Shown piece by piece: positions 1 to 64,000 of a stretch of DNA of 64,000 bases (position 1 is its first letter; the number at the start of each line of letters is the position of its first letter). The notes beneath the pieces are model-generated. The model was not told the DNA's origin, searched no databases, and saw only the letters and a list, made by a program, of their open reading frames with translations. The stretch is from assembly GCF_001046635.1 (NCBI RefSeq), contig NZ_KQ130452.1:67001-131000 (forward strand). Direction: 5' to 3'. The stretch is from Novosphingobium barchaimii LL02. Lineage in GTDB: Bacteria > Pseudomonadota > Alphaproteobacteria > Sphingomonadales > Sphingomonadaceae. The position numbers were made by a program, and so were the translations under genes.

Positions 1-1
1 C

Positions 2-481
2 ATCCCGGCATGGCCGCTTCCCAAGGTGTTCCGCCTCGTTTCCAAGGGCAAGCTCGCTGAGGGCGTGTTCAAGGGCGAGACGATCAATACCCCCTCGATG
101 CTTGCCGTCGAGGACGCGATCTTTGCACTGGAATGGGCCAAGGGTATCGGCGGGCTGGAAGGTCTGAAGGCCCGTTCGGACGCCAATGCCGCCGCGCTTT
201 CCAAGATCGTCGAGGAGCGTGACTGGCTCGGCCACCTAGCCATCGATGAGGCCAGCCGGTCCAAGACCTCGGTCTGCCTGACCGTCGCGGGCGCTGATGC
301 CGACTTCATCAAGAAGTTCGCCGGCCTGCTGGAAAAGCAGGACGCGGCCTACGACGTTGCCGGTTACCGCGATGCCCCTGCAGGCCTTCGCATCTGGTGC
401 GGCGCCACCGTCGATACCCAGGATATCGAGGATCTCGGTCCCTGGCTCGACTGGGCTTACGCCACCGTCAAGGCGGGCTGA
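2..481 (+). CDS. serC: Phosphoserine aminotransferase, C-terminal part (5' cut by window edge)
   Basis: This is the last ~159 residues of the PLP-dependent enzyme that converts 3-phosphohydroxypyruvate and glutamate to O-phosphoserine in serine synthesis. The frame is already open at the first bases (IPAWPLPKVFRLV), so the start codon and the PLP-binding lysine lie outside the window. The segment KGETINTPSMLAVED and the closing small domain with GLRIWCGATV fit the alphaproteobacterial SerC type. The next enzyme-coding gene, serA, follows 119 bp downstream on the same strand, so the first two steps of the pathway are adjacent and probably co-regulated. Nothing in the visible part is broken. 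Confidence 0.9.
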   Translation: MPAWPLPKVFRLVSKGKLAEGVFKGETINTPSMLAVEDAIFALEWAKGIGGLEGLKARSDANAAALSKIVEERDWLGHLAIDEASRSKTSVCLTVAGADADFIKKFAGLLEKQDAAYDVAGYRDAPAGLRIWCGATVDTQDIEDLGPWLDWAYATVKAG

Positions 482-600
482 ACCTACTTTCACGCATGAA
501 ACGGCGCGTGCCCGTGCAGACGGGCACCGCGCTTCCCTCCCCGCTCCCGCGCATATCGACGCGAGTAGCAGCGGGGGCGACGAGCCAAGGAACAATTCCC

Positions 601-2184
601 ATGACCAAGCCCAAAGTCCTCATTTCCGACAAGATGGACCCCAACGCAGCCCGCATCTTCACCGAGATGGGCTGCGACGTTGACGTCATCACCGGCGAGA
701 ACGCCGAGCAGCAGATCGCCCGCATCGGTGAATACGATGGTCTTGCCATCCGCTCGTCCACCCGCGTGACGAAGGAAATGCTTGCCGCCGCGAAAAACCT
801 CAAGGTTATCGGCCGCGCCGGCATCGGCGTCGACAACGTCGACATTCCCGCCGCTTCGTCGCAGGGCGTCGTGGTGATGAACACCCCGTTCGGCAACTCG
901 ATCACCACGGCCGAGCACGCCATCGCGCTTATTTTCGCACTGGCCCGCCAGCTGCCCGAAGCCAATGCCCAGACCCAGGCAGGCCTGTGGCCCAAGAACG
1001 GCTTCATGGGCGTTGAAGTCACCGGCAAGACCCTTGGCCTCATCGGCGCGGGCAACATCGGTTCGATCGTCGCCAGCCGCGCGCTGGGCCTGCGCATGAA
1101 GGTCGTGGCTTTCGACCCGTTCCTGACGCCCGAGCGCGCCGTGGAAATGGGCGTCGAGAAGGCCGATCTCGAAACGCTGCTGGCGCGTGCGGACTTCATC
1201 ACCCTGCACACCCCGCTGACCGACCAGACCCGCAACATCCTCTCGGCCGAGAATCTGGCCAAGACCAAGAAGGGCGTTCGGATCGTCAACTGCGCACGCG
1301 GCGGCCTGATCGACGAGGCAGCTCTCAAGGCAGGCCTCGATTCGGGCCACATCGCCGGCGCTGCCCTTGACGTGTTCCAGACCGAGCCGGCCAAGGATTC
1401 GCCGCTGTTCGGCACCCCGAACTTCATCTGCACCCCGCACCTGGGCGCATCGACCACCGAAGCCCAGGTCAACGTGGCGCTTCAGGTGGCCGAGCAGATG
1501 GCCGACTTCCTGGTCAACGGCGGCGTCACCAACGCGCTCAACATGCCTTCGCTGAGCGCCGAGGAAGCCCCCAAGCTCAAGCCTTACATGAAGCTGGCTG
1601 AAGTGCTGGGTTCGATGGTCGGCCAGCTGACCGTCGATTCGGTGCCGCGCATCTCGATCCACGTCGAGGGCGCTGCTGCCGAACTGAACCAGAAGCCGAT
1701 CACCGCCGCCGTTCTCGCCGGTTTCCTGCGCGTCCAGTCGGACACGGTGAACATGGTCAACGCCCCGTTCCTCGCCAAGGAGCGCGGTCTGGAAGTGCGC
1801 GAAGTGAAGACCGAGCGCGAGGGCGACTACCACACGCTGATCCGCGTTTCGGTGAAGACCGAAGCGGGCGAGCGTTCGGTTGCCGGCACCTTGTTCAACA
1901 ACGTCGAGCCGCGCCTGGTCGAAATGTTCGGCATCAAGGTCGAGGCAGAGCTGGACGGTTCGATGCTCTACATCGTCAACGAGGACGCCCCCGGTTTCAT
2001 CGGCCGCATCGGCACCCTGATGGGCGAGCAGGGCATCAACATCGGCACCTTCAACCTCGGTCGTCGCACCACCGGCGGCGAGGCCGTGCTGCTGCTCTCG
2101 GTCGACACCCCGGTCGCCGCTGACGTGCTGGAGCAGGCCCGCGCGCTGCCCGGTGTTAAGACGGTCAAGGCGCTCGCGTTCTGA
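601..2184 (+). CDS. serA: D-3-phosphoglycerate dehydrogenase
   Basis: This gene encodes 527 residues and oxidises 3-phosphoglycerate with NAD+, the first committed step of serine synthesis. The start at 601 (MTKPKVLISDKMD) was preferred over an upstream in-frame start at 397 because the latter would add 68 residues that match no domain and overlap serC. Visible parts are the Rossmann motif GLIGAGNIGS near residue 144, the catalytic-domain motif NCARGGLIDE, the histidine block PHLGASTTEA, and a C-terminal allosteric region plus ACT domain (LYIVNEDAPGFIGRIG). The length is that of the long, regulated form of the family. An intrinsic terminator follows 18 bp after the stop. Confidence 0.96.
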   Translation: MTKPKVLISDKMDPNAARIFTEMGCDVDVITGENAEQQIARIGEYDGLAIRSSTRVTKEMLAAAKNLKVIGRAGIGVDNVDIPAASSQGVVVMNTPFGNSITTAEHAIALIFALARQLPEANAQTQAGLWPKNGFMGVEVTGKTLGLIGAGNIGSIVASRALGLRMKVVAFDPFLTPERAVEMGVEKADLETLLARADFITLHTPLTDQTRNILSAENLAKTKKGVRIVNCARGGLIDEAALKAGLDSGHIAGAALDVFQTEPAKDSPLFGTPNFICTPHLGASTTEAQVNVALQVAEQMADFLVNGGVTNALNMPSLSAEEAPKLKPYMKLAEVLGSMVGQLTVDSVPRISIHVEGAAAELNQKPITAAVLAGFLRVQSDTVNMVNAPFLAKERGLEVREVKTEREGDYHTLIRVSVKTEAGERSVAGTLFNNVEPRLVEMFGIKVEAELDGSMLYIVNEDAPGFIGRIGTLMGEQGINIGTFNLGRRTTGGEAVLLLSVDTPVAADVLEQARALPGVKTVKALAF

Positions 2185-2201
2185 TCTGAGGTTTTCTGGC
2201 T

Positions 2202-2239
2202 ATGAAAAGGGGTCGGCGTGAAAGCGCCGGCCCCTTTTT
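2202..2239 (+). terminator. Intrinsic terminator after serA
   Basis: A near-perfect inverted repeat (arm AAAAGGGGTCGGCG, one G-T pair) with a short loop is followed by a T run. It lies 18 bp after the serA stop. The A-rich left arm could also let it work for the converging glutathione transferase gene. Confidence 0.85.
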
Positions 2240-2249
2240 CGTTAAGGTT

Positions 2250-2903
2250 TCAGCCGGGCGGCGGTGCGGCGTTGAAGATGGCCAACTGGTCCGCGAAGGC
2301 GCGCTGGAAGGCGGGGCGCGCTTCCCCGCGTGCGACATAGGCATGAAGTCCGGGATATTCTTCCAACATGCGCGAACTGCGGAGCCTGCGCAGCACTGCG
2401 ACCATCAGCAGGTCGCCCGCGCTGAATGCGCCGTCCAGCCACTCGGCATCGCCCAGCCGGTCGGCCAGTTCGCGCAGGCGAGTACGGATGCGGCCATCGA
2501 TGCCGGGCAAGCGTTCAGCGGCCCACGGTTTGTCGCTTTCGAAGATCACGGCCATCGAGCGCTCGACGATGGGCGGCTCCATCGTACTCAGTGCCGCGAA
2601 CATCCAGGTTACCGCGCGGGCGCGCGCATCGGCATCGTCCGGGAGCAGGCCTGCATGGCGCCGAGCGATGTGAAGTACGATGGCGCCGGATTCGAACAAG
2701 GTCAGATCGCCGTCTTCGTAAGAGGGAATCTGGCCGAAGGGGTTTGCCGCCCGGTGCGGCAGTTGTTTCATGGCCTCAAACGAAACGAGGCGGACCTCGT
2801 AAGCCAGACCCACTTCCTCGAGCGCCCAACGAACGGCCATGTCTCGCGCCAGTCCCTGTCCGCGATCGGGAGAGCGTTCGAAGGCTGTGATGGTGATGGT
2901 CAT
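2250..2903 (-). CDS. Glutathione S-transferase family protein
   Basis: The 217-residue product has the two-domain layout of soluble glutathione transferases, which join glutathione to electrophiles or reduce substrates with it. The N-terminal thioredoxin-like domain has the cis-proline region NPFGQIPSYEDGD and the glutathione-contact motif LFESGAIVLHIAR. The C-terminal half is helical (DAEWLDGAFSAGDLLMVAVL), with the usual SxxD-type capping box. The start was placed at MTITITAFERSP, because the longer frame upstream only mirrors the divergent TonB-like gene. It converges with serA across the terminator. The substrate cannot be read from sequence. Confidence 0.88.
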   Translation of the reverse strand: MTITITAFERSPDRGQGLARDMAVRWALEEVGLAYEVRLVSFEAMKQLPHRAANPFGQIPSYEDGDLTLFESGAIVLHIARRHAGLLPDDADARARAVTWMFAALSTMEPPIVERSMAVIFESDKPWAAERLPGIDGRIRTRLRELADRLGDAEWLDGAFSAGDLLMVAVLRRLRSSRMLEEYPGLHAYVARGEARPAFQRAFADQLAIFNAAPPPG

Positions 2904-3048
2904 CGTCTGGGTCCGCCTTGCAAGGAAGATGATCACAACGACGGCGTTTGGCAACAGGGGGCATTTGCAGCCTGATCCTAGATTGTTAGACACGCTCTTC
3001 GTTCGGCAGAGGTTGCGCCCGATTACCCGCTTGTGCGATCTGCATTGC

Positions 3049-3786
3049 ATGACGCGGTTCCAATTCCGGTCCGAACGACGGCCGCGCTGGGGCGCAGCTG
3101 GGGCGGTGTTACTGATCCACTTCGTGCTGGTCGCCGGGCTGATCCGCGCATTTACGCCGGACATCGCCGCTAAAGCAGTGCGTGCTGTCATGCAGGCCGT
3201 TACCGTCAGTTTAGAGCCGCCTTCGGCGCCCGATCCAGAGCCTTCGCCGACCATCGCTCCCCGACGCGCTCCGCCGAAGGAAGAAGGCGCGGCTGGAGCA
3301 CCAGCATCGAAGGCCACTCCGCGCGAAGTGTCAGCGCCTCGCGCAGCGGTGGTTGTCAGACCGACACAGGCCCCGCAGGTCGCAGACAAAGGAGAGGAAA
3401 ACGCATCAGGCGCCAGCGGGCAGGGCGATGGAACGGGCGCATCCGGCATCGCCAAAGGCACCGGGGCCGGCGCGGTCGGGACTGGCGGTGGCGGCGGCGG
3501 AACGGGCAAGCCAACCGTCAAGATCGCGGGCGAGATCAGCTCGGCGAAAGACTATCCGCGCGCCAGCCGGGAACTGCGCATCGGCGCCTCGGTCGTGATA
3601 GACCTGTCCGTTGGCGCCGACGGGCGGGTAAAGGGCTGCCGTGTGGTTCAGCACAGTCCCGATTCGCAGGCGGACGGGATTACCTGTACGCTTGCCGTCA
3701 AACGGTTTCGTTTCGACCCCGCGCTAGACCCTAGGGGAAGTCCCATAGAAGCCGTATATCGCTGGCGTCAGCGGTGGTTTTATTGA
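3049..3786 (+). CDS. TonB-like energy transducer
   Basis: This 245-residue protein has the TonB plan: a short basic N-terminus (MTRFQFRSERRPRWG), one membrane anchor at about residues 15-35, a long Pro/Ala/Gly-rich periplasmic spacer with a Gly run near residue 150, and a C-terminal TonB domain (GASVVIDLSVGADGRVKGC and a terminal YRWRQRWFY). Such proteins pass energy from ExbB/ExbD to outer-membrane receptors. There is no exbB or exbD beside it. It diverges from the glutathione transferase gene, with 145 bp between the start codons. The start at 3049 removes an upstream stretch that has no membrane or domain character. Confidence 0.82.
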   Translation: MTRFQFRSERRPRWGAAGAVLLIHFVLVAGLIRAFTPDIAAKAVRAVMQAVTVSLEPPSAPDPEPSPTIAPRRAPPKEEGAAGAPASKATPREVSAPRAAVVVRPTQAPQVADKGEENASGASGQGDGTGASGIAKGTGAGAVGTGGGGGGTGKPTVKIAGEISSAKDYPRASRELRIGASVVIDLSVGADGRVKGCRVVQHSPDSQADGITCTLAVKRFRFDPALDPRGSPIEAVYRWRQRWFY

Positions 3787-3874
3787 AGCTCTGAACAACC
3801 TGTAACATTGCATCGCAGCAAGCAGGGTTTATGACCGGGCGCACTCAAGCGTCATCTGACGAGCGAAAGATTTC

Positions 3875-4918
3875 ATGCCCACCATCGTTCCCGTGATCCT
3901 TTGCGGAGGCAGCGGCACGCGCCTCTGGCCGCGCAGCCGAGCTTCGATGCCCAAGCCCTTCCTGCCTCTGGTCGGGGACAATACGCTTTTCGAAGCGGCG
4001 CTGGCGCGGTGTCCGGCTTCCGGCGGTTTCGCCCCGCCGGTGGTGGTGACGGGACGTCAGCATCTTGCCCATGTCGAAGCGCAGCTTGGCGCGGTCGAGG
4101 GCGCGCAGGTCATCGTTGAGCCTTCCGCGCGCAATACCGCTGCTGCCATCGCGCTGGCCGCCTGCCGTCTGCCCGAGGATGCGGTGATGCTGGTCTGCCC
4201 CAGCGACCACCACATCGGCAATGCCGACGCCTTTGCCGCCGTTGCCTGCGCGGCCGCGGATCTGGCGCAGGAAGGCTGGCTGGTCTCGTTCGGCATCGAG
4301 GCGACAGCGCCCGAGACCGGCTTTGGCTATCTCAAACGCGGCGAGGCGATTTCGGACACTGCCTTTCGTACCGCCCAGTTCGTCGAGAAGCCGGACCTGG
4401 AACGGGCCAAGGCGTTCCTCGCCGAGGGTATCTATGCCTGGAACGGCGGCATCTTCGCATTCCGCGTCAAGGACTTCCTGGCCGAACTCGCAGCGCACCG
4501 CCCGCAGATCGCCGCCGGGGTTGCCGAAGCGGTCGCAAAGGGGAGCGAGGACGGTCAGCGCTTCCATCCCGATGGGGCAACCTTTGACGCCGTGCCCAGC
4601 GATTCGGTCGATTACGCGGTAATGGAAAACACCGCCCGCGCCGCGATGGTGCCCGCCGACATGAACTGGTCGGACATCGGCAACTGGCACGCGCTCTATG
4701 AGGCGTTGCCAGCCGACGAGAGCGGCAATTCGGTGCGCGGTGCAGGCGAGGCCGAACTGGTCGACTGCCGCAATGTGCTGGTCGACAGCGATGGTCCGCG
4801 CGTTTCGGTGATCGGGCTGGAGGACGTGATCGTCGTCGTCGACGGCGATGACATCATGATCACCACGGTCGCGGGCGTGCAGAAGGTCGGCAAGCTGTCC
4901 GGGGCCGTAAATCAGTGA
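3875..4918 (+). CDS. manC: Mannose-1-phosphate guanylyltransferase
   Basis: This 347-residue nucleotidyltransferase makes GDP-mannose from mannose-1-phosphate and GTP, a precursor for surface glycans. The nucleotide-binding signature ILCGGSGTRLWPRSR sits at the N-terminus, with the metal/sugar motifs CPSDHHI and FVEKPD further on and WNGGIFAF in the middle. The protein ends near residue 347, so it lacks the C-terminal isomerase domain of the bifunctional ManC/AlgA form. That activity is supplied by the next gene, whose GTG start overlaps this stop by 4 bp, indicating translational coupling. Confidence 0.93.
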   Translation: MPTIVPVILCGGSGTRLWPRSRASMPKPFLPLVGDNTLFEAALARCPASGGFAPPVVVTGRQHLAHVEAQLGAVEGAQVIVEPSARNTAAAIALAACRLPEDAVMLVCPSDHHIGNADAFAAVACAAADLAQEGWLVSFGIEATAPETGFGYLKRGEAISDTAFRTAQFVEKPDLERAKAFLAEGIYAWNGGIFAFRVKDFLAELAAHRPQIAAGVAEAVAKGSEDGQRFHPDGATFDAVPSDSVDYAVMENTARAAMVPADMNWSDIGNWHALYEALPADESGNSVRGAGEAELVDCRNVLVDSDGPRVSVIGLEDVIVVVDGDDIMITTVAGVQKVGKLSGAVNQ

Positions 4919-5745
4919 GCTCGGCGCGCGCGGCGCTGCCGACCCGCCAGGTCGAAAAACCCTGGGGCAAGGACGTGCTGCCTGCGCCATTCACGGCGCC
5001 TGAAGGCGTCCGCATCGGCGAGATCTGGTTCGAGCCGCCCGCCGCCCTGCCGGACCTGCTGGTCAAGTACATCTTCACCAGCGAAGCGCTGTCGGTGCAG
5101 GTTCATCCCTCCGACGCGCAGACGATCGCCAAGGGCATCGGGCGCCAGGGCAAGGAAGAGTGCTGGCTCATCATCGCCGCCGAGCCGGGGGCGACACTGG
5201 GCATCGGCTTCGACAGCGATCTGGACGAAGCGGCGATGCGGGCTGCCGCGCTCGACGGTTCGATCGAGCACCTGCTGACCTGGCACCCGGTTGCGCCCGG
5301 CGATTTCTTCTACATCCCGGCCAACACCGTCCACGCCATCGGCGCAGGCGTGGGCCTGATCGAGGTGCAGCAGAACAGCGATATCACCTACCGCCTCTAC
5401 GACTATGGCCGCCCGCGCGAACTGCATCTCGATGACGGCGTGGCGGTATCGAAGGGTGAGCGGTACGTGCTGGATCGCTGGCACAAGACCGTCGCCCCGC
5501 ACGGATCGCAGCAATTGGTGGACGGCCCGCTGTTCCTGCTCGATCAGGTCGCAGGCGCCCCTTCACCGGAGGTCGCCGCCCGCTATCCGGCCGCGCTTCT
5601 GGTGATCCCGCGCGAGGGTGACGTCGAAGTCGGCGGCGAGGCCATCGCGCCGGGCGGCTGCGCTTTTGCCGCCAGCCTTGCCGACGTGCGCTTTGCGGAT
5701 AACGGCGTCTGCCTGCTTGCCAGGGGCTGTGCAGACGGAGCGTAA
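4915..5745 (+). CDS. manA: Mannose-6-phosphate isomerase, class I
   Basis: This 276-residue protein is a cupin-type zinc isomerase that interconverts fructose-6-phosphate and mannose-6-phosphate. Metal-site pieces are visible: VQVHPSD, then GKEECW, and later PANTVHAIGAG. It is shorter than the E. coli enzyme and fits the compact class I form common in alphaproteobacteria. The GTG start overlaps the stop of the guanylyltransferase gene (GTGA), so the two form an operon leading to GDP-mannose once a phosphomannomutase, not seen here, is added. Confidence 0.9.
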   Translation: MSSARAALPTRQVEKPWGKDVLPAPFTAPEGVRIGEIWFEPPAALPDLLVKYIFTSEALSVQVHPSDAQTIAKGIGRQGKEECWLIIAAEPGATLGIGFDSDLDEAAMRAAALDGSIEHLLTWHPVAPGDFFYIPANTVHAIGAGVGLIEVQQNSDITYRLYDYGRPRELHLDDGVAVSKGERYVLDRWHKTVAPHGSQQLVDGPLFLLDQVAGAPSPEVAARYPAALLVIPREGDVEVGGEAIAPGGCAFAASLADVRFADNGVCLLARGCADGA

Positions 5746-5751
5746 GGCTGC

Positions 5752-6207
5752 ATGAGGGATGGCATGATCGTCCAGACCATCCAACTGGCCCTGACCCCGG
5801 TTTTCGTGCTGGTGGCCATTGGCAATATCCTCAACATCCTCTCGACGCGGCTGGGCCGGGTGGTTGACCGCGCTCGGACGCTGCAGGAACGTCACGGCTC
5901 CACAGAAGGACCGCAGCACGACATGATCGTCAGCGAACTGCGCCTCGTTCACCAGCGGATGACGCTGATTACCCATGCGGTGCGCATGATGGTGCTGTCG
6001 GGCCTGGCGATCGGTGTGACGGTGGCGATCCTGTTCCTCTCGGGATTGAGCGGGTCCGACTGGCATACGGCTGCGGCGATGACGTTCCTTGCCTCGATCG
6101 TGCTGCTATTGATCGCGCTGGTGCTGTTCCTGCAAGAGACGCAGGTTGCAGCCAAGGCGCTGCGCATCCCCAGCGATTATCTGGAACTGCACCGCGAGAT
6201 TACGTAG
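5752..6207 (+). CDS. DUF2721 family membrane protein
   Basis: This 151-residue inner-membrane protein starts with a hydrophobic segment (IQLALTPVFVLVAIGNILNIL), then a conserved cytoplasmic stretch (STRLGRVVDRARTLQ), and ends with two more membrane segments. This order is typical of DUF2721, whose function is unknown. A second in-frame ATG at 5764 (MIVQTIQL) has a better placed ribosome site and may be the true start. The gene follows manA by 6 bp and is probably co-transcribed with it. Confidence 0.8.
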   Translation: MRDGMIVQTIQLALTPVFVLVAIGNILNILSTRLGRVVDRARTLQERHGSTEGPQHDMIVSELRLVHQRMTLITHAVRMMVLSGLAIGVTVAILFLSGLSGSDWHTAAAMTFLASIVLLLIALVLFLQETQVAAKALRIPSDYLELHREIT

Positions 6208-6282
6208 CGTTTCACCGGCATCGCCCTAGCGGTTGGCGATTATCGTTATTGCCTTAGTGTCTCCCGGCAGGAGGAGAGGCAC

Positions 6283-7545
6283 ATGGGGATTGCGAGCAAG
6301 GCCGGCGGCAACCTGGAGGAATGGCAACGAGGCTGGCCGATCGTCGTGGCGGCGATGGCGGGTTTTTCGTTCTTTTCGGTGCTGCTCTCCGCGACGGGCC
6401 TGTTCATCGAGCCGCTGGAACGTGAATTTGGCTGGGACCGGGCCACCCTGTCGATGGGACCGGCGATCGCCACCGCGGTCACGGCGCTGCTCTCCCCATT
6501 TTACGGCGCGCTGATCGACCGCTTCGGTTCGCGCCGGCTTGGCCTGCCCGGCGTGGCGGTGACGATGGCTGCAACCTGCATGTTCTCGTTCGCCAGCGGT
6601 TCCCAAGCGCAGTGGGTGATGATGTGGATCGTCTTCGGCTTCATCCTGACCAGCATCAAGTCGACGATCTGGACCACCGCCGTTGCCGGCACGTTCAACA
6701 AGGGCAGGGGGCTGGCGCTTGGCCTTGCCGTGACCGGCCCTGCCATCGCGCAAACCCTGGTGCCGCCGCTGGGTAACTTCCTGATCGAGAACTTCGGCTG
6801 GCGGTCGGCTTACGTGTGGTTCGGCCTTGGCTGGGGCGGGGTCACGCTGCTGCTGTGCTGGCTGTTCCTGACCGACGCGCATGACCGCAAGGCGAAGGAG
6901 GCAAAGACAGGCGCGGTGCTGCGGCCGGTTGTCGTCCTACCCGGCCTCTACAAGCGCGAAGCGCTGCGCAGCGTGGCCTTGTGGCAGGTCGCAGTGTCCT
7001 CGTTCGTGGTGATGATGATGACCATCGGCCTCGCCCTGCACCTGTTCCCCATCCTGACCGAGGCCGGGGTTCCACGTAGCCATGCGGCATGGCTACTCTC
7101 CCTGGGCGGCATCGCCGGGATCATCGGCAAGCTGGTGACCGGTGTGCTGCTCGACAGGTTCCGACCCAACTGGGTGGGTAGCGTGACGATGGGTGTTACG
7201 TCGGTGACCTTCGCAGTGCTGATCTGGTGGTTCGATTCAATGCCTGCGCTCATCATCGCGCTCGTCATCAACGGCTATGCAGCCGGCTCCAAGACGCAGA
7301 TCACAGCATTCCTCACCGCCGGCTATGCGGGAATGCGAAACTTCGGGATGGTCTATGGGGTGATGTCGGCGTTGGTGGCGCTGGCGTCGGGGCTGGGGCC
7401 GTGGATCGCCGGCAAGGTCTACGATGCCTCGGGCAACTACGAGCCGTTCCTGTGGGCCGGCGCGGTGGCCTGCGCGCTAGGCGGCGCGCTGTTGCTGGCG
7501 CTGCCGCCGATGCCGCAGTGGCAGGACGACAAAGCCACGGTTTGA
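6283..7545 (+). CDS. MFS transporter
   Basis: This 420-residue protein has about twelve membrane segments and the layout of a major facilitator transporter, resembling the monocarboxylate/oxalate-formate antiporter type. The loop after the second helix contains YGALIDRFGSRRLGLPG, a form of the MFS signature, and a matching loop is seen in the second half (VTGVLLDRFRPNWVG). A strong ribosome site (GGAGGAGAGG) precedes the ATG. The substrate cannot be assigned. A terminator follows at once, so this is probably the end of its transcript. Confidence 0.88.
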   Translation: MGIASKAGGNLEEWQRGWPIVVAAMAGFSFFSVLLSATGLFIEPLEREFGWDRATLSMGPAIATAVTALLSPFYGALIDRFGSRRLGLPGVAVTMAATCMFSFASGSQAQWVMMWIVFGFILTSIKSTIWTTAVAGTFNKGRGLALGLAVTGPAIAQTLVPPLGNFLIENFGWRSAYVWFGLGWGGVTLLLCWLFLTDAHDRKAKEAKTGAVLRPVVVLPGLYKREALRSVALWQVAVSSFVVMMMTIGLALHLFPILTEAGVPRSHAAWLLSLGGIAGIIGKLVTGVLLDRFRPNWVGSVTMGVTSVTFAVLIWWFDSMPALIIALVINGYAAGSKTQITAFLTAGYAGMRNFGMVYGVMSALVALASGLGPWIAGKVYDASGNYEPFLWAGAVACALGGALLLALPPMPQWQDDKATV

Positions 7546-7549
7546 ACAA

Positions 7550-7592
7550 CGAAAAAAGCAGGGAACCTCTGCGGTCCCCTGCCTTTTTTCAT
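7550..7592. terminator. Bidirectional intrinsic terminator
   Basis: A GC-rich hairpin (arm GCAGGGRACC) is flanked by an A run on the left and a T run on the right. It sits between the converging MFS and acyl-AMP ligase genes and could stop transcripts from either side. Confidence 0.85.
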
Positions 7593-7606
7593 GTTCCGGC
7601 GCTGTT

Positions 7607-9367
7607 TTATGCGGCGAGGTTGAACGGCTCGATTTCACCCGAGAGGTAAAGTTTCTTCGCCTTGGCGCGGCTGAGCTTGCCCGAGCTGGTGCGTGGCAGG
7701 CTCTTGGGCGGGATCAGTTCGACCACACAGTTCATGCCGGTGATCGAGCGCACCTTGTCGCGGATCATCTCGTGCAGTTCGAGGCGCTTCACCGGGTCCG
7801 AGACGCGGCAGTGGACGAGCACGGCGGGGGTTTCCTCGCCATTGTCCATCTCCACCGAGAAAGCGGCGATATCGCCGTGGTTGAAGCCCGGCAGCTGTTC
7901 CACGGCCCATTCGATATCCTGGGGCCAGTGGTTCTTGCCGTTGATGATGATCATATCCTTCGCGCGGCCGACGATGAACAGGTAGCCTTGCGCCATGTAA
8001 CCCATGTCGCCGGTGTCGAGCCAGCCGTCCACCATGCAGGCGGCGGTCGCCTCAGGGTCGCGGAAGTAGGAGTGCATGACGCTGGTGCCGCGGCACCAGA
8101 CCTTGCCGATCTTGTGGTCGCCGATCGGATTACCGTCCTCGCCCCGGATCACCACTTCCATGTCGCGCACGGGCTTGCCGCAGTTGACGATGGCGCGGTA
8201 GCGGGCCGGGCGCGAGAGGTCGCGGGGGCTGCCCGACAGGCGCTCTTCCTCGACCAGTTCGACGCGGATGCCTTCGCCCGGTGGCATGATAGTGACGGCC
8301 AGCGTAGCTTCGGCAAGGCCGTAGCTGGGCAGGAACGCCGATGCCTTGAAGCCGGCATCGGCAAAGGCATTTACGAAGCTCTGCATCACATCGGGGCGGA
8401 TCATGTCGGCGCCGTTGCCCGCGATGCGCCAGCGCGACAGGTCGAAACGGTCGCCCACGGCGGTCTGGCTGGAGATGCGGCGCGCGCAGATGTCGTAGCC
8501 GAAGGTAGGCGAATAGGACGCCGTGGTGCCCTGGTTGCGGGTGATGAGGTCAAGCCATGCCAGGGGACGGCGGGCGAAATCCTCGGTCTTGAGATAGTCG
8601 GTGGAAACCTGGTTGGCGATCATCGACAGGAAGCAGCCGACCAGACCCATGTCATGATACCAGGGGAGCCAGGAAACGCAGCGGTCGCTCGGCTGGAATT
8701 CCATGCCGTGGCTGTGGCTCGCCAGGTTCGACAGCAGTGAACGGTGGGTCACCGCAACGCCGTGAGGGAAGCGAGTGGAGCCGCTCGAATACTGCAGGTA
8801 GCAGATATCGTCCGGGTCGGCCTTGGGCAAGTCGACTACCGGGGCGTCCTTGGCCGCGAAGTCGGTCCAGACGGCGTGGTTGCAGCCCTGACGCTCGGCG
8901 GCGACGCTGGTCATCGCGGCGATTTCGTCCGGACCGATGAGCAGGACCGGGTCCGAGCTGGCGAGCTGGACGCAGAGCTGGTCGATGTAGTTGTCCTTGC
9001 CGCCGAAGCTGGTGGGGAGCGGCAGCGGCACCGGCCAGGCGCCTGCATAAACCGCGCCGCAGAACAGGGCCGCGAAGTCCACGCCGGTTTCGGCGATGAG
9101 GGCGACGCGGTCATCCTTTTTCACACCGCGCGCGATCAGCGCATGGGCAACAGCGATCGCGTCGGTGCGCAGTTCGCTGTAGGGGTATACCCGCGTGAGG
9201 GTGCCGCGCGGGTCGTGGAAATTGAAACCACGCTGGCCGGTTGCGGCATAATCGAGGGCATCGCCGAAAGTGGCGAAGTCGGCGAAGCGGCGCTCCAGCA
9301 CGTCTTCGTTCGGGGTCGGTATAAGTGCCTGACCCGTATTCGGCACCAAGCTGATGGTGTCGGCCAT
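7607..9367 (-). CDS. Fatty acyl-AMP ligase
   Basis: This 586-residue ANL-superfamily enzyme activates fatty acids as acyl-adenylates. The ATP motif LQYSSGSTRFPHGV lies near residue 195, followed by YHDMGLVG, the hinge block GWLDTGDMGYM and the C-terminal IINGKNHWPQDIE. YHDMG and the NHWPQDIE-type hinge are features of the fatty acyl-AMP ligases that hand the acyl group to carrier proteins rather than to CoA. No polyketide synthase or carrier protein gene lies beside it, so the product pathway is not shown. It is transcribed alone, away from recX, with 150 bp between the two starts. Confidence 0.88.
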   Translation of the reverse strand: MADTISLVPNTGQALIPTPNEDVLERRFADFATFGDALDYAATGQRGFNFHDPRGTLTRVYPYSELRTDAIAVAHALIARGVKKDDRVALIAETGVDFAALFCGAVYAGAWPVPLPLPTSFGGKDNYIDQLCVQLASSDPVLLIGPDEIAAMTSVAAERQGCNHAVWTDFAAKDAPVVDLPKADPDDICYLQYSSGSTRFPHGVAVTHRSLLSNLASHSHGMEFQPSDRCVSWLPWYHDMGLVGCFLSMIANQVSTDYLKTEDFARRPLAWLDLITRNQGTTASYSPTFGYDICARRISSQTAVGDRFDLSRWRIAGNGADMIRPDVMQSFVNAFADAGFKASAFLPSYGLAEATLAVTIMPPGEGIRVELVEEERLSGSPRDLSRPARYRAIVNCGKPVRDMEVVIRGEDGNPIGDHKIGKVWCRGTSVMHSYFRDPEATAACMVDGWLDTGDMGYMAQGYLFIVGRAKDMIIINGKNHWPQDIEWAVEQLPGFNHGDIAAFSVEMDNGEETPAVLVHCRVSDPVKRLELHEMIRDKVRSITGMNCVVELIPPKSLPRTSSGKLSRAKAKKLYLSGEIEPFNLAA

Positions 9368-9517
9368 GTTTTCTAACCTGTTGTTGTTATACCATTAACT
9401 TCGCAAGACCGGCGCTTCTAAGCGGTCGTTCCTGAACCGTAGATAGCTGTGATGCGTCCCTTTACGGTCTCGCGCACTCTCCCCAATCCGAGCCGAGTGT
9501 GGCACGAATAGGGCAAC

Positions 9518-10108
9518 ATGTCTGACAAGCGTCGCAATGAAGGCCGCAAGGGCCCGCCACCTTTGAACCCGGTCCGCCTGGAGGAACTGGCGTTGGCCTA
9601 TGTCGCGCGATTTGCGACGACGCAAGCCAAGCTGCGCCTTTATCTGCAGCGCAAGGCGCGCGAACGGGGCTGGGACGGTGATGACGCAAATGGCGGCGAA
9701 GTGTTCGGCGCGCTTGAGGAGTTGGTCGGGCGCTATGCCGAGAAGGGCTATGTCGACGATGCCGCATGGGCCAAGATGAAGGCAGGCAGCCTGCTGCGAC
9801 GCGGCTACGGGGCGCGGCGCGTGGGCGAGGCGCTGGGGCAGGCGGGCGTGAACGAGGATCTGCGCGCTGAGCAGCGGCCGGGGCTGGGCGAGCAGCGCCG
9901 CGCTGCGCTGGTGCTGGCGCGGCGGCGGCGCTTCGGGCCTTTCGCGGTTCAGCGGGGCGACAGCGAAGTCGATCCAAAGCTGCACGACAAGCAGCTCGCG
10001 GCGATGCTGCGTGCCGGGCACCCGCTCGACATCGCGCGCCGGATCGTCGAGAGCGACGATGCCGACGCGCTCGAAGAGTGGGGCGAGTCGGAATTCGGAG
10101 ACGATTGA
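9518..10108 (+). CDS. recX: Regulatory protein RecX
   Basis: This 196-residue basic helical protein belongs to the RecX family, which binds RecA filaments and limits their growth. It has the tandem three-helix pattern: a first repeat (ALAYVARFATTQAKLRLYLQRKARERG) and a second (VGRYAEKGYVDDAAWAKM, then LLRRGYGARRVGEAL). The third repeat is weakly conserved. recA is not in the window. The stop abuts the start of the following DUF192 gene with no gap, so the two are surely co-transcribed. Confidence 0.85.
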   Translation: MSDKRRNEGRKGPPPLNPVRLEELALAYVARFATTQAKLRLYLQRKARERGWDGDDANGGEVFGALEELVGRYAEKGYVDDAAWAKMKAGSLLRRGYGARRVGEALGQAGVNEDLRAEQRPGLGEQRRAALVLARRRRFGPFAVQRGDSEVDPKLHDKQLAAMLRAGHPLDIARRIVESDDADALEEWGESEFGDD

Positions 10109-10600
10109 ATGCGCCTGACACGCAGCACTTTTGCCGCAGCCTTCCTTTTCGCCTTTGCCGCCTGTTCGCAGGGCGGCTCGGATGCCGATGCCAAACCAGC
10201 GGCAACGCAGGCCGCAGTTCACCCGGAATCAGGCCTGCGGATCATTCCCCTGAAGGTGAAGTCGCAGAGCGGCGCCCATGCCTTCAAGGTGGAAGTCGCC
10301 ACCACCGCACAGGAACAGGCCAAGGGGCTGATGTTCCGTACGCAGATGGGCGCGGATGAGGGCATGATCTTCGTCAACGATCCGCCGCGCCGCGCTGCCT
10401 TCTGGATGCGCAACACGGTGATCCCGCTCGACATCATCTTCATCGGCACCGACCACCGCATTTTGAACATCGCGGCAAACGCGGTGCCTTATGATGAAAC
10501 GCCGCTGCCGGCAGACGGCGTGACTTCGGGCGTGCTCGAACTCAACGGCGGGCGCGCTGCGCAGCTGGGTATCAAGGCGGGCGACAAGGTCAGCTGGTAA
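10109..10600 (+). CDS. DUF192 family exported protein
   Basis: This 163-residue protein starts with an export signal that ends in a possible lipobox (FAFAACSQG), so it may be a lipoprotein. The DUF192 domain follows, with the conserved GLMFRTQMGADEGMIF and FWMRNTVIPLDIIFI motifs at about residues 70-115. The domain's function is unknown. The ATG directly follows the recX stop codon. The gene converges with the PHB depolymerase-like gene 24 bp further on. Confidence 0.88.
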   Translation: MRLTRSTFAAAFLFAFAACSQGGSDADAKPAATQAAVHPESGLRIIPLKVKSQSGAHAFKVEVATTAQEQAKGLMFRTQMGADEGMIFVNDPPRRAAFWMRNTVIPLDIIFIGTDHRILNIAANAVPYDETPLPADGVTSGVLELNGGRAAQLGIKAGDKVSW

Positions 10601-10624
10601 GGCGCCTGCCGAACACCGGGCCTG

Positions 10625-11653
10625 CTAGTCGGCAGGCTTGGCCAGTTCGGCAACCATCCCATTGATGGCGGAAAGCTGGGTGCCGTAGTGCGTCAGGAAC
10701 GTGCCGGGCCCCTTTCCGTCGTAGCCCCACCAGTCCCAGCAGCCGTGGGGATTCATCGGCATCAGCTGGCTTTTCGCCACTTGCGGGTACAGCATGACGA
10801 GGCCGTAGATTTCGGCCCAGCCGTTGTAGCCGAGCTGGTGGTACACCGCGTCTCCCACGGTTCCCGCGCCCTGTTCGCAGCCGTGGAACACGACGTGAAC
10901 CGGACAATGCGCTGCGGCCTCGCGGCAGCGGGCCGGAACATAGAGGTAGCCGGCATCCTCGAGGCTCGACAGCGGCGCGCGGAACGGTGACTGGTTGAAA
11001 GCGATCGGATTGCCGGCAAGCTGGCTGCCCACTGCTGGCGGGTCGCCGAAGATTTGCTTCAGGATGGCGGCGGGCTGATCGTAGAGGCCGTGGCCCTGCT
11101 TGCACTTATTGATGAACGGAGCGGCCAGCACTTCGCAGCCGTTGCCGGTCTCATCCGAAATAAACGCGTGGTTCGCGCCTATGGCCGAGACGTAGGCGAT
11201 GTTCGCCGCAGGCACCTTCAGGTCGAGGTAGAACTGGCGCAGCGCTGCCATAGTGGCCGCGGAAACCGTGGTGTCGGCGGCGCCGTGGAACAGGTAGAGC
11301 CGCTGGCGCGCGATGTTGGACAGCGGATCAATCAACCCGAACGCCTGATAATTGAGCGTGAGCGAGTACGAGCCTGCAGGCGAAAGCCCGGAACCGGCCA
11401 TGCAGGCGAGGGCGTCCACTGCGCCGAGCACCCCGCAACCATAAGGTCCGCCCGCGACGATCCCCGCGCCGATCGTGCTCTTCGAAAAAGCGACCGCATA
11501 TTGCACCGCCATGAAACCGCCGGATGATAACCCCGACACGGACGTTCGCTGCGCATCGGTGCCAAGATGCGGCAGCGGCGCGGGGTCGGCGCCGGCAGCC
11601 GGGGCCATGAGGCCGGCGAGCAGACAGGAGATCGCGGCGAACAGATGGCGCAT
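10625..11653 (-). CDS. Extracellular PHB-depolymerase-like esterase
   Basis: This 342-residue secreted alpha/beta hydrolase has a clear signal peptide (about residues 1-22, ending APAAGADPA). The nucleophile elbow SGLSSGGFMAVQ is near residue 42. Acidic and histidine parts are suggested by LYLFHGAADTTV and a C-terminal NPHGCWDWWGYDG. The paired cysteines (YGCGVLG, ALACMAG, HGCEQG) and the length fit the short-chain polyhydroxybutyrate depolymerase catalytic domain without a separate substrate-binding domain. Esterases of other substrates can look alike, so the polymer is inferred. Confidence 0.83.
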   Translation of the reverse strand: MRHLFAAISCLLAGLMAPAAGADPAPLPHLGTDAQRTSVSGLSSGGFMAVQYAVAFSKSTIGAGIVAGGPYGCGVLGAVDALACMAGSGLSPAGSYSLTLNYQAFGLIDPLSNIARQRLYLFHGAADTTVSAATMAALRQFYLDLKVPAANIAYVSAIGANHAFISDETGNGCEVLAAPFINKCKQGHGLYDQPAAILKQIFGDPPAVGSQLAGNPIAFNQSPFRAPLSSLEDAGYLYVPARCREAAAHCPVHVVFHGCEQGAGTVGDAVYHQLGYNGWAEIYGLVMLYPQVAKSQLMPMNPHGCWDWWGYDGKGPGTFLTHYGTQLSAINGMVAELAKPAD

Positions 11654-11962
11654 GACGAATATTCCCCCACCAACACGAATGCGGCATGACCGCGTCGGTG
11701 CTTACACGGCATTTCCCTAGTTGAAGCCTGACTCATGTTGATCCCGCTGTCCAGCCCGGCTGCCATCCAAAATGGCGGCGTTTCCGGGCGTCCGGCCATG
11801 TATCGCCAAGGCACCTGAGCATTCCCCATCCGGCGTCTTCCTGCCCGCGGCCTGTCCGTGCGGCCGAGAATCGTGGGACCGCAACCGGATAAGCGCAGTT
11901 CGGGCCGGAAGACGGCTCAATGCGCTTGCCTTAGGGGGGGCAGAGAGGCTAACGCGCGGCTC
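11654..11962. other. Intergenic region without recognised gene
   Basis: These 309 bp separate the divergent esterase and NDUFA12 genes and should hold promoters for both. No tRNA, repeat or conserved small frame was recognised. A short run of G lies at 11934-11940, just before the NDUFA12 leader. Confidence 0.5.
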
Positions 11963-12370
11963 ATGGGAATCCTGTCCAATATCTTCACCTGGTGGGACGG
12001 CGCCACCATCGGCACCTCGCTGTGGAGCGCGCGTAACGGCGAGCAAGTCGGCACCGACGCGCAAGGGAACAAGTACTTTCGTTCCAAGAGCGCCAAGGTC
12101 AGGACGACCGAGGGTTATGAGCGCCGCTGGGTGATCTACGTCGGCGCCAACGATGCCAGCAACGTCCCCTCCGAATGGCACGGCTGGCTGCACCATTCCT
12201 ATGATGGCGTGCCCGAAAGCCACCTGCCGGCGCCGCGTATCTGGGAAGTGGATTACACCCCCAACGCCACCGGCACCGTTTCGGCCTACCGTCCGCAGGG
12301 CGCTCTCGAGCGTGGCGGCCGCCGCGCTGCCGCGACCGGCGACTACGAAGCCTGGTCCCCGGACGCCTGA
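11963..12370 (+). CDS. NADH:ubiquinone oxidoreductase subunit NDUFA12
   Basis: This 135-residue protein is the bacterial homologue of the complex I accessory subunit NDUFA12 (17.2 kDa). Conserved parts are the N-terminal IFTWWDGATIGTSLW, the middle GNKYFRSK, and RRWVIYVGANDASNVPSEWH with HHSYDGVPE. Such accessory subunits are found in alphaproteobacteria and mitochondria. The start at 11963 (MGILSNIF) matches the family N-terminus and removes an unsupported extension. The other complex I genes are not in the window. The DUF2155 gene follows by 11 bp. Confidence 0.93.
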   Translation: MGILSNIFTWWDGATIGTSLWSARNGEQVGTDAQGNKYFRSKSAKVRTTEGYERRWVIYVGANDASNVPSEWHGWLHHSYDGVPESHLPAPRIWEVDYTPNATGTVSAYRPQGALERGGRRAAATGDYEAWSPDA

Positions 12371-12381
12371 GGGCGATTCTC

Positions 12382-13041
12382 GTGATTCGGGTGAAAGGTC
12401 TTTTAGCACTCTCGCTGCTGTCGGTCCTCGCGGCCTGCGGCAGCGGTGAACCCGCGCCTGAAGCACAGGACACCGGCGTCCCCGATGCGATCGCCGGGAT
12501 GCAAGCGGGGCCTGCGCAGGCCGCGCGCGGTGCGCAGATCGGTACACCCAACAAGGACCGCGTGGTCACGATCGGCGTCCTCAATAAGCGTAACAACCTC
12601 ACGCAGGACCTGGTGATGAAGCCGGGCGAGTCGCGCCGCCTGGGCAATCTTGTGGTCAAGGTTGCAACTTGTGAGAAGTCGCTTCCGTGGGAGCGGCCGC
12701 AGGAAGAAGGCGCCTTCGTTCAGATTTTCGTCGAAGAACGGCGCACCACGGCCGAGAAGCTGGCCTGGCACAAGGTCTTCTCGGGCTGGCTGTTCAAGAA
12801 CGCACCCTCGCTCAACGTCGTCGAACATCCAATCTATGACGTTTGGGTAAAGGCCTGTGCAATGAGCTTTCCGGGCGAAGAAGCGAGCCCGCAGGATGCC
12901 GCATCGTCCAGCAGCGCCAAGAAAGCCTCGGGCAGCGCCAGCACACCTTCGCCTTCGCCTTCGCCGGCGGCGAGCGCATCCCCCACCACCACGCCGGCCC
13001 CGGTCGAACCCGAACCGGTCGAAGCACCCGTCATCCAGTGA
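12382..13041 (+). CDS. DUF2155 domain lipoprotein-like protein
   Basis: This 219-residue protein starts with GTG and has an export signal with a lipobox-like LSVLAACGSG. The DUF2155 domain (about residues 65-150) contains RRLGNLVVKVATCEK, FVQIFVEE and FSGWLFKNAPSLNVVEHPIYDVWV. The last ~50 residues are a low-complexity Ser/Pro/Ala tail. It follows the NDUFA12 gene closely, a pairing that suggests a shared transcript. The tail is encoded opposite the C-terminal end of aat (overlap 12834-13041). The function of DUF2155 is unknown. Confidence 0.85.
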   Translation: MIRVKGLLALSLLSVLAACGSGEPAPEAQDTGVPDAIAGMQAGPAQAARGAQIGTPNKDRVVTIGVLNKRNNLTQDLVMKPGESRRLGNLVVKVATCEKSLPWERPQEEGAFVQIFVEERRTTAEKLAWHKVFSGWLFKNAPSLNVVEHPIYDVWVKACAMSFPGEEASPQDAASSSSAKKASGSASTPSPSPSPAASASPTTTPAPVEPEPVEAPVIQ

Positions 13042-13691
13042 TCGGCCGCCTGCGAGGCAGGCCCAATCTGGGCCCGCTGAAGTAGCTTCAGATACTGCTT
13101 TTGCGGCATTTCCACCGCACCCAGCGAGGCGAGGTGAGCGGTCATGAACTGGCAGTCCAGCAGGCTGGCGCCGCCGCGCCGTAATGCCGCGACAAGCCAG
13201 GTCAGCGCTACTTTCGACGAATCGCTCACCCGTGAGAACATCGATTCGCCGCAGAACACCCGGTCGAAGCCGACGCCGTAAAGTCCGCCGACCAGTTCGC
13301 GGCCATGTTCACCCTCTTGCCAGACCTCAATCGAGTGGGCGTGGCCGAGGAAGTGCAGATTCTCGTAGCTGGCCTGGATGCGTTCGCTGATCCAGCTGCC
13401 GCCGTCCTCGGTGTCCTCATCCTCGGGCCTGATCCGGCGCGGCGCGGCGCAGGCATCCATGACCTTGGAAAAGGCCTCGTTACAGGTCACCGTAAATCGT
13501 CCTCGGCGCAAGGTGCGCGTCAGCGAGTGGGATACGCGCAGCGCCTCCAGCGGCAGGATGGCGCGCTGGCGCGGCTCGATCCAGAAGATTTCCGGGTCGT
13601 CGCGGCTGTCCGACATCGGGAAAATCCCGCTGCGGTAGGCGAGCATGAGCAGTTCGGGCTCAATGATCGGAGTGGATCGGGGCGCGTGCAC
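12834..13691 (-). CDS. aat: Leucyl/phenylalanyl-tRNA--protein transferase
   Basis: Aat adds Leu or Phe from aminoacyl-tRNA to the N-terminus of proteins with basic first residues, marking them for ClpAP. The family core is clear in residues 1-220: LMLAYRSGIFPMSDSRDD, FWIEPRQRAILP, WISERIQASYENLHFLGHAHS, VGGLYGVGFDRVFCGESMFS and LLDCQFMTAHLASLGAVEM. After that the frame stays open for about 65 residues (Gly/Ala/Glu-rich) that lie antisense to the DUF2155 tail. The total of 285 residues is therefore longer than usual. The extension is real as an open frame, but it is probably a by-product of the overlap. Confidence 0.92.
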   Translation of the reverse strand: MHAPRSTPIIEPELLMLAYRSGIFPMSDSRDDPEIFWIEPRQRAILPLEALRVSHSLTRTLRRGRFTVTCNEAFSKVMDACAAPRRIRPEDEDTEDGGSWISERIQASYENLHFLGHAHSIEVWQEGEHGRELVGGLYGVGFDRVFCGESMFSRVSDSSKVALTWLVAALRRGGASLLDCQFMTAHLASLGAVEMPQKQYLKLLQRAQIGPASQAADHWMTGASTGSGSTGAGVVVGDALAAGEGEGEGVLALPEAFLALLDDAASCGLASSPGKLIAQAFTQTS

Positions 13692-13846
13692 GTCACCGTC
13701 CTAGCAGATCGCGGCGGAGGAAGGGAATCGATATGCCGAAAGGTGTTTCCGGCATGCTCAGACGTAGCCGAACGTGCAAACCGACGTTCCGTCACAATCA
13801 TCGCTTGTAATCCCCGGCAGGTCGATCTAGAGGCCAGCCCGCCCGC

Positions 13847-13922
13847 AGGAGTGTAGCTCAGTTGGTAGAGCATCGGTCTCCAAAACCGAGGGCCCACGGT
13901 TCGAGTCCGTGCACTCCTGCCA
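13847..13922 (+). tRNA. tRNA-Trp (CCA)
   Basis: The 76-nt sequence folds as a cloverleaf: the 7-bp acceptor stem AGGAGTG/CACTCCT, the D arm GTAGCTCAGTTGGTAGAGC, the anticodon stem TCGGT/ACCGA with loop CTCCAAA (anticodon CCA), the TTCGAGTC T-loop, discriminator G and an encoded CCA end. It lies upstream of secE-nusG, a common bacterial context for tRNA-Trp. Confidence 0.97.
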
Positions 13923-14155
13923 GCATCTTTCCAAACATCGTGATGATATTCCCCTCGGGGAACGCCCCCTTTGCTGCCCCGGCGCGACACGGGGCTCGCC
14001 GCATGTTGCGACAGGGCGCGCCGCACGATAGCATTGCATTCCCTTGCCTATTGCACCGCGAGGACTAGGAGAACGCGTCCGCCGATTCGGACGTGGCCCA
14101 TGCCTTGGCGCCGCGGCTCCCGGGTTGGGTACAGCGGGGAAAGATCCAGTCTCAC

Positions 14156-15697
14156 ATGCACGCCAGCGCGCATCCTGAAACGCAACTTGCCGGAACGACC
14201 GCGCCCGAAACCGCGCCGGTAAGCGACAGTTACCGCCGCACCCGCCACGAAGCGGTGTGGATGGGCTTCGTTCTGTCCTGTCTGGCTATGCTGCCCGTTC
14301 TGCTGGCTTGGACCCCGCAGATGACCGACTATCCCTCGCACCTTGCAGGGTACAAGGTCATGCTCGACCATGGGCACGATCCGTTCCTGACGCGTTATTT
14401 CCTGTTCAAATGGGAATGGACGGGAAACCTTGGCGCCGAACTGCTGATGGTGCCGCTGACCCCCTTGCTTGGCCTTGAAGAGGCGGGGCGCTTCATCGTT
14501 GCGATGATCCCGTTCCTCAGCGGCATGGCGATCATGGCGGTGGAATGGAGCCTCAGAAAGCGAATCGGTGTGGGCGCAATCCTTGCCTTTGCGATGATCT
14601 GGTCGCCTTCGCTGCTGATGGGCTTCCTCAATTATTCGCTGTCGCTGGCCTTCGCGCTGTTCGCGTTCGCCGGCTGGGTGCGGCTGGAGGGCTGGCGCTG
14701 GCGGTGGGCGGTGATGGTCCCCGTCAGCTTCGTGGTGTGGATCTGTCATGTCTCCGGCTGGGGCGTGATGGGCGTGCTGATGTTCGGCTATGAATGGTCG
14801 CGCCGCCAAAGCTGGCTGGATTGGCGCCCGTTCCTCAAGCCGTGGCCGCTGATCTTCCCGCTGCTGCCGATGCTGCTGGGCATGGGGGCAAACGGCAAGA
14901 TGTCTTACGGCCGCTGGGGTGTGCTCGAGTACAAGTGGGGTATTCTCTACAAATCGATGCGCAGCTACGATCAGGTGCTGGATATCACCAGTCTGTGTCT
15001 GGTGTTGGCGGTGGTGGCCGCCGCCCTTGTGATCCGCCGTTTCGACGGAAGGGTGGGCTGGGCGGCGCTGATCCTGCTGATCCTCACGCTGATCGTGCCG
15101 CGCCAGATTTTCGGCGGCGACTATGCTGATTACCGCCTCAGCACTGCCGCGTTGATGGTGGCCTGCATGGCCATCGACTGGCCGGTGCCGCGCTGGGGCC
15201 TTGCTCTTGCGGGGCTGCTGTTCAGCGTCCGCATCGCCGTGACCAGCGTGGTGTGGTTCCAGGACGGGCAGACCGCAAAACAGCTGATCGCCGCGCTCGA
15301 CCATGTGCCCGAAGGTTCGCGCGTGGCGACTGCGGTGGCCATCCCGCGCACCCAGTGGCTGTTCGGCCCGTTCGAGCATTTCGGCAGTTTCGCGGTCGTG
15401 CGCCGCAGCGCGATGGAGAATTCCAACTTCGCGCTGCCCGACGTCCACATGCTTTCGATGCGTGAGACGCGCTATCGCTTCAACGATCCCACGCAGCGGA
15501 TTCTTTACTCGCCGAGCCAGCGGATCGACCTGCGCAAGTTCAAGCCTGCGCGCCATGCCGACTACCTCTGGTTCATAGGGACGAAGAAGCCTGTGGCGGT
15601 GCCCGATGGCGCCCGGATCGTCTATGCGACGCCAAACTCGTTCCTTGCGCGGCTTCCTAACGCGGTGGACCTTGCAAATCCGGCAGACGGAAGCTAA
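14156..15697 (+). CDS. Polytopic membrane protein, unknown function
   Basis: This protein of about 513 residues has an N-terminal cytoplasmic stretch followed by ten or more hydrophobic segments, then a soluble C-terminal part (about residues 400-513). The motif TDYPSHLAGYKVM in the first large loop, an acidic-aromatic loop after the first membrane segment, recalls GT-C fold glycosyltransferases, but no diagnostic pair was proven. ATG 14156 was chosen; an in-frame start at 14093 would add 21 residues. It stands between tRNA-Trp and secE and is not a translation gene, so it appears inserted in that block. Confidence 0.72.
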   Translation: MHASAHPETQLAGTTAPETAPVSDSYRRTRHEAVWMGFVLSCLAMLPVLLAWTPQMTDYPSHLAGYKVMLDHGHDPFLTRYFLFKWEWTGNLGAELLMVPLTPLLGLEEAGRFIVAMIPFLSGMAIMAVEWSLRKRIGVGAILAFAMIWSPSLLMGFLNYSLSLAFALFAFAGWVRLEGWRWRWAVMVPVSFVVWICHVSGWGVMGVLMFGYEWSRRQSWLDWRPFLKPWPLIFPLLPMLLGMGANGKMSYGRWGVLEYKWGILYKSMRSYDQVLDITSLCLVLAVVAAALVIRRFDGRVGWAALILLILTLIVPRQIFGGDYADYRLSTAALMVACMAIDWPVPRWGLALAGLLFSVRIAVTSVVWFQDGQTAKQLIAALDHVPEGSRVATAVAIPRTQWLFGPFEHFGSFAVVRRSAMENSNFALPDVHMLSMRETRYRFNDPTQRILYSPSQRIDLRKFKPARHADYLWFIGTKKPVAVPDGARIVYATPNSFLARLPNAVDLANPADGS

Positions 15698-15741
15698 GTC
15701 CCCGTTTCCTTCCGACAAGCGGACCTTACTAGCCCCTCCCG

Positions 15742-15755
15742 GCCCCGGCCGGGGC
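15742..15755. promoter_or_regulatory. GC palindrome in the secE leader
   Basis: A perfect 14-bp palindrome GCCCCGGCCGGGGC lies 45 bp after the membrane protein gene and about 90 bp before secE. No T run follows. It could be an operator or a transcript hairpin; its role is not shown. Confidence 0.35.
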
Positions 15756-15847
15756 GGCGATGGCCCCTAGCCGGAAGACACGAGACATTTTTCCGCGCCC
15801 GGCATCTCGTCGGGCACCAGGCAAGTGACACGAGAGAGCGACGTAAG

Positions 15848-16042
15848 ATGGCCAAGACTACTCCCGGCGAATTCATGCGCCAGGTCCAGGCGGAAGCGCG
15901 CAAGATCCATTGGCCCTCGCGCCAGGAGACGGTGACGACGGCGATCTTCGTCGGCATCATGACGGTGCTTCTCGCTGTGTTCTTCCTGGGTATCGACGCG
16001 CTGTTCGGTTGGATCGTCAGCTCGCTGCTGTCGGCCCTGTGA
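15848..16042 (+). CDS. secE: Preprotein translocase subunit SecE
   Basis: This 64-residue single-span protein is the essential clamp of the SecYEG channel. The amphipathic N-terminal helix with FMRQVQAEARKIHWPSRQET is the SecE signature, and a membrane helix follows at about residues 32-60. The length is that of the short SecE found in most bacteria. nusG follows by 28 bp, the near-universal arrangement. Confidence 0.96.
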   Translation: MAKTTPGEFMRQVQAEARKIHWPSRQETVTTAIFVGIMTVLLAVFFLGIDALFGWIVSSLLSAL

Positions 16043-16070
16043 TCGCGATTTAGGACACGAAGAGACAACC

Positions 16071-16607
16071 ATGGCCCGCTGGTACATCATCCACGCTTAT
16101 TCCGGCTTCGAGAACAAGGTGAAGGAATCCATTCTCTCGGAAGCCGAGCGGATGGGCCTCTCCCAGCTCGTCGAGGACGTACAGGTTCCCGCCGAGACGA
16201 TCACCGAAGTGAAGCGCGGCAAGAAGGTACAGGTCGAGCGCAAGACCATGCCCGGCTATGTCCTTGCGAAGCTGCATCTTAGCGACGACGTCTACCACCT
16301 TGTGAAGAACACCCCCAAGGTGACCGGCTTCCTCGGTTCCAGCGGCAAGCCGCAGGCGATCAGCGAGAACGAGGCCAAGCGCTACTTCGGCGCCGCCGAA
16401 CTCGCCGCCGCCGCCCCGAAGAAGACGATCAGCATCGACTACGAGATCGGCGATTCGGTGAAGGTCCTCGACGGTCCCTTCGCCAGCTTCAACGGCATCG
16501 TGGAAGAGCTCGACTTCGACAAGAACCGCGTCAAGGTCGCCGTGTCGATCTTCGGCCGCGCCACGCCGGTCGAACTCGAATTCGAGCACGTCGAACTCAG
16601 CAAGTAA
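16071..16607 (+). CDS. nusG: Transcription termination/antitermination protein NusG
   Basis: NusG (178 residues) binds RNA polymerase and joins it to Rho or to the ribosome. The NGN domain starts with RWYIIHAYSGFENKVKESI and contains KTMPGYVLAKL. The C-terminal KOW domain has GDSVKVLDGPFASFNGIVEELD and FGRATPVELEFEHVEL. The gene is complete and follows secE. It is followed by an unusually long perfect hairpin and then by an acyltransferase gene, rather than directly by rplK. Confidence 0.97.
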   Translation: MARWYIIHAYSGFENKVKESILSEAERMGLSQLVEDVQVPAETITEVKRGKKVQVERKTMPGYVLAKLHLSDDVYHLVKNTPKVTGFLGSSGKPQAISENEAKRYFGAAELAAAAPKKTISIDYEIGDSVKVLDGPFASFNGIVEELDFDKNRVKVAVSIFGRATPVELEFEHVELSK

Positions 16608-16640
16608 TTCTTACACCCGGTCGGGGTGGGTTCACCCATG

Positions 16641-16708
16641 CCGCCCCGGTAATGCAAGGCACCCCGTAGGCGTTCGCGCTTGCGGGGTGCCTTGCATTAC
16701 CGGGGCGG
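16641..16708. repeat. Very long hairpin: 26-bp perfect inverted repeat, TTCG loop
   Basis: Bases 16641-16666 and 16683-16708 are exact inverted repeats. The 16 bases between them pair further through wobble pairs to a TTCG tetraloop, so the whole 68 nt can form a stem of about 32 pairs. There is no T run on either side, so it is not a typical intrinsic terminator. It lies 33 bp after nusG and 39 bp before the acyltransferase start. Confidence 0.85.
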
Positions 16709-16747
16709 AAAACCTTCAATTAACCAGTATGAGCCATACTGCGCGGC

Positions 16748-17791
16748 ATGACGGCAAGACGACTGGACAGGCTCGATGGATTGCGGGGCATTGCGGCCTG
16801 CGGCGTCGCGTTTTTCTATCACCCGCTGCTCGGATTCGATCCGGGCATCATGGACCATGCACCCGGCGCGGTACTCTGGCTGCGGAACTGGGGCTGGACG
16901 TTTGTAGACCTTTTCTTCCTGATCTCGGGCTACATCTTCGCGCATGTCTATTTGCAGGGTGCGCCGCTGGAGCGGGGGCGGTTCGGTGATTTTGCGGTGG
17001 CGCGCCTCGCCCGGCTTTACCCCCTCCACCTCCTGACCCTGCTGGCCTGGGCCCTGCTGTTCGCCGGGGCCACCGGCAACACGTGGTATGCATTCGCCGC
17101 GCATCTTTTCATGATGCAGGCCTTCGTTGAGCCGGTGGCGCATACGTTCAACGGGCCAAGCTGGTCGATTTCGGTCGAGGTGGTCTGCTACGCCGTTTTC
17201 GCGCTGGGCGCGGTGCGGGGCGAGAAGGGCCTGCGGATCGTTACGGCGGCAGCAATCCTCGTCGCGCTCGTGCACTTTGCCGTGCAGGGCCCGCCGGGCG
17301 GCCCCTGGGCCGGTGACAGCGTTCCGCGTGGTCTCCTCGGTTTCTTCACGGGCCAGGTCCTGTGGCGCTGCCGCGCCGGACTGGCGAGGGTGCCGACAGC
17401 AGTCTTCGCTCTCGTCCTGATCGCAGGCTTGAGCATTGACATGGGCAGGGGCAGTTCGCTGCCGCCGATCTCCCTGCTAGCCTGGCCGGCGGTACTTTGC
17501 CTCGCGCTGCGGGCGCCGATGTTGGGAGGCCGGGTGTTCCTGTGGCTGGGCGATCGCAGCTATGCCGTATATCTGATCCATTTCCCGGTCCTGATTGCTG
17601 TCATTCCCCTGCTGCATTCGGCAGGTGCGGGATGGCAGGCCAGCGGCATCACGCTGGCCTATGCGGCCATCGTGCTGGCACTGAGCGAACTGGTCTATCG
17701 CCGCTTCGAAGTCCCCGCGCGCCGGGCGATCCGGGCCGGATGGGCGCGCCGGTCAACGGCGAAATCGGTGCCCGGCACCAGCCCCGCCTGA
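16748..17791 (+). CDS. Acyltransferase family 3 membrane protein
   Basis: This 347-residue integral membrane protein belongs to the OafA/YrhL-type acyltransferases, which move acetyl or other acyl groups onto surface sugars. The N-terminal RLDGLRGIAACGVAFFYHP is the family signature, with its catalytic-type histidine in the first helix. FVDLFFLISGYIFAHVY and FNGPSWSISVEVVCYAVFA are further conserved blocks. About ten membrane segments are visible. It lies between nusG and rplK, where it is out of place functionally, and is separated from nusG by a long hairpin. Confidence 0.88.
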   Translation: MTARRLDRLDGLRGIAACGVAFFYHPLLGFDPGIMDHAPGAVLWLRNWGWTFVDLFFLISGYIFAHVYLQGAPLERGRFGDFAVARLARLYPLHLLTLLAWALLFAGATGNTWYAFAAHLFMMQAFVEPVAHTFNGPSWSISVEVVCYAVFALGAVRGEKGLRIVTAAAILVALVHFAVQGPPGGPWAGDSVPRGLLGFFTGQVLWRCRAGLARVPTAVFALVLIAGLSIDMGRGSSLPPISLLAWPAVLCLALRAPMLGGRVFLWLGDRSYAVYLIHFPVLIAVIPLLHSAGAGWQASGITLAYAAIVLALSELVYRRFEVPARRAIRAGWARRSTAKSVPGTSPA

Positions 17792-17957
17792 ACGCTCTTT
17801 CCTTTTGCCGGCATTTCGTTTAGGGGCGCCCCCTTCGGACCGGCCTTGCGTCGGTTTGATTCCCTTGCGGGAGGGCGGCTCGTTCGCCCGTCATAACCGC
17901 TAGGCATGAGCGTTCCCGGCTTTCGGGCGCGCGACAGTGTGAAAAAGGAGCGGCCTC

Positions 17958-18389
17958 ATGGCCAAGAAGATTACAGGTTACATCAAGCTGCAGGTTCCGG
18001 CCGGCAAGGCCAACCCGTCGCCGCCGATCGGTCCGGCGCTGGGTCAGCGCGGCGTGAACATCATGGAATTCTGCAAGGCGTTCAACGCCGCCACGCAGGA
18101 ACTCGAGAACGGCATGCCGATCCCGACCATCATCACCGTCTACGCGGATCGCAGCTTCACCTTCATCACGAAGACGCCGCCCGCCACGTTCCTGATCAAG
18201 AAGGCCGCCGGCCTGAAGTCGGGTTCGAAGGAGCCGGGCAAGGTGTCTGCCGGAACGATCAAGATGTCGCAGCTGTCCGAGATCGCTCAGGTCAAGATGG
18301 CTGACCTCAATGCCAACGACATTGAAGCGGCAACGAAGATCATTGCAGGCTCCGCTCGCGCGATGGGCCTCCAGGTTGTGGAGGGCTAA
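17958..18389 (+). CDS. rplK: 50S ribosomal protein L11
   Basis: L11 (143 residues) forms part of the GTPase-associated centre of the large subunit and is needed for RelA sensing. The N-terminal [20 protein letters not shown] and the [19 protein letters not shown] block are classic. The C-terminal RNA-binding domain ends with [14 protein letters not shown] strong ribosome site (AAAGGAG) precedes the ATG. rplA starts 3 bp after the stop, so the pair is an operon. Confidence 0.98.
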
Positions 18390-18392
18390 TCC

Positions 18393-19091
18393 ATGAAGAC
18401 CACCAAGAAGCAGAAGTCCCTGGGCGAAACGCTGGGCGACAACATGAAGCTCTACGCCGTTGGCGAAGCGCTGCAGGCCCTGCGTGACCTCAAGACCACC
18501 AAGTTCGACGAGACCATCGAAGTCGCGCTGAACCTGGGCGTCGATCCGCGCCACGCCGACCAGATGGTCCGCGGCATGGTTTCGCTTCCCGCCGGTACCG
18601 GCAAGGAAGTCCGCGTCGCCGTGTTCGCCAAGGGCGACAAGGCTGCCGAGGCTCTCGCCGCTGGTGCCGACAAGGTTGGCGCTGAAGACCTCATGGAAGA
18701 CATGCAGGCCGGCAACCTCAACTACGACCGCGTCATTGCCACCCCGGACATGATGGGCGTCGTGGGCCGTCTCGGTAAGCTGCTGGGTCCCAAGGGCCTG
18801 ATGCCGAACCCGAAGCTGGGCACGGTCACCCCGAACGTGACGCAGGCCGTGAAGGACGCCAAGGGCGGCCAGATCGAGTTCCGCGTTGAGAAGCAGGGCA
18901 TCATCCACGCCGGTATCGGCAAGATGTCGTTCTCGGACGAAGACCTGACGAAGAACTTCTCGGCATTCGTCGACGCGATCGTCAAGGCCAAGCCTGCTGG
19001 CGCCAAGGGCAAGTACCTGCGCAAGATCTCGATGTCGTCGTCGATGGGTCCCGGCCTGAAGATCGACACCACCGAGGTTACCGGCGCCTGA
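18393..19091 (+). CDS. rplA: 50S ribosomal protein L1
   Basis: L1 (232 residues) builds the mobile stalk by the E site and in many bacteria represses its own rplK-rplA message. Visible motifs are [54 protein letters not shown] and the C-terminal [15 protein letters not shown]. The gene ends with a terminator at once, so rplJ, rplL and rpoBC, which often follow, are not in this transcript. Confidence 0.98.
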
Positions 19092-19116
19092 TCCTTCAGG
19101 ACCGCTGAACAGATTG

Positions 19117-19155
19117 AGGGCCGGGAGGGGAAACCTTTCCGGCCCTTTTCTTTTG
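19117..19155 (+). terminator. Intrinsic terminator after rplA
   Basis: A GGGCCGG...CCGGCCC stem with an inner AGG/CCT extension is followed by TTTTCTTTT, 25 bp after the rplA stop. Confidence 0.85.
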
Positions 19156-19291
19156 CGCGTTAGGCCAGGCTACCGGTACCGCGCTTGCACGCCCTTGCGA
19201 TCCCGTTCCCCCGACCGTTTACGCTTGCGAAATTCCAGTGTAATGCTGTGCTGTACATATGTTCAGCAACACCTCCGGGAGAGGCAGCCAA

Positions 19292-20140
19292 ATGGCTATC
19301 CGTTTCGAAGACATCAAGGAATTCATCGGCTCGCGCGTACTCTGGGACGACCGCGCCGACTTGTTCACGGCCGAGGCCGCGAAATTGATACGCGCCAAGG
19401 TGGAGGAGCGCACAGTGCTCGTCTTCCCGCAGGTGAACCTCACCGATGCCGAACAACTCACCATCACCAATGCAATGGGCGAAAAAATCCGCCTGACCGC
19501 GCGCAACAACGTCCAAAGCAACGACGGTGACGTCTATCAGGTCACCCTTGACGAGAAGATCAATCCGCAGCCGGAATACGTGCTGGGGACTTTCTTCTGG
19601 CATATGGACGGCATCACCGTGGACATGCCGCCGCCTTTCGCGACGCTGCTGTCCTGCCGCATCGCACCGGACAAGGGCGGCGAAACCGAATTCGCCAGCA
19701 CTTACGCCGCCTACGAGGGCCTGCCCAACGAGGAAAAGGAAGCGCTTGAGGGGCTAAAGGCAGTCCATTCGGTGCGCGCCAGCCTCTCGCCGATCGCCGA
19801 TGCCATTCCCGAAAAGCATCGTGAGCGCGTGCTCAGCATCGGCCTCGTCAAGGAACATCCGCTGGTCTGGACGCACGAATCGGGCCGTAAGTCGATGGTT
19901 GTGGGCACTACTGCCGATCACATTATCGGCATGAATGTCCCGGCCGGGCGCGCGATGCTTATCCGCTTGCAGGAATGGGCGGCGCAGCCTGCGTTTTCGC
20001 TGCGGCACAAGTGGACCCAGGGCGACTTCGTGATCTGGGACAACACCGGCGCGATGCACCGTGCAATCCCCTATGACAAGTCGACCGGGCGGATGATGCA
20101 CCGCACGTCGATTGCCGGAACGGAAGCTGTGGCCGCCTGA
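19292..20140 (+). CDS. TauD/TfdA family Fe(II)/2-oxoglutarate dioxygenase
   Basis: This 282-residue enzyme has the jelly-roll dioxygenase fold that uses iron, oxygen and 2-oxoglutarate to hydroxylate a substrate. The iron site is visible as HMD in FFWHMDGITVDMPP (H104, D106) and as a distal histidine in DNTGAMHRAIPYD. The 2-oxoglutarate arginine is in GRMMHRTSI. The start at 19292 has a ribosome site (GGGAGAGG) that the longer frame lacks. The substrate could be a sulfonate, a phenoxy acid or another compound. No sulfur gene is nearby. Confidence 0.87.
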   Translation: MAIRFEDIKEFIGSRVLWDDRADLFTAEAAKLIRAKVEERTVLVFPQVNLTDAEQLTITNAMGEKIRLTARNNVQSNDGDVYQVTLDEKINPQPEYVLGTFFWHMDGITVDMPPPFATLLSCRIAPDKGGETEFASTYAAYEGLPNEEKEALEGLKAVHSVRASLSPIADAIPEKHRERVLSIGLVKEHPLVWTHESGRKSMVVGTTADHIIGMNVPAGRAMLIRLQEWAAQPAFSLRHKWTQGDFVIWDNTGAMHRAIPYDKSTGRMMHRTSIAGTEAVAA

Positions 20141-20144
20141 TCTT

Positions 20145-20178
20145 CGCGTCGTCCCGGATTTGATCCGAGACGGCGCGT
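20145..20178. repeat. REP-like palindrome (CGTCGTCCCGGA type)
   Basis: The imperfect palindrome GCGTCGTCCCGGATTTGATC continues to its inverted half GATCCGAGACGGCGC. It sits just after the dioxygenase stop and before the converging UbiC-like gene. A related palindrome occurs at 42680-42712. Confidence 0.6.
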
Positions 20179-20183
20179 TTTCT

Positions 20184-20735
20184 TCATCGCAGCGGCGCGA
20201 GGTTGGCAGCTGTGTAGCATTCCACCAGATAGGCGAGCGGGCGGCCATCGGGCAGCATCAGCATCGCCTGGTGGGTGGAGATCGTGTCCGCCGGGCAGTT
20301 TTCCGCCGGGCCTGCTACAGTTGAGAGCGCCTTGCGCCGGAAGCCGAGCGGCGCGACCACTTTGCCGAAAGGCGCATCGCTTCGGGCCAGCGCCTCGTTC
20401 ATCGACGCAGTAAGGCGTGAGGGGACATACCAGTTCCACGCTACTGACAGCACCGTGCCGCCGCAACTCAGCCTGACATTGCGCAGGGCCAAGGCCTCGT
20501 CCGGGGCGAGGCCGAGCGCAGCGGAGAGGTCAGTGGGCGGCGCGCTACGCGCATTCGCCAGCATCTGCGCGGTGACGTGCGCCGGATCAGCCAGCCCGCG
20601 TATTGTGCACCATTCCTCCAGTGCCAGCGTTGCGCTGTCATGGCGGCGCAAGGTGGCTTCGAAGTCCTCAAGCGTAGGGGTAGCAATCACAGTGCCGGCC
20701 ATTGCCGCGATAGCAAGCAGCAGTTCAGATGCCAC
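20184..20735 (-). CDS. Chorismate-lyase-like (UbiC-like) hypothetical protein
   Basis: This protein of about 183 residues has the pattern of uncharacterised UbiC/UTRA-fold proteins of alphaproteobacteria: THDSATLALEEWC-like start, then LALRNVRLSCGGTVLSVAWNWYVPSRLT, and APFGKVVAPLGFRRKAL. In true chorismate lyases a similar arginine and glutamate bind the product; these roles were not proven here. A GTG start at 20735 overlaps the upstream CinA-like gene by 11 bp; an ATG at 20702 is possible. The first 20 residues are hydrophobic and may be an export signal. Function is unknown. Confidence 0.6.
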   Translation of the reverse strand: MASELLLAIAAMAGTVIATPTLEDFEATLRRHDSATLALEEWCTIRGLADPAHVTAQMLANARSAPPTDLSAALGLAPDEALALRNVRLSCGGTVLSVAWNWYVPSRLTASMNEALARSDAPFGKVVAPLGFRRKALSTVAGPAENCPADTISTHQAMLMLPDGRPLAYLVECYTAANLAPLR

Positions 20736-21486
20736 CCGGCACTGCCGGCTTGCCGATGGCCGCCAGCGCATCGATGAGCGCGCGGCTGCATGCGGCGAGG
20801 TCCTCGGCGCTGACCGAGCGGATCACGAAGTTGGCACCGGTGCGTCCCTCCGCCCAGAACGGGTAGGAGCCGATCTGGCAGGTCGCGAAAGCCTTTTCGG
20901 TATCGCCAAGCAACTGCGCGACTTCGCTTTCACCCACCCAGCAGCCAACCGTCTCGGACAGTAGAGGCGCGCCGCCTTCGAGCTGACCGGAAAGCGCATC
21001 GAGCATTCCGGCAGTGATGCTGGGCACACCGGCCATGATGAAGACGTTGCCGCAGCGGATACCCGGCGCGCCGGTGTAGCGGTTGGGGATCAGGCTTGCG
21101 CCCTCCGGCGTACGCGCCATGCGCAGGCGTGCTTCGGTAAGGCCGCCGCGCGTCTCGTAGTAGCTTTCCAGGATCGCCCGCGCCTCGGGATGGACGATCG
21201 CGGGTACGCCCAAAGCCAGGGCGATGGCGTCCACAGTGATGTCGTCGTGGGTCGGGCCGATGCCACCTGTGGTGAACAGGTAATCGTTGCGCGCCCGCAG
21301 GGTGTTTACCGCCTCGACGATGGCGTCGGGGTCGTCGGCCACCACGCGCACTTCCTTGAGGCGAATGCTTTGGATCTGCAACCAGGTTGCGATCTGGGCG
21401 ATGTTCTTGTCGTGGGTGCGTCCCGACAGGATTTCATCGCCGATCACGACGAGGGCGGCTGTGAAGATTCGCTGCGTAGGGGCCAT
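20725..21486 (-). CDS. CinA-like molybdopterin-binding domain protein
   Basis: This 253-residue protein matches the N-terminal domain of the competence/damage protein CinA, which resembles molybdopterin-binding MoaB/MogA proteins. Signature blocks are ALVVIGDEILSGRTHDKN, the conserved FTTGGIGPTHDDITVDAIA and VPAIVHPEA, and FIMAGVPSI. The C-terminal nicotinamide-nucleotide amidase domain of full CinA is absent, as in the short stand-alone forms. It is the first gene of a two-gene unit with the UbiC-like protein. Confidence 0.88.
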   Translation of the reverse strand: MAPTQRIFTAALVVIGDEILSGRTHDKNIAQIATWLQIQSIRLKEVRVVADDPDAIVEAVNTLRARNDYLFTTGGIGPTHDDITVDAIALALGVPAIVHPEARAILESYYETRGGLTEARLRMARTPEGASLIPNRYTGAPGIRCGNVFIMAGVPSITAGMLDALSGQLEGGAPLLSETVGCWVGESEVAQLLGDTEKAFATCQIGSYPFWAEGRTGANFVIRSVSAEDLAACSRALIDALAAIGKPAVPGGI

Positions 21487-21577
21487 GCCCGCATCGCTAG
21501 GACAAATGTGCGCCTGGGGCTAGTGCCGTGCGCTGCGTTGCAACGCGGACGACGGGCGAAAAACGCCGTGACCACCC

Positions 21578-21665
21578 AAAAAGAAAGGGCCGGTCCGAAG
21601 ACCAGCCCTGAGAAGTTTTGGGAGAGGATGCCTGAAAGGCACGCTCTTTATGTCTCAGAGCCGCC
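21578..21665 (-). ncRNA. Candidate small RNA, copy 1 of a tandem pair
   Basis: Read on the minus strand, the segment has a 5' hairpin (arms at 21657-21661 and 21643-21647), a small GCCT-TTC-AGGC hairpin, a single-stranded C/U-rich linker containing CCTCTCCC, and an intrinsic terminator with a TTCG tetraloop and TTTCTTTTT tail. No long reading frame is present. The 5' end is estimated. Promoter-like motifs shared with copy 2 lie at 21672-21686 and 21705-21711. The CCTCTCCC loop could pair with ribosome binding sites, as in several alphaproteobacterial small RNAs. Confidence 0.65.
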
Positions 21666-21779
21666 TATGCTGCAAATGCGAAAAACTTGAGCAATATTGC
21701 GTATAATGCAACTGCGAAATCGTGTGGGCGCACGCGCGCAAGCGCTGCGGCGAGGCCGTCTCAACTACTTCGCGAGCGC

Positions 21780-21875
21780 AAAAAGAAAGGGCCGGTCCGA
21801 AGACCAGCCCTATGAAAGTTTTGGGAGAGGATGCCTGAAAGGCCTGATCCGTATGCTGGGAACTGGCGATTCCCG
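21780..21875 (-). ncRNA. Candidate small RNA, copy 2 of a tandem pair
   Basis: The same architecture as copy 1 is found here: a conserved 64-bp 3' block (21780-21843) with the GCCT-TTC-AGGC hairpin, the CCTCTCCC linker and a TTCG-loop terminator on the minus strand. The 5' hairpin (arms 21870-21874 and 21858-21862, GGGAA/TTCCC) has a different sequence from copy 1 but the same place. Upstream motifs at 21875-21889 and 21908-21914 keep exactly the spacing seen in copy 1, which suggests the promoter was duplicated too. Confidence 0.65.
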
Positions 21876-21935
21876 CAAATGTGAAAACCTTTACATGCGT
21901 TGCAAGGAATGCAACCCATAGGGGTTCATGTGAGA

Positions 21936-23318
21936 TCAGGCTGGGTCGATCACGCCGTAAAGGTCGTGCTCATCAGCGTCCTCGACAATAACTTCAACAA
22001 TATCACCAACTTGCAATGCACCGCCGACATCGCGGAGGAACACGTTGCCGTCGATCTCGGGGGCGTCAGCCTGCGAGCGGCCGGTTGCGCCGATATCGCC
22101 TTCCTCGTCTGCATCACCGATTTCGTCGATGATGACCTGCAGCTTGCGGCCCACTTTGGCCTGGAGTTTGGCCGCGCTGATTGCGGCGGTCTTCTCCATG
22201 ATGCGGGCGTAGCGCTCCTCCTTGACCTCTTCCGGCACGGCGCCGGGGAGGGCGTTGGCGGCAGCGCCTTCCACTTGCTCGAAGCGGAACGCGCCGACCC
22301 GGTCGAGCTGCGCTTCATCGAGCCAGTCGAGCAGATATTCGAAATCCGCTTCGGTTTCTCCGGGGAAACCGACGACGAAGCTGGACCGGATCGCGATGTC
22401 CGGGCAGATTTCGCGCCAGTTGCGCAAGCGGCCCAGCACCTTTGCCTCGTTGGCGGGGCGCTTCATGGCTTTGAGCACCGAAGGCGCGGCGTGCTGGAAC
22501 GGAATGTCGAGGTACGGCGTCAGCAGCCCTTCCGCCATCAGCGGGATCACCGCGTCGACGTGGGGATAGGGGTATACGTAGTGCATGCGGACCCAGGGGC
22601 GGCGGCCCTGGGCATCGCTGAGCTGTCCCAGTTCGCGTGCAAGGTCGGTCATGTGGGTGCGGACGGCATGGTCCTTCCACATGCGCTCCTCGTGGCGCAC
22701 GTCGACGCCGTAAGCGGAGGTGTCCTGGCTGATGACCAGAAGTTCGCGCGTTCCCGCTTGAACCAGCTTTTCCGCCTCGCGCAGCACGGCGTCGATGCGC
22801 CGGCTTGCCAGCTTTCCGCGAAGGCTGGGGATGATGCAGAAGGAGCAGGCGTGATTGCAGCCTTCGGAAATCTTGAGGTAGCTGTAGTGACGCGGGGTCA
22901 GCTTCACGCCGGCTTCGTCATAGGCATGCGGGATCAGGTCGACGTAAGGCGACAGTTCCGGCGGGGCAGCCTCGTGGACAGCCTCGACGACGGCTTCGTA
23001 CTGGTGCGCGCCGGTGACGGCCAGGACCTGCGGGAATTTGGCGCGAATGACATCGGCCTCGTTGCCCATGCAGCCCGTCACGATGACGCGTCCGTTTTCG
23101 GCGATCGCCTCGCCGATCGCGGCAAGGCTTTCTTCCTTCGCGGAATCAAGGAAACCGCAGGTGTTGACGAGGACCACGTCGGCGCCGGAATAATCCGCGC
23201 TCATGGTGTAGCCGTCGGCACGCAGGCGCGTGAGGATACGCTCGGAATCTACGAGCGCCTTGGGGCAGCCGAGGCTGACCATGCCGACCTTGGGCGGATT
23301 GGGGATTTCTATTGCCAT
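21936..23318 (-). CDS. rimO: Ribosomal protein S12 methylthiotransferase RimO
   Basis: RimO is a radical-SAM enzyme that adds a methylthio group to an aspartate of ribosomal protein S12. The N-terminal domain has the three cluster cysteines in [21 protein letters not shown] and VTGCMGNE. The radical-SAM motif is CNHACSFC near residue 140. The C-terminal TRAM domain ends with [19 protein letters not shown]. The start at 23318 ([12 protein letters not shown]) was chosen; an in-frame ATG at 23360 would add 14 residues. The CPKALVDSE form of the first motif separates RimO from MiaB. Confidence 0.95.
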
Positions 23319-23463
23319 GGGATTGGCGGGGCCGATACTCTCATTCTCGGCCCGAGTCACGAAAAACGAATCAGCGTGTCAAAAGCACTGCTCGCCAAGT
23401 GCGCTTGCGTATCCCTTCGTGGCCTGCAAGACAGGTCACTATTGAACAAAAAGGGAAGATGCG

Positions 23464-23856
23464 ATGGGTCCTGTGAACTGGCTTGCGGTGGTGCTTGCCG
23501 CCGCACTCGCGCTGGCGATCGGGATCGTATGGAATGGTCCGGTGTTTCGCAGCGGGCGGCAGCTCATCTCGGGTAACGGTGAGCGGGCCAGCGGTTTCGT
23601 GGTTGCGGGGGTGGTCCTGCTGATCAGTTCGATCATGCTCGGCCATAGTTTCGCACGGATCGGGGCGGAGACGCTGGCGGTCAAGCCATGGCTCTACTTC
23701 ATGCAGACGGGCGGCGTCGCCATTGCCTTCGTCATCCCATCTGTATGGCTAACGCACCTGCGCAATCGCACCGAGCCGATGCGCCGGGTGATCGACTGCG
23801 CATTCTGGCTGGTAGCATACCTGGCCATGGGCCTGGTTTTCTGGATTCTGGCCTGA
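23464..23856 (+). CDS. DUF1761-like small membrane protein
   Basis: This 130-residue protein has four hydrophobic segments. The start MGPVNWLAVVLAAALALAIG with WNGPVF recalls DUF1761 proteins (NWLA...G.lWY.plf), whose function is unknown. It is flanked by rimO, with which it diverges, and the K+ channel gene, with which it converges 6 bp after its stop. No partner gene suggests a role. Confidence 0.65.
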   Translation: MGPVNWLAVVLAAALALAIGIVWNGPVFRSGRQLISGNGERASGFVVAGVVLLISSIMLGHSFARIGAETLAVKPWLYFMQTGGVAIAFVIPSVWLTHLRNRTEPMRRVIDCAFWLVAYLAMGLVFWILA

Positions 23857-23862
23857 CGGCAT

Positions 23863-24909
23863 TCAGTCCGCCGGCGCTTCCTTGACGCAAGTGGCGGCGA
23901 TCTCGACGATGATGTCGCCCGGCTCCAGGCTGTGCGCCTCAGCCTCCCAGAAACCGATGGCCTTGTCGCCGCGATAGATCCGCAGGCCCTTGCCGGTATG
24001 GATCTGCTCCAGCGGTTTGCCGATTTCGCTTGCGGCAACCGGCCGTTCTATCAACTGAACACGTCCGCCCACTGAGGCCAGGTCGGACATGTATTCGGCG
24101 ATGTGCTGGCCTTCCGCCGATCCCGCCAGCAACAGCCCGGTGAAGCGCACCGGGTTGATGACGTTGTCGGCCCCGGCCTGCCGCGCGAGCAGTTCGTTGT
24201 CGTCCGCACGCACTACCGCAGTGATCGGCACGCCTGGCGCCACGTGGCGCGCGGTGAGGACTATCAGGATCGTCGTATCGTCGCGCCCGGCCGAGATCAG
24301 GATTGCGCGGGCGAGGTCGATGCGGACGGCCGCCAGCGTCTCGTCACGGGTGGCGTCGCCTTCCAGCACGTTACAGCCGACCTGCTCCGCCAGCCGAAGG
24401 CGCCCGCCCGAGGGATCGACAACGACGATGCATGAAGGGTCGGTGCCGCGCTCGATCAGTTCCTGCACGGCTTCCGACCCGCTGACGCCGTATCCAAGCA
24501 CGACGATATGGTCGGCCAGGCGTTCCTGTATGCGCTTCATGCGCCACGTCTCCCAGCTGCGCTTGATGATGAAGTTGTAGGCGGTACCCACGAAGATGAA
24601 AATCACCGCGAATCGGATCGGGGTGACGATTACCGCCTCGATCAGCCTCGACTTGTCGCTCACCGGGGCGATGTCGCCAAACCCCGTCGTCGTGATCGAG
24701 ATCATCGTGAAATAGAACACGTCGAGGAAGCTGACCGCGCCGTCGTGCGTGTCCTTGAGGCCGTCGCGGTCGATCCAGTGGATAATGACCACGAAAAACA
24801 CCAGAGCGAAGGCGCCGCCCAGCCGCAGCGCAACGTCCGCCCAGACCGGCAGGTCCACGGCGCGGCGTAGCGGCTTGGTCAGGGCGAGGGGCGGGCGCCT
24901 TTTGCTCAT
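23863..24909 (-). CDS. Two-transmembrane K+ channel with RCK (TrkA-N) domain
   Basis: This 348-residue protein has a first membrane helix at about residues 28-45, a pore loop with the filter TTTGFGD, and a second helix. An RCK domain follows with the Rossmann motif VVLGYGVSGSEAV and GDATRDETLAAV. A C-terminal TrkA-C-like part ends the protein. This is the plan of ligand-gated prokaryotic K+ channels such as MthK. The filter has Phe in place of the usual Tyr (TVGYGD), a variant also found in other bacterial channels, so ion selectivity is probable but not certain. Confidence 0.85.
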   Translation of the reverse strand: MSKRRPPLALTKPLRRAVDLPVWADVALRLGGAFALVFFVVIIHWIDRDGLKDTHDGAVSFLDVFYFTMISITTTGFGDIAPVSDKSRLIEAVIVTPIRFAVIFIFVGTAYNFIIKRSWETWRMKRIQERLADHIVVLGYGVSGSEAVQELIERGTDPSCIVVVDPSGGRLRLAEQVGCNVLEGDATRDETLAAVRIDLARAILISAGRDDTTILIVLTARHVAPGVPITAVVRADDNELLARQAGADNVINPVRFTGLLLAGSAEGQHIAEYMSDLASVGGRVQLIERPVAASEIGKPLEQIHTGKGLRIYRGDKAIGFWEAEAHSLEPGDIIVEIAATCVKEAPAD

Positions 24910-24914
24910 GTTGA

Positions 24915-26009
24915 TCAGGGAGCCTTGGGCAGCGAGTCCAGCGGATCGACCGGCTTGCCGCCCTGGCGGACTTCGAAGTGCAGTTCGCTGCCTTTGGCAA
25001 GGCCGGTGTCACCCACCAGGCCGATGCGCTCGCCGGCGGCGACCGAGGCGCCTTCCTTTACGGTCACGCGGCTGAGGAAGCCATAGGCGGTGAACCAGCC
25101 GTTGCCATGGTCGAGCACAACGAGATTACCGAACTGGTCCTTTTCCTTGCCGGCGAAGGTGACGGTTCCCGCGGCGGCGGCGCGCACCATCGAGCCCTTG
25201 GGGGCGGTGATGTCGACTCCGTCGTGGTAATCGCTGCCGGTGGCGTAGCCGCGCCGGATCGGGCCAGAGAGCGGCCAGGCGAAACGCGTCGATTTCGATG
25301 TCGCGGGGGCCGCCGCAAGCCTGGGCGAAGGCGTCAATGTCTTGGCGCTGGCACCCGGCGGATCGAGCAGCGTCGGGATCAGCAGGTTCTGGCCGACTTT
25401 CACCGGGGTATCCGCATCAAGGTTGTTGGCCAGCGCGATCTGTTCCCACGGCACCGCGTAATCGAGCGAGATCGAGAAACCGGTATCGCCGTTCTTCACT
25501 TCATGGCGGCGCGTGCGGGGGATGCGCAGGGTCTGGCCGACCCGCACGTCGAACGGCGCCTGTAGCCCGTTGGCCTCTATGATGAGGACGCGCGGCACCT
25601 TGGCACGCGCGGCGATCCCGCCCAGCGTCTCGCCTTCGCCGACCTTATGCGAGGTTTCGGTTTCGGGCCTGCCAGCAGGCTGGCGCGCCTCGATCACGCG
25701 GGCGGCGGTCTTCTCGGCCTTTTTCGCGGACAATTCTGCGCTTGCGGCAGAAGACGTGGGCTTGGGCACCGGCTTTGCCGTTACTTTCGCCGCGCGCGGG
25801 ATCGACAGCTTCTGCCCGAGGCGCACGACGTAAGGCTCTTTCAGCCCGTTAGCCTTGACGATGGCGGTGGCCGGTACACCCGCGCGATTGGCGATCCCGC
25901 CCAGCGTTTCGCCTGCCTTGACGACGTGGGAGGTCTCTTCCTCGGGCGGAGCCGCGTAGGCGGGGGCGCTCATCAGCAGAGCGCCGGCGGCGAGGAGGGC
26001 GCGGCTCAC
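24915..26009 (-). CDS. LysM and M23 peptidase domain protein
   Basis: This 364-residue exported protein starts with GTG overlapping the surE stop (GTGA) and has a signal peptide (LLAAGALLMSAPAYA). Three LysM-type repeats follow (HVVKAGETLGGIANRAGV; HKVGEGETLGGIAARAKV; HEVKNGDTGFSISLDYAV), which bind peptidoglycan. The C-terminal M23 domain keeps GYATGSDYHDGVDI, LDHGNGWFTAYGFLS and the final SELHFEVRQGGKPVDP. The HxH motif, usually HLH or HVH, is represented by the HFEVR block. It resembles NlpD/EnvC-type cell-separation factors; the position after surE is the classic nlpD place. Confidence 0.87.
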   Translation of the reverse strand: MSRALLAAGALLMSAPAYAAPPEEETSHVVKAGETLGGIANRAGVPATAIVKANGLKEPYVVRLGQKLSIPRAAKVTAKPVPKPTSSAASAELSAKKAEKTAARVIEARQPAGRPETETSHKVGEGETLGGIAARAKVPRVLIIEANGLQAPFDVRVGQTLRIPRTRRHEVKNGDTGFSISLDYAVPWEQIALANNLDADTPVKVGQNLLIPTLLDPPGASAKTLTPSPRLAAAPATSKSTRFAWPLSGPIRRGYATGSDYHDGVDITAPKGSMVRAAAAGTVTFAGKEKDQFGNLVVLDHGNGWFTAYGFLSRVTVKEGASVAAGERIGLVGDTGLAKGSELHFEVRQGGKPVDPLDSLPKAP

Positions 26010-26770
26010 TGGCCGTAACGCTGAGCGATCGAGGCCAGCGAGGCATCGTGGGTGAGGTCGAGCTGCAACGGAGTGACCGCGACGTAGCCTTCCGCGATGG
26101 CTTCGAGATCGGTGTTGTGGCCGGGCGTATGCTCGATTCCGTGCAGGCCGAACCAGAAGTACGGAAACCCGCGAGGGTCCGTCCCTTCCACGACCGAACC
26201 GCGCGCATAGTCGTGGAAGCCCTGGCGCACCACGCGAATGCCCTTGACCTCGTCCGGGGCAAGCGCCGGGAAGTTGACGTTGACCAGCGTGCGCGGCGCG
26301 AAAGGCTGGTCGAGCAGCGGGCGCAGCACTTTGGCGCCCCATGCCTCGGCAGCGGCGAAACTGACCGCGTCGCCCTGGCCTTCCTTCGAATAGACCTGGC
26401 TCAGCGCGATCGAGCGGATACCCGCCAGCGCGCCTTCCAGCGCGGCCGATACGGTGCCCGAATAGGTCACGTCATCGCCAAGGTTGGCGCCGCGATTGAC
26501 GCCCGAGAGGATCAGGTCCGGCGGCCCGGGCATGGCCTTGCGCAGCGCCATCGTCACCGAATCAGTCGGCGTGCCGGTTACCGAAAAGCGGCGCTCGGCG
26601 TGCTGGCGCATACGGACCGGGCGGGTGAGGGTGAGCGAATGGCCCGCGCCCGATTGTTCCTCGCTCGGCGCGCAGATCCAGATGTCGTCGGAAAGCTGGG
26701 CGGCGATCTTCTCCAGCACATAGAGGCCGGGAGCGTTGATGCCGTCGTCGTTGGTCAGGAGGATGCGCAT
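26006..26770 (-). CDS. surE: 5'/3'-nucleotidase SurE
   Basis: SurE (254 residues) is a metal-dependent nucleoside monophosphate phosphatase linked to stationary-phase survival. The N-terminal MRILLTNDDGINAPGL holds the paired aspartates of the metal site, and SGVNRGANLGDDVTYSGTV completes it. It is translationally coupled to the downstream LysM/M23 gene by a 4-bp overlap. serS lies upstream on the same strand, separated by a REP-like doublet. Confidence 0.96.
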   Translation of the reverse strand: MRILLTNDDGINAPGLYVLEKIAAQLSDDIWICAPSEEQSGAGHSLTLTRPVRMRQHAERRFSVTGTPTDSVTMALRKAMPGPPDLILSGVNRGANLGDDVTYSGTVSAALEGALAGIRSIALSQVYSKEGQGDAVSFAAAEAWGAKVLRPLLDQPFAPRTLVNVNFPALAPDEVKGIRVVRQGFHDYARGSVVEGTDPRGFPYFWFGLHGIEHTPGHNTDLEAIAEGYVAVTPLQLDLTHDASLASIAQRYGQ

Positions 26771-26858
26771 GACTTGCCTTTAACCATAAGCGCTTGGGCC
26801 GGGCTACTGAAAGACGGCCGCCGCGTTGAAATAGACCCTTCGAAAGGCTCGGCATGAT

Positions 26859-26940
26859 GCTTCGACACGGCCAGCATGAGCGGGGCAGGGAAGGGCAGTG
26901 CCACACCCTCTCAAAACCGCTCAGGCTGAGCCTGTCGAGG
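26859..26940. repeat. REP-like inverted doublet 1
   Basis: Two head-to-head units resembling GCTTCGACAAGCTCAGCATG and its continuation AGCGG lie at 26859-26883 and 26917-26940. The same kind of doublet recurs at three other gaps in this window. Confidence 0.75.
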
Positions 26941-26951
26941 CCCCGCTATAT

Positions 26952-28232
26952 CTACGCCAGCGCTTCCAGCTTCTCGATCCCGCCCATCCAGGGCTTCAAT
27001 GCCTCGGGCACCAGAACCGAGCCGTCTTCCCGCTGATAGTTCTCAAGGACCGCGACCAGCGTGCGCCCGACCGCGAGGCCGGAGCCGTTCAGCGTGTGCA
27101 CGAATTCGGTCTTCTTCGCGCCCTCGGGCTTGTAGCGGGCGTTCATGCGCCGGGCCTGATAGTCGCCGCAGTTCGAGATGGAGCTGATCTCGCGGTAAGC
27201 CTGCTGGCCGGGTAGCCAAACTTCGAGGTCGTAGGTGAGGCGCGCGGTAGCGCCCATGTCGCCGGCGCAGAGCAGCACCTTGCGGTAGGGCAGTTCCAGC
27301 GCCTGCAGGATCGATTCGGCGGCGGCGACCATCTTCTCGTGCTCGCCCTCGCTGTCCTCGGGGCGGCAGATGGTGACGAGTTCCACCTTCTCGAACTGGT
27401 GCTGGCGGATAAACCCGCGCGTATCGCGGCCCGCGGAACCGGCCTCGGAACGGAAGCAGGGGGTCAGCGCCGTCATCCGCAGCGGCAGCGTGGCCGCGTC
27501 GAGGATTTCGCCCGCCACCGCATTGGTGAGGCTGACTTCGGCGGTGGGGATCAGCCAGCGGCCATCCGTGGTGCGGAACAGGTCTTCCGAGAACTTGGGA
27601 AGCTGGCCGGTGCCGTAGACCGCTTCATCGCGGACCAGCAGCGGCACGTTGCATTCCAGAAATCCGTTGGAGGCTGTCTGCGTATCCAGCATGAACTGCG
27701 CCAGCGCCCGGTGCAGGCGCGCCATCTGGCCCTTGAGGAAGGTGAAACGCGCGCCCGACAGCTTGGCGCCGATTTCGAAATCGAGGCCGAGTGCGGGGCC
27801 GATATCGGCGTGTTCCTTGGGCGTGAAGGCGAACGTACCGGGCGTGCCCCATTTGAGCACTTCGACGTTCTGTGTCTCGTCCTCGCCGTCGGGGACCTCG
27901 GCGACTGGAATGTTGGGCAGGCCGGCCAGTGCGTCCTGCAACTGCGCGGCTACGTCCTTCTCCTCGGCTTCGAGCGCGGGGAGCGTGTCCTTCAGCAGCG
28001 CGACTTCGGCCTTGAGCACGTCGGCGGCGGCGGTGTCGCCCTGTCCCATGGCCTTGCCGATGGCCTTGGATGCCTCGTTCCGCCGGTTCTGGCCTTCCTG
28101 GAGCCGCGTGGCGACCGAGCGGCGCTGCTCGTCCAGCGCGATGAGCCGGGCGGAGACAGGCTCCACGCCGCGGCGCGCGAGGCCGGCGTCGAAGGTTTCA
28201 GGGTTTTCGCGGATCTGGCGGATGTCATGCAT
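26952..28232 (-). CDS. serS: Serine--tRNA ligase
   Basis: SerS (426 residues) charges tRNA-Ser. The N-terminal coiled-coil arm spans about residues 30-100 ([20 protein letters not shown]). The class II motifs are present: motif 2 in [20 protein letters not shown] and motif 3 in [15 protein letters not shown]. The substrate region [14 protein letters not shown] is also intact. The start was set at [12 protein letters not shown], the family N-terminus, dropping 21 unsupported residues. Confidence 0.97.
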
Positions 28233-28344
28233 GGTACGCCGCCTATGCCGAACGGGCCAAGCGCTCGCAAGCCGCGAAGGAGATTTTGGCGCCAATGTCG
28301 AGCTATCCGCCGATTGCCAAACAGGCCATCCTCGCCGGGGAGGA

Positions 28345-28419
28345 TGGTGGGCGCGGCAGGGATTGAACCTGCGACCCCACCCGTGTGAAGGGTGTGCTCT
28401 ACCACTGAGCTACGCGCCC
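28345..28419 (-). tRNA. tRNA-Val (CAC)
   Basis: On the minus strand 75 nt fold as a cloverleaf: acceptor GGGCGCG/CGCGCCC, D arm GTAGCTCAGTGGTAGAGC, anticodon stem CACCC/GGGTG with loop TTCACAC (anticodon CAC, valine), T-loop GGTTCAATCC, discriminator A and encoded CCA. Confidence 0.95.
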
Positions 28420-28496
28420 GCTATCAGTGCGGAAGCGGCCCCCTAGACAACTGAGATCGAATTGACAAGCGCCGATCTCCATCTAAACGCACAGGC

Positions 28497-28799
28497 ATGA
28501 CCGAAGAGACCCCCACGCCCGTCCAGAGCGGCCCCGACGTGCCGCCCGACCACCTCGCGATCAACCCGCGCAGCCCGTTCTTCGACCAGGACAAGCTGCA
28601 GCGCGGCATCGGTATCCGTTTCAAGGGCACCGTGCGCACCAATGTCGAGGAATACTCGATCTCGGAAGGGTGGATTCGCGTTCAGGCCGGCAAGTCCATG
28701 GATCGTCACGGCAATGCGCTGACGATCAAGCTCATGGGCCCGGTCGAGGCATGGTACGAAGACATCGGGGACGGCGCCCCGGTCGCCAAGAAGGACTGA
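28497..28799 (+). CDS. DUF3297 family protein
   Basis: This 100-residue soluble protein matches DUF3297 throughout: DHLAINPRSPFFDQDKLQRG, IGIRFKGTVRTNVEEYSISE, GWIRVQAGKSMDRHGNALTI and KLMGPVEAWYED. The family is widespread in proteobacteria but has no assigned function. It is a single gene, followed by a hairpin terminator shared with the converging CHAP gene. Confidence 0.9.
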   Translation: MTEETPTPVQSGPDVPPDHLAINPRSPFFDQDKLQRGIGIRFKGTVRTNVEEYSISEGWIRVQAGKSMDRHGNALTIKLMGPVEAWYEDIGDGAPVAKKD

Positions 28800-28804
28800 A
28801 TTTC

Positions 28805-28833
28805 AAAACGCCGCGTCTGACGCGGCGTTTTTT
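28805..28833. terminator. Bidirectional terminator between DUF3297 and CHAP genes
   Basis: An 11-bp perfect stem (AAAACGCCGCG) with a 5-nt loop has T runs on both strands. It lies 5 bp after the DUF3297 stop and touches the stop codon of the converging gene. Confidence 0.9.
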
Positions 28834-29522
28834 CAATAGGCCCCGGCGATGATCGCGCCGATGGGGTCGCTGCGGCGGGCGCTTGCGCTTTTCGCCATTT
28901 TAACCGGCCTCAGCGGCGCCATCTTTACCGGCGCGGCAGCTGCGGCGAGGCGGGTGCTGCCCAGATCGCGCACGGTGCCGGGCTTGGCATTGTAGATGAA
29001 GCCCGAAACCGGCCAGTGCGTGGTGCCCAGGCCGCGCGCGGGTCCGTACCAGATGCGCACCTGGCTCCAGTCGTTGGCCGGCGACACGTCGAGCGCCGTG
29101 ACATTGCGCTCGATCTTGCCGGGAACCGACCAGTTCGCATGGCTGAGCAGAATCGTGCGCGAATCGACGATCCGGCTGACCGTCGCCACATGGCCGAGGC
29201 GTGAATTGTTGTAAGGCTGGACCGCCATGACCGCGCCGACACGAGGCGCGTGCCCCGTGGCATAGCGGTTTTTGGCCTGGCTCCACCACGTATGCGCATC
29301 GCCGTAAATCTGAATGCCCGAGGTGGTGCGCGCATAAGGCACGCATTCCAGGTGCCCCGGAGCCTTGGGTATGACGAGCGCCGACCCGGCCTGGGAATCG
29401 ATGCCGGAACCCGTGATCGAGCCCGCGCTGTCGGTCAGGCCATCAATGGCGGGACGGGCATTGGCGGGCGTCATCGACGCTGCGGCGAGCCCAAGAATGA
29501 TTACTTTGCGGTAAACCCTCAT
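28833..29522 (-). CDS. Secreted CHAP-domain peptidoglycan hydrolase
   Basis: This 229-residue protein has a signal peptide (IILGLAAASMTPANA). A CHAP domain follows with the catalytic cysteine in HLECVPYARTTSG and the histidine in SRLGHVATVSRIV. The asparagine-type third residue may be in LSHANW. CHAP enzymes are amidases or endopeptidases of the cell wall. The C-terminal ~50 residues are basic and alanine-rich. It is transcribed alone, from a promoter in the gap before der. Confidence 0.86.
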   Translation of the reverse strand: MRVYRKVIILGLAAASMTPANARPAIDGLTDSAGSITGSGIDSQAGSALVIPKAPGHLECVPYARTTSGIQIYGDAHTWWSQAKNRYATGHAPRVGAVMAVQPYNNSRLGHVATVSRIVDSRTILLSHANWSVPGKIERNVTALDVSPANDWSQVRIWYGPARGLGTTHWPVSGFIYNAKPGTVRDLGSTRLAAAAAPVKMAPLRPVKMAKSASARRSDPIGAIIAGAY

Positions 29523-29828
29523 GCCGCCCTTTTGCCCTGCGAAGGTTAGTGTCTTTCTGCCATGGTTGGTTAATCACGGGGCAAGGTTTTGTTCCGGTTT
29601 TCTGCTTGGAAAGCCGGAAAAATCACTGACAAACGATTGTAATCCAGCAATGGTGCGGGGTTGTTTGGGAGGATGATCCACCGGCGTCGAAACGCGCGGG
29701 CTGAACTTTCCGCACCGCCGCGTATCGCGGCAGGGCGCCGATCCATCAGCGCTATGGTATGACAGTAGGCCTTCGCGAATCGCGCAAAGCTTGCCAAGAC
29801 CGCAGGAAATCCCCATGCGCTGGGAATC
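29523..29828. other. Intergenic region, no gene recognised
   Basis: These 306 bp lie between the divergent CHAP gene and der. No conserved frame, RNA gene or repeat was recognised; it should contain the promoters of both neighbours. Confidence 0.5.
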
Positions 29829-31208
29829 ATGCTTCCTCAAGTCATCATCATTGGCCGACCCAACGTCGGCAAGTCCACGCTGTTCAACCGCCTGATCGGC
29901 AAAAAGCTCGCGCTTGTAGACGATCAGCCGGGGGTCACACGTGACCGTCGCTTCGGCGACGCCGAATTGCTCGGCCTGAAATTTCAGATCGTCGATACTG
30001 CCGGTTGGGAGGACGAGGAGGCCGAAACTTTGCCGGGCCGGATGCGCAAGCAGACCGAAGCCTCGCTGGAAAGCGCCGATGTTGCCCTGTTCGTGGTCGA
30101 CGCGCGCGCTGGCCTCACCCCGCTCGACGAGGAAATCGGGCAGTGGCTGCGGGCCTCGCCGGTGCCGGTGATCCTGCTCGTCAACAAGGCCGAAGGCCGC
30201 GCGGGCGAGGGCGGTGTGCTGGAGGCCTACTCGCTGGGCCTGGGCGATCCTATTCCGTTTTCCGCCGAACATGGCATCGGCATGTCCGACCTGTTCGAAT
30301 CGCTGCTGCCCTACCTCGACCCGCTCCAGCCTGAAGAGCCGGAGTTCGAGGAGGAAATGGACGACGAATCGCGTCTGCTCCAGCCGCTCAAATTGGCTAT
30401 CGTCGGCCGTCCGAACGCGGGCAAGTCGACGCTCATCAACCGCATTCTGGGCGAAGATCGCCTGCTGACCGGGCCGGAAGCGGGGATTACCCGCGATTCG
30501 ATCACGGTCAATTGGGAATGGACCGACCCCGCCACCGGCAACGTGCGCGAAGTGCACCTGATCGACACCGCCGGCATGCGCAAGCGCGCCAACGTCGTCG
30601 AGAAGCTGGAGCGCATGGCCGTGGCCGATGCGAAGCTGGCGATCGATTTCGCCGAAGTCGTCGTGCTGCTTCTGGATGCGACGCGCGGGCTTGAGCATCA
30701 GGATCTGACGATCGCCTCCAAGGTGCTCGAAGAAGGCCGCGCGCTGATCATCGCGATCAACAAGTGGGACGTGGCCGAAGGCGCCTCGGGCCTGTTCAAC
30801 GGCATTCGCGCCGCGCTGGATGAAGGTCTGGCGCAGGTTCGCGGTGTGCCGCTGCTGGCGGTCTCGGCGCGGACCGGCAAGGGGCTCGACGAACTGGTCG
30901 CTGCGGGCTTCGCCATTCGCGAAGCCTGGAGCAAGCGCGTGCCCACCGCCGCGCTCAACCGCTGGTTCGACGATGCGCTTTCTGCCAACCCTCCGCCGGC
31001 GCCGGGCGGCAAGCGGATCAAGCTGCGCTATATCACGCAGGCCAAAACCCGTCCTCCGGGCTTCGTGGTATTCGGTACGCGCCTCGACCTGCTGCCGGAG
31101 AGCTATAAGCGTTATCTCATCAACGGGATGCGCAAGAACCTCGGTTTCGAATCGGTGCCGATTCGCATGAACCTGCGGAGCGCGAAGAACCCATTCGCGA
31201 AGGACTGA
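29829..31208 (+). CDS. der: GTPase Der (EngA), 50S ribosome assembly
   Basis: Der (459 residues) has two GTPase domains in tandem and a KH-like C-terminal domain, and acts in large-subunit maturation. Domain 1 shows GRPNVGKST, DDQPGVTRD, DTAGWEDE and NKAE. Domain 2 shows GRPNAGKST, EAGITRDS, DTAGMRKR and NKWD. The linker is acidic (EEPEFEEEMDDE), as expected. The KH-like end has YITQAKTRPPGFVVF and RMNLRSAKNPF. The gene is complete. Confidence 0.97.
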   Translation: MLPQVIIIGRPNVGKSTLFNRLIGKKLALVDDQPGVTRDRRFGDAELLGLKFQIVDTAGWEDEEAETLPGRMRKQTEASLESADVALFVVDARAGLTPLDEEIGQWLRASPVPVILLVNKAEGRAGEGGVLEAYSLGLGDPIPFSAEHGIGMSDLFESLLPYLDPLQPEEPEFEEEMDDESRLLQPLKLAIVGRPNAGKSTLINRILGEDRLLTGPEAGITRDSITVNWEWTDPATGNVREVHLIDTAGMRKRANVVEKLERMAVADAKLAIDFAEVVVLLLDATRGLEHQDLTIASKVLEEGRALIIAINKWDVAEGASGLFNGIRAALDEGLAQVRGVPLLAVSARTGKGLDELVAAGFAIREAWSKRVPTAALNRWFDDALSANPPPAPGGKRIKLRYITQAKTRPPGFVVFGTRLDLLPESYKRYLINGMRKNLGFESVPIRMNLRSAKNPFAKD

Positions 31209-31220
31209 TCGGGGTGTGAT

Positions 31221-31317
31221 GCTTCGACAAGCTCAGCATGAGCGGATGATGGTTTAAACGATCATGGCGGGGGTAGGCTTTGACCTTCCCCCGCGCTCAC
31301 CCCGAGCGTGTCGAAGG
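31221..31317. repeat. REP-like inverted doublet 2
   Basis: Units at 31221-31245 (GCTTCGACAAGCTCAGCATG, then AGCGG) and 31291-31317 (inverted) lie between the converging der and permease genes. The second unit ends just before the permease stop codon. Confidence 0.75.
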
Positions 31318-31321
31318 GTTG

Positions 31322-32479
31322 TCAGGACGGATGCGCTACGGCTTCTTCGGCTGCGCGCTCGGCGTTTACCTTCGTCTGCGGCGGGATCGGTGATCCTGCC
31401 ACGTCGGCCTTGGCCTGCCGGCGATCGCGGTGCTGGTTCCATACGGCAATGAACAGCGCCGCGATTACCGGGCCGATGATGAAGCCGTTGAGCCCGAACA
31501 GTTCCAACCCCGAAAGAGTCGCGATCAATACCACGAAGTCTGGCAGGCGCGTGTCGCGGCCGACCAGGATCGGGCGCAGTACGTTGTCGACCATGCCGAT
31601 GATGAACACGCCGCAGAACACCACGATACCGGCCTTTATCGTATCGCCGGTGGCGAAAAGGTAGATCGCGGCGGGCACCCAGATGATCGCAGTGCCGACG
31701 GCCGGGAGCAACGAGAAGAAGCCCATCAGCACGCCCCAGATCAGCGCGCCCTCGATCCCCAGCACTGAGAACAGCAGTCCGCCCAGGACGCCTTGGACTA
31801 CAGCCACGACCACGGTGCCGCGCATCGTCGCACGGACTACCAGCAGGAAGTTGTCGATCAGCGCATCGCGCGTTTCGACGTGGAGCGGCAGGCTGGTGCG
31901 GACCATGTCGCCATAGCGCTGGCCGTCGCGCAGCAGAAAGTAGCTGAGGTATAGCATCACGCCCAGCGCGGCGACGAAGCTGAGCGCGCCCTGGCCCACG
32001 GTCAGCGCCCGGCCAGCCACGGTCTGCAAACCGCTGGTGATGCTGGAGCCGAATTGTCGGCGGATGTTCTCCAGATCGGTCAGGCCGTATTCGTCGACCA
32101 TGCCGCGAATGCGATCCGGCAGGGCGTTGAGAATTTGCTGGAAGATGCGACCGACGTCGATCTGGCCGCTGCTGACCTTGCCGTAGATCGCGGTCGCTTC
32201 ATTCGCGATGTTGATGCCGAGCAGGATCGTGGGAACCACGAAGAGTGCGATCAGCCCGAACAGGACGATCGAGGTCGCCAGATTCTTCCGCCCGTTGAGC
32301 CGCTCGGTGAGATTGGCGGTAAGAGGCTGGAACATGATCGCCGCGACTACGCCCCACAATACGGCGCCGAAATACGGCGCAAGCAGGTAAGCGGCGGCGA
32401 TGGAGATCAAAACGACGAGGACGGCGAAGCCGATGTCCTCGGTTTGCAGGCCCTGTGATTGCGGGCGCGGTGAATTCAT
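31322..32479 (-). CDS. AI-2E family transporter (PerM-like)
   Basis: This 385-residue membrane protein has about eight membrane segments in the AI-2E/PerM arrangement. The central block SLLPAVGTAIIWVPAAIYLFA and the later DNVLRPILVGRDTRLPDFVVLI are the family hallmarks. Members export autoinducer-2, ions or other compounds; the substrate is not evident. The N-terminal helix pair is followed by a long soluble part (about residues 80-165). Confidence 0.85.
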   Translation of the reverse strand: MNSPRPQSQGLQTEDIGFAVLVVLISIAAAYLLAPYFGAVLWGVVAAIMFQPLTANLTERLNGRKNLATSIVLFGLIALFVVPTILLGINIANEATAIYGKVSSGQIDVGRIFQQILNALPDRIRGMVDEYGLTDLENIRRQFGSSITSGLQTVAGRALTVGQGALSFVAALGVMLYLSYFLLRDGQRYGDMVRTSLPLHVETRDALIDNFLLVVRATMRGTVVVAVVQGVLGGLLFSVLGIEGALIWGVLMGFFSLLPAVGTAIIWVPAAIYLFATGDTIKAGIVVFCGVFIIGMVDNVLRPILVGRDTRLPDFVVLIATLSGLELFGLNGFIIGPVIAALFIAVWNQHRDRRQAKADVAGSPIPPQTKVNAERAAEEAVAHPS

Positions 32480-32583
32480 TCTTTCCCCCTGGACGTGTCA
32501 GGCACGGCACCCGGCCGCCCCTCGCAGGCACAAGGCCTGAGAGGAGGGCAGGTTCCCGCACCATTGGTGCAGAGGGCCTGGGA

Positions 32584-33063
32584 TCAGCTTTCCGCCGGCT
32601 TGCTCTGCAGCTGGCAGTAGTTCTGAATACCCATGCGTTCGATCATGTCGAACTGCTTTTCGAGGAAATCGACATGCTCTTCCTCGCTCTCGAGGATGCG
32701 TGCGAAGATCTCGCGGCTGACAAAATCGCGCACCGTTTCGGCGTGGGCGATTGCGTCCTGCAGCATCGGCAGGGCATCGTGTTCGAGCGCGAGGTCGGCG
32801 CGCAGGATTTCTTCGACGGTTTCGCCGATGCGCAGCTTGCCGAGCGACTGGAAGTTGGGAAGACCGCCGAGGAACAGGATGCGATCCGCGAGCACGTCAG
32901 CGTGCTTCATCTCGTCGATCGATTCGTGACGTTCGTACTCGGCAAGTTTCTTGATGCCCCAGTTGTCCAGCATGCGGTAATGCAGCCAGTACTGGTTGAT
33001 CGCGGTCAGTTCGTTGAACAGGGCCTTGTTGAGAAACTCGATGACCTTCTGGTCGCCATTCAT
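32584..33063 (-). CDS. bfr: Bacterioferritin
   Basis: Bacterioferritin (159 residues) forms a 24-mer haem-containing iron store. The ferroxidase ligands fall at the standard places: E18, E51 and H54 are visible, and the haem-binding methionine is M52 in [11 protein letters not shown]. The later helix carries [19 protein letters not shown] with further ligands. The bfd gene encoding its ferredoxin partner lies 61 bp upstream on the same strand. Confidence 0.96.
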
Positions 33064-33124
33064 CGCGCGGAAACTCCTCTAAGTGAGCCGCGGCGTATAG
33101 GCGAAACTGTCAGGTCAGGGCAAG

Positions 33125-33319
33125 TCAGGCGGCTGCGGCAATTCCCATTCCGGCCGACGAATGTTCGTCAGCGATGATATCATCCGCCTCGTCGAGGCAC
33201 TGGCGGCATTGAGGGGTTCTGCCCAAGGCGCCGTAAATGGCTTCGGCACTGCCACGGCAACGCCTTGCGGCGCAGCGAAGTTCGGTTTCCCGGATGGCAT
33301 TGCAGATGCACACGTACAT
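33125..33319 (-). CDS. bfd: Bacterioferritin-associated ferredoxin
   Basis: This 64-residue protein binds a [2Fe-2S] cluster and reduces bacterioferritin to release iron. Cysteines stand at positions 4, 6, 38 and 41 (MYVCICNAI and TPQCRQC), identical to the E. coli Bfd pattern. The start at 33319 (MYVCICN) is preferred because the longer upstream frame has no family support. It precedes bfr, and the pair is probably controlled by iron, although no clear operator was identified. Confidence 0.92.
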   Translation of the reverse strand: MYVCICNAIRETELRCAARRCRGSAEAIYGALGRTPQCRQCLDEADDIIADEHSSAGMGIAAAA

Positions 33320-33384
33320 AAGCGAATCCTCTCTATGCCCTCCAATATATGCGAGTGCGAATAGATCGCAATAGCCTTTTTTGA

Positions 33385-34671
33385 TTAGAGGCGGTTCGCG
33401 AGAACGCTGTGCTCGACCAGCGATCGCCAGAGCCATTCCAGCGGGCCGCGACGGAAATGTCGCAGCCATATCGGACTCCACGCCAGCATCAGCGTCCATC
33501 CGGCGACGACGAAGCCCCATTGCGCCAGCGGTCCGACGGTGCCGAACAGGCCGAGACCCCAGCCGTAGAATGCGAATGTCATGACCAGGCTGGTCAGCAC
33601 GTAATTGCTGAAGGCCATCCGTCCGGCGGCGGTCAGGCGGCGGCCGATTCGGGTGGAGGCAAGGCGCGGCGCGGCCAGCACCAGCAGCCCTGCATAGCCG
33701 CAGCCGCCCAGCAGGTGCGGCATCGCCAGACCCCAGACAAGCGCGGCGTTCATCGCCACGGGGGGGAAATGGCGCTGCCAGGCCCAGGCAAGGAACATCG
33801 CCGTCAGCGCGAAACCGGCGAAGGTGCAGGTGAACGATAACTCCGCAAGCTGGCGGCGTGGCAGGCGCCCGTCGAAGAAGCCCCTGCGATAGGCCACCAT
33901 GCCGATCAGCATAAGCGGCAGCGTTTCTGAAAACACGCCCGAGATCATCTGGACCTGCCAGAACGGGCGCTGGGCCAGCTTGATGTGGATCAGGTCAAGG
34001 TAGCCTAGCCGGGCCTCGCGCAGTTCCTGCGCGGCCCAGGCGTGCATCGGCTCGATTCGTTCAGTGAACAGGCTGATCTGTGCAGGTCCGGCGAGATGCT
34101 GGCGCACGGCGGTCTCAGCGGTGATGGCAGCAGCCGAATCGAGCATCCCCCACACGTGCCAGCCGTAATAGAGACCCAGCGCCATGCCCAGCATCGCGCG
34201 GTTGCTCAGCGGCCGCAGAAGCAAGGCGGCGATCCCGCAGGCGGCGTAGACAAAGAGGATATCGCCCCACCACAGCAATAGATAATGCAATATACCCAGT
34301 AGCAGCAGCCAGCCCAGCCGCCGCAGTTGTTGCAAGTCGCCGTCGCGCCCCGCAGCTTCGGTGCGCTCGTAGAACAGCACCAGGCCGGCGCCGAAAAGCA
34401 GTGAGAACAGCGCCCGCATCTTTCCTTCGAAGAACAGGAAATTGAAGGCGTAGGCCGCCTCGTCGAGCGGGCCGACCGGCCAGGGCAGGTTGGGCGTGGT
34501 CGAGGAAATCATCGGCCCGGCAAATCCGGCGATGTTGATAGTCAGGATGCCCAGAACCGCAACGCCGCGAATCAGGTCTAGCGTCGCGAGGCGCGGCAGA
34601 GGGGCCGGAAGCGCCTCGTCGGCGTCCGGCGCGGGAATGTCGTCCGGGGTCAGTCCCTGACTGACAGGCAC
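33385..34671 (-). CDS. DUF418 domain membrane protein
   Basis: This 428-residue protein has about ten membrane segments and the DUF418 layout. The N-terminal RLATLDLIRGVAVLGILTIN resembles the start of acyltransferase-3-type proteins. The C-terminal half holds the DUF418 block (AGRMAFSNYVLTSLVMTFAF and GPLEWLWRSLV). Function is unknown; a transport or surface-modification role has been suggested for relatives. Its start overlaps the end of the upstream SPOR gene by 22 bp. Confidence 0.87.
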   Translation of the reverse strand: MPVSQGLTPDDIPAPDADEALPAPLPRLATLDLIRGVAVLGILTINIAGFAGPMISSTTPNLPWPVGPLDEAAYAFNFLFFEGKMRALFSLLFGAGLVLFYERTEAAGRDGDLQQLRRLGWLLLLGILHYLLLWWGDILFVYAACGIAALLLRPLSNRAMLGMALGLYYGWHVWGMLDSAAAITAETAVRQHLAGPAQISLFTERIEPMHAWAAQELREARLGYLDLIHIKLAQRPFWQVQMISGVFSETLPLMLIGMVAYRRGFFDGRLPRRQLAELSFTCTFAGFALTAMFLAWAWQRHFPPVAMNAALVWGLAMPHLLGGCGYAGLLVLAAPRLASTRIGRRLTAAGRMAFSNYVLTSLVMTFAFYGWGLGLFGTVGPLAQWGFVVAGWTLMLAWSPIWLRHFRRGPLEWLWRSLVEHSVLANRL

Positions 34672-35771
34672 CCGAAACCACCGGCGGAAAGGCGTGCGCA
34701 GGCGGCATCGGCGTCGGCCTTCGAGGCGAAGCCGGTGGCCTGTAGTTTGCTCAGCCTGCCGGCGGGCGCCAGTGCCTTGGCATGGCCAGCCATTTCGGGC
34801 CGACCCTTAACTTTTGCCCAGAGCGCGTCGGCATTGCTGGCCACGCCAAAGGCGCCAAGCTGCACACGCCATGGGCCATTTGCCGCGGGCGCCGGCTTGG
34901 GCATGGTTGCTGGTCGCTTGGGAGCGGTCGAGAGTGCGGCCGTGCGCGTCGGTGCGGGTTTCGGCGCTTCGGGCTTGGCCGTCACCATTGGCCGTGGCGT
35001 CGTGGCCTTGGCAGCGGTGCGGGTATGGTTTCCCTCGGCGGCAGAAGGATTTGTGCTCTCAGCGACGCGGGCGGCCTGATTTACCGCGCTTTGCGGTTCG
35101 ACGATTTCAGGGGCGGGCGTTGGTTTGGAAGGCGCGCTGGCCAACTGGGTTCCCAACTCGGCAGAGGTGTTGAGACGCTGACGGTTGGCTTTAGCCTGCG
35201 CAGCGATCTGGGCGCCCAGGCTCACGCTTTTCTGTCGGTCGGCCAGCGGGATGTGCTGGTCCATCTGGATCAGCGCATTGGCGGCCTGGGGCAGGCCCTC
35301 TTGCTGCGCGAGGCTGACGAGCGCGTAGGCACGCACCCAGTCCTTCTTGACCATGTCGCCGTTGAAATGCGCGATGCCCATGATGTACTGAGCCCGCGCG
35401 TCGCCGCGTGAGGCAGAAGCCTCGATATAGGGCAGGGCGCGATTGCGCTCACCGCGCTGGAACAGCAGCAGGCCGTAGCTGTCGGCCGCCTGGGTGTGGC
35501 CTTTCGCGGCAGCCTTGCCGTAAAGGTCTTCGGCCCTGCCGAGGTCCATCGGCACGCCGCGGCCCATCTTGTATGCCTGCGCGAGGTTGAATTCGGCATC
35601 GGGATCGCCTCTGTCGGCCAGCGGTTGCCACTGGCGGATTGCGCCGTCGTAGTCGCCGGCCGACCAGGCATCGACGCCGCCCTTCACGTCGGCGTGGGCG
35701 GCAGGCGCAATCAGTACAGCAGCGGCAAGCGCCAGGAGGCCCGAACGCAGGAGAGGAGGATTCTTGCTCAA
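34650..35771 (-). CDS. Sel1-repeat and SPOR-domain protein
   Basis: This 373-residue exported protein starts with a signal peptide (LALAAAVLIAPAAHADV). Several Sel1/TPR-like repeats follow (for example DPDAEFNLAQAYKMGRGVP and ARAQYIMGIAHFNGDM). A Pro/Ala-rich linker then leads to a C-terminal SPOR domain (WRVQLGAFGVASNADALWAK), which binds denuded peptidoglycan at division sites. It diverges from the ParA gene, and another SPOR protein lies beyond that. Confidence 0.85.
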   Translation of the reverse strand: MSKNPPLLRSGLLALAAAVLIAPAAHADVKGGVDAWSAGDYDGAIRQWQPLADRGDPDAEFNLAQAYKMGRGVPMDLGRAEDLYGKAAAKGHTQAADSYGLLLFQRGERNRALPYIEASASRGDARAQYIMGIAHFNGDMVKKDWVRAYALVSLAQQEGLPQAANALIQMDQHIPLADRQKSVSLGAQIAAQAKANRQRLNTSAELGTQLASAPSKPTPAPEIVEPQSAVNQAARVAESTNPSAAEGNHTRTAAKATTPRPMVTAKPEAPKPAPTRTAALSTAPKRPATMPKPAPAANGPWRVQLGAFGVASNADALWAKVKGRPEMAGHAKALAPAGRLSKLQATGFASKADADAACARLSAGGFGCLSVRD

Positions 35772-36026
35772 GTCGTTGTCGCCCGGTTCAGCCCGTTTAA
35801 GTCCTATGGTAACCGCAATGAAGCGAAGCGCGCCAGCGTGAAGCGCGGCAAGGTCCCATTTCGCACCGGAAATCGGCGTAACCCAGAAGCGTTAACGGGC
35901 CATGGATGAGTGGCCTTGCGGTTCTGCCCCTGCACTTACGCGATTAACCGTAAATTAGGAACGATCTGCCAAGTTTGCGGGCCTGGGCGAGCTTTGCCCA
36001 TCGCATGGCTTCCGGGGGTATTGGTT

Positions 36027-36749
36027 TTGCGCGTACTAGCTTTGGCATCGCAGAAAGGCGGCTCGGGAAAGACGACCCTGTCCGGCCATCTCGCCGTGCA
36101 GGCGCAGCGCATGGGTGCCGGGCCGGTGGTTCTTATCGACATCGATCCTCAAGGCTCGCTGGCCGACTGGTGGAACGAGCGCGAGGCGGCAATGCCCGCT
36201 TTCGCGCAGACCACCGTGGCGCGGCTGGCCGGCGATCTCCAGGTTTTGCGCGAGCAGGGCTTCCGGCTCGCGGTGATCGACACGCCGCCGGCGATCACGC
36301 TGGCGATCCAGACTGTTATCCAGCAGGCCGAACTGGTTGTCGTACCGACACGTCCCAGCCCGCACGACCTGCGCGCCGTGGGCGCCACGGTTGACTTGTG
36401 CGAGCGTTCGGGAAAGCCGCTGCTGTTCGTCGTCAATGCCGCCACGCCCAAGGCGCGAATCACTGCCGAGGCCGCTGTCGCGCTGTCGCAACACGGCACC
36501 GTTGCCCCGGTCACGCTGCATCAGCGGACCGATTTCGCAGCTTCGATGATCGATGGGCGCACGGTGATGGAAGTCGACCCCAAGGGTCGCTCTTGTGCCG
36601 AAGTCACGGCCTTGTGGAACTACATCGCCGATCGGCTCGAGAAGAATTTCCGGCGTACCGTTTTTGCCGCTCCCGCACCCGGGCAGCCTTTGACGCATGG
36701 TGCCTTGCGCCCCGTCGGCGGCTTCGGCCGCCGCGTGACCGTGTCCTGA
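36027..36749 (+). CDS. ParA family ATPase
   Basis: This protein of about 240 residues is a P-loop ATPase of the ParA/Soj type. The deviant Walker A is ASQKGGSGKTTLSGH, Walker A' and B regions are VVLIDIDPQGSLADWW and RLAVIDTPPAI. The start was set at TTG 36027 (M)RVLALASQK, 9 nt after a GGGGG ribosome site; upstream codons carry no family sequence. No parB or parS site is next to it, so this is an orphan ParA, perhaps for positioning rather than chromosome partition. The SPOR lipoprotein gene follows 16 bp later. Confidence 0.85.
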   Translation: MRVLALASQKGGSGKTTLSGHLAVQAQRMGAGPVVLIDIDPQGSLADWWNEREAAMPAFAQTTVARLAGDLQVLREQGFRLAVIDTPPAITLAIQTVIQQAELVVVPTRPSPHDLRAVGATVDLCERSGKPLLFVVNAATPKARITAEAAVALSQHGTVAPVTLHQRTDFAASMIDGRTVMEVDPKGRSCAEVTALWNYIADRLEKNFRRTVFAAPAPGQPLTHGALRPVGGFGRRVTVS

Positions 36750-36765
36750 ATTGAGGAATACCAAG

Positions 36766-38043
36766 ATGGAACGCTCCAGCAATACTGCGCGGAATGCGGG
36801 CTTCACTCTGTGCTCGGCGATGGTCGCCGCGCTTCTGGCGGGCTGCTCGGGCCAGCCCTCGATCGCCAGCACAGGCGCTGCGCCGCGTGCGCAGGCGTCC
36901 GCTGCGGGGCAGGGCGAGGGCACCTCCGAACGGGCAATCGCCCGGGCGGAGGCGCGCGTCGCCAAGTCGCCGGACAACGCGTCGGCGCGCGCGGATCTGG
37001 CGCAGCTTTACCTTGCTGCCGGCCGTTTCACCTCGTCCACCACCACATTCGAGGATGCCGTGTCGCTGGGTGACAACAGCCCGCGCACGGGGCTGAGCCT
37101 TGCCCTCGCTTATGTTGGTTCGGGTCGCAGCGAAGATGCCCTGGGCGTTCTGGCGCGCTGGCGCGATCAGATTCCAGCGGGCGATTTCGGCCTTGCCGTG
37201 GCTCTGGCGGGACAGCCGGCGCAGGCCGTGGCGATCCTGTCCGACGCGCTGCGCGGGGGTGAAAACAATCCCAAGGTGCGCCAGAACCTGGCCTATGCCT
37301 ACGCGCTCGACGGGCGCTGGGGCGAGGCACGCATCATCGCTTCGCAGGACGTTCCGGCCGACCAGCTCGACGCCCGCCTCGGCGAATGGGCGAGCCATGG
37401 TCGCCCCGAGCAATCTCGCGCCCGCGTTGCCGGGCTGCTGGGCACGCCGATGCCCGTCGACGCTGGCCAGCCCGCTGCGCTGGCGCTGAACGGCGGCGCT
37501 CATGCGCCGCTCAGGGCGATGGCCGAGGCACCTGTCGCTCCCGCTCCCGCTGCGGAGCTTCCGGCGGTCGCGACGGGCGAGAGTTTCTGGGGCGCCAGCC
37601 AGGCGGAGCCTGCCGCGCCGATGCCCATGCTGGCTGCTGCTCCGGCGCCTGCCGCGCCGGTAAAGGGTGCGACTGCCAAGCCTGCGCGCACCAGCATCGA
37701 GCGTGCTTTCCAGCCGCCCGCCCGCGCAGAACAGCCGCGTGGCGGCGGCCATGCGGTGCAGCTGGGATCATTCCGCACGATGGAGGGCGCCAAGCGCGCT
37801 TGGGTCATCTACCAGCGCCGCGATCCGGGTCTGCGGGACCACACGCTGCGCATCACCGAGGCGCAAGTGCAGGGCCAGCGCTATTTTCGCGTCGCCGCCG
37901 TGGGCTTCGACCGGGGCGCGGCACAGACCATGTGCTCGACCGTGAAGCAGCGCGGCGGCGCGTGCCTTGCCTATGCCGAGGGGCGCCAGCTTGAAGGCGT
38001 AGTGGCCGGCGGCGGCAGCGGCCCGCTCAAGGCGCGCCGCTGA
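36766..38043 (+). CDS. TPR and SPOR-domain lipoprotein
   Basis: This 425-residue protein has a lipoprotein signal (AMVAALLAGCSGQ). TPR-like helical repeats span about residues 55-220 (NASARADLAQLYLAAGRF; PKVRQNLAYAYALDGRWGEA). A long Ala/Pro-rich linker and a C-terminal SPOR domain follow (GGHAVQLGSFRTMEGAKRAW). The ribosome site TGAGGA precedes the ATG. It is probably co-transcribed with the ParA gene. Confidence 0.85.
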   Translation: MERSSNTARNAGFTLCSAMVAALLAGCSGQPSIASTGAAPRAQASAAGQGEGTSERAIARAEARVAKSPDNASARADLAQLYLAAGRFTSSTTTFEDAVSLGDNSPRTGLSLALAYVGSGRSEDALGVLARWRDQIPAGDFGLAVALAGQPAQAVAILSDALRGGENNPKVRQNLAYAYALDGRWGEARIIASQDVPADQLDARLGEWASHGRPEQSRARVAGLLGTPMPVDAGQPAALALNGGAHAPLRAMAEAPVAPAPAAELPAVATGESFWGASQAEPAAPMPMLAAAPAPAAPVKGATAKPARTSIERAFQPPARAEQPRGGGHAVQLGSFRTMEGAKRAWVIYQRRDPGLRDHTLRITEAQVQGQRYFRVAAVGFDRGAAQTMCSTVKQRGGACLAYAEGRQLEGVVAGGGSGPLKARR

Positions 38044-38072
38044 CACAGTCCGGCCGTTCCATGTGAATGCTG

Positions 38073-38116
38073 CGCGGCCTTTCGTCCTTTGGGGCGGAAG
38101 GCCGTTTTCTTTTGGC
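38073..38116 (+). terminator. Intrinsic terminator after SPOR lipoprotein gene
   Basis: A 13-bp stem starting CGGCCTTTCGTCC, with two wobble pairs and a 4-nt loop, is followed by TTTTCTTTT. Confidence 0.85.
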
Positions 38117-38122
38117 GGGGGT

Positions 38123-38197
38123 GCTTCGGCAAGCTCGGCATGAGCGGAGGCGGAAAGCAATTCCCCCGATCCCGCTCACCCTGAGCCTGTCGACGAA
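38123..38197. repeat. REP-like inverted doublet 3
   Basis: Inverted units at 38123-38147 and 38172-38197 lie between the converging SPOR lipoprotein and dihydroorotase-like genes. Confidence 0.75.
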
Positions 38198-38203
38198 CCT
38201 TCG

Positions 38204-39457
38204 CTATCCGGCCGTCTTTTTGGTGCGTACGACCACGCCGCCCTTGAACAGCGCCAGGACGCGGCCCTGCACCGGCTGGCGGTCGAACGGGGTGTTGCCC
38301 GCGCTGGCGGCCATCTTGTCGGAATTGACAATCCAAGGGCGCTCGGTGTCGACCACGGCGATGTCCGCCTCGGCGCCCACTTCCAGCCGTCCGGCATTGA
38401 CGCCCAGCAGGCGGGCAGGGTTGGCGGCGAGCAGGTCGAAGGCGCGGGCCATGTCGATCACGCCGTCGCGCACGAGGCTGAGCGTCAGCGGCAGCAGCGT
38501 TTCCGCACCCGACATGCCCGGCGCCGAATCGGCGAAGGGCAGGCGCTTGTCCTCAGGCCCGCGGGGGTCGTGCCCGGAGGCGACGATGTCGATCGTGCCG
38601 TCCGCCACGCCGGCTATCACCGCCTGCCGGTCTTCCTCGCAGCGCAGGGCGGGCGAGAGGTGAGTGAAGGTGCGAAACGCCCCGATCGCAAGGTTCGACA
38701 GCATGAAGTAGGCCGGGCTGACACCCGCCGTCACCTTCAATCCGCGTGCCTTCGCGCCGCGCACGAGGTCCAGCCCGGAGGCGGTGGTGACGTTGCGGAA
38801 GTGGATGGCGGCTCCTGCCATCTCGGCCAGTGCGATGTCCCGGGAGATGGCGAGGGCCTCTGCCTGTGCCGGAGCGCTGGGGAGACCAAGCCGGGTCGCC
38901 ATCTCGCCGGCGGTGGCGACGGCATTGCCGACGATCCCGGCGTCCTCGGCATGGGTGATGACCGTCATGCCCAGCATCCCGGTGTACTGAAGCAGGCGCA
39001 GCATCGTGCCCGAATCGCCGACCCAGCGCCGCCCGGTGCACACCGCGCGGGCGCCCGCATCGCGCATCATCGCGATCTCGGCCAGCGCGGTGCCGCCAAG
39101 CCCCTGCGTCGCGGCGGCCAGGGGGTGGACCCAGAAGTCCGGCTTGCCCGACTGCGCGGCGAAGCGCACCCGTGCCGGCACGTCGAGCGGCGGGTTCTGG
39201 TCGGGCATCAGCGCGGCGCGGGTGACGCCGCCGAAGTGGAAGGCGGGCTTGTCGATCGCGAAGACGCCGATGTCGACAAGGCCCGGTGCGATCAGGCTGC
39301 GGCGCGCATCGTGAACGGTGTCGCCGTCCTGCGCCTGCACGTCCGCGCCGATGGCGGTGATGAAACCGGCCTCGCAGCGGATCGCGCCGGCTTCGATGCG
39401 GCCGTCCGCCATCAGCAGGCGGCCGTTGGTGATGGTGAGCGGTGCGTGAAGGCTCAT
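38204..39457 (-). CDS. pyrC': Dihydroorotase-like protein, probably non-catalytic (PyrC' type)
   Basis: This 417-residue protein has the amidohydrolase fold of class I dihydroorotases. The metal-binding HxH of active enzymes (HVHLRE) is missing: the equivalent site reads [12 protein letters not shown]. The later HAED is kept ([10 protein letters not shown]), but the usual second His motif reads IHFRNVT and the catalytic Asp block reads SGHDPRG. Such pseudo-dihydroorotases are known in Pseudomonas, where they hold aspartate transcarbamoylase together. Its start overlaps the pyrB stop by 4 bp, which fits that structural role. Confidence 0.88.
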
Positions 39458-40434
39458 GCCCAGCCTTCCTGTTTGCGGCCCTTGCGGGTCAGCACGTCGA
39501 GGCAGGCCATGCGGATGGCGACTCCCATTTCGACCTGCGTGGTTATCATCGAGCGTTCCATCAGATCGGCGACGTTGCTGTCGATCTCGATGCCGCGGTT
39601 CATCGGGCCGGGGTGCATGACCAGTGCGTTGGATTCGGCCTTTTCCAGCCGTTCCAGCGTCAGCCCGTAAAGGTGGCGATATTCGCGAGGGGAGGGGATG
39701 AACTGGCCTTCCATGCGTTCCAGCTGGAGGCGCAGCATCATCACCACGTCGGCGCCTTTCAGCGCCGCGTCGAAATCGTGGAACACCTTCACGCCCATCT
39801 GCTCGATATCGGCGGGCATCAGCGCAGGCGGCGCGCAGACGCGCACCTCTGCGCCCAGCGAGGCCAGGCACAGGATGTTCGAGCGGGCGACGCGGCTATG
39901 CAGGATATCGCCGCATATGGTCACCCGCAGGCCGTTAAAGGCGCGCTTGGCCTGGCGGATCGTCAGCGCATCCAGCAGAGCCTGAGTGGGATGCTCGTGC
40001 TGGCCGTCACCGGCGTTGAGCACCGGGCAGTCCACCTTCCCGGCGATCAGCGCCACCGCGCCCGAGGAGGCATGGCGTATGACGATCGCATCGGCGCGCA
40101 TGGCGTTGAGCGTCATCGCCGTGTCGATCAGGGTCTCGCCCTTCTTCACGCTGGAATTGGCGACGGCCATGTTGACCACATCGGCGCCGAGGCGCTTGCC
40201 GGCGATCTCGAAGCTCAGCAGCGTGCGCGTCGAGTTTTCGAAGAAGGCGTTGATGATGGTGAGGCCGGAAAGCAGCTCGCGCCGCTTCTGCGCCCCCCGG
40301 TTCATCTCGACCCACTGTTCCGCCTCGTCGAGCAGGAACCAGATCTCGTGCGGGGCAAGGCCCGCGATGCCCACAAGGCCGCGATGCGGGAAGGCGAGAG
40401 CGCCGTCCGGATATGTATATTCTGGGGGTGTCAT
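39454..40434 (-). CDS. pyrB: Aspartate carbamoyltransferase catalytic subunit
   Basis: This 326-residue enzyme joins carbamoyl phosphate and aspartate in pyrimidine synthesis. The carbamoyl phosphate motif [13 protein letters not shown] and the later [14 protein letters not shown] are intact, as is [13 protein letters not shown]. The start at 40434 ([11 protein letters not shown]) was chosen; upstream in-frame codons are low-complexity and run into a REP-like doublet. It forms an operon with the downstream pseudo-dihydroorotase. Confidence 0.95.
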
Positions 40435-40522
40435 TAAAGACCATGCCTTAGGCGTGGGGGGCGCTCGGCTCAAGGGGGTATGGCGGGATGTGCACGGCGT
40501 TTGTCGTGTGGGGGCTGCGGGG

Positions 40523-40645
40523 GCTTCGACAAGCTCAGCCTGAGCGGGGGTTGAGCGCGGTATTCCGCCGCGCGTCACGCTGACCTTGGAGACCCACTCG
40601 GATCATCCGAAAACACCACTCCGCTCATCCTGAGCTTGTCGAAGG
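40523..40645. repeat. REP-like inverted doublet 4
   Basis: Units at 40523-40547 and 40621-40645 lie in the gap between the divergent pyrB and sppA genes. Both match GCTTCGACAAGCTCAG-type cores. Confidence 0.75.
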
Positions 40646-40744
40646 ATGAGGACTACACACATGTCTGGAACCCCATCGCGATCCGCCCCTTTCCTACACC
40701 GCGCCGCAGCAGGTAAGGCTGCTTTTCGAAAGGCAGGTCAATTC

Positions 40745-42658
40745 ATGAGATTCGCAAGCAAGGTCTGGAAGCTGCTCGTCGCGGTGAAGGACGTCATGGC
40801 GCTCCTGTTCCTGCTGATGTTCTTCGGTATCGTCTACGCCGCGCTCTCCGCGCGCCCTGCGCCGGGCCGGGTCGAGGACGGCGCGCTGCTGCTCGCGCTG
40901 GACGGCACGATCGTCGAGGAAAAGAGCCAGGCTGACCCCGTAGCGCTGCTGATGGCGGGCGGGGCTTCGTCCCATGAATTCCAGGCCCGCGACGTGGAGC
41001 GGGCCTTGCGCCTTGCCGCCGCCGACAAGCGGATCAAGGTCGTCGTCCTCGACCTGTCGCGCTTCCTTGGCGGGCGCTACGTGCATTTGCGCGACATCGG
41101 CGCGGCCATCGACGAAGTGCGCAAGGCCGGCAAGCCGGTGCTGACTTTCGCCAATGCCTACGCCGATGACGGCGCCCAGCTTGCCGCCCACGCCAGCGAG
41201 GCCTGGGTCGATCCCATGGGCGGCGCTTTCGTGGCCGGGCCGGGCGGCAACATGCAATTCTACAAGGGCCTGTTCGACAAGTTCAAGGTGAACGCTCACG
41301 TCTACCGCGTCGGCACGTACAAGAGCGCGGTGGAGCCGTACCTGCGCTCCGACCTTTCGCCCGAGGCGCGTGAGGACTTTGCGGGCGTGCTCAACGCGCA
41401 GTGGGCCGCGTATCGCGGCGAAATCGCCAAGGCCCGGCCCAAGGCGCAGCTTGACCGCATGACCGCCGATCCAGTGGCATGGATCAAGGCATTGGGCGGC
41501 GACATGGCGGAGGCGGCGAAAAAGGCCGGCCTCGTCGACCGTATCGGCGACAAGACCGAGTTCGAGAAGCGCGTCACCGAGATCGCCGGCGAAACCAGCG
41601 TCGCGCGGCCGGGCAGGGACGATGCGCCGGACTACGCCCACACCGGCCTCGCCACCTGGCTCGCCGCCAACCCCGAGAAGGCGGAGGGCGACAAGATCGG
41701 TGTCATCACCATCGCCGGCGAGATCGTCGACGGCGATGCAGGGCCGGGCACGGCAGGCGGCGACCGCATTGCCGCGCTGCTCGATGACAATATCGACCAG
41801 AAGTACAAGGCGTTGGTGGTGCGTATCGATTCGCCCGGCGGCTCGGTGATGGCGTCGGAGCGGATTCGCCGTGCGATCATGCGCTGGCGCGATGCGAAGA
41901 TTCCAGTCGTCGTCTCGATGGGCACCATGGCGGCGAGCGGCGGATACTGGGTGTCGACGCCGGGTCAGCGGGTCTTTGCAGAACCGGCGACGATCACCGG
42001 GTCGATCGGTGTCTTCGCGGTCATCACCAGCTTCGAAAAGACGCTGGCGGACTACGGCGTGACCAGCGACGGCGTGCGCACCACTGGCCTTTCGGGGCAG
42101 CCGGACCTTTTCGGAGGCCTGACCCCCGAGGTCGACGGCATGCTGCAAAGCTCGGTGGAGAGCATCTACGGCAAGTTCCTGGGCGTGGTCGGCAAGGCAC
42201 GCGGCAAGACGCCGCAGCAGGTCGACCAGATCGCGCAAGGGCGCGTCTGGCCCGGCAGTGAAGCGCAGCGCATCGGCCTGGTGGACCAGATGGGCACATT
42301 GCACGATGCGCTCGCCTATGCCGCCAAGCTGGGCGGCGTGGGCAATGGCAAGTGGCACGCCGCCTATATCCAGGACACCCCGGATTCGTTCAGCGCCCTG
42401 CTGGAAGGGCTGACCTCGGGCTCGCAGGAGCAGGCGGCGGCCTATGACTTCGCCGGCATGGTGGCGACGCGCCAGCGGCTGGAAATGGGTCAGGCTGTGA
42501 CCCGACTCGATGCGCTGCTGGCGAAGCGAGGCGTGCAGGCAATGTGCCTCGAATGCGCGATGGCGCCCGACTATCGCCCCGACTATCGCAAGCCCGCGAA
42601 CGCACCGGGCGAGAGTTCGGCGCTGGCGCTTCTCGCGCGGTTGGCAGGGTGGAAGTAA
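40745..42658 (+). CDS. sppA: Signal peptide peptidase SppA, 67-kDa type
   Basis: SppA (637 residues) is a membrane-bound serine protease that degrades cleaved signal peptides. One N-terminal membrane anchor (VMALLFLLMFFGIVYAAL) is followed by two peptidase S49 repeats. The catalytic lysine is likely in VYRVGTYKSAVEPY (first repeat), and the serine is in GTMAASGGYWVST (second repeat), as in the E. coli enzyme. The start at 40745 (MRFASKVWK) gives the expected short cytoplasmic end. Confidence 0.93.
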   Translation: MRFASKVWKLLVAVKDVMALLFLLMFFGIVYAALSARPAPGRVEDGALLLALDGTIVEEKSQADPVALLMAGGASSHEFQARDVERALRLAAADKRIKVVVLDLSRFLGGRYVHLRDIGAAIDEVRKAGKPVLTFANAYADDGAQLAAHASEAWVDPMGGAFVAGPGGNMQFYKGLFDKFKVNAHVYRVGTYKSAVEPYLRSDLSPEAREDFAGVLNAQWAAYRGEIAKARPKAQLDRMTADPVAWIKALGGDMAEAAKKAGLVDRIGDKTEFEKRVTEIAGETSVARPGRDDAPDYAHTGLATWLAANPEKAEGDKIGVITIAGEIVDGDAGPGTAGGDRIAALLDDNIDQKYKALVVRIDSPGGSVMASERIRRAIMRWRDAKIPVVVSMGTMAASGGYWVSTPGQRVFAEPATITGSIGVFAVITSFEKTLADYGVTSDGVRTTGLSGQPDLFGGLTPEVDGMLQSSVESIYGKFLGVVGKARGKTPQQVDQIAQGRVWPGSEAQRIGLVDQMGTLHDALAYAAKLGGVGNGKWHAAYIQDTPDSFSALLEGLTSGSQEQAAAYDFAGMVATRQRLEMGQAVTRLDALLAKRGVQAMCLECAMAPDYRPDYRKPANAPGESSALALLARLAGWK

Positions 42659-42679
42659 CGAAGTAAGCGGAAGGAGAAT

Positions 42680-42712
42680 ACCGTCGTGCCGGACCAGGCC
42701 CGGGACGACGGT
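42680..42712. repeat. REP-like palindrome (CGTCGT...ACGACG)
   Basis: The palindrome ACCGTCGTGCCGG ... CCCGGGACGACGGT lies just after the sppA stop and resembles the unit at 20145-20178. Confidence 0.55.
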
Positions 42713-42727
42713 TTCCATAGATATACC

Positions 42728-42886
42728 TCAATCCGGCGGCGGCAGTTCCACCGGCGCTTCGCTAGGCTGGTCGTAGTCCGGACCCGGCGCGGGGCTTTCG
42801 TCAGGCCCGCCCGGAGCGCCCGGATCTGTGGGCGTGGGGAACTCTACGGGCGTATCGCCCGGATTGTCGGCTGGCTGGGTGGCCAT
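42728..42886 (-). CDS. Small proline-rich hypothetical protein
   Basis: This 52-residue frame is very rich in Pro, Asp and Glu (for example EFPTPTDPGAPGGPDE) and has no hydrophobic segment. It starts at ATG 42886. An in-frame ATG at 42961 also exists but would run through the tRNA-side promoter region. It is too short and biased to assign, though the clean frame between sppA and the tRNA-Leu site makes a real small gene plausible. Confidence 0.45.
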   Translation of the reverse strand: MATQPADNPGDTPVEFPTPTDPGAPGGPDESPAPGPDYDQPSEAPVELPPPD

Positions 42887-42975
42887 GGTTGTTTTCGCTC
42901 CGTAAACTCGCCCCGTCTCCCCTCTCGAAGTGGGCACTGCTGACATGCTGTTCAAGCCCATGCGAATCAGCGGTC

Positions 42976-43002
42976 TTGCCCTTTTTCGCGCGGGCCTATA
43001 AG
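42976..43002 (+). promoter_or_regulatory. Native tRNA-Leu promoter
   Basis: A TTGCCC box (42976-42981) and TATAAG (42997-43002) are spaced by 15 bp and followed by a GC-rich GGGCCCGTCCC discriminator, as in stable-RNA promoters. It now faces only the truncated tRNA fragment at the left end of the inserted element. Confidence 0.5.
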
Positions 43003-43022
43003 GGCCCGTCCCTTGAGTTTTC

Positions 43023-43073
43023 GGCTTCTCTCATGCGGGCGTGGCGGAATTGGTAGACGCGCTGGTTTTAGGT
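43023..43073 (+). repeat. attL: left 51-bp repeat with truncated tRNA-Leu
   Basis: The first 39 nt of tRNA-Leu (43035-43073), down to the anticodon loop, plus 12 bp of leader are identical to the right copy. After 43073 the sequence departs and no tRNA 3' half follows, so this copy cannot make a tRNA. Confidence 0.92.
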
Positions 43074-43161
43074 GACAGTTGCCAATTGTGGAATGTTACC
43101 CGATGCGGGACTATCCACACCGCGCAAGTCCGGGCTTTTCTTTACATCGCTGACAAACCCT

Positions 43162-43203
43162 TGAGGGGGCGCACTGGTACCGTAACGGGGGTGCGCCCCC
43201 TCA
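43162..43203. terminator. Strong hairpin near left end of element
   Basis: A perfect 13-bp stem (TGAGGGGGCGCAC) with a 16-nt loop and a weak T-containing tail lies between the truncated tRNA and the RNA polymerase fragments. It would stop read-through from the tRNA promoter. Confidence 0.6.
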
Positions 43204-43237
43204 TTGCGTTTTCCACAGGCTTGTCCACCCATCCTCA

Positions 43238-43266
43238 TTGAACACTTGCCGCATGATGACTATCCA
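43238..43266 (+). promoter_or_regulatory. Candidate host-type promoter before phage RNA polymerase fragment
   Basis: TTGAAC (43238-43243) and TATCCA (43261-43266) are separated by 17 bp, 36 bp before the first phage frame. In T7-like phages the RNA polymerase gene is read by host polymerase, so a host promoter is expected here. Confidence 0.4.
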
Positions 43267-43301
43267 CCATCGGCAATGATCCCACATAAGCGAGGCCAAA
43301 A

Positions 43302-43478
43302 ATGGAGCTAGTGATGAACCTTTCCAACGCCGCAAATCTCGCCCAGCAGGCCCTCGAAGCGCAGACCCTCCAGGACGGACGGGATCGTTTTACGGCCAGG
43401 ACGTTGGCCGACGTGAAGCGGGGAAACCTGGTCGGCTATGTCGAAGGAGGAGCGCCTCGCCCGCTCAAGGCAGCGTAG
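43302..43478 (+). pseudogene. N-terminal fragment of phage RNA polymerase
   Basis: This 58-residue frame contains ANLAQQALEAQTLQDGRDRF, which lines up with the N-terminal region of T7 RNA polymerase (RLAREQLALE...GEARF). After about residue 45 the frame ends out of phase with the polymerase frame that begins at 43438. The simplest reading is a deletion that removed about 300 residues between the two parts and shifted the frame. It overlaps the next frame by 41 bp. Confidence 0.6.
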
Positions 43479-44805
43479 GGCCGTCAGCCTCGTGATCAAG
43501 GCCCAGGGTGTGGACGCAACCACGTTCACCAACGACATCGCGGTGGCCAATGAGCTGGCAACGCATGAGGCCTTCTACATGCCCCACTCGCTGGACTTCC
43601 GTGGCCGCACCTACGCCGTGCCCTACTTCAACCACCAGCGCAGCGACCACATGAAGGCGCTCTTCCGTTTCGCCGACGGCGTGGCGCTGGGACCTGACGG
43701 CGGGCGCTGGCTCAAAATCCACCTAGCCAACTGCGGCGACTTCGGGAAGATGAGCAAGAAGCCTTTCGACGCCCGCGAGGCCTGGGTGGACGAGAACCAC
43801 GACAAGATCATCGCCACGGTCATGGACCCGGAGGCAATGGTGGACTGGTGGACGGAAGCCGACAGCCCCTTCTGCTTCCTCCAGGCGTGCTTCGAGTACA
43901 CCGAGTGGTACGAGAGCGGCTTCGACCCCGAGTTCGTCTCGACCATCGCGGGCGCGGCTGACGGGTCCTGCTCGGGCCTCCAGCACTACTCGGCCATCAC
44001 CCGGTCGGAGGAGGAGGCCTTCCACGTCAATCTGCTCCCCCGGCCCGACGTGGGCGACATCTACCAAGTGACCGCCGATCAGGCCGTTCCGACCCTCCAG
44101 GCCGCTGCGGCCCAGGGCGACGTGACGAGCCAGATCATTCTCGACAATGGCTTCGGTCGCTCCGAAGTGAAGCGGAACGTGATGACCTACTTCTATGGAT
44201 CGGCCCGGTTCGGGATGCGCGACCAGCACATGGCCGACCTGATGCGTCCCTTGGGCGACAAGGTGGCGATGGGCGAGCTGGCGGCGCACCTCTACCTGGT
44301 CATCTCCGAAGGCGTGAAGGTCGTGTATCTCGACAACATGACGGCCCTGGTCGACGAGACCAACGAGAGGGCGTCCGTCGAGGGCATCATCAAGCGCATG
44401 GCCCTCCTGTGTCAGGAGCTGGGCATCATCATCATGCTGCTCTGCCACCTCGCCACCCCGGACGGGAAACCGCACGAGGAGGGTGGTCAGGTGAGCCTCC
44501 GGCACTTCAAGGGCTCGCGGGCCATGGGTGCCTTCCCGCACTACTCATTCGGCCTGGAGCGCAACACCCAGCACGAGGTCCCGGAATACCGGAACTACTC
44601 GATCCTGCGCTGCGTGAAGGACCGATACACGGGACGCTATAACGGCGCCACGTTGACCCTGCACTACGACGTCGGCTCCGGCCAGCTCGTCGAACGTGAC
44701 CTCCCCGAGGACTACTACGGGGACCGCGAAGAGGGCGGCGGTGGCTACAAGCGCGGCAGCATCCCGCCATGGGAAACGGACGACGCTGCTCCTCTGGAGC
44801 TTTAG
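43438..44805 (+). CDS. Chimeric T7-like RNA polymerase / replicative helicase remnant
   Basis: This 455-residue frame joins two phage proteins. Residues 1 to about 285 match the middle of T7-type single-subunit RNA polymerase: DFRGRTYAVPYFNHQ, GAADGSCSGLQHYSAI (catalytic Asp) and EVKRNVMTYFYGSARFG (catalytic Lys and Tyr). The C-terminal part with the second catalytic Asp (HDSFG motif) is gone. From about residue 290 the sequence is the end of a gp4-like primase-helicase: VVYLDNMTALVDE, LLCHLATPDGKPHEEGG and RHFKGSRAMGAFPHYSFGLER. The junction at about 44280-44320 is in frame, with no stop. Neither half can be active as in the phage. Confidence 0.88.
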   Translation: MSKEERLARSRQRRAVSLVIKAQGVDATTFTNDIAVANELATHEAFYMPHSLDFRGRTYAVPYFNHQRSDHMKALFRFADGVALGPDGGRWLKIHLANCGDFGKMSKKPFDAREAWVDENHDKIIATVMDPEAMVDWWTEADSPFCFLQACFEYTEWYESGFDPEFVSTIAGAADGSCSGLQHYSAITRSEEEAFHVNLLPRPDVGDIYQVTADQAVPTLQAAAAQGDVTSQIILDNGFGRSEVKRNVMTYFYGSARFGMRDQHMADLMRPLGDKVAMGELAAHLYLVISEGVKVVYLDNMTALVDETNERASVEGIIKRMALLCQELGIIIMLLCHLATPDGKPHEEGGQVSLRHFKGSRAMGAFPHYSFGLERNTQHEVPEYRNYSILRCVKDRYTGRYNGATLTLHYDVGSGQLVERDLPEDYYGDREEGGGGYKRGSIPPWETDDAAPLEL

Positions 44806-44827
44806 CGCGCTCTCCCCGAAAAGCAAA

Positions 44828-44864
44828 AAGCGGCGGAATGGTCTACGAAACCTTTCCGCCGCTT
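44828..44864 (+). terminator. Hairpin after the polymerase/helicase chimera
   Basis: A perfect 11-bp stem (AAGCGGCGGAA) with a 15-nt loop follows the stop by 22 bp. It has no T run, so it may be an RNA-processing site or a phage-polymerase terminator instead of a host terminator. Confidence 0.55.
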
Positions 44865-44893
44865 CAGTTGTAGAGAGAACAGGGAGAGACTCC
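44863..44893 (+). promoter_or_regulatory. Weak phage-type promoter-like copy
   Basis: GGGAGAGACTCC at 44882-44893 is the same as in the copy at 45001, preceded by AGAGAACA. The initiation half is like T7 (GGGAGA) but the recognition half is poorly matched. Confidence 0.35.
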
Positions 44894-44984
44894 TGCAACC
44901 CTCTAATGTCGCTCCGAGCGGAGACTGCTTAGATCGCGCTCGTCACTTTTGGGTACATAGTCGATGCGCAGAGACACGCTTCGA

Positions 44985-45012
44985 CTACATCTCAACTAAC
45001 GGGAGAGACTCC
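44985..45012 (+). promoter_or_regulatory. T3/T7-like phage RNA polymerase promoter
   Basis: The segment CTCAACTAACGGGAGA (44991-45006) closely resembles the T3/T7 class promoter end CTCACTAWAGGGAGA. It stands between the helicase and DNA polymerase remnants, where T7-like phages carry such promoters. With the polymerase destroyed it is probably silent. Confidence 0.55.
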
Positions 45013-45107
45013 GCTTGTCGAGTTTAGGAGGGCAAAGAATTTGCTATCCTCTGCGCCTCCTTTGGTACACTGCAGGAGCCAGGAGACGGCGCCATGCAGT
45101 CTGCAAA

Positions 45108-45287
45108 TTAGTTGCCAGCCACGCCTTTTGCCATCTCTGTAGAGGTTTTGGTGAAGGTCGCCTTAAGCTGTTCGCCCATGCCCTGCATGGCTGCGATGGC
45201 CGCGACAGCGATGAGAGCCGCGATGAGGCCGTACTCGATAGCAGTGGCGCCCTTTTCGTTGCGACGCAGCTTTTTGATGAAGCGCAT
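45108..45287 (-). CDS. Flp-type (type IVb) pilin
   Basis: This 59-residue frame encodes a complete Flp/Fap pilin. A basic leader (MRFIKKLRRNEKG) ends at the prepilin peptidase site G-A, followed by ATAIEYGLIAALIAVAAIAAM with the family's Glu-Tyr pair, and a short polar tail. A ribosome site (GGAG) lies 7 nt before the ATG. Flp pilins form tight-adherence pili together with tad genes, none of which is here. It lies on the opposite strand to all phage genes, between helicase and DNA polymerase remnants, as morons (accessory prophage genes) do. Confidence 0.9.
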   Translation of the reverse strand: MRFIKKLRRNEKGATAIEYGLIAALIAVAAIAAMQGMGEQLKATFTKTSTEMAKGVAGN

Positions 45288-45432
45288 TATAATCTCCGTA
45301 TCCCGATGTTACCCGAGCGGCACTCATCGAGCCCCGCTGAATGCATGTCTAAGCGATTCCATTTAAAAAACGGTAAATGCCGTCTTCACCTTCGCGGCCT
45401 CTCCGCGTTTTCCATGAGTAAGTACCCCTGAA

Positions 45433-46491
45433 ATGAGTTCCCCCTACGCGGGGAGGACGTTCGTCTTCGACATCGAGACCAACGGCCTCCTCGAAGCGGT
45501 CACGCGCGTGCATTGCGCTGTCGTGATCGACGTCGAGACCGACGAGGTCTTCGACTTCAAGCCGAACGAGATCGGCAAGTTCCTGGAGATGTATACGACG
45601 CCAGGAATCATCTGGGTCGGGCACAACATCATCGGCTACGACTACCAGGTCATCGAGAAAATCTACGGCCTCAAGCCGCCTCCAGCCCATTTTACTCTCG
45701 ACACGCTCAATCTCGCCCGCCTCGTCTTCAGTGATCAGAAAAACACCGACGTCAAGGTCGCAGCGAAGTGGAAGAAATACCTGGCCGCCAAGGCCAAGTG
45801 GGACACCAACGAGCGCTACCGCATAGAGCGGGAGGAGGCTGACGGCATCGTTGGCCCGCCTTCCGCGCCGTTCCCATCCAAGGCCCCGAAAGAGTTCCCC
45901 GGCTGGATGTGCGGCCTGCACACCTTGGAGAGCTGGGGCTGGGGCCTCGCAGCAGGCGCGGGTAAGGGCGACGGGCTCGACATCGGAACCCGCACCCAGA
46001 ACGGCCTAGTCGACGGTGCCATGGGCGCCGTGGCTGGCGCCGCACTTCCAGTAGCGTTCGACCGCGCTGGGGCCGCAGTCCGCATCGTCACGCTGCAGGT
46101 CAATTCGGACGGCTCCGTACTGGGCCTCAAGCCCTCCACAGGAACCTCGCACAGTGCCGTCGTTGGGGAAATCCCGGCCAGCGCCTCCAACTACCTTTCA
46201 GGGTCTGTAATAGGCGATCGTGACATTCTGGGCCTGGCGGACCTCGACACCATCCCGGCGTCCATCGAAGAGGTCTCTGTGGTCGGCTACATGTCCAAAA
46301 CGGACGCCCCCGCACGCGCCATGTACCTGGGCGTTGTCTCAGGCGGTACGACGTCGGACGGCGAGCCTCAAAACCTCAACGCTTCGGGATTCCGCCACGA
46401 GCGCGGCATGAATGTCGACCCCAACACGGGGGCACCTTGGACGGTTAGCGCCGTGAACGCCCTCCAGCTGCAGCCTAAGGTCGCCAGCTGA
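45433..46491 (+). CDS. Chimera of phage DNA polymerase exonuclease domain and a probable virion protein
   Basis: Residues 1 to about 172 match the 3'-5' exonuclease part of T7-type DNA polymerase: VFDIETNGLLEAVTRVHC (motif I Asp13/Glu15), WVGHNIIGYDYQVI (Asp70) and CGLHTLESWGW. At about residue 172 (near 45949) the match stops. The rest (AAGAGKGDGLDIGTRTQNG to the end) has the Gly/Ser/Ala-rich beta character of a phage structural protein and ends MNVDPNTGAPWTVSAVNALQ. The polymerase palm and fingers are missing. The 352-residue frame is open throughout. The identity of the second half is inferred from composition and position. Confidence 0.72.
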   Translation: MSSPYAGRTFVFDIETNGLLEAVTRVHCAVVIDVETDEVFDFKPNEIGKFLEMYTTPGIIWVGHNIIGYDYQVIEKIYGLKPPPAHFTLDTLNLARLVFSDQKNTDVKVAAKWKKYLAAKAKWDTNERYRIEREEADGIVGPPSAPFPSKAPKEFPGWMCGLHTLESWGWGLAAGAGKGDGLDIGTRTQNGLVDGAMGAVAGAALPVAFDRAGAAVRIVTLQVNSDGSVLGLKPSTGTSHSAVVGEIPASASNYLSGSVIGDRDILGLADLDTIPASIEEVSVVGYMSKTDAPARAMYLGVVSGGTTSDGEPQNLNASGFRHERGMNVDPNTGAPWTVSAVNALQLQPKVAS

Positions 46492-46742
46492 TGGCAGGCG
46501 AGTATCGCATCAACCAGGCGAGCGCGGAGATAGCTGCGGCTATCGAAGGCCCGGCCAAGGTCAGCCAGCTTAATGCTGAAGTCGCGGCCACCTTCACAGC
46601 TCCGGTCCGGGTCCACCATATCAGCGCCGAGAGTGCTCAGGTCTTCGACCGTCCCGTGCGGGTCAGTGCGGTGTTTGTCGAGGTCGTGCGCTCCATTGCT
46701 GATCGGATGAGCCGCAGGCGTCCGATTGCATTCATACCCTAG
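46491..46742 (+). CDS. Small phage protein with short repeats
   Basis: This 83-residue frame overlaps the previous stop by one base (TGATG). It holds three imperfect repeats of about 20 residues of the form VxQLNAEVAATFTAPVR, HHISAESAQVFDRPVR and SAVFVEVV. No catalytic motif or membrane segment is seen. Its place after the structural fragment suggests a minor tail or neck protein; this is inferred only from order. Confidence 0.6.
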   Translation: MAGEYRINQASAEIAAAIEGPAKVSQLNAEVAATFTAPVRVHHISAESAQVFDRPVRVSAVFVEVVRSIADRMSRRRPIAFIP

Positions 46743-46752
46743 AGAAAACCGC

Positions 46753-46977
46753 ATGTCCCAAGACGACACGATCGTCATCGAGCGGCTAACCCGCGTCGAA
46801 ACCAAGATCGACTTCATCATCGAGCGCGATCAGAAGACCGCCGAGACGCTGGAAGACCACGATATTCGGATCGCACGCCTCGAAAGCAGCTACAAAATCC
46901 TCGCCACCATTGGCGCGATCCTACTGTTCATTGCCACTTTCTTCCAGGACTGGATTAAAGTCCACCTGTTAGGGTAA
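46753..46977 (+). CDS. Phage holin/XhlA-like membrane protein
   Basis: This 74-residue protein has a charged, probably coiled-coil N-terminal part (VIERLTRVETKIDFIIERDQ) and one membrane segment near the C-terminus (ILATIGAILLFIATFFQDW). That plan matches XhlA-type phage accessory lysis proteins. The start at 46753 (MSQDD) was preferred over an in-frame ATG 27 bp upstream that overlaps the previous gene. A terminator follows. Confidence 0.62.
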   Translation: MSQDDTIVIERLTRVETKIDFIIERDQKTAETLEDHDIRIARLESSYKILATIGAILLFIATFFQDWIKVHLLG

Positions 46978-46989
46978 GGCGCCTAAGAG

Positions 46990-47015
46990 ACCCCTCACGC
47001 GAGGGGTTTCTTTTC
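46990..47015 (+). terminator. Intrinsic terminator after holin-like gene
   Basis: A short stem ACCCCTC/GAGGGGT with loop ACGC (extended by AGA/TTT) is followed by TTTCTTTT, giving a normal host-type terminator. Confidence 0.8.
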
Positions 47016-47027
47016 GATTGGCAACAT

Positions 47028-47072
47028 TTGACAATCGGGAACCATTGCCATACGTGTACGTTTGTACGCAGT
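47028..47072 (+). promoter_or_regulatory. Promoter and possible operator of the regulator-integrase unit
   Basis: TTGACA (47028-47033) is followed after 17 bp by a weak -10 TACGTG (47051-47056). A direct repeat TGTACG-TT-TGTACG overlaps the start region and could be an operator for the MarR-like protein. Confidence 0.45.
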
Positions 47073-47125
47073 GAGGGCACGTAAAAGGCCCGGCTGCTGC
47101 CGGGTCGCCCAACTGAGGGGTAGTT

Positions 47126-47470
47126 ATGACTGACGAAGAACGCATTGCGATCCGAAAACTATACCGTGCCCAGCGCCAGGTGAGAGCGTCGATAGGCCCT
47201 CAAGTCCCGTCGCAGGTCGTCCAGGCTTTCCTGGCGGTCGCAGACAACGAAGGTCTGACCCTCACAGAGCTGGCGGACATCCTGGGGACCAACGTCTCCA
47301 CCGCAAGCCGCCAGATGCTCGACCTGAGCGACCGTAACCGAAAGATGGAAGCAGGCCACAACCTGATCTCCCGCACGCCAGACCCAATGAACCTGCGGGT
47401 CAACCGCTACACCTTAACCCCCAAGGGCCGCATCCTCATCCAGGAGCTGGCTGAAACCATGAAGGACTGA
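47126..47470 (+). CDS. MarR-like winged-helix regulator
   Basis: This 114-residue protein carries a winged helix-turn-helix (GLTLTELADILGTNVSTASRQMLDL at about residues 45-70) and a wing with RYTLTPKGRILIQE, as in MarR proteins. It stands between the phage genes and the integrase, with its own promoter, so it may control integrase expression or act as the prophage repressor. It is shorter than typical MarR proteins and may lack part of the dimer helix. Confidence 0.7.
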   Translation: MTDEERIAIRKLYRAQRQVRASIGPQVPSQVVQAFLAVADNEGLTLTELADILGTNVSTASRQMLDLSDRNRKMEAGHNLISRTPDPMNLRVNRYTLTPKGRILIQELAETMKD

Positions 47471-47476
47471 CCTAGA

Positions 47477-47683
47477 ATGGCGATTTACGCAGACAAGCGT
47501 GACGGCAAGCTGACCGGGCGGTTCCGCGTCGAGCTGCAGAACGGCACCGAGCGGTACCGCAAGCGTCACGATAGCATGGCGGAAGCTGAAGCGGACGAGG
47601 GGCGCGTCAAGGCGGCCTGGGACGCTGGGGAGAGCGCTAAGGACGCTGCGCCGCTGCCTTCGGCCAAAAGAAGGGCTGCCTGA
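47477..47683 (+). CDS. Integrase N-terminal (arm-binding) fragment
   Basis: This 68-residue frame resembles the N-terminal DNA-binding domain of phage integrases (AIYADKRDGKLTGRFRVELQ). It ends 15 bp before the main integrase frame, which is one frame away (-1). The two frames are both open only between 47641 and 47683, so a single shift there would join them. This could be a frameshift mutation or, less likely, programmed recoding. Confidence 0.55.
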   Translation: MAIYADKRDGKLTGRFRVELQNGTERYRKRHDSMAEAEADEGRVKAAWDAGESAKDAAPLPSAKRRAA

Positions 47684-47697
47684 CGTTCCAAGAGGGC

Positions 47698-48582
47698 GTG
47701 GAGGCTGCTGAAGGCATCCTATGGGCGGATGCGGACACCAGGGACATCGCTTGGTCGCGCCTGCGGTCCTGCGTGGACTTCTTGGGTGGCAAACGTGACC
47801 TAGACGACCTGAAGACCACAGACCTCGACAGGCTCCGTCAGCAACTCAAGAAGGACGGGAGGGCCGATGCGACGGTCAACCGCTTCCTCTCGTGTCTCAG
47901 GACCTTCCTGACGTGGTGCAAGGCCCGTGAGTACCGAACCCTCCCGGTCAACAAGGACACGATTGTGTTCCCATGGATCAAGGAGAAGGGCGGTCGCCTC
48001 CGGTGGATCACCTACGAGGAGGAGCTGCGGCTGTTGAGCTTGATGCCCGAGAACGTCGCCAAACTCGTTCGGGTGGCCTTGGATACCGGATGCCGCCGTG
48101 ACGAGCTGCTGACGGCCCGCCTGGACCAGCTGAACGGAAATAGCCTGCACCTCTACAAGACGAAGAACGACGAGAGCCGCCACGTCCCGCTCCTTCCCGA
48201 GACGGCGGCGACCCTCCGGGAGCTGATCGAAACCAAGACGATGCCCACACAGCGCAACCTTCGGTCCTGGTGGGACCGGGCCAAGGATCGCATGGGCTTA
48301 GGGGCTGATGAGGAGTTCGTCTTCCACACATGCCGCCATACGCGGGCTGTACGCCTTGTTGACGCGGGGATTGACGTACTACTCATCAAGGAACTACTGG
48401 GCCACAAACGGATAGAGACCACACTGCGTTACGCCAAGGTGAGACCACAAAACCTTGAGCGTGTCGTCGATCGTGTGGGGGAACTTGACCGGGCGGAACG
48501 TGAAAAAGCGCAGAAATCTGCGGCTCCCCACGTCCCCCCACAGTCCCCCCTCGGTGGGGAAATCGTCAGTTTGGCGGCTTAG
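47698..48582 (+). CDS. int: Tyrosine site-specific recombinase (phage integrase), core and catalytic domains
   Basis: This 294-residue frame starting at GTG has a core-binding domain (DGRADATVNRFLSCLRTFLTW) and the catalytic domain with all residues expected: Arg in ALDTGCRRDELL, Lys in KTKNDESRH, His-x-x-Arg in HTCRHTRAV, His in LLGHKRIE, and the nucleophile Tyr in TTLRYAKV. The N-terminal arm-binding part is in another frame upstream. The gene ends 28 bp before the right repeat, the usual place for an integrase beside its att site. Confidence 0.9.
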   Translation: MEAAEGILWADADTRDIAWSRLRSCVDFLGGKRDLDDLKTTDLDRLRQQLKKDGRADATVNRFLSCLRTFLTWCKAREYRTLPVNKDTIVFPWIKEKGGRLRWITYEEELRLLSLMPENVAKLVRVALDTGCRRDELLTARLDQLNGNSLHLYKTKNDESRHVPLLPETAATLRELIETKTMPTQRNLRSWWDRAKDRMGLGADEEFVFHTCRHTRAVRLVDAGIDVLLIKELLGHKRIETTLRYAKVRPQNLERVVDRVGELDRAEREKAQKSAAPHVPPQSPLGGEIVSLAA

Positions 48583-48610
48583 GCAGTCAGAAAAAATGTA
48601 GAGTTTTCAA

Positions 48611-48661
48611 GGCTTCTCTCATGCGGGCGTGGCGGAATTGGTAGACGCGCTGGTTTTAGGT
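48611..48661 (+). repeat. attR: right 51-bp repeat inside the intact tRNA-Leu
   Basis: This is identical to 43023-43073 and forms the leader and first 39 nt of the functional tRNA-Leu. The homology continues partly upstream (GAGTTTTC, then two extra bases), as if the phage carried a longer mimic of the tRNA leader. Confidence 0.92.
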
Positions 48662-48707
48662 ACCAGTATCGAAAGATGTGGGGGTTCGAGTCCCTTCGCC
48701 CGCACCA
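48623..48707 (+). tRNA. tRNA-Leu (UAG), intact copy
   Basis: The 85-nt sequence has acceptor GCGGGCG/CGCCCGC, a D arm, anticodon stem CTGGT/ACCAG with loop TTTAGGT (anticodon TAG), a long variable arm typical of leucine tRNAs, T-loop GGTTCGAGTCC, discriminator A and encoded CCA. Its 5' half up to the anticodon loop lies in the element's att repeat. Confidence 0.97.
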
Positions 48708-48782
48708 ATCCGTCACCTGTGTGGGCGGGAGCCAGGTAATACGGGCCGCAAGGCCTTTTGGATTGCACAGGAAGGCATCGAA

Positions 48783-50351
48783 ATGCAGATCGTCGAAACG
48801 ACCAACGAAGGCCTGAAGCGCGCCTACACGGTCACCATCCCCGCCTCGGCCATCACCGCGAAGATTGAAGGTGAGGTCAAGAAGATCGCGCCGCAGGTGA
48901 AGATGCCCGGCTTCCGCGCCGGCAAGGTTCCCGTGAACCTCGTCAAGAAGCTGCATGGCCCGGCGATCCACCAGGAAGCGCTGAACACCTCGATTCGCGA
49001 AGCCATGGACAAGCTGGTTGCCGACAATGCCCTGCGTCCGGCGATGAACCCCGACGTCCAGCTGACCGACGGCTACGAAGAAGGCAAGGATGCCGAGCTG
49101 ACCGTCAGCCTGGAAATCCTGCCCAAGATCGAAGCGCCCGCGCTTGACGGTCTTAAGCTCGACAAGCTGACCGTTGCGGTCGCTGACGACGCCGTGACCG
49201 AAGCTGTGGAGCGTATCGCCACCCAGCAGCAGCGTTTCGAGACCAAGGACGGCGAGGCCGCCGACGGCGACCAGGTCATCTGCGACTTCACCGGCAAGCA
49301 CGACGGCGTCGAGTTCGACGGCGGCAAGGCCGAGAAGCAGCCGATCGTGATCGGTTCGGGCCGCCTGATCCCCGGTTTCGAGGAGCAGCTGGTCGGCATG
49401 AAGGCCGGCGATGACCGCGTCATCACCGTCACCTTCCCTGAGGACTACCCGGCCGAGAACCTCGCCGGCAAGGAAGTCACCTTCGACATCCTCGCCCACG
49501 AGATCAAGGCGCCCGCCGAATCGAAGATCGACGACGACTTCGCCAAGGAACTGGGCCTGGAAAGCCTGGAGCAGCTCACCGGCCTGCTGCGCGGCCAGCT
49601 TGAGCAGGAAACTGCCGGCCTGACCCGCACCGCCATGAAGCGCTCGCTGCTTGACCAGCTGGCTGCCGGCCATGACTTTGACGTGCCGCCGACCATGGTG
49701 GAAGCCGAATTCTCGCAGATCTGGCAGCAGCTCATCCAGGAAGCGCAGAGCGAGGAAGATCCCGCCGCTGCCCTGGAAGAGATTGAAGCCGAGAAGGACG
49801 ATTACCGCAAGATCGCCGAGCGCCGCGTGCGTCTGGGCCTGCTCCTGTCGGAAATCGGCCAGGCCAACGGCGTCGAAGTGACGGCTCAGGAAATGCAGAT
49901 GCTGGTCGGCCAGGCTGCCCAGCAGTACCGCCCGGAAGATCGCCAGCGTTTCTTCGAATACGTCCAGCAGGACCCGATGATGGCAGCCCAGCTGCGCGCG
50001 CCTCTCTATGAGGACAAGGTCGTCGACTTCCTGATCGAGAAGGCTGACGTCACCGAGCGCGAAGTGACCCGCGAAGAACTGCAGGCCGCCATCGAAGCCG
50101 ACACCGACGGCGAGACGCCGGCGGAAGGCAAGAAGCCGGCAAAGAAGGCTCCTGCCAAGAAGGCCGCCAAGAAGGCCGACGACGCAGAAGCTCCGGTCGA
50201 AGCGGAAGCCGAGGAGAAGCCAAAGAAGGCTCCTGCCAAGAAGGCCGCCGCCAAGAAGGCCGATGACGCTGTTGAAGGCGAAGCTGAAGAAGCAAAGCCC
50301 GCCAAGAAGGCCCCGGCCAAGAAGAAGGCCGCTGCCGACAAGGAGGACTGA
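48783..50351 (+). CDS. tig: Trigger factor with Lys/Ala-rich tail
   Basis: Trigger factor binds ribosomes and folds new proteins. The ribosome-docking motif is PGFRAGKVPVNL in the N-terminal domain. The FKBP-like prolyl isomerase domain is at about residues 155-245 (GDQVICDFTGKHDGVEFDGG, LIPGFEEQLVGMKAGD). The C-terminal chaperone domain follows. The protein is 522 residues, about 90 more than the E. coli form, because of a low-complexity tail from about residue 442 built of PAKKAPAKKA-type blocks. clpP and clpX lie downstream. Confidence 0.96.
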   Translation: MQIVETTNEGLKRAYTVTIPASAITAKIEGEVKKIAPQVKMPGFRAGKVPVNLVKKLHGPAIHQEALNTSIREAMDKLVADNALRPAMNPDVQLTDGYEEGKDAELTVSLEILPKIEAPALDGLKLDKLTVAVADDAVTEAVERIATQQQRFETKDGEAADGDQVICDFTGKHDGVEFDGGKAEKQPIVIGSGRLIPGFEEQLVGMKAGDDRVITVTFPEDYPAENLAGKEVTFDILAHEIKAPAESKIDDDFAKELGLESLEQLTGLLRGQLEQETAGLTRTAMKRSLLDQLAAGHDFDVPPTMVEAEFSQIWQQLIQEAQSEEDPAAALEEIEAEKDDYRKIAERRVRLGLLLSEIGQANGVEVTAQEMQMLVGQAAQQYRPEDRQRFFEYVQQDPMMAAQLRAPLYEDKVVDFLIEKADVTEREVTREELQAAIEADTDGETPAEGKKPAKKAPAKKAAKKADDAEAPVEAEAEEKPKKAPAKKAAAKKADDAVEGEAEEAKPAKKAPAKKKAAADKED

Positions 50352-50380
50352 TCCCTCCTTTCGGCCTGATGGCTCGAAAA

Positions 50381-50420
50381 AACGGCCCGGTGCAGCAATG
50401 CGCCGGGCCGTTTTCGTTTG
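50381..50420 (+). terminator. Intrinsic terminator after tig
   Basis: A perfect 11-bp stem (AAACGGCCCGG) with a 12-nt loop is followed by TTTTCG. Confidence 0.88.
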
Positions 50421-50588
50421 CGCCCGGCGAGTCGGTCTTTTGTGGATATGACGCTTGGTGCCAGAGCTTGCGGTATTTTCCGATATTATCAGGAAGTTCC
50501 GTCCAAATATCACTGTATTTCACGGGCAAATGACAATTAATTATCCGTGTGTTATATTATTGATATAAAGTAATCGTGGGGTGCCGGG

Positions 50589-51326
50589 ATGCGCATCGTC
50601 TTTCTCCTGTTCGGTGTGATCGCCTACGTCGTATTCTTTATGACGTTTCTCGCGCTGATCGCATTCGTTGGCGGACTACCGGTCTTGCCGCGCACTGTCG
50701 ATGCAGGCGGACCATTCACTGCGCCCGGCATGGCTGCGGTGATCGACCTTGCCCTTATCATCCTGTTCGCGGTGCAGCACAGCGTGATGGCCCGGCCGGG
50801 CTTCAAGACGGTATGGACGCGGATATTGCCGCAGCCGATCGAGCGCAGTTTCTACGTACTGGCCGCCAGTGCGGCGCTGATCGTCCTGATGGTGTTGTGG
50901 CGGCCGATCCCTGCGGTGGTGTGGTCGTTAGGCAGTCCGTTGTGGGCCTGGCTGTCGTGGGCGCTGTTTGTGACCGGTTGGCTGATCGTGCTGGTGAGCA
51001 CGTTCCTGATCAGCCATTTCGAACTTTTCGGCCTTAAGCAGGTCTGGAACAACCTGCGCGGGAAAATTGCTGCGCCGGTAGTTCTGCGTCAGCCGTTTTT
51101 CTATCGGCTGGTACGCCACCCGCTTTATTCCGGGTTCTTCCTCGCCTTCTGGGCGACGCCGCGGATGACGGCGGGACACCTGCTGCTGGCCGCCGGGCTC
51201 TCTGTGTTCATGCTCGTTGCGATCCGTTTCGAGGAACGTGACCTCATCGGGGTTTTTGGCGAGGATTACGTGAAATACCGGGCGAGCACGGGCATGTTGG
51301 TACCCAGGCGCCGCCGCCGGGCTTGA
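50589..51326 (+). CDS. mddA: Methanethiol S-methyltransferase-like (MddA/NnrU family) membrane protein
   Basis: This 245-residue polytopic protein starts with FGVIAYVVFFMTFLALIAFVGG, then has LFAVQHSVMARPGFKTVWTR, IERSFYVLAASAALIVL and, near the end, RQPFFYRLVRHPLYSGFFLAFWATP with EERDLIGVFGEDYVKYR. The last blocks are the SAM-binding end of isoprenylcysteine-methyltransferase-like membrane enzymes. The whole pattern fits MddA, which methylates methanethiol to dimethyl sulfide. NnrU-type proteins of other function are related, so the symbol is tentative. Confidence 0.72.
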   Translation: MRIVFLLFGVIAYVVFFMTFLALIAFVGGLPVLPRTVDAGGPFTAPGMAAVIDLALIILFAVQHSVMARPGFKTVWTRILPQPIERSFYVLAASAALIVLMVLWRPIPAVVWSLGSPLWAWLSWALFVTGWLIVLVSTFLISHFELFGLKQVWNNLRGKIAAPVVLRQPFFYRLVRHPLYSGFFLAFWATPRMTAGHLLLAAGLSVFMLVAIRFEERDLIGVFGEDYVKYRASTGMLVPRRRRRA

Positions 51327-51334
51327 CGGCGAGC

Positions 51335-52813
51335 CTACCTCCCCGTCGGTTCCCGCCAAGGCTGAAAGCCCGGTTTGGCAAGTATGGCGCTGCGCACCCT
51401 CTCATAGCCCGCACCTATGCGCAGGACTCTCGCGTCTGCCCACTTGCCCGCCATGAACGATAGTCCGACCGGCAATCCCTCCACCGCCCCCATCGGCACC
51501 GAGAGATGGGGATAGCCGGCCACCGCAGCGAGCGAACCCGCGCCGATATTGAGGAAATGATCGCCGATGACCAGGTCGATCGGCCAAGCGGGGCCGGTAG
51601 TCGGCGCCACCAGCACGTCGACCTTGTGCTTCGCCAGGAGCGCGTCGATCCCTTCCGCCCCGGCAAGCCGGGTCGCATCGCCTCGTGCTTTCTCGTATGT
51701 AGCCCGGTCGGTGGCGGCGAGCGCCTTTTCGAACAGTTCCTGGCCGAACCAGCGCATTTCCTCGGCTTCATGCGCCTTGTTGAATGCGATCAGCCCGCCG
51801 AGATCGCGTATCGGCGCAGACCCCGGCAGGGCGGCAAGATAGGCATCGATGCCTTCGCGAAATTCGAACAGCAGCGCCGCGGATTCCGCCTGTTCGAGCC
51901 GGGGCGAGGGCGCAAAGTCAATCTCGACGATTTCGGCGCCCGCGCGTTTCATGTCGGCCATGGCCTTGTCGAACAGCGCTGCCACGCGGCGCACTGAGCC
52001 GACCTGTCGACGCATTACGCCCACGCGCACACCGGTGAGCTTCGCCTTTGCAAGGCCGGCTGCGAAATTCGCCGCGTGTTTTCCTGCCTCGGCCGTCGCG
52101 GGGTCGGCCGGGTCCGCTCCGGCCATCGCGGTGAGCAACAGTGCGGCGTCGTGGACGCTCGTCGCCATAGGCCCGGCGGTGTCCTGTGTGACACTGATCG
52201 GCACCACCAGAGCGCGGCTGACAAGGCCTACGGTGGGCTTGAAGCCGACCACCCCGTTCACCGAGGCAGGGCAGGTGATAGACCCGTCTGTTTCGGTGCC
52301 GACCGCCGCCCAGGAAAGGCCGGCCGCGACTGCCGCGGCGCTGCCAGAGGACGAGCCGCAGGGACTTCTGTCGATTGCGTAGGGATTTTTTGTCTGGCCG
52401 CCCGCCGCACTCCACCCGCTGGAAGAACTGGTCCCTCGAAAATTGGCCCATTCCGACAGGTTGGTCTTGCCCAGGATCACCGCACCCGCGCCGCGCAGCC
52501 GCGCCACCAGCGGTGCGTCGCGGCCGGTCGCGTTGTTCTTCAGCGCCAGGCTGCCGGCGGTCGTGGGCATGTCGCGTGTCTCGATGTTATCTTTGACGAG
52601 CACCGCCCGCCCGGCGAGGGGGCCGGTGCTGCGCCGCGCCGCCGCGATGGCCGCTGCCGGGGCTACGGCGATTACCGCATGGATGGAGGGGGCTGCGTCG
52701 TCGATTGCCGCGATCCGGGCGAGATACTCTTCCGGCGTATCCTTCGCCTGTACGCCTGCAGCGCTGAAAACCAGCGGCAGTGCGGAAAGGATGATGGATG
52801 CGGATGGGCGCAT
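51335..52813 (-). CDS. Secreted amidase (amidase-signature family)
   Basis: This 492-residue enzyme has a signal peptide (ALPLVFSAAGVQAKD). The Ser-cisSer-Lys triad is visible: Lys in GRAVLVKDNIETRDMP, and the serines in CGSSSGSAAAVAAGL and GTETDGSITCPAS. The natural substrate of such exported amidases is usually unknown; the GatA-like fold alone does not tell. The start at 52813 (MRPSASIIL) gives a good signal sequence. The frame upstream of it mirrors clpP and was excluded. Confidence 0.88.
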   Translation of the reverse strand: MRPSASIILSALPLVFSAAGVQAKDTPEEYLARIAAIDDAAPSIHAVIAVAPAAAIAAARRSTGPLAGRAVLVKDNIETRDMPTTAGSLALKNNATGRDAPLVARLRGAGAVILGKTNLSEWANFRGTSSSSGWSAAGGQTKNPYAIDRSPCGSSSGSAAAVAAGLSWAAVGTETDGSITCPASVNGVVGFKPTVGLVSRALVVPISVTQDTAGPMATSVHDAALLLTAMAGADPADPATAEAGKHAANFAAGLAKAKLTGVRVGVMRRQVGSVRRVAALFDKAMADMKRAGAEIVEIDFAPSPRLEQAESAALLFEFREGIDAYLAALPGSAPIRDLGGLIAFNKAHEAEEMRWFGQELFEKALAATDRATYEKARGDATRLAGAEGIDALLAKHKVDVLVAPTTGPAWPIDLVIGDHFLNIGAGSLAAVAGYPHLSVPMGAVEGLPVGLSFMAGKWADARVLRIGAGYERVRSAILAKPGFQPWREPTGR

Positions 52814-52981
52814 AAAGGGGGGAACCTGCCTTGCGATGCGGGATGCAAACGCAAATCTGCAGGCACGCGCGGCGCCTTGCAACAAAGTTGTCCCAAGCGC
52901 GGTGCCGATTGATCGGTTAATCCCCTTGAACATCTGGCCCGGCCACGCGACATAGGCGTTCCAATCCAGATGAGGACTCCC

Positions 52982-53647
52982 ATGCTCGACCTGTTTGGCG
53001 CTTCGGGCGCCCAAGGAAAGTTTCACACCGATCCCGTGACCGGCGCGCTCGTGCCGATGGTCGTCGAGCAGACCAGCCGCGGTGAGCGCTCCTTTGACAT
53101 CTACTCGCGCCTCCTGCGTGAGCGGATCGTGTTCATCACCGGCCAGGTCGAAGACCACATGGCCTCCCTGATCGTTGCGCAGCTGCTGTTCCTCGAGTCG
53201 GAAAATCCGTCGAAGGACATCTCGATGTACATCAACTCGCCGGGCGGCGTGGTGACGGCCGGCATGGCGATCCACGACACCATGCAGTACATCAAGCCGC
53301 GTGTGTCGACCGTGTGCATCGGCCAGGCCGCCTCGATGGGCAGCTTCCTGCTCGCGGCCGGCGAACCCGGCATGCGTATCGCGCTGCCCAATGCCCGCAT
53401 CATGGTGCACCAGCCTTCGGGCGGCGCCCAGGGCATGGCATCGGACATCGAGATCCAGGCACGCGAAATCCTGCGGATGCGCCGCCGCCTGAACGATCTT
53501 TACGTGAAGTACACGGGCAAGACCCTCGACGAGATCGAGAAGGCGATGGACCGCGACACGTTCCTCGAAGCCGATGAAGCGCTGGCCTTCGGCCTCGTTG
53601 ACAAGGTCTTCGAAACCCGCCCCGAAGGCGACAAGTCTGCTGCCTGA
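52982..53647 (+). CDS. clpP: ATP-dependent Clp protease proteolytic subunit
   Basis: ClpP (221 residues) forms the barrel protease used by ClpX and ClpA. The catalytic serine is in [13 protein letters not shown] and the histidine in IMVHQPSGG; the asparagine/aspartate block is [16 protein letters not shown]. The start at 52982 is preceded by GATGAGG; an ATG at 52970 is in frame. clpX follows 133 bp later. This tig-clpP-clpX order is ancient, here interrupted by the methyltransferase-like and amidase genes. Confidence 0.96.
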
Positions 53648-53780
53648 ACGGATGGCCTGATGCCCTGAAATGGGACCGCGTTTTTCAGTCTATGGCAAGG
53701 AATTGGCACTAGGATTGCAAAACCGGTCCCCGGCAGGGTAGAGTGGACGAGTCGCCTCGATTGGAGGCTAAAGACGGAAA

Positions 53781-55043
53781 ATGACGAAATTGAGCGGATC
53801 TGACGCGAAAAGCACCCTCTACTGCAGCTTCTGCGGTAAGTCGCAGCACGAAGTGCGTAAGCTGATCGCGGGCCCCACGGTCTTCATCTGTGACGAATGC
53901 GTCGAGCTTTGCAACGACATCATTCGCGAAGAAACGAAGGCCGGAATCGCCGGTCGCAAGGAAGGCGAAATCGTCTCTCCTCGTGAAATCTGCGAGATGC
54001 TGAACGACTACGTGATCGGTCAGGAACGCGCCAAGCGCGTCCTGTCAGTGGCTGTCCACAACCATTACAAGCGCCTCAAGCACAGCGGCAAGCAGGGCGA
54101 CGTCGAACTTTCGAAGTCGAACATCCTGCTCGTCGGTCCGACCGGTTCGGGCAAGACACTGCTCGCACAGACGCTGGCCAAGACGTTCGACGTGCCCTTC
54201 ACTATGGCCGACGCCACCACGCTGACCGAAGCCGGTTACGTGGGCGAGGATGTGGAGAACATCATCCTCAAGCTGCTCCAGTCCTCCGACTACAACGTCG
54301 AGAAGGCGCAGCAGGGCATCGTCTACATCGACGAGATCGACAAGATCAGCCGCAAGGCCGAAAATCCTTCGATCACGCGCGATGTATCGGGCGAAGGCGT
54401 GCAGCAGGCTCTGCTGAAGCTGATGGAAGGCACCACCGCTTCGGTCCCGCCGCAGGGCGGCCGCAAGCACCCGCAGCAGGAATTCCTGCAGGTGGACACG
54501 ACCAACATCCTGTTCATCTGCGGCGGTGCCTTTGCCGGCCTCGACAAGATCATCGCCGACCGCCTGCAGAAGCGCTCCATCGGTTTCGGCGCGCATGTCG
54601 CCGATCCGGACAAGCGCCGCGTGGGTGAACTGCTCCAGAAGGCCGAGCCTGAGGATCTGCTGAAGTTCGGCCTGATCCCCGAGTTCGTCGGCCGCCTGCC
54701 GGTGATCGCGACCCTGAACGACCTCGACATCGAGGCGCTGGTCAAGATCCTCAAGGAGCCGAAGAACGCGCTGATCAAGCAATACGCCCGCCTGTTCGAA
54801 CTGGAAGACGTGGAACTCACGTTTACCGACGACGCACTCGAAGCCATCGCCAAGAAGGCTATCGAGCGCAAGACCGGCGCACGCGGGCTGCGATCGATCG
54901 TGGAAGGGCTGCTGCTCGACACCATGTTCGACCTGCCGACCGAGCGCGATATCGCCGAGGTCGTCGTCGACAAGGACGTGGTTGAGGGCCGCAAGGAACC
55001 CGTCCGCGTCCTCAAGGGCGACAAGGCCGAAGAAGCCGCCTGA
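53781..55043 (+). CDS. clpX: ATP-dependent Clp protease ATP-binding subunit ClpX
   Basis: ClpX (420 residues) unfolds substrates for ClpP. The N-terminal zinc-binding domain has the four cysteines in [10 protein letters not shown] and ICDECVELC. The AAA+ module shows Walker [13 protein letters not shown], the pore loop [11 protein letters not shown], Walker [11 protein letters not shown] and the sensor-2 arginine in [12 protein letters not shown]. The IGF-type ClpP-contact loop corresponds to the [10 protein letters not shown] region. The gene is complete and ends before a terminator. Confidence 0.98.
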
Positions 55044-55071
55044 GGGTAGCTTTTCGGTTGGAAAATCGGAG

Positions 55072-55102
55072 GGCCGCTCACCGCAAGGTGGGCGGCCTTT
55101 TC
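55072..55102 (+). terminator. Intrinsic terminator after clpX
   Basis: An 11-bp stem starting GGCCGCTCACC, with one wobble pair and loop GCAA, is followed by TTTTCG. Confidence 0.85.
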
Positions 55103-55126
55103 GTTTGAAGGCTCACGGAAACGACG

Positions 55127-55510
55127 ATGATACGGCGCAGGTTGAAAGTGTTCTTCGATGGCGGCTGCCGCCCGAATCCCGGACGAATCGAGGCTGCCGT
55201 GGTGGTGCGCGGCGCCGTGTATGTGTTCGATGACCTGGGGCAGGGGAGCAATACCGATGCCGAATGGCTGGCCCTGATCCGTGCGCTGGAACTGGCGCAA
55301 TCATTGGGCCTTGCCGATGTCGAACTGATCGGGGATGCACGCCAGATCATCGACGCGGCCGATGCGGCCTTACGTAGTGGCCGAGCCGGGTCAGCCCATG
55401 CCGCCACTTTCCTTGCGCTTGCCGGTAAGAGGGCGCCGGACCGGGTTCGCTGGATCAAACGCGAGCAGAACCTCGCCGGCATCGCGCTGGCCGCCCGGCA
55501 CCCGCGATAG
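55127..55510 (+). CDS. RNase H-like domain protein
   Basis: This 127-residue protein has the ribonuclease H fold: [12 protein letters not shown] (first Asp), [17 protein letters not shown] (Glu), [11 protein letters not shown] (second Asp) and a final [12 protein letters not shown]. In the related RNase H-like proteins the last block is normally N..ADALA; here the catalytic Asp is replaced by Gly. It may be inactive, or may use another residue. It follows clpX after the terminator and converges with the cation efflux gene. Confidence 0.8.
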
Positions 55511-55543
55511 GATGGGGGCGCCGGTCCCTAGCCGAAAGAGCGG

Positions 55544-56521
55544 TTAGACGACCGCTTCGCTTTCCAGCGCACAAGGGCTGGCGGCGTCGGTCTCGATCTG
55601 GATCGTGGGGTGACCGATGCTGAATTCGTGGGCAAGGCCGTCGGCCAGCGCACACAGGAATGCGTCGCCCGGCTGGCCCCCCGGCATCAGGAGATGGGCG
55701 GTCAGCGCGGTTTCAGTGGTGCTCATCGGCCATATGTGCAGATCGTGGACGCGCGTTACCCCCGGCTGGCTTTCCAGGAAGGCGCGGACCTTGGGGCCGT
55801 CGATACCCTCCGGCACGCCGAGCATGCCCATGTGCAGTGCATCGCGCAGCAGGCCCCAACTCGACCATCCGATCACGGCGGTAATCACCAGCGAGGCGAT
55901 CGGATCGACCAGCGCCCATCCCGTGGTGGCGATGACGATCCCCGCGATCACCACGCCTACCGATACCAGCGCGTCGGCCATCAGGTGGACGAACGCGGCG
56001 CGCAGGTTCAGGTCGGACTTCGCTCCCTTGGCGAACAGCAGTGCGGAAAGAGCATTGACGGCGATCCCAAGCCCGGCAACCACCATCATCGTCGTGCCCG
56101 CGACCGGCTCGGGATCGGCCATGCGGCGGATCGTCTCGACCAGGATCGCGCCGATCGCCACCCACAGCAGCGCCGCATTGGCTATCGCGGCCAGGATCGA
56201 CGAACTTTTCAGCCCATAGGTGAATCGCTCTGAAGGCGGGCGCGCCGCCAGTATGCTGGCTACCCATGCCAGCACCAGCGAGAGCACGTCCGACAGGTTA
56301 TGACCGGCATCCGCCAGCAGCGCCATCGAGCCGCTGAATAGCCCTGCGGCGATCTCTGCTACGACGAATACCAGGTTGAGCGAAACAGCGATGGCGAAGG
56401 CTTTGCTGACGCTGCCCGGCGGCGGCGGCGCATGATGTGCGTGGCCATGGGAATGACCATGGCCATGCGAATGCGCGTGCCCGTGCCCGTGCGAGTGTCC
56501 GTGATGATGTCCAGCGCCCAT
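55544..56521 (-). CDS. Cation diffusion facilitator (zinc-type efflux)
   Basis: This 325-residue transporter starts with a very His-rich stretch (HHHGHSHGHGHAHSHGHGHS) that can bind metal. The family pattern is then seen: six membrane segments, with SMALLADAGHNLSDVLSLVLAW in helix 2 (HxxxD site) and HLMADALVSVGVVIAGIVI in helix 5. The C-terminal cytoplasmic domain contains HDLHIWPMSTTETALTAHLLMP. This is the CzcD/ZitB type, exporting Zn or similar ions in exchange for protons. Confidence 0.9.
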   Translation of the reverse strand: MGAGHHHGHSHGHGHAHSHGHGHSHGHAHHAPPPPGSVSKAFAIAVSLNLVFVVAEIAAGLFSGSMALLADAGHNLSDVLSLVLAWVASILAARPPSERFTYGLKSSSILAAIANAALLWVAIGAILVETIRRMADPEPVAGTTMMVVAGLGIAVNALSALLFAKGAKSDLNLRAAFVHLMADALVSVGVVIAGIVIATTGWALVDPIASLVITAVIGWSSWGLLRDALHMGMLGVPEGIDGPKVRAFLESQPGVTRVHDLHIWPMSTTETALTAHLLMPGGQPGDAFLCALADGLAHEFSIGHPTIQIETDAASPCALESEAVV

Positions 56522-56908
56522 GGATGACCGCTTGGCATGTGTTGCCTACTCGCATCAAGCTATGACGTAACATCACACGCCGCATTGCATTGCGCGAGCG
56601 AAGTGATTGATTTCTTCCTGCGAATGCGTGTCGCAGGTGCAGCAATCGGTTTCTATTGGGCGTGATATTTATGCCACCCGACACCATGCGGCATAATGTG
56701 TAACATTATGATATAATTAGGAAAAAACCGGGAAAGGTTACTGATGTGACCATAGTGTCACAAAATTTCACAACATTGTAGCCAAATGATTCCCAAATGT
56801 CAGAAAGGTGTCATATCTCACTGCTCTTAGCAGCCGCAGCAATCATGTGGCGCAAGCAGTTCGTCGCACGTTGTGACCACTTCAGTCTGACAAGCTCAGG
56901 GGCATAAA
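56522..56908. promoter_or_regulatory. Long AT-rich control region between efflux gene and TonB receptor
   Basis: These 387 bp have no gene and are clearly more AT-rich than the surroundings. An inverted repeat ATAATG-TGTAA-CATTAT lies at 56693-56709, and TGTGAC-CATAGT-GTCACA at 56745-56762. A TATAAT sequence is at about 56712. These are good candidates for operators and promoters of the divergent genes. Confidence 0.6.
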
Positions 56909-59518
56909 ATGAAATCCCACACCTTCCTCAAGATCGCTACCAGCACGCTGGCGCTCGGCGCCGCCGCAGCAGCGCTTCCCGCCTTCGCCCAGTCGACCGG
57001 TTCGTCTGACTTCGATGGCGATGCCATCATCGTCACCGGTGGCCGCATCAACGACATCGTCGGTGTTCGTACGCCTGACTCTCCCAAGGCCAAGGTCGAG
57101 ATCGGCAAGGAATTCATCGCTTCTCAGCGCGCTGGCCAGTCGGTCAACGAGATCATCAACCTCGTTCCGGGCGTCAGCTTCACCAACAACGACCCCTGGG
57201 GTTCCAGCGGCGGCTCGTTCACGATCCGCGGTTTCGATTCCAGCCGTATCGCCCAGACCTTCGACGGCATTCCGCTGAACGATTCGGGTAACTACGCGGT
57301 CTATTCGAACCAGCAGGTCGACGCCGAGATCATCGAGACCGTCAACGTCAACTTGGGTTCGACCGACGTCGACACCCCGACCGCTGCTGCGGTTGGCGGC
57401 ACCGTCAACATCAACACCAAGGTTCCGGACGATCAGTTCGGCGTGATGACCAGCCTGTCCTACGGCGACATCGCAGCCAAGGATTCGGGCGGCGAAGACC
57501 GTTCGTTCCAGCGCTACTTCGCCAAGGTCGAGACCGGCGAGTTCACCTCGATCGGCACCAAGGCTTACTTCACTGGTTCGTTCGCCCGCAACGGCGCCAC
57601 CTTCGCCAATTACGGCAAGGTCCAGAAGAAGCAATTCAACACCAAGATCTACCAGCCGATTGGTGATAACGGTGACTTCATCTCCCTCTCGGGCCACTAC
57701 AACGAAAACCGCAATAACTTCGGTGGTTCACCTCTGCGCGCCAGCGCTTTCAACGGCGACAAGTCCAGCCGCTTCTACGAAGTTGACGGCGGCATTCCCT
57801 GCACCGTGAGCCAGACCAGCGTCGTCAACAGCTGCGGCACGTCGTTCGAGCGTCGGTACAACCCTTCGAATACCGGCAACGTTCGCCTTGCCTCGCTGTT
57901 CACGTTGACCGACAAGCTGACCCTTTCGATCGACGCTGCCTATCAGTACACCAAGGCAAACGGCGGCGGCACCACCTCGGCTAACGAGGGCCTTTACACG
58001 CGCGCTGCCACCGCTACCACGCCTGCATTCTCGGGTACGGGTAACTACGGCGGTGCTTTCTACTTTGGCCGCGACCTGAACGGTGACGGCGCGATCGGCC
58101 AGGTGACCTTGGTGCAGCCCAGCCAGACGAAGACCAACCGCTACGTCGCGATTGCCAACCTGTCCTACGAGTTGAACGACACGAACCGCGTTCGTCTGTC
58201 GTATTCGTTCGACCGCGCGCATCACCGCCAGACCGGTGCAGCTGGCTTCCTGAAGGCCAATGGCGAGCCGTTCGACGTGTTCCCGGTCAACGATCCGCTG
58301 ACCGACACGGCCGGCAACGTCCTGCAGAAGCGTGACCGCGACTCGTACGCTACGCTGCACCAGATCGCTGGTGAGTATCGCGGTGACTTCCTGAACGACC
58401 AGCTAACCGTCCTCGTCGGCGTTCGCGCACCGTTCTTCAAGCGCGACCTGACGCAGAACTGCTTCACCACCAGCTCGGGCGGTTTTGTGGACTGCGTACC
58501 CGCCGACCAGCAGGCCGCTTACATCGCTGCCCGTCCGTACTCGTTCAATGCCACGACCGGCCGTGCTTCGGGCGCCGCCCTGCCGGGTTCGCGCAAGCTG
58601 AACTATGATAAGATCCTGCCAAACGTCGGCGCCGTCTTCAAGATCACGCCGGAAGTCAGCATCGCGGGCAGCTATGCCAAGAACCTTTCGGTTCCCAGCA
58701 CCGACGCCCTTTACAATGCGTTCTACTTCCCGGCCGACAGCGACGCCGCTTACCGTGTGCCGGAATCTTCGAACAGCTTCGATGCCAGCCTGCGTTACTC
58801 GACCCCTGTCGTTCAGGCATCGATCACCGGCTGGTACTCGAAGTACAAGAACCGTCTCGTCACCGCCTACGACATCGACGGTAACGGCACCGACACCAAC
58901 CTGGGTCCGGTCAAGAAGTACGGCGTCGACGCCAGCTTCTCGGTTCGTCCGGTTCAGCCGCTGTCGCTTTACGTCTTCGGTTCGTGGATCAAGTCCGAGA
59001 TCCAGAACGATGCCGTCACCGGCAGCTGCGCTGCGACCAGCGACATCGCGCTCGCCGGCCTGTGCTACAATGTTGCGCAGACCGATGGCACCACCATCAG
59101 CTACCTGCGGACTTCGGGTAAGCGCGAACGCGCTGCTCCTGAATGGCTGTTTGGCGGCCGCGCACAGCTTGACGTGGGTGACTTCCAGTTCGGTGCCCAG
59201 GCCAAGTACACCAGCGATCGCTTCCTGAACGACATCAACGGTGAAGTTCAGACTGTCACTGTTGCCGGCGCGCCGAAGATCATCGCTCCCGGTGGCAAGT
59301 TCAAGGCCTACACCGTGGTGGACCTCAACGTTCGCTACAACCTGGAAAGCCTTGGCCTTGCCAAGAGCCAGATCCAGCTCAACGTCTCGAACCTGTTCGA
59401 CGAATACTACGTCGGTTCGTTCAGCGGTGGTCTGGACACCTTGGCAAGCTCCAGCTCGGCATTCGTGAACTTCGGTTCGCCGCGCGCCATCAGCGCCACC
59501 TTCATCATGGGCTTCTGA
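56909..59518 (+). CDS. TonB-dependent outer-membrane receptor
   Basis: This 869-residue protein has a signal peptide (LALGAAAAALPAFAQ), a TonB-box-like DAIIVTGGRIND, a plug domain (SVNEIINLVPGVSFTNNDPW, FTIRGFDSSRIAQTFDGIPL, AAVGGTVNINTK) and a 22-strand barrel ending with SPRAISATFIMGF. It brings large or scarce nutrients across the outer membrane. The ligand is not evident. The neighbouring efflux gene and palindromes hint at metal control. The gene is complete, with a terminator at 59551. Confidence 0.94.
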   Translation: MKSHTFLKIATSTLALGAAAAALPAFAQSTGSSDFDGDAIIVTGGRINDIVGVRTPDSPKAKVEIGKEFIASQRAGQSVNEIINLVPGVSFTNNDPWGSSGGSFTIRGFDSSRIAQTFDGIPLNDSGNYAVYSNQQVDAEIIETVNVNLGSTDVDTPTAAAVGGTVNINTKVPDDQFGVMTSLSYGDIAAKDSGGEDRSFQRYFAKVETGEFTSIGTKAYFTGSFARNGATFANYGKVQKKQFNTKIYQPIGDNGDFISLSGHYNENRNNFGGSPLRASAFNGDKSSRFYEVDGGIPCTVSQTSVVNSCGTSFERRYNPSNTGNVRLASLFTLTDKLTLSIDAAYQYTKANGGGTTSANEGLYTRAATATTPAFSGTGNYGGAFYFGRDLNGDGAIGQVTLVQPSQTKTNRYVAIANLSYELNDTNRVRLSYSFDRAHHRQTGAAGFLKANGEPFDVFPVNDPLTDTAGNVLQKRDRDSYATLHQIAGEYRGDFLNDQLTVLVGVRAPFFKRDLTQNCFTTSSGGFVDCVPADQQAAYIAARPYSFNATTGRASGAALPGSRKLNYDKILPNVGAVFKITPEVSIAGSYAKNLSVPSTDALYNAFYFPADSDAAYRVPESSNSFDASLRYSTPVVQASITGWYSKYKNRLVTAYDIDGNGTDTNLGPVKKYGVDASFSVRPVQPLSLYVFGSWIKSEIQNDAVTGSCAATSDIALAGLCYNVAQTDGTTISYLRTSGKRERAAPEWLFGGRAQLDVGDFQFGAQAKYTSDRFLNDINGEVQTVTVAGAPKIIAPGGKFKAYTVVDLNVRYNLESLGLAKSQIQLNVSNLFDEYYVGSFSGGLDTLASSSSAFVNFGSPRAISATFIMGF

Positions 59519-59550
59519 TAGCCCTCGATACGGTAGCTGCGTTACAGGAG

Positions 59551-59584
59551 AGGGGAGGGACCGCCAGGTTCCTCCCCTTTTCGT
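59551..59584 (+). terminator. Intrinsic terminator after TonB receptor
   Basis: A 12-bp stem AGGGGAGGGACC with one wobble pair and loop GCCA is followed by TTTTCG. Confidence 0.87.
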
Positions 59585-60072
59585 TTGTGCGCGTCAGGAG
59601 CGGCGCCGGGCGGGCAACACGCTTAATATTTTTGAACCAAATAGGCTATGTGTCCGCCATCCGTCGTCCCAAGTACATGGGGGCGGTGTGATCGGGTCGG
59701 CGTCGTGCCCTCGGGGTGCGGGCATAACCGCAGCTGCGTGAACCATGCGCCATAAGACCGGCTGTCTCCATCGTGGCTCGGGCACGCCATTTATCTATGC
59801 GGAAATTGCTGACGTGAAGGGCTTCTTGGAAAGTCCCCTCTGCCTGCACCCGATGCGAGCCCGAGGTGGCAGGCCAAGCGATCAATCCTTTGAATACAGG
59901 CCGAGCCGGACTGCACCTGCGGGTATTCGGTCGTTCGCAACGTGAAGGCAAGCACTACCGGCGCCCCGAGCATGGGCGGTACCGGCGTTGCCCCGATTTC
60001 GCTTAGGTTAAAGAGTTTCCCCGCCGTCAGCCTGCATTCGCCAGCGGGCACTTTCGTGTGCCTAGTGCGCGT
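59585..60072. other. Intergenic stretch without recognised gene
   Basis: These 488 bp between the TonB receptor and the converging mtgA gene hold no convincing frame. A hairpin with arms GCCTGCACC/GGTGGCAGGC (one bulge) lies at about 59840-59870. No tRNA or known RNA fold was recognised. It might hold an unrecognised small RNA. Confidence 0.4.
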
Positions 60073-60738
60073 CTATTCGTAGACGCAGGCGTCGTAGCCG
60101 CCGCGTTTTACCATGCCGATGCGTCCGGCGATGGTGTTGCCGTAGCGGCGCGTGAAGCCGGAGGGGTTGGTGACGCTGCGGGTCTTGGGGCTGGGCAGGG
60201 CGGCGGCCATTCGGCCGGCCTCGGCGGTGGAGAGGTTCGCGGCCGACTTGCCCCAGTAACGCTGCGCCCCGGCTTCGACCCCGTAGGTGCCGATGCCGGT
60301 CTCGGCGACGTTGAGGTACACCTCCATGATCCGGCGCTTGTCCCACAGGTTCTCGATCAGGAAGGTGAACCATACCTCCAGCCCCTTGCGGGCGTAGCGG
60401 GTCCAGCCTTCGCCCTGCCACAGGAACACGTTCTTGGCGGTCTGCTGGCTGATTGTGGATCCGCCGCGCAGCCGCCCGCCCTTGGCGTTGCGCTCCATTG
60501 CCTTTTCGATCGCGTCGGTGTCGAAGCCGTTGTGGGTGCAGAACTTTCCGTCCTCGGCGGCGACCACCCCGGCGACCATGTTGCGGTCAATGTTGCTGAG
60601 CGGCTCCCAGTCCTTGGTGATGCCGTTGCCATCCACCAGCATCGTCACCGTGACCGGTGGCGGCACGAAGCGGTACAGCACCACCAGCCCGACGCTGATC
60701 GCCACGAACCATATGATGAACTTGGCAATGAGACGCAT
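60073..60738 (-). CDS. mtgA: Monofunctional biosynthetic peptidoglycan transglycosylase
   Basis: MtgA (221 residues) polymerises lipid II into glycan strands. One membrane anchor is at residues 1-25, followed by the GT51 domain: AGVVAAEDGKFCTHNGFD (catalytic Glu), RGGSTISQQTAKNVFLW, RKGLEVWFTFLIE and KRRIMEVYLNVAETG. There is no transpeptidase domain. The start at 60738 (MRLIAKFII) is the one that gives a normal anchor; the longer frame is unsupported. Confidence 0.95.
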   Translation of the reverse strand: MRLIAKFIIWFVAISVGLVVLYRFVPPPVTVTMLVDGNGITKDWEPLSNIDRNMVAGVVAAEDGKFCTHNGFDTDAIEKAMERNAKGGRLRGGSTISQQTAKNVFLWQGEGWTRYARKGLEVWFTFLIENLWDKRRIMEVYLNVAETGIGTYGVEAGAQRYWGKSAANLSTAEAGRMAAALPSPKTRSVTNPSGFTRRYGNTIAGRIGMVKRGGYDACVYE

Positions 60739-60832
60739 GGGAAGGGACGGACCTTGGCTGAGAAACGGACGTCCGTTCTCTCTAGGCCAGACGCACCGGT
60801 TGGCGCCAGCTTGCTTCGTCTGTCGCGGGCAC

Positions 60833-60872
60833 AAAAAAGCCGGGCCACCCTTGTGGATGGCCCGGCTTTTTT
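60833..60872. terminator. Symmetric terminator between rpoH and mtgA
   Basis: The stem GCCGGGCCA/TGGCCCGGC is flanked by six A and six T. It lies 12 bp after the rpoH stop on the minus strand and would insulate mtgA from rpoH. Confidence 0.9.
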
Positions 60873-60884
60873 ATGCGTCGGCGA

Positions 60885-61790
60885 TCAGGCGCCCGCGGGG
60901 AGCAGGCGCTTGTCAGTGGCGATGCGGTTCATTGCCTTCTGAACCTTTTCGAAGGCGCGCACTTCGATCTGACGCACGCGCTCTCGGCTGACCGAGTAGA
61001 CCTGGCTCAACTCCTCGAGGGTCTTGGGGTCCTCGGTGAGGCGGCGTTCCATCAGGATGTCGCGCTCGCGCTCGTTCAGGGAACCCATGGCTTCGACCAG
61101 CATATCGTGGCGCACGGTGGCTTCTTCCGCTTCGGCGACGGTCTGGTCCTGCAGCGGCCGGTCATCCGCGAGGATATCCTGCCACTGGCCTTCGCCTTCT
61201 TCACGCAAGGACACGTTCAGCGAGGCATCGCCGCCCATCATCATGCGGCGGTTCATGTTGACCACTTCCTGTTCGGAAACGCCCAGCGTCGTCGCGATTT
61301 TCGTGACGTCCCGGGGGTGCAGGTCGGTATCCTCGTAGGCGTCGAGGTTCTTCTTCATGCGGCGCAGGTTGAAGAACAGCTTCTTCTGCGCAGCGGTGGT
61401 GCCCATCTTCACCAAGCTCCACGAACGCAGGATATATTCCTGGATCGAGGCCTTGATCCACCACATGGCATACGTCGCGAGACGGAACCCACGCTCAGGC
61501 TCGAACTTCTTGACGCCTTGCATCAGGCCGATGTTCCCTTCGGAAATCAGCTCGGACACGGGCAGGCCGTAGCCACGGTAGCCCATGGCGATCTTGGCGA
61601 CGAGGCGCAGGTGGCTGGTTACCAGCTGCGCGGCGGCGGCGGGATCCTCATGTTCCGAATAGCGCTTGGCGAGCATATATTCCTGCTCGGGAGCCAAGAC
61701 GGGGAACTTACGGATTTCGGACAGGTAGCGGTTGAGGCTCTGTTCGCCTCCAAGCGCCGGCACGGTCGCGACGTTTCTGTTGTTGCTCAC
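60885..61790 (-). CDS. rpoH: RNA polymerase heat-shock sigma factor RpoH
   Basis: This 301-residue sigma-70 family protein directs heat-shock transcription. Region 2 contains AKIAMGYRGYGLPVSELISE and FEPERGFRLATYAMWWIKA. The RpoH box QKKLFFNLRR is present, which separates it from RpoD and RpoS. Region 4 ends with LEELSQVYSVSRERVRQIEV. Alphaproteobacteria often have more than one RpoH; only this copy is in the window. No CIRCE or other operator was identified. Confidence 0.96.
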   Translation of the reverse strand: MSNNRNVATVPALGGEQSLNRYLSEIRKFPVLAPEQEYMLAKRYSEHEDPAAAAQLVTSHLRLVAKIAMGYRGYGLPVSELISEGNIGLMQGVKKFEPERGFRLATYAMWWIKASIQEYILRSWSLVKMGTTAAQKKLFFNLRRMKKNLDAYEDTDLHPRDVTKIATTLGVSEQEVVNMNRRMMMGGDASLNVSLREEGEGQWQDILADDRPLQDQTVAEAEEATVRHDMLVEAMGSLNERERDILMERRLTEDPKTLEELSQVYSVSRERVRQIEVRAFEKVQKAMNRIATDKRLLPAGA

Positions 61791-61887
61791 GGTTTATCCG
61801 TCCTTTCTAGGTCGGCACGAGGTCAAAGACCCTTGAGAGGCGTCTTAGCTTGCGGCCACCTGTTCATGATAGCACATAAAAGCGATT

Positions 61888-62832
61888 TCAGTTTCGCAGT
61901 TCATCGATCAGTGTCCGCATGTCGTCGGGTAGCGGGCTGGTGAAATGAACCGTTTCTCCTTTAACGGGGTGGACGAAGCCGAGTTCCGCCGCGTGGAGCG
62001 CCTGACGTCGAAAATCGAGTCTTTGCAGAACCGCGCGCAAGGAGGAAGGTGTTCGCCCATAAACAGGGTCCCCCAATAGCGCATGACCGATTGACGCCAT
62101 GTGAACGCGCACCTGATGGGTGCGTCCGGTCTCCAGACGGCACTCGATCAGGGTAGATCCGTTCATCAGTTCCAACGTGCGGAAATGGGTGACGGCGTGC
62201 TTGCCGCGCCCGTCCTCGACCAGCGCCATTTTCTTGCGGTCGTGGTTGGAGCGGGCGATCGAGCCGGTCACGGTCCGGGCGGCGGGCACCGGGCGCCCGC
62301 CGACGACGGCCATGTAGGCACGCACGATAGAATGGTCGGCGAACTGGACAGCTAGGCCTTCGTGCGCCTTGTCGGTCTTGGCGACCACCAACAGGCCCGA
62401 GGTGTCCTTATCGATTCGGTGAACGATGCCGGGCCGGGCGACCCCGCCGATGCCGGAAAGCTGGCCCCGGCAGTGGTGGAGCAGGGCATTGACCAGCGTG
62501 CCGTCGAGATTGCCGGCAGCGGGATGGACGACGAGGCCGGCGGGCTTGTCGACCACGATCAGATATTCGTCTTCGAACACGACACTAAGCGGAATGTCCT
62601 GGGCCACGGCTTCGGCGGGCGCGGCTTCGGGCACTTCGATGGTGAAAGCGGCACCCGGTTCGACCTTGGCCGAGCCTGACGAAACGGGCGCCCCGGCCAG
62701 GCTGACGCGGCCTTCGCCCATGAGCGCCTTGATCCGTTCGCGTGACAGGCCGCTCGCGTCCGCCAGTGCCTTGTCCAGACGGCCGCCGGGCGCGCCGATC
62801 CGCCCTTCGATGATATTTGATTTAAGCCCCAT
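61888..62832 (-). CDS. rluD: RluA-family 23S rRNA pseudouridine synthase (RluD-like)
   Basis: This 314-residue protein has an N-terminal S4 RNA-binding domain (RLDKALADASGLSRERIKALM) and the RluA catalytic domain with GIVHRIDKDTSGLLVVAK, where the Asp in HRIDKDTSG is the nucleophile. LIECRLETGRTHQVRVHMASIGH is the second conserved block. The S4 domain and length suggest RluD. The start at 62832 (MGLKSNIIEG) leaves only 18 bp to the divergent JAMM gene; upstream frame is antisense to that gene. Confidence 0.93.
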   Translation of the reverse strand: MGLKSNIIEGRIGAPGGRLDKALADASGLSRERIKALMGEGRVSLAGAPVSSGSAKVEPGAAFTIEVPEAAPAEAVAQDIPLSVVFEDEYLIVVDKPAGLVVHPAAGNLDGTLVNALLHHCRGQLSGIGGVARPGIVHRIDKDTSGLLVVAKTDKAHEGLAVQFADHSIVRAYMAVVGGRPVPAARTVTGSIARSNHDRKKMALVEDGRGKHAVTHFRTLELMNGSTLIECRLETGRTHQVRVHMASIGHALLGDPVYGRTPSSLRAVLQRLDFRRQALHAAELGFVHPVKGETVHFTSPLPDDMRTLIDELRN

Positions 62833-62850
62833 TGCCAGTACGATTTGGGG

Positions 62851-63258
62851 ATGGAAGTCGAGGTGACAAGTGGCGTTATGGCCGCACTGCGCGCTGAAGC
62901 GAAGAAAGCCGGGGATGACGAATGCTGCGGCCTGCTTCTGGGCCGTATCGAAGGCGATGGCACCGAGCGGATCGAGATCGCCGAGGCAGCTGCGAACGTG
63001 GCCGTAAACCGCCGCATTCATTTCGAGATCGACCCGCTTGCTCTGCTCAGCGCGCATAAGGCGGCACGGAGCGGCGGGCTCCGGCTGCTGGGCTACTATC
63101 ACTCTCATCCTACGGGCGATTCCATACCCTCGGCGACCGATTGCGAACATTCCACCGGGGATTCGCGCATCTGGGCGATCATCGCGCGGAGCGAGGTTGC
63201 ATTCTGGCGCGATAGCGGGAATGGCTTCGTGCCATTGGCCCCGCGCGCCGCGGATTGA
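62851..63258 (+). CDS. JAMM/MPN-domain metallopeptidase
   Basis: This 135-residue protein has the JAMM zinc motif: Glu in DDECCGLLLG and YYHSHPTGDSIPSATD (HxHPx...SxxD). Such small bacterial enzymes cleave isopeptide or peptide bonds, or sulfur-carrier conjugates. The ATG at 62851 is used; a TTG six bases earlier is in frame. There is no normal ribosome site, so the transcript may be almost leaderless. Confidence 0.82.
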   Translation: MEVEVTSGVMAALRAEAKKAGDDECCGLLLGRIEGDGTERIEIAEAAANVAVNRRIHFEIDPLALLSAHKAARSGGLRLLGYYHSHPTGDSIPSATDCEHSTGDSRIWAIIARSEVAFWRDSGNGFVPLAPRAAD

Positions 63259-63312
63259 CGCCGCGAGTTTGAGCGGGGCCTCACGAAAAGAAGACGGAAA
63301 GCACCTCATCCC

Positions 63313-63960
63313 ATGACCACGAGTTCGCTCGAACTTGCCAGCCTCCTGTGTTCGCGCCTTTGCCACGACATGCTCAGCCCGGTGGGGGCGCTCTCCAACG
63401 GTCTCGAATTGCTGGCGGACGAGAAGGACCCGGAGATGCGGGCCCGCTGCTTCGAGTTGCTCGACCAGAGCGCGCGGATTTCTACCGACAAGCTCAAGTT
63501 CTTCCGCCTCGCCTTCGGTGCGGCCGGTGGTTTCGGCGAAATGGTTCCCGTGAGTGAGGCCAAGGCGCTGATCGACGCGCTGGTCTCCAACAATGCGCGC
63601 GTCACCCTCAACTGGGCGCTGCCCAGCGATTCGCTGCCGAAGCCAGCTATCAAGACACTGCTGAACTTTGCGCTGATCGGGCTTGAGGCGCTGCCGCGCG
63701 GCGGCACCCTCGATATCGCTGCGGAATACCGCGCGGATCATGGCGCCAGTGAGATCGTCGTGCGCTCGTCCGGTCCGCGCATCGCGTTCGACCGTGATGT
63801 TGGCCGCGCGCTGGAAGGTACTTTGCCGGAAGGCGACTTGTCGAGCCGCACCGCGCCGGCGGCGATGCTCGACCAGCTTGCCAAGGCCATTGGCGGCAAG
63901 CTGCAATATGTCCTGGCGGACGACGCGCTGGTGCTCGGCGCGGTTCTGCCGGGGGCCTGA
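63313..63960 (+). CDS. chpT: Histidine phosphotransferase ChpT
   Basis: ChpT (215 residues) passes phosphate from CckA to CtrA and CpdR in the alphaproteobacterial cell-cycle circuit. The phosphorylated histidine is in LCSRLCHDMLSPVGALSNG near residue 18, in a dimerisation helix. The second half is a degenerate ATPase-like domain (LLNFALIGLEALPRGG) without intact ATP motifs, as usual for ChpT. The gene follows the JAMM gene by 54 bp. Confidence 0.93.
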   Translation: MTTSSLELASLLCSRLCHDMLSPVGALSNGLELLADEKDPEMRARCFELLDQSARISTDKLKFFRLAFGAAGGFGEMVPVSEAKALIDALVSNNARVTLNWALPSDSLPKPAIKTLLNFALIGLEALPRGGTLDIAAEYRADHGASEIVVRSSGPRIAFDRDVGRALEGTLPEGDLSSRTAPAAMLDQLAKAIGGKLQYVLADDALVLGAVLPGA

Positions 63961-63984
63961 TTCCAAGAGGGGAGAATGCAATAG

Positions 63985-64000
63985 ATGAACCGCTGGCTTG
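63985..64000 (+). CDS. Start of a gene cut by the window end
   Basis: ATG at 63985 (MNRWL) has a ribosome site (GAGGGGAGA) about 10 bp upstream. Only five codons are visible, so no identity can be given. It is probably the next gene after chpT. Confidence 0.35.

Follow-up and report, generated by a model that had tools for sequence, protein, structure and literature searches.

The 5.6-kb element described here, lying within a stretch of 64,000 nucleotides from Novosphingobium barchaimii LL02 (the window), is very probably an ordinary remnant of a temperate T7-like prophage of about 44 kb that was shrunk by recent deletions. It is made of truncated or frame-broken phage genes for which longer, unbroken homologues exist elsewhere, and it is flanked by attachment repeats at a site that is empty in relatives. 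The element may be viewed as a snapshot of the death of a temperate T7-like prophage, in which large deletions are combined with small frame lesions.

The element is inserted into a tRNA-Leu gene

The element is bounded by direct repeats at 43023-43073 and 48611-48661 (forward strand). The two copies are identical over exactly 51 bp, as the first-pass annotation had reported, and the insertion between them comprises 5,588 bp; a wider alignment gave a repeat family of 57 nt with 96% identity between copies. The left copy is the 5' half of a tRNA-Leu gene which was cut by the insertion, and in relatives with an empty site it adjoins the right flank. The site was empty in all six relatives fetched there. 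At the right end ARAGORN predicted a whole tRNA-Leu with the anticodon TAG (48623-48707, forward strand), which starts 12 bp after the start of the right repeat copy. The tRNA gene thus stayed whole because the phage brought in a matching 5' half.

Four junctions join pieces of phage genes

Two long frames of 455 and 352 codons are present as initially described, and neither contains a stop. Three junctions had been counted of which two were said to keep the frame. We count four because three parts are joined in the 352-codon frame. The long frames are indeed open; three joins are in frame, and junction 1, next to which there is a stop, is not.

Junction 1 (43390-43418, forward strand, as are all features below unless stated) lies within the RNA polymerase gene. 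Upstream, an ORF (43302-43478) starts with a weak resemblance to the N-terminus of a phage RNA polymerase, seen by eye and in a multiple alignment with nine relative polymerases (no tblastn match at E 1e-2); it runs out of frame after the junction, where about 0.9-1 kb is missing. In the downstream frame a TGA is located at 43414-43416. Polymerase homology begins directly after this stop, about seven codons before the ATG of the 455-codon frame; therefore, this ATG is an internal methionine. The middle piece of a T7-type RNA polymerase (43417-44290; phrog_414, PF00940) extends to about residue 285 of the 455-codon ORF, corresponds to T7 polymerase residues 401-603 and on, and ends far short of the C-terminus. 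The stop-to-stop frames of nine relatives have 811-905 codons, some of them cut by a contig end. Thus, a single-subunit T7-type RNA polymerase is represented by its middle piece, with the N-terminal part out of frame and the C-terminal part absent. The strength of the phrog_414 match (E 5e-86) and the empty site argue against chance resemblance, and profile and protein matches confirmed that T7-type genes and an integrase follow each other in phage order.

Junction 2 (44286-44294) connects the polymerase in frame to a T7 gp4-like primase-helicase; the helicase side was placed by DNA and the polymerase side by protein comparison. The C-terminal 170 codons of the helicase are present up to the natural stop (44293-44805; T7 gp4 match). 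The closest relative found over helicase and DNA polymerase is a 36.9-kb viral contig, IMGVR_UViG_2706794921_000001 (G099), with 84.6% DNA and 90.6% protein identity over the helicase piece, which begins past the ATP-binding loop that G099 has. Alignments of the whole fused protein crossed the junction residue in many loci (e.g. L033, L037, L038, L041, L044, L063, L068, L098), so the search was repeated with the two pieces apart. Among 212 loci 119 matched, 56 with both pieces, 46 with the helicase and 17 with the polymerase only, the single matches partly because loci are cut. In all 56 loci the pieces were separated by 3.0-6.5 kb (at least 2,974 bases in the nearest pair; 4.8-6.1 kb in the closest relatives), and a shared fusion was rejected. 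The polymerase-helicase fusion was absent from 195 genomes of the genus, and no shared junction was found in the viral and genome contigs searched. Of the two things the annotation had proposed to look for, the same junctions elsewhere thus failed to appear; full-length relatives did, as separate longer homologues in G099 and others.

Junction 3 (45940-45955) joins a T7-like DNA polymerase piece with the N-terminal exonuclease domain (45433-45950; T7 DNA polymerase match) in frame to a virion protein. In G099 the two sides are located at about 34.6 kb and 15.6 kb, i.e. about 19 kb is missing. The aligned partners at this junction have just a few bases in common. Next come about 45 codons derived from the interior of a large virion protein (45949-46085; phrog_5880, 65% identity to G099 over 48 residues), which we read as a putative internal virion protein; its homologue in G099 has 814 codons. 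At junction 4 (46080-46092) homology to G099 fades and a match to phrog_2448 begins, again in frame. This last piece (46086-46491; phrog_2448 positions 196-328 of 335) is the C-terminal part of a phage protein whose position suggests a tail-like role. It matched proteins in 10 phage records, those listed being annotated as hypothetical; searches yielded neither a confirmed viral-contig relative nor a DNA match in phages. Since the piece has no counterpart in G099, junction 4 rests on the profile match and on position, from which a gap of about 13 kb is inferred. Compared with relatives, the gaps are about 1, 5, 19 and, by position, 13 kb, in line with the original proposal that several kilobases were deleted from a T7-like prophage.

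The regulator is complete and the integrase frame is broken

Downstream are a small phage protein (46491-46742; phrog_13560, E 5e-7) and a small protein with a hydrophobic stretch (46753-46977; 77% identical to G099), possibly lysis-related, with a holin family matching at E 0.03 only. A complete MarR-like lysogeny regulator (47126-47470; phrog_9665, E 2e-22; 65% identical to G099) precedes the integrase at the attachment site. The integrase starts in one frame (47477-47683; 79% identity to the beginning of its G099 counterpart) and its catalytic part continues in another (47698-48582; PF00589, E 2.7e-18; phrog_1). Three-frame reading placed the break at 47630-47700. In four relatives the integrase is a single frame, so that, judged from sequence, a working integrase or mobility of its own is improbable for the element. 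Overall, the integrase is closer to that of locus L021 (56%) than to that of G099 (48%). This indicates that the ancestor was a mosaic and that the deletion sizes are to be taken as estimates. When viral contigs were scanned for the integrase, 2 of 201 stretches were confirmed, with about 40% identity. Terminase, portal and capsid families gave no match at E <0.1 in the nine ORFs scanned; these genes are present in G099.

A phage-carried pilin and a 12-bp motif

Between helicase and polymerase, on the reverse strand, lies a complete Flp/Fap (Tad) pilin gene (45108-45287; PF04964, E 2.8e-18). In G099 a pilin with 83% identity over 52 residues occupies the same place on the same strand, and Flp pilins were seen in other viral contigs as well. 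Among phage records there was no match at E 1e-5, and an exact-phrase literature search for phage pilins found no paper. A Flp pilin carried by phages offers a modest clue to the ways in which they may alter Tad pili.

The sequence GGGAGAGACTCC occurs in two exact copies in the window, both within the element (44882-44893 and 45001-45012), against about 0.008 expected with equal bases. It could be the start of a phage-RNA-polymerase promoter. With two mismatches allowed two sites were found, fewer than the 6.5 expected by chance, and the motif was absent from all 190 loci examined; the promoter reading is therefore unproven. Sigma-70-like sites numbered 2 (1.2 expected) and terminator-like sites 14 (5.1 expected).

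Relatives of the element

G099 resembles the element in its helicase (91% protein identity) and DNA polymerase (79%), in the place of the pilin and in the regulator-integrase end. It differs in that helicase, DNA polymerase, virion protein and integrase are separate and kilobases apart, the last three as full frames and the helicase open to the contig end; the last tail-like genes are without a match and the integrase is just 48% identical. Its RNA polymerase was not seen because the contig ends inside the helicase.

A second, independent remnant of 2.66 kb with the same regulator-integrase end was found in G029 (C13, 46665-49361). It is likewise short, with exact copies of a tRNA 5' half at both ends; however, the tRNA is a tRNA-Arg, the repeats have 39 bp, and the integrase is unbroken (one frame, 368 codons). 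Only regulator and integrase were recognized among three ORFs scanned. At the DNA level 48 of 98 relatives searched gave a match, in nearly all cases to host pilin genes; the other matches were the G029 regulator-integrase, a G049 polymerase and a few short ones of about 35 bases. G049 (L139) and stretches of G103 and G104 (L113-L117) served as search targets. In phage records the fused protein matched 3,054 and the integrase 485, all below 60% identity. Of plasmids, 159 records matched, none covering 80% of the element, and the best ones listed were matches to the tRNA end.

How the remnant may have formed

A temperate T7-like phage of about 44 kb would have entered the 5' half of the tRNA-Leu gene, as repeats and empty site demonstrate, presumably by means of its own tyrosine integrase. 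Four internal deletions then probably removed about 38 kb; three junctions were located by comparison and the fourth by position. In this way the phage would have lost its head and packaging genes together with most of the RNA polymerase, helicase and DNA polymerase, and a frame break disrupted the integrase. The remainder is most likely unable to replicate, package or excise. Expression is still conceivable for regulator, pilin and the two small genes, whose frames are intact; at most, this would leave the host with lysogenic traits, e.g. an additional pilin or immunity to related phages.

Open frames do not indicate maintenance

It had been argued that a decayed prophage should gather stops. 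This expectation fails at low divergence: with neutral substitution at 1%, chance alone keeps both fused frames open about half of the time. If one in three joins is expected to keep the frame, three in-frame joins out of four have a probability of about 0.11, which is somewhat lucky; the joins probably kept the frame by chance. Polarised changes summed over six pieces gave a nonsynonymous:synonymous ratio of 68:45 here and 81:53 in G099, i.e. the same. Only the DNA polymerase piece leans to faster change (11 nonsynonymous and 5 synonymous changes here versus 8 and 9 in G099). As a whole the truncated pieces change no faster, the time elapsed being too short for a distinction. The lack of stops in the two long frames is what very recent deletion, one of the two options offered at the outset, predicts, and the rates agree. 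With equal ratios, and luck sufficing at low divergence, the openness of long fused frames neither indicates function nor argues for maintenance.

The remnant might nevertheless be kept by the host, with deletions tolerated or selected because pilin, regulator or small genes are of help, e.g. by a change of the Tad pili or by immunity. The completeness of regulator and pilin fits this, as does the constraint on the latter (dN 0.187, dS 0.949 versus G099; 2 polarised amino-acid changes here, 9 in G099). However, the measured constraint is mostly older than the deletions, the truncated pieces are not set apart by their rates, and the six relatives fetched lack the element at this site; domestication is improbable. 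We consider it similarly improbable that the prophage was pared to a lysogeny cassette plus Tad pilin which persists for its benefit, the pilin changing host Tad pili and e.g. blocking pilus-using phages, with the G029 element as a further reduced relative that may stay integrase-competent.

The other option offered was a maintained reduced element, a satellite which keeps attachment site, regulator and phage promoters and depends on a T7-like helper phage for excision and packaging. Intact attachment sites and regulator, the two exact 12-bp motifs as possible promoters, and the small G029 element with its unbroken integrase would suit it. Yet both the integrase and the RNA polymerase have broken frames here, the fused pieces come from larger enzymes and are truncated replication genes, not a recognizable satellite gene set, the motif did not recur in the 190 loci, and neither the gene set nor the junction is shared by any of the 195 genus genomes or the 56 loci with both pieces. 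A satellite is thus very unlikely. Equally unlikely is a chimera assembled from collapsed reads of a full prophage, for although four junctions in 5.6 kb are many, the element has intact flanks and two intact attachment sites in agreement with the empty-site relatives, the partners of junction 3 share few bases, and the break in the integrase is a small lesion of its own.

Comparison with known systems

The remark that integrative T7-like podoviruses are known was borne out by the sections of PMC10134795 consulted, where the temperate T7-like phages Pseudomonas LUZ100, Agrobacterium Pasto and Pelagibacter HTVC019P are described. According to these sections the integrase is upstream of the T7-type RNA polymerase, a MarR-like regulator is directly upstream of the integrase, and in Pelagibacter phages a tRNA-Leu sequence is mentioned beside the integrase. 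The element shares T7-type RNA polymerase, integrase and MarR-like regulator with the phages as described there. It differs in that it keeps 5.6 of about 44 kb, has no whole replication gene and no recognized head or packaging gene, has a broken integrase frame and carries a Flp pilin. DNA identity to LUZ100 was 67% over 6% of the element.

Defective or 'grounded' prophages consist of attachment-flanked, truncated and frame-broken phage genes plus a few intact cargo genes. The element matches this description and nothing essential differs; the in-frame joins are eye-catching, but not improbable.

The element is integrated in a tRNA-Leu gene

The 5.6-kb T7-like element is bounded by exact 51-bp repeats (43023-43073 and 48611-48661), each consisting of the 12 bp which precede tRNA-Leu plus the tRNA-Leu 5' half. 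The insertion measures 5,588 bp from repeat start to repeat start. A complete tRNA-Leu is present only at the right end (48623-48707; ARAGORN). The right flank was matched in 61 of 61 relatives searched, in distant ones often through no more than the tRNA or a portion of the adjacent gene. Six relatives were fetched (G001, G033, G030, G026, G008, G006) and none had an insert: the left flank directly joins the tRNA and the right flank (flank identity to G001, 94%). The repeats together with the empty site demonstrate that the insertion is an integrated element, as the first-pass annotation had proposed. After integration the tRNA-Leu gene relies on upstream sequence from the phage (48600-48640), and this sequence is not the one that precedes the gene where the site is empty.

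A family scan identified pieces of a T7-type RNA polymerase (phrog_414, E 5e-86), a primase-helicase, a T7-like DNA polymerase and two phage proteins of unknown function (phrog_5880 and phrog_2448), further two small phage proteins, a MarR-like regulator (phrog_9665, E 2e-22) and a tyrosine integrase. Among the nine ORFs scanned no terminase, portal or capsid family matched at E < 0.1.

Relatives of the protein encoded by the 455-codon frame, which joins an RNA polymerase piece to a helicase piece, were collected from viral contigs (80 of 129 loci kept) and genome contigs (five loci, three of them Sphingomonas). The helicase piece is closest to a locus (L029) on the 36,961-bp viral contig IMGVR_UViG_2706794921_000001 (G099), with 85% DNA and 91% protein identity; positions 45132-45949 share 77% DNA identity with this contig. 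G099 carries a 722-codon DNA polymerase, an 814-codon virion protein, terminase, portal, scaffold, capsid, a regulator and a 371-codon integrase in a single frame. It terminates within the helicase, thus its RNA polymerase is not visible. In nine other relatives the stop-to-stop frames of the RNA polymerase span 811-905 codons, some beginning at a contig end; the 811-codon frame (L026) diverges from the others close to its end. The integrase of the element is nearer to another relative, L021 (56%), than to G099 (48%), which indicates that phages of this group are mosaic.

Four probable deletion junctions

Three junctions had been claimed; four were counted, of which three are in frame. Junction 1, at about 43,390-43,418 within the RNA polymerase, lacks about 0.9-1 kb and is out of frame: a weakly recognised N-terminal piece and the middle piece lie in different frames. 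Homology of the middle piece starts about seven codons upstream of the ATG of the 455-codon frame, immediately 3' of a TGA; therefore, this ATG is an internal methionine. Junction 2 (about 44,290) connects RNA polymerase and helicase in frame. When both pieces were searched separately, 56 of 212 loci contained both, 3.0-6.5 kb apart in every case (4.8-6.1 kb in the closest relatives). Junction 3 (about 45,945) leads in frame from DNA polymerase to virion protein; in G099 the counterparts of its two sides are found near 34.6 kb and near 15.6 kb, a distance of 19 kb. The annotated deletions of several kilobases are thus borne out. From the end of G099 homology and the onset of a profile match we infer junction 4 (about 46,085), which fuses the virion protein in frame with a tail-like piece; about 13 kb are missing by position. 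In total about 38 kb are missing and 5.6 kb present. This fits the distances from RNA polymerase to the nearest integrase of 41.0 kb in G247 and of 39.7 and 48.8 kb in G261, two genomes of the family (coordinates paired by us).

Several genes are broken or truncated. The integrase changes frame between about 47,650 and about 47,700. Because the integrases of G099, L021, L031 and G029 are each in a single frame, this break does not represent a conserved frameshift. Similarity of the RNA polymerase piece to T7 polymerase sets in at residue 401 and ends far short of the C-terminus; presumably a catalytic aspartate close to the C-terminus of the family is missing. The helicase piece starts downstream of a glycine-rich stretch of the G099 helicase, which we take to be the ATP-binding loop, and the DNA polymerase piece comprises just part of the exonuclease domain. 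Judged by these truncations, the three pieces are unlikely to be working enzymes.

Recent deletion as the probable explanation of the open frames

The first-pass annotation considered that the open fusions reflect either a maintained reduced element, such as a satellite, or very recent deletion. A satellite was unsupported: the integrase is broken, the pieces are truncated, and the RNA polymerase-helicase fusion occurred in 0 of 195 genomes of the genus at E 1e-10. The separation of the pieces at all 56 loci strengthens the case that the fusion has no counterpart among the genomes and loci searched; no shared junction turned up in them. Polymerase- or helicase-like matches were present in 7 of the 195 genomes, both together in three (G131, G133, G244), at separate places.

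Very recent deletion stood up. With one-in-three odds for each join, three of four in frame have a chance of about 0.11 by our arithmetic, in a finding that was selected for its open frames. In a neutral simulation (substitutions without insertions or deletions; 2,000 runs per rate) both fused frames, the 455-codon frame and the 352-codon frame of DNA polymerase, virion protein and tail-like pieces, stayed stop-free in 53% of runs at 1% substitution per site, in 26% at 2%, 14% at 3% and 4% at 5%. Nonsynonymous and synonymous changes were polarised between the element and G099 with outgroups. They numbered 3 and 7 in the element versus 5 and 11 in G099 for the helicase, 11 and 5 versus 8 and 9 for the DNA polymerase, 3 and 8 versus 2 and 4 for a small membrane protein, 10 and 5 versus 14 and 9 for the regulator, 39 and 15 versus 43 and 17 for the integrase, and 2 and 5 versus 9 and 3 for the pilin. 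The sums, 68 and 45 versus 81 and 53, give an equal ratio in a test which is rough because alignments were short and outgroups few. Solely the DNA polymerase piece tended towards relaxed change in the element. Recent deletion accounts for these data.

Reduced relatives

The integrase was matched in 7 of 195 genus genomes at E 1e-50 (best, G029, 50%). Among 397 family genomes, alignments were obtained for the integrase in four (E 1e-75) and for the regulator in three (E 1e-12). G247, G261 and G485 have integrase and regulator plus polymerase and helicase matches. The G485 helicase is split across two frames (L209 4602-5004), and the prophage that carries it may likewise be in decay. In G261 two T7-like prophages of the group are apparently adjacent in the same orientation (C1 671040-760990; L191, L195, L200, L205).

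G029, with no polymerase match at E 1e-5, contains a second remnant (C13 46665-49361; L137 and L138), 2.66 kb bounded by exact 39-bp repeats of the tRNA-Arg 5' half (46665-46703 and 49323-49361). It holds a MarR-like regulator, a 368-codon single-frame integrase and a third, unrecognised ORF. Strongly reduced forms in this phage group thus have at least two origins, differing in site and extent, as is expected of decay. With its integrase frame unbroken, the G029 element leaves a slim chance that a mobile mini-element exists.

A Flp pilin gene as probable cargo

A complete Flp/Fap (Tad) pilin gene (45108-45287, minus strand) separates the helicase piece from the DNA polymerase piece, both of which are on the plus strand. 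G099 has a pilin at the matching place and strand (83% identity over 52 residues). Both begin with MRFIKKLRR, whereas all six host-genome pilins aligned begin with MKFLAKLRR. Position and N-terminus lead us to read the gene as phage cargo. Searching 50,697 phage records at E 1e-5 returned no match to it. A viral-contig scan confirmed 15 pilin loci of 33 candidates, one being G099. Ten neighbouring genes from nine of the other 14 loci were scanned: they matched terminase (L171, L173, L175, L176), DNA polymerase (L182), primase-helicase (L178), endolysin (L177) and tail fibre (L181); L183 contributed two neighbours, one without any match and one belonging to a family whose function is unknown. 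Some of these pilins may belong to host DNA adjoining a prophage. Flp pilins in prophages of Vibrio harveyi are reported in PMC12482185.

Two exact copies of GGGAGAGACTCC are located at 44882-44893 and 45001-45012, with none further in the window. Possibly, as an unproven reading, they are start sites of phage-RNA-polymerase promoters which are now without their polymerase.

Comparison with temperate T7-like phages

By DNA, tRNA matches aside, the closest named phages are Pseudomonas LUZ100 and Rhizobium, Mesorhizobium and Limnohabitans phages, with 67-73% identity over 3-6% of the element, every match at the helicase. On a circular map, the element shares with temperate T7-like phages the gene order regulator, integrase, attachment site, RNA polymerase. 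In LUZ100, according to PMC10134795, the regulator immediately precedes the integrase, which in turn lies upstream of the RNA polymerase; the same paper mentions tRNA-Leu sequence retained next to the integrase in Pelagibacter T7-like phages. The element is what remains of a temperate T7-like prophage, now defective, and adds one more example to a known kind.
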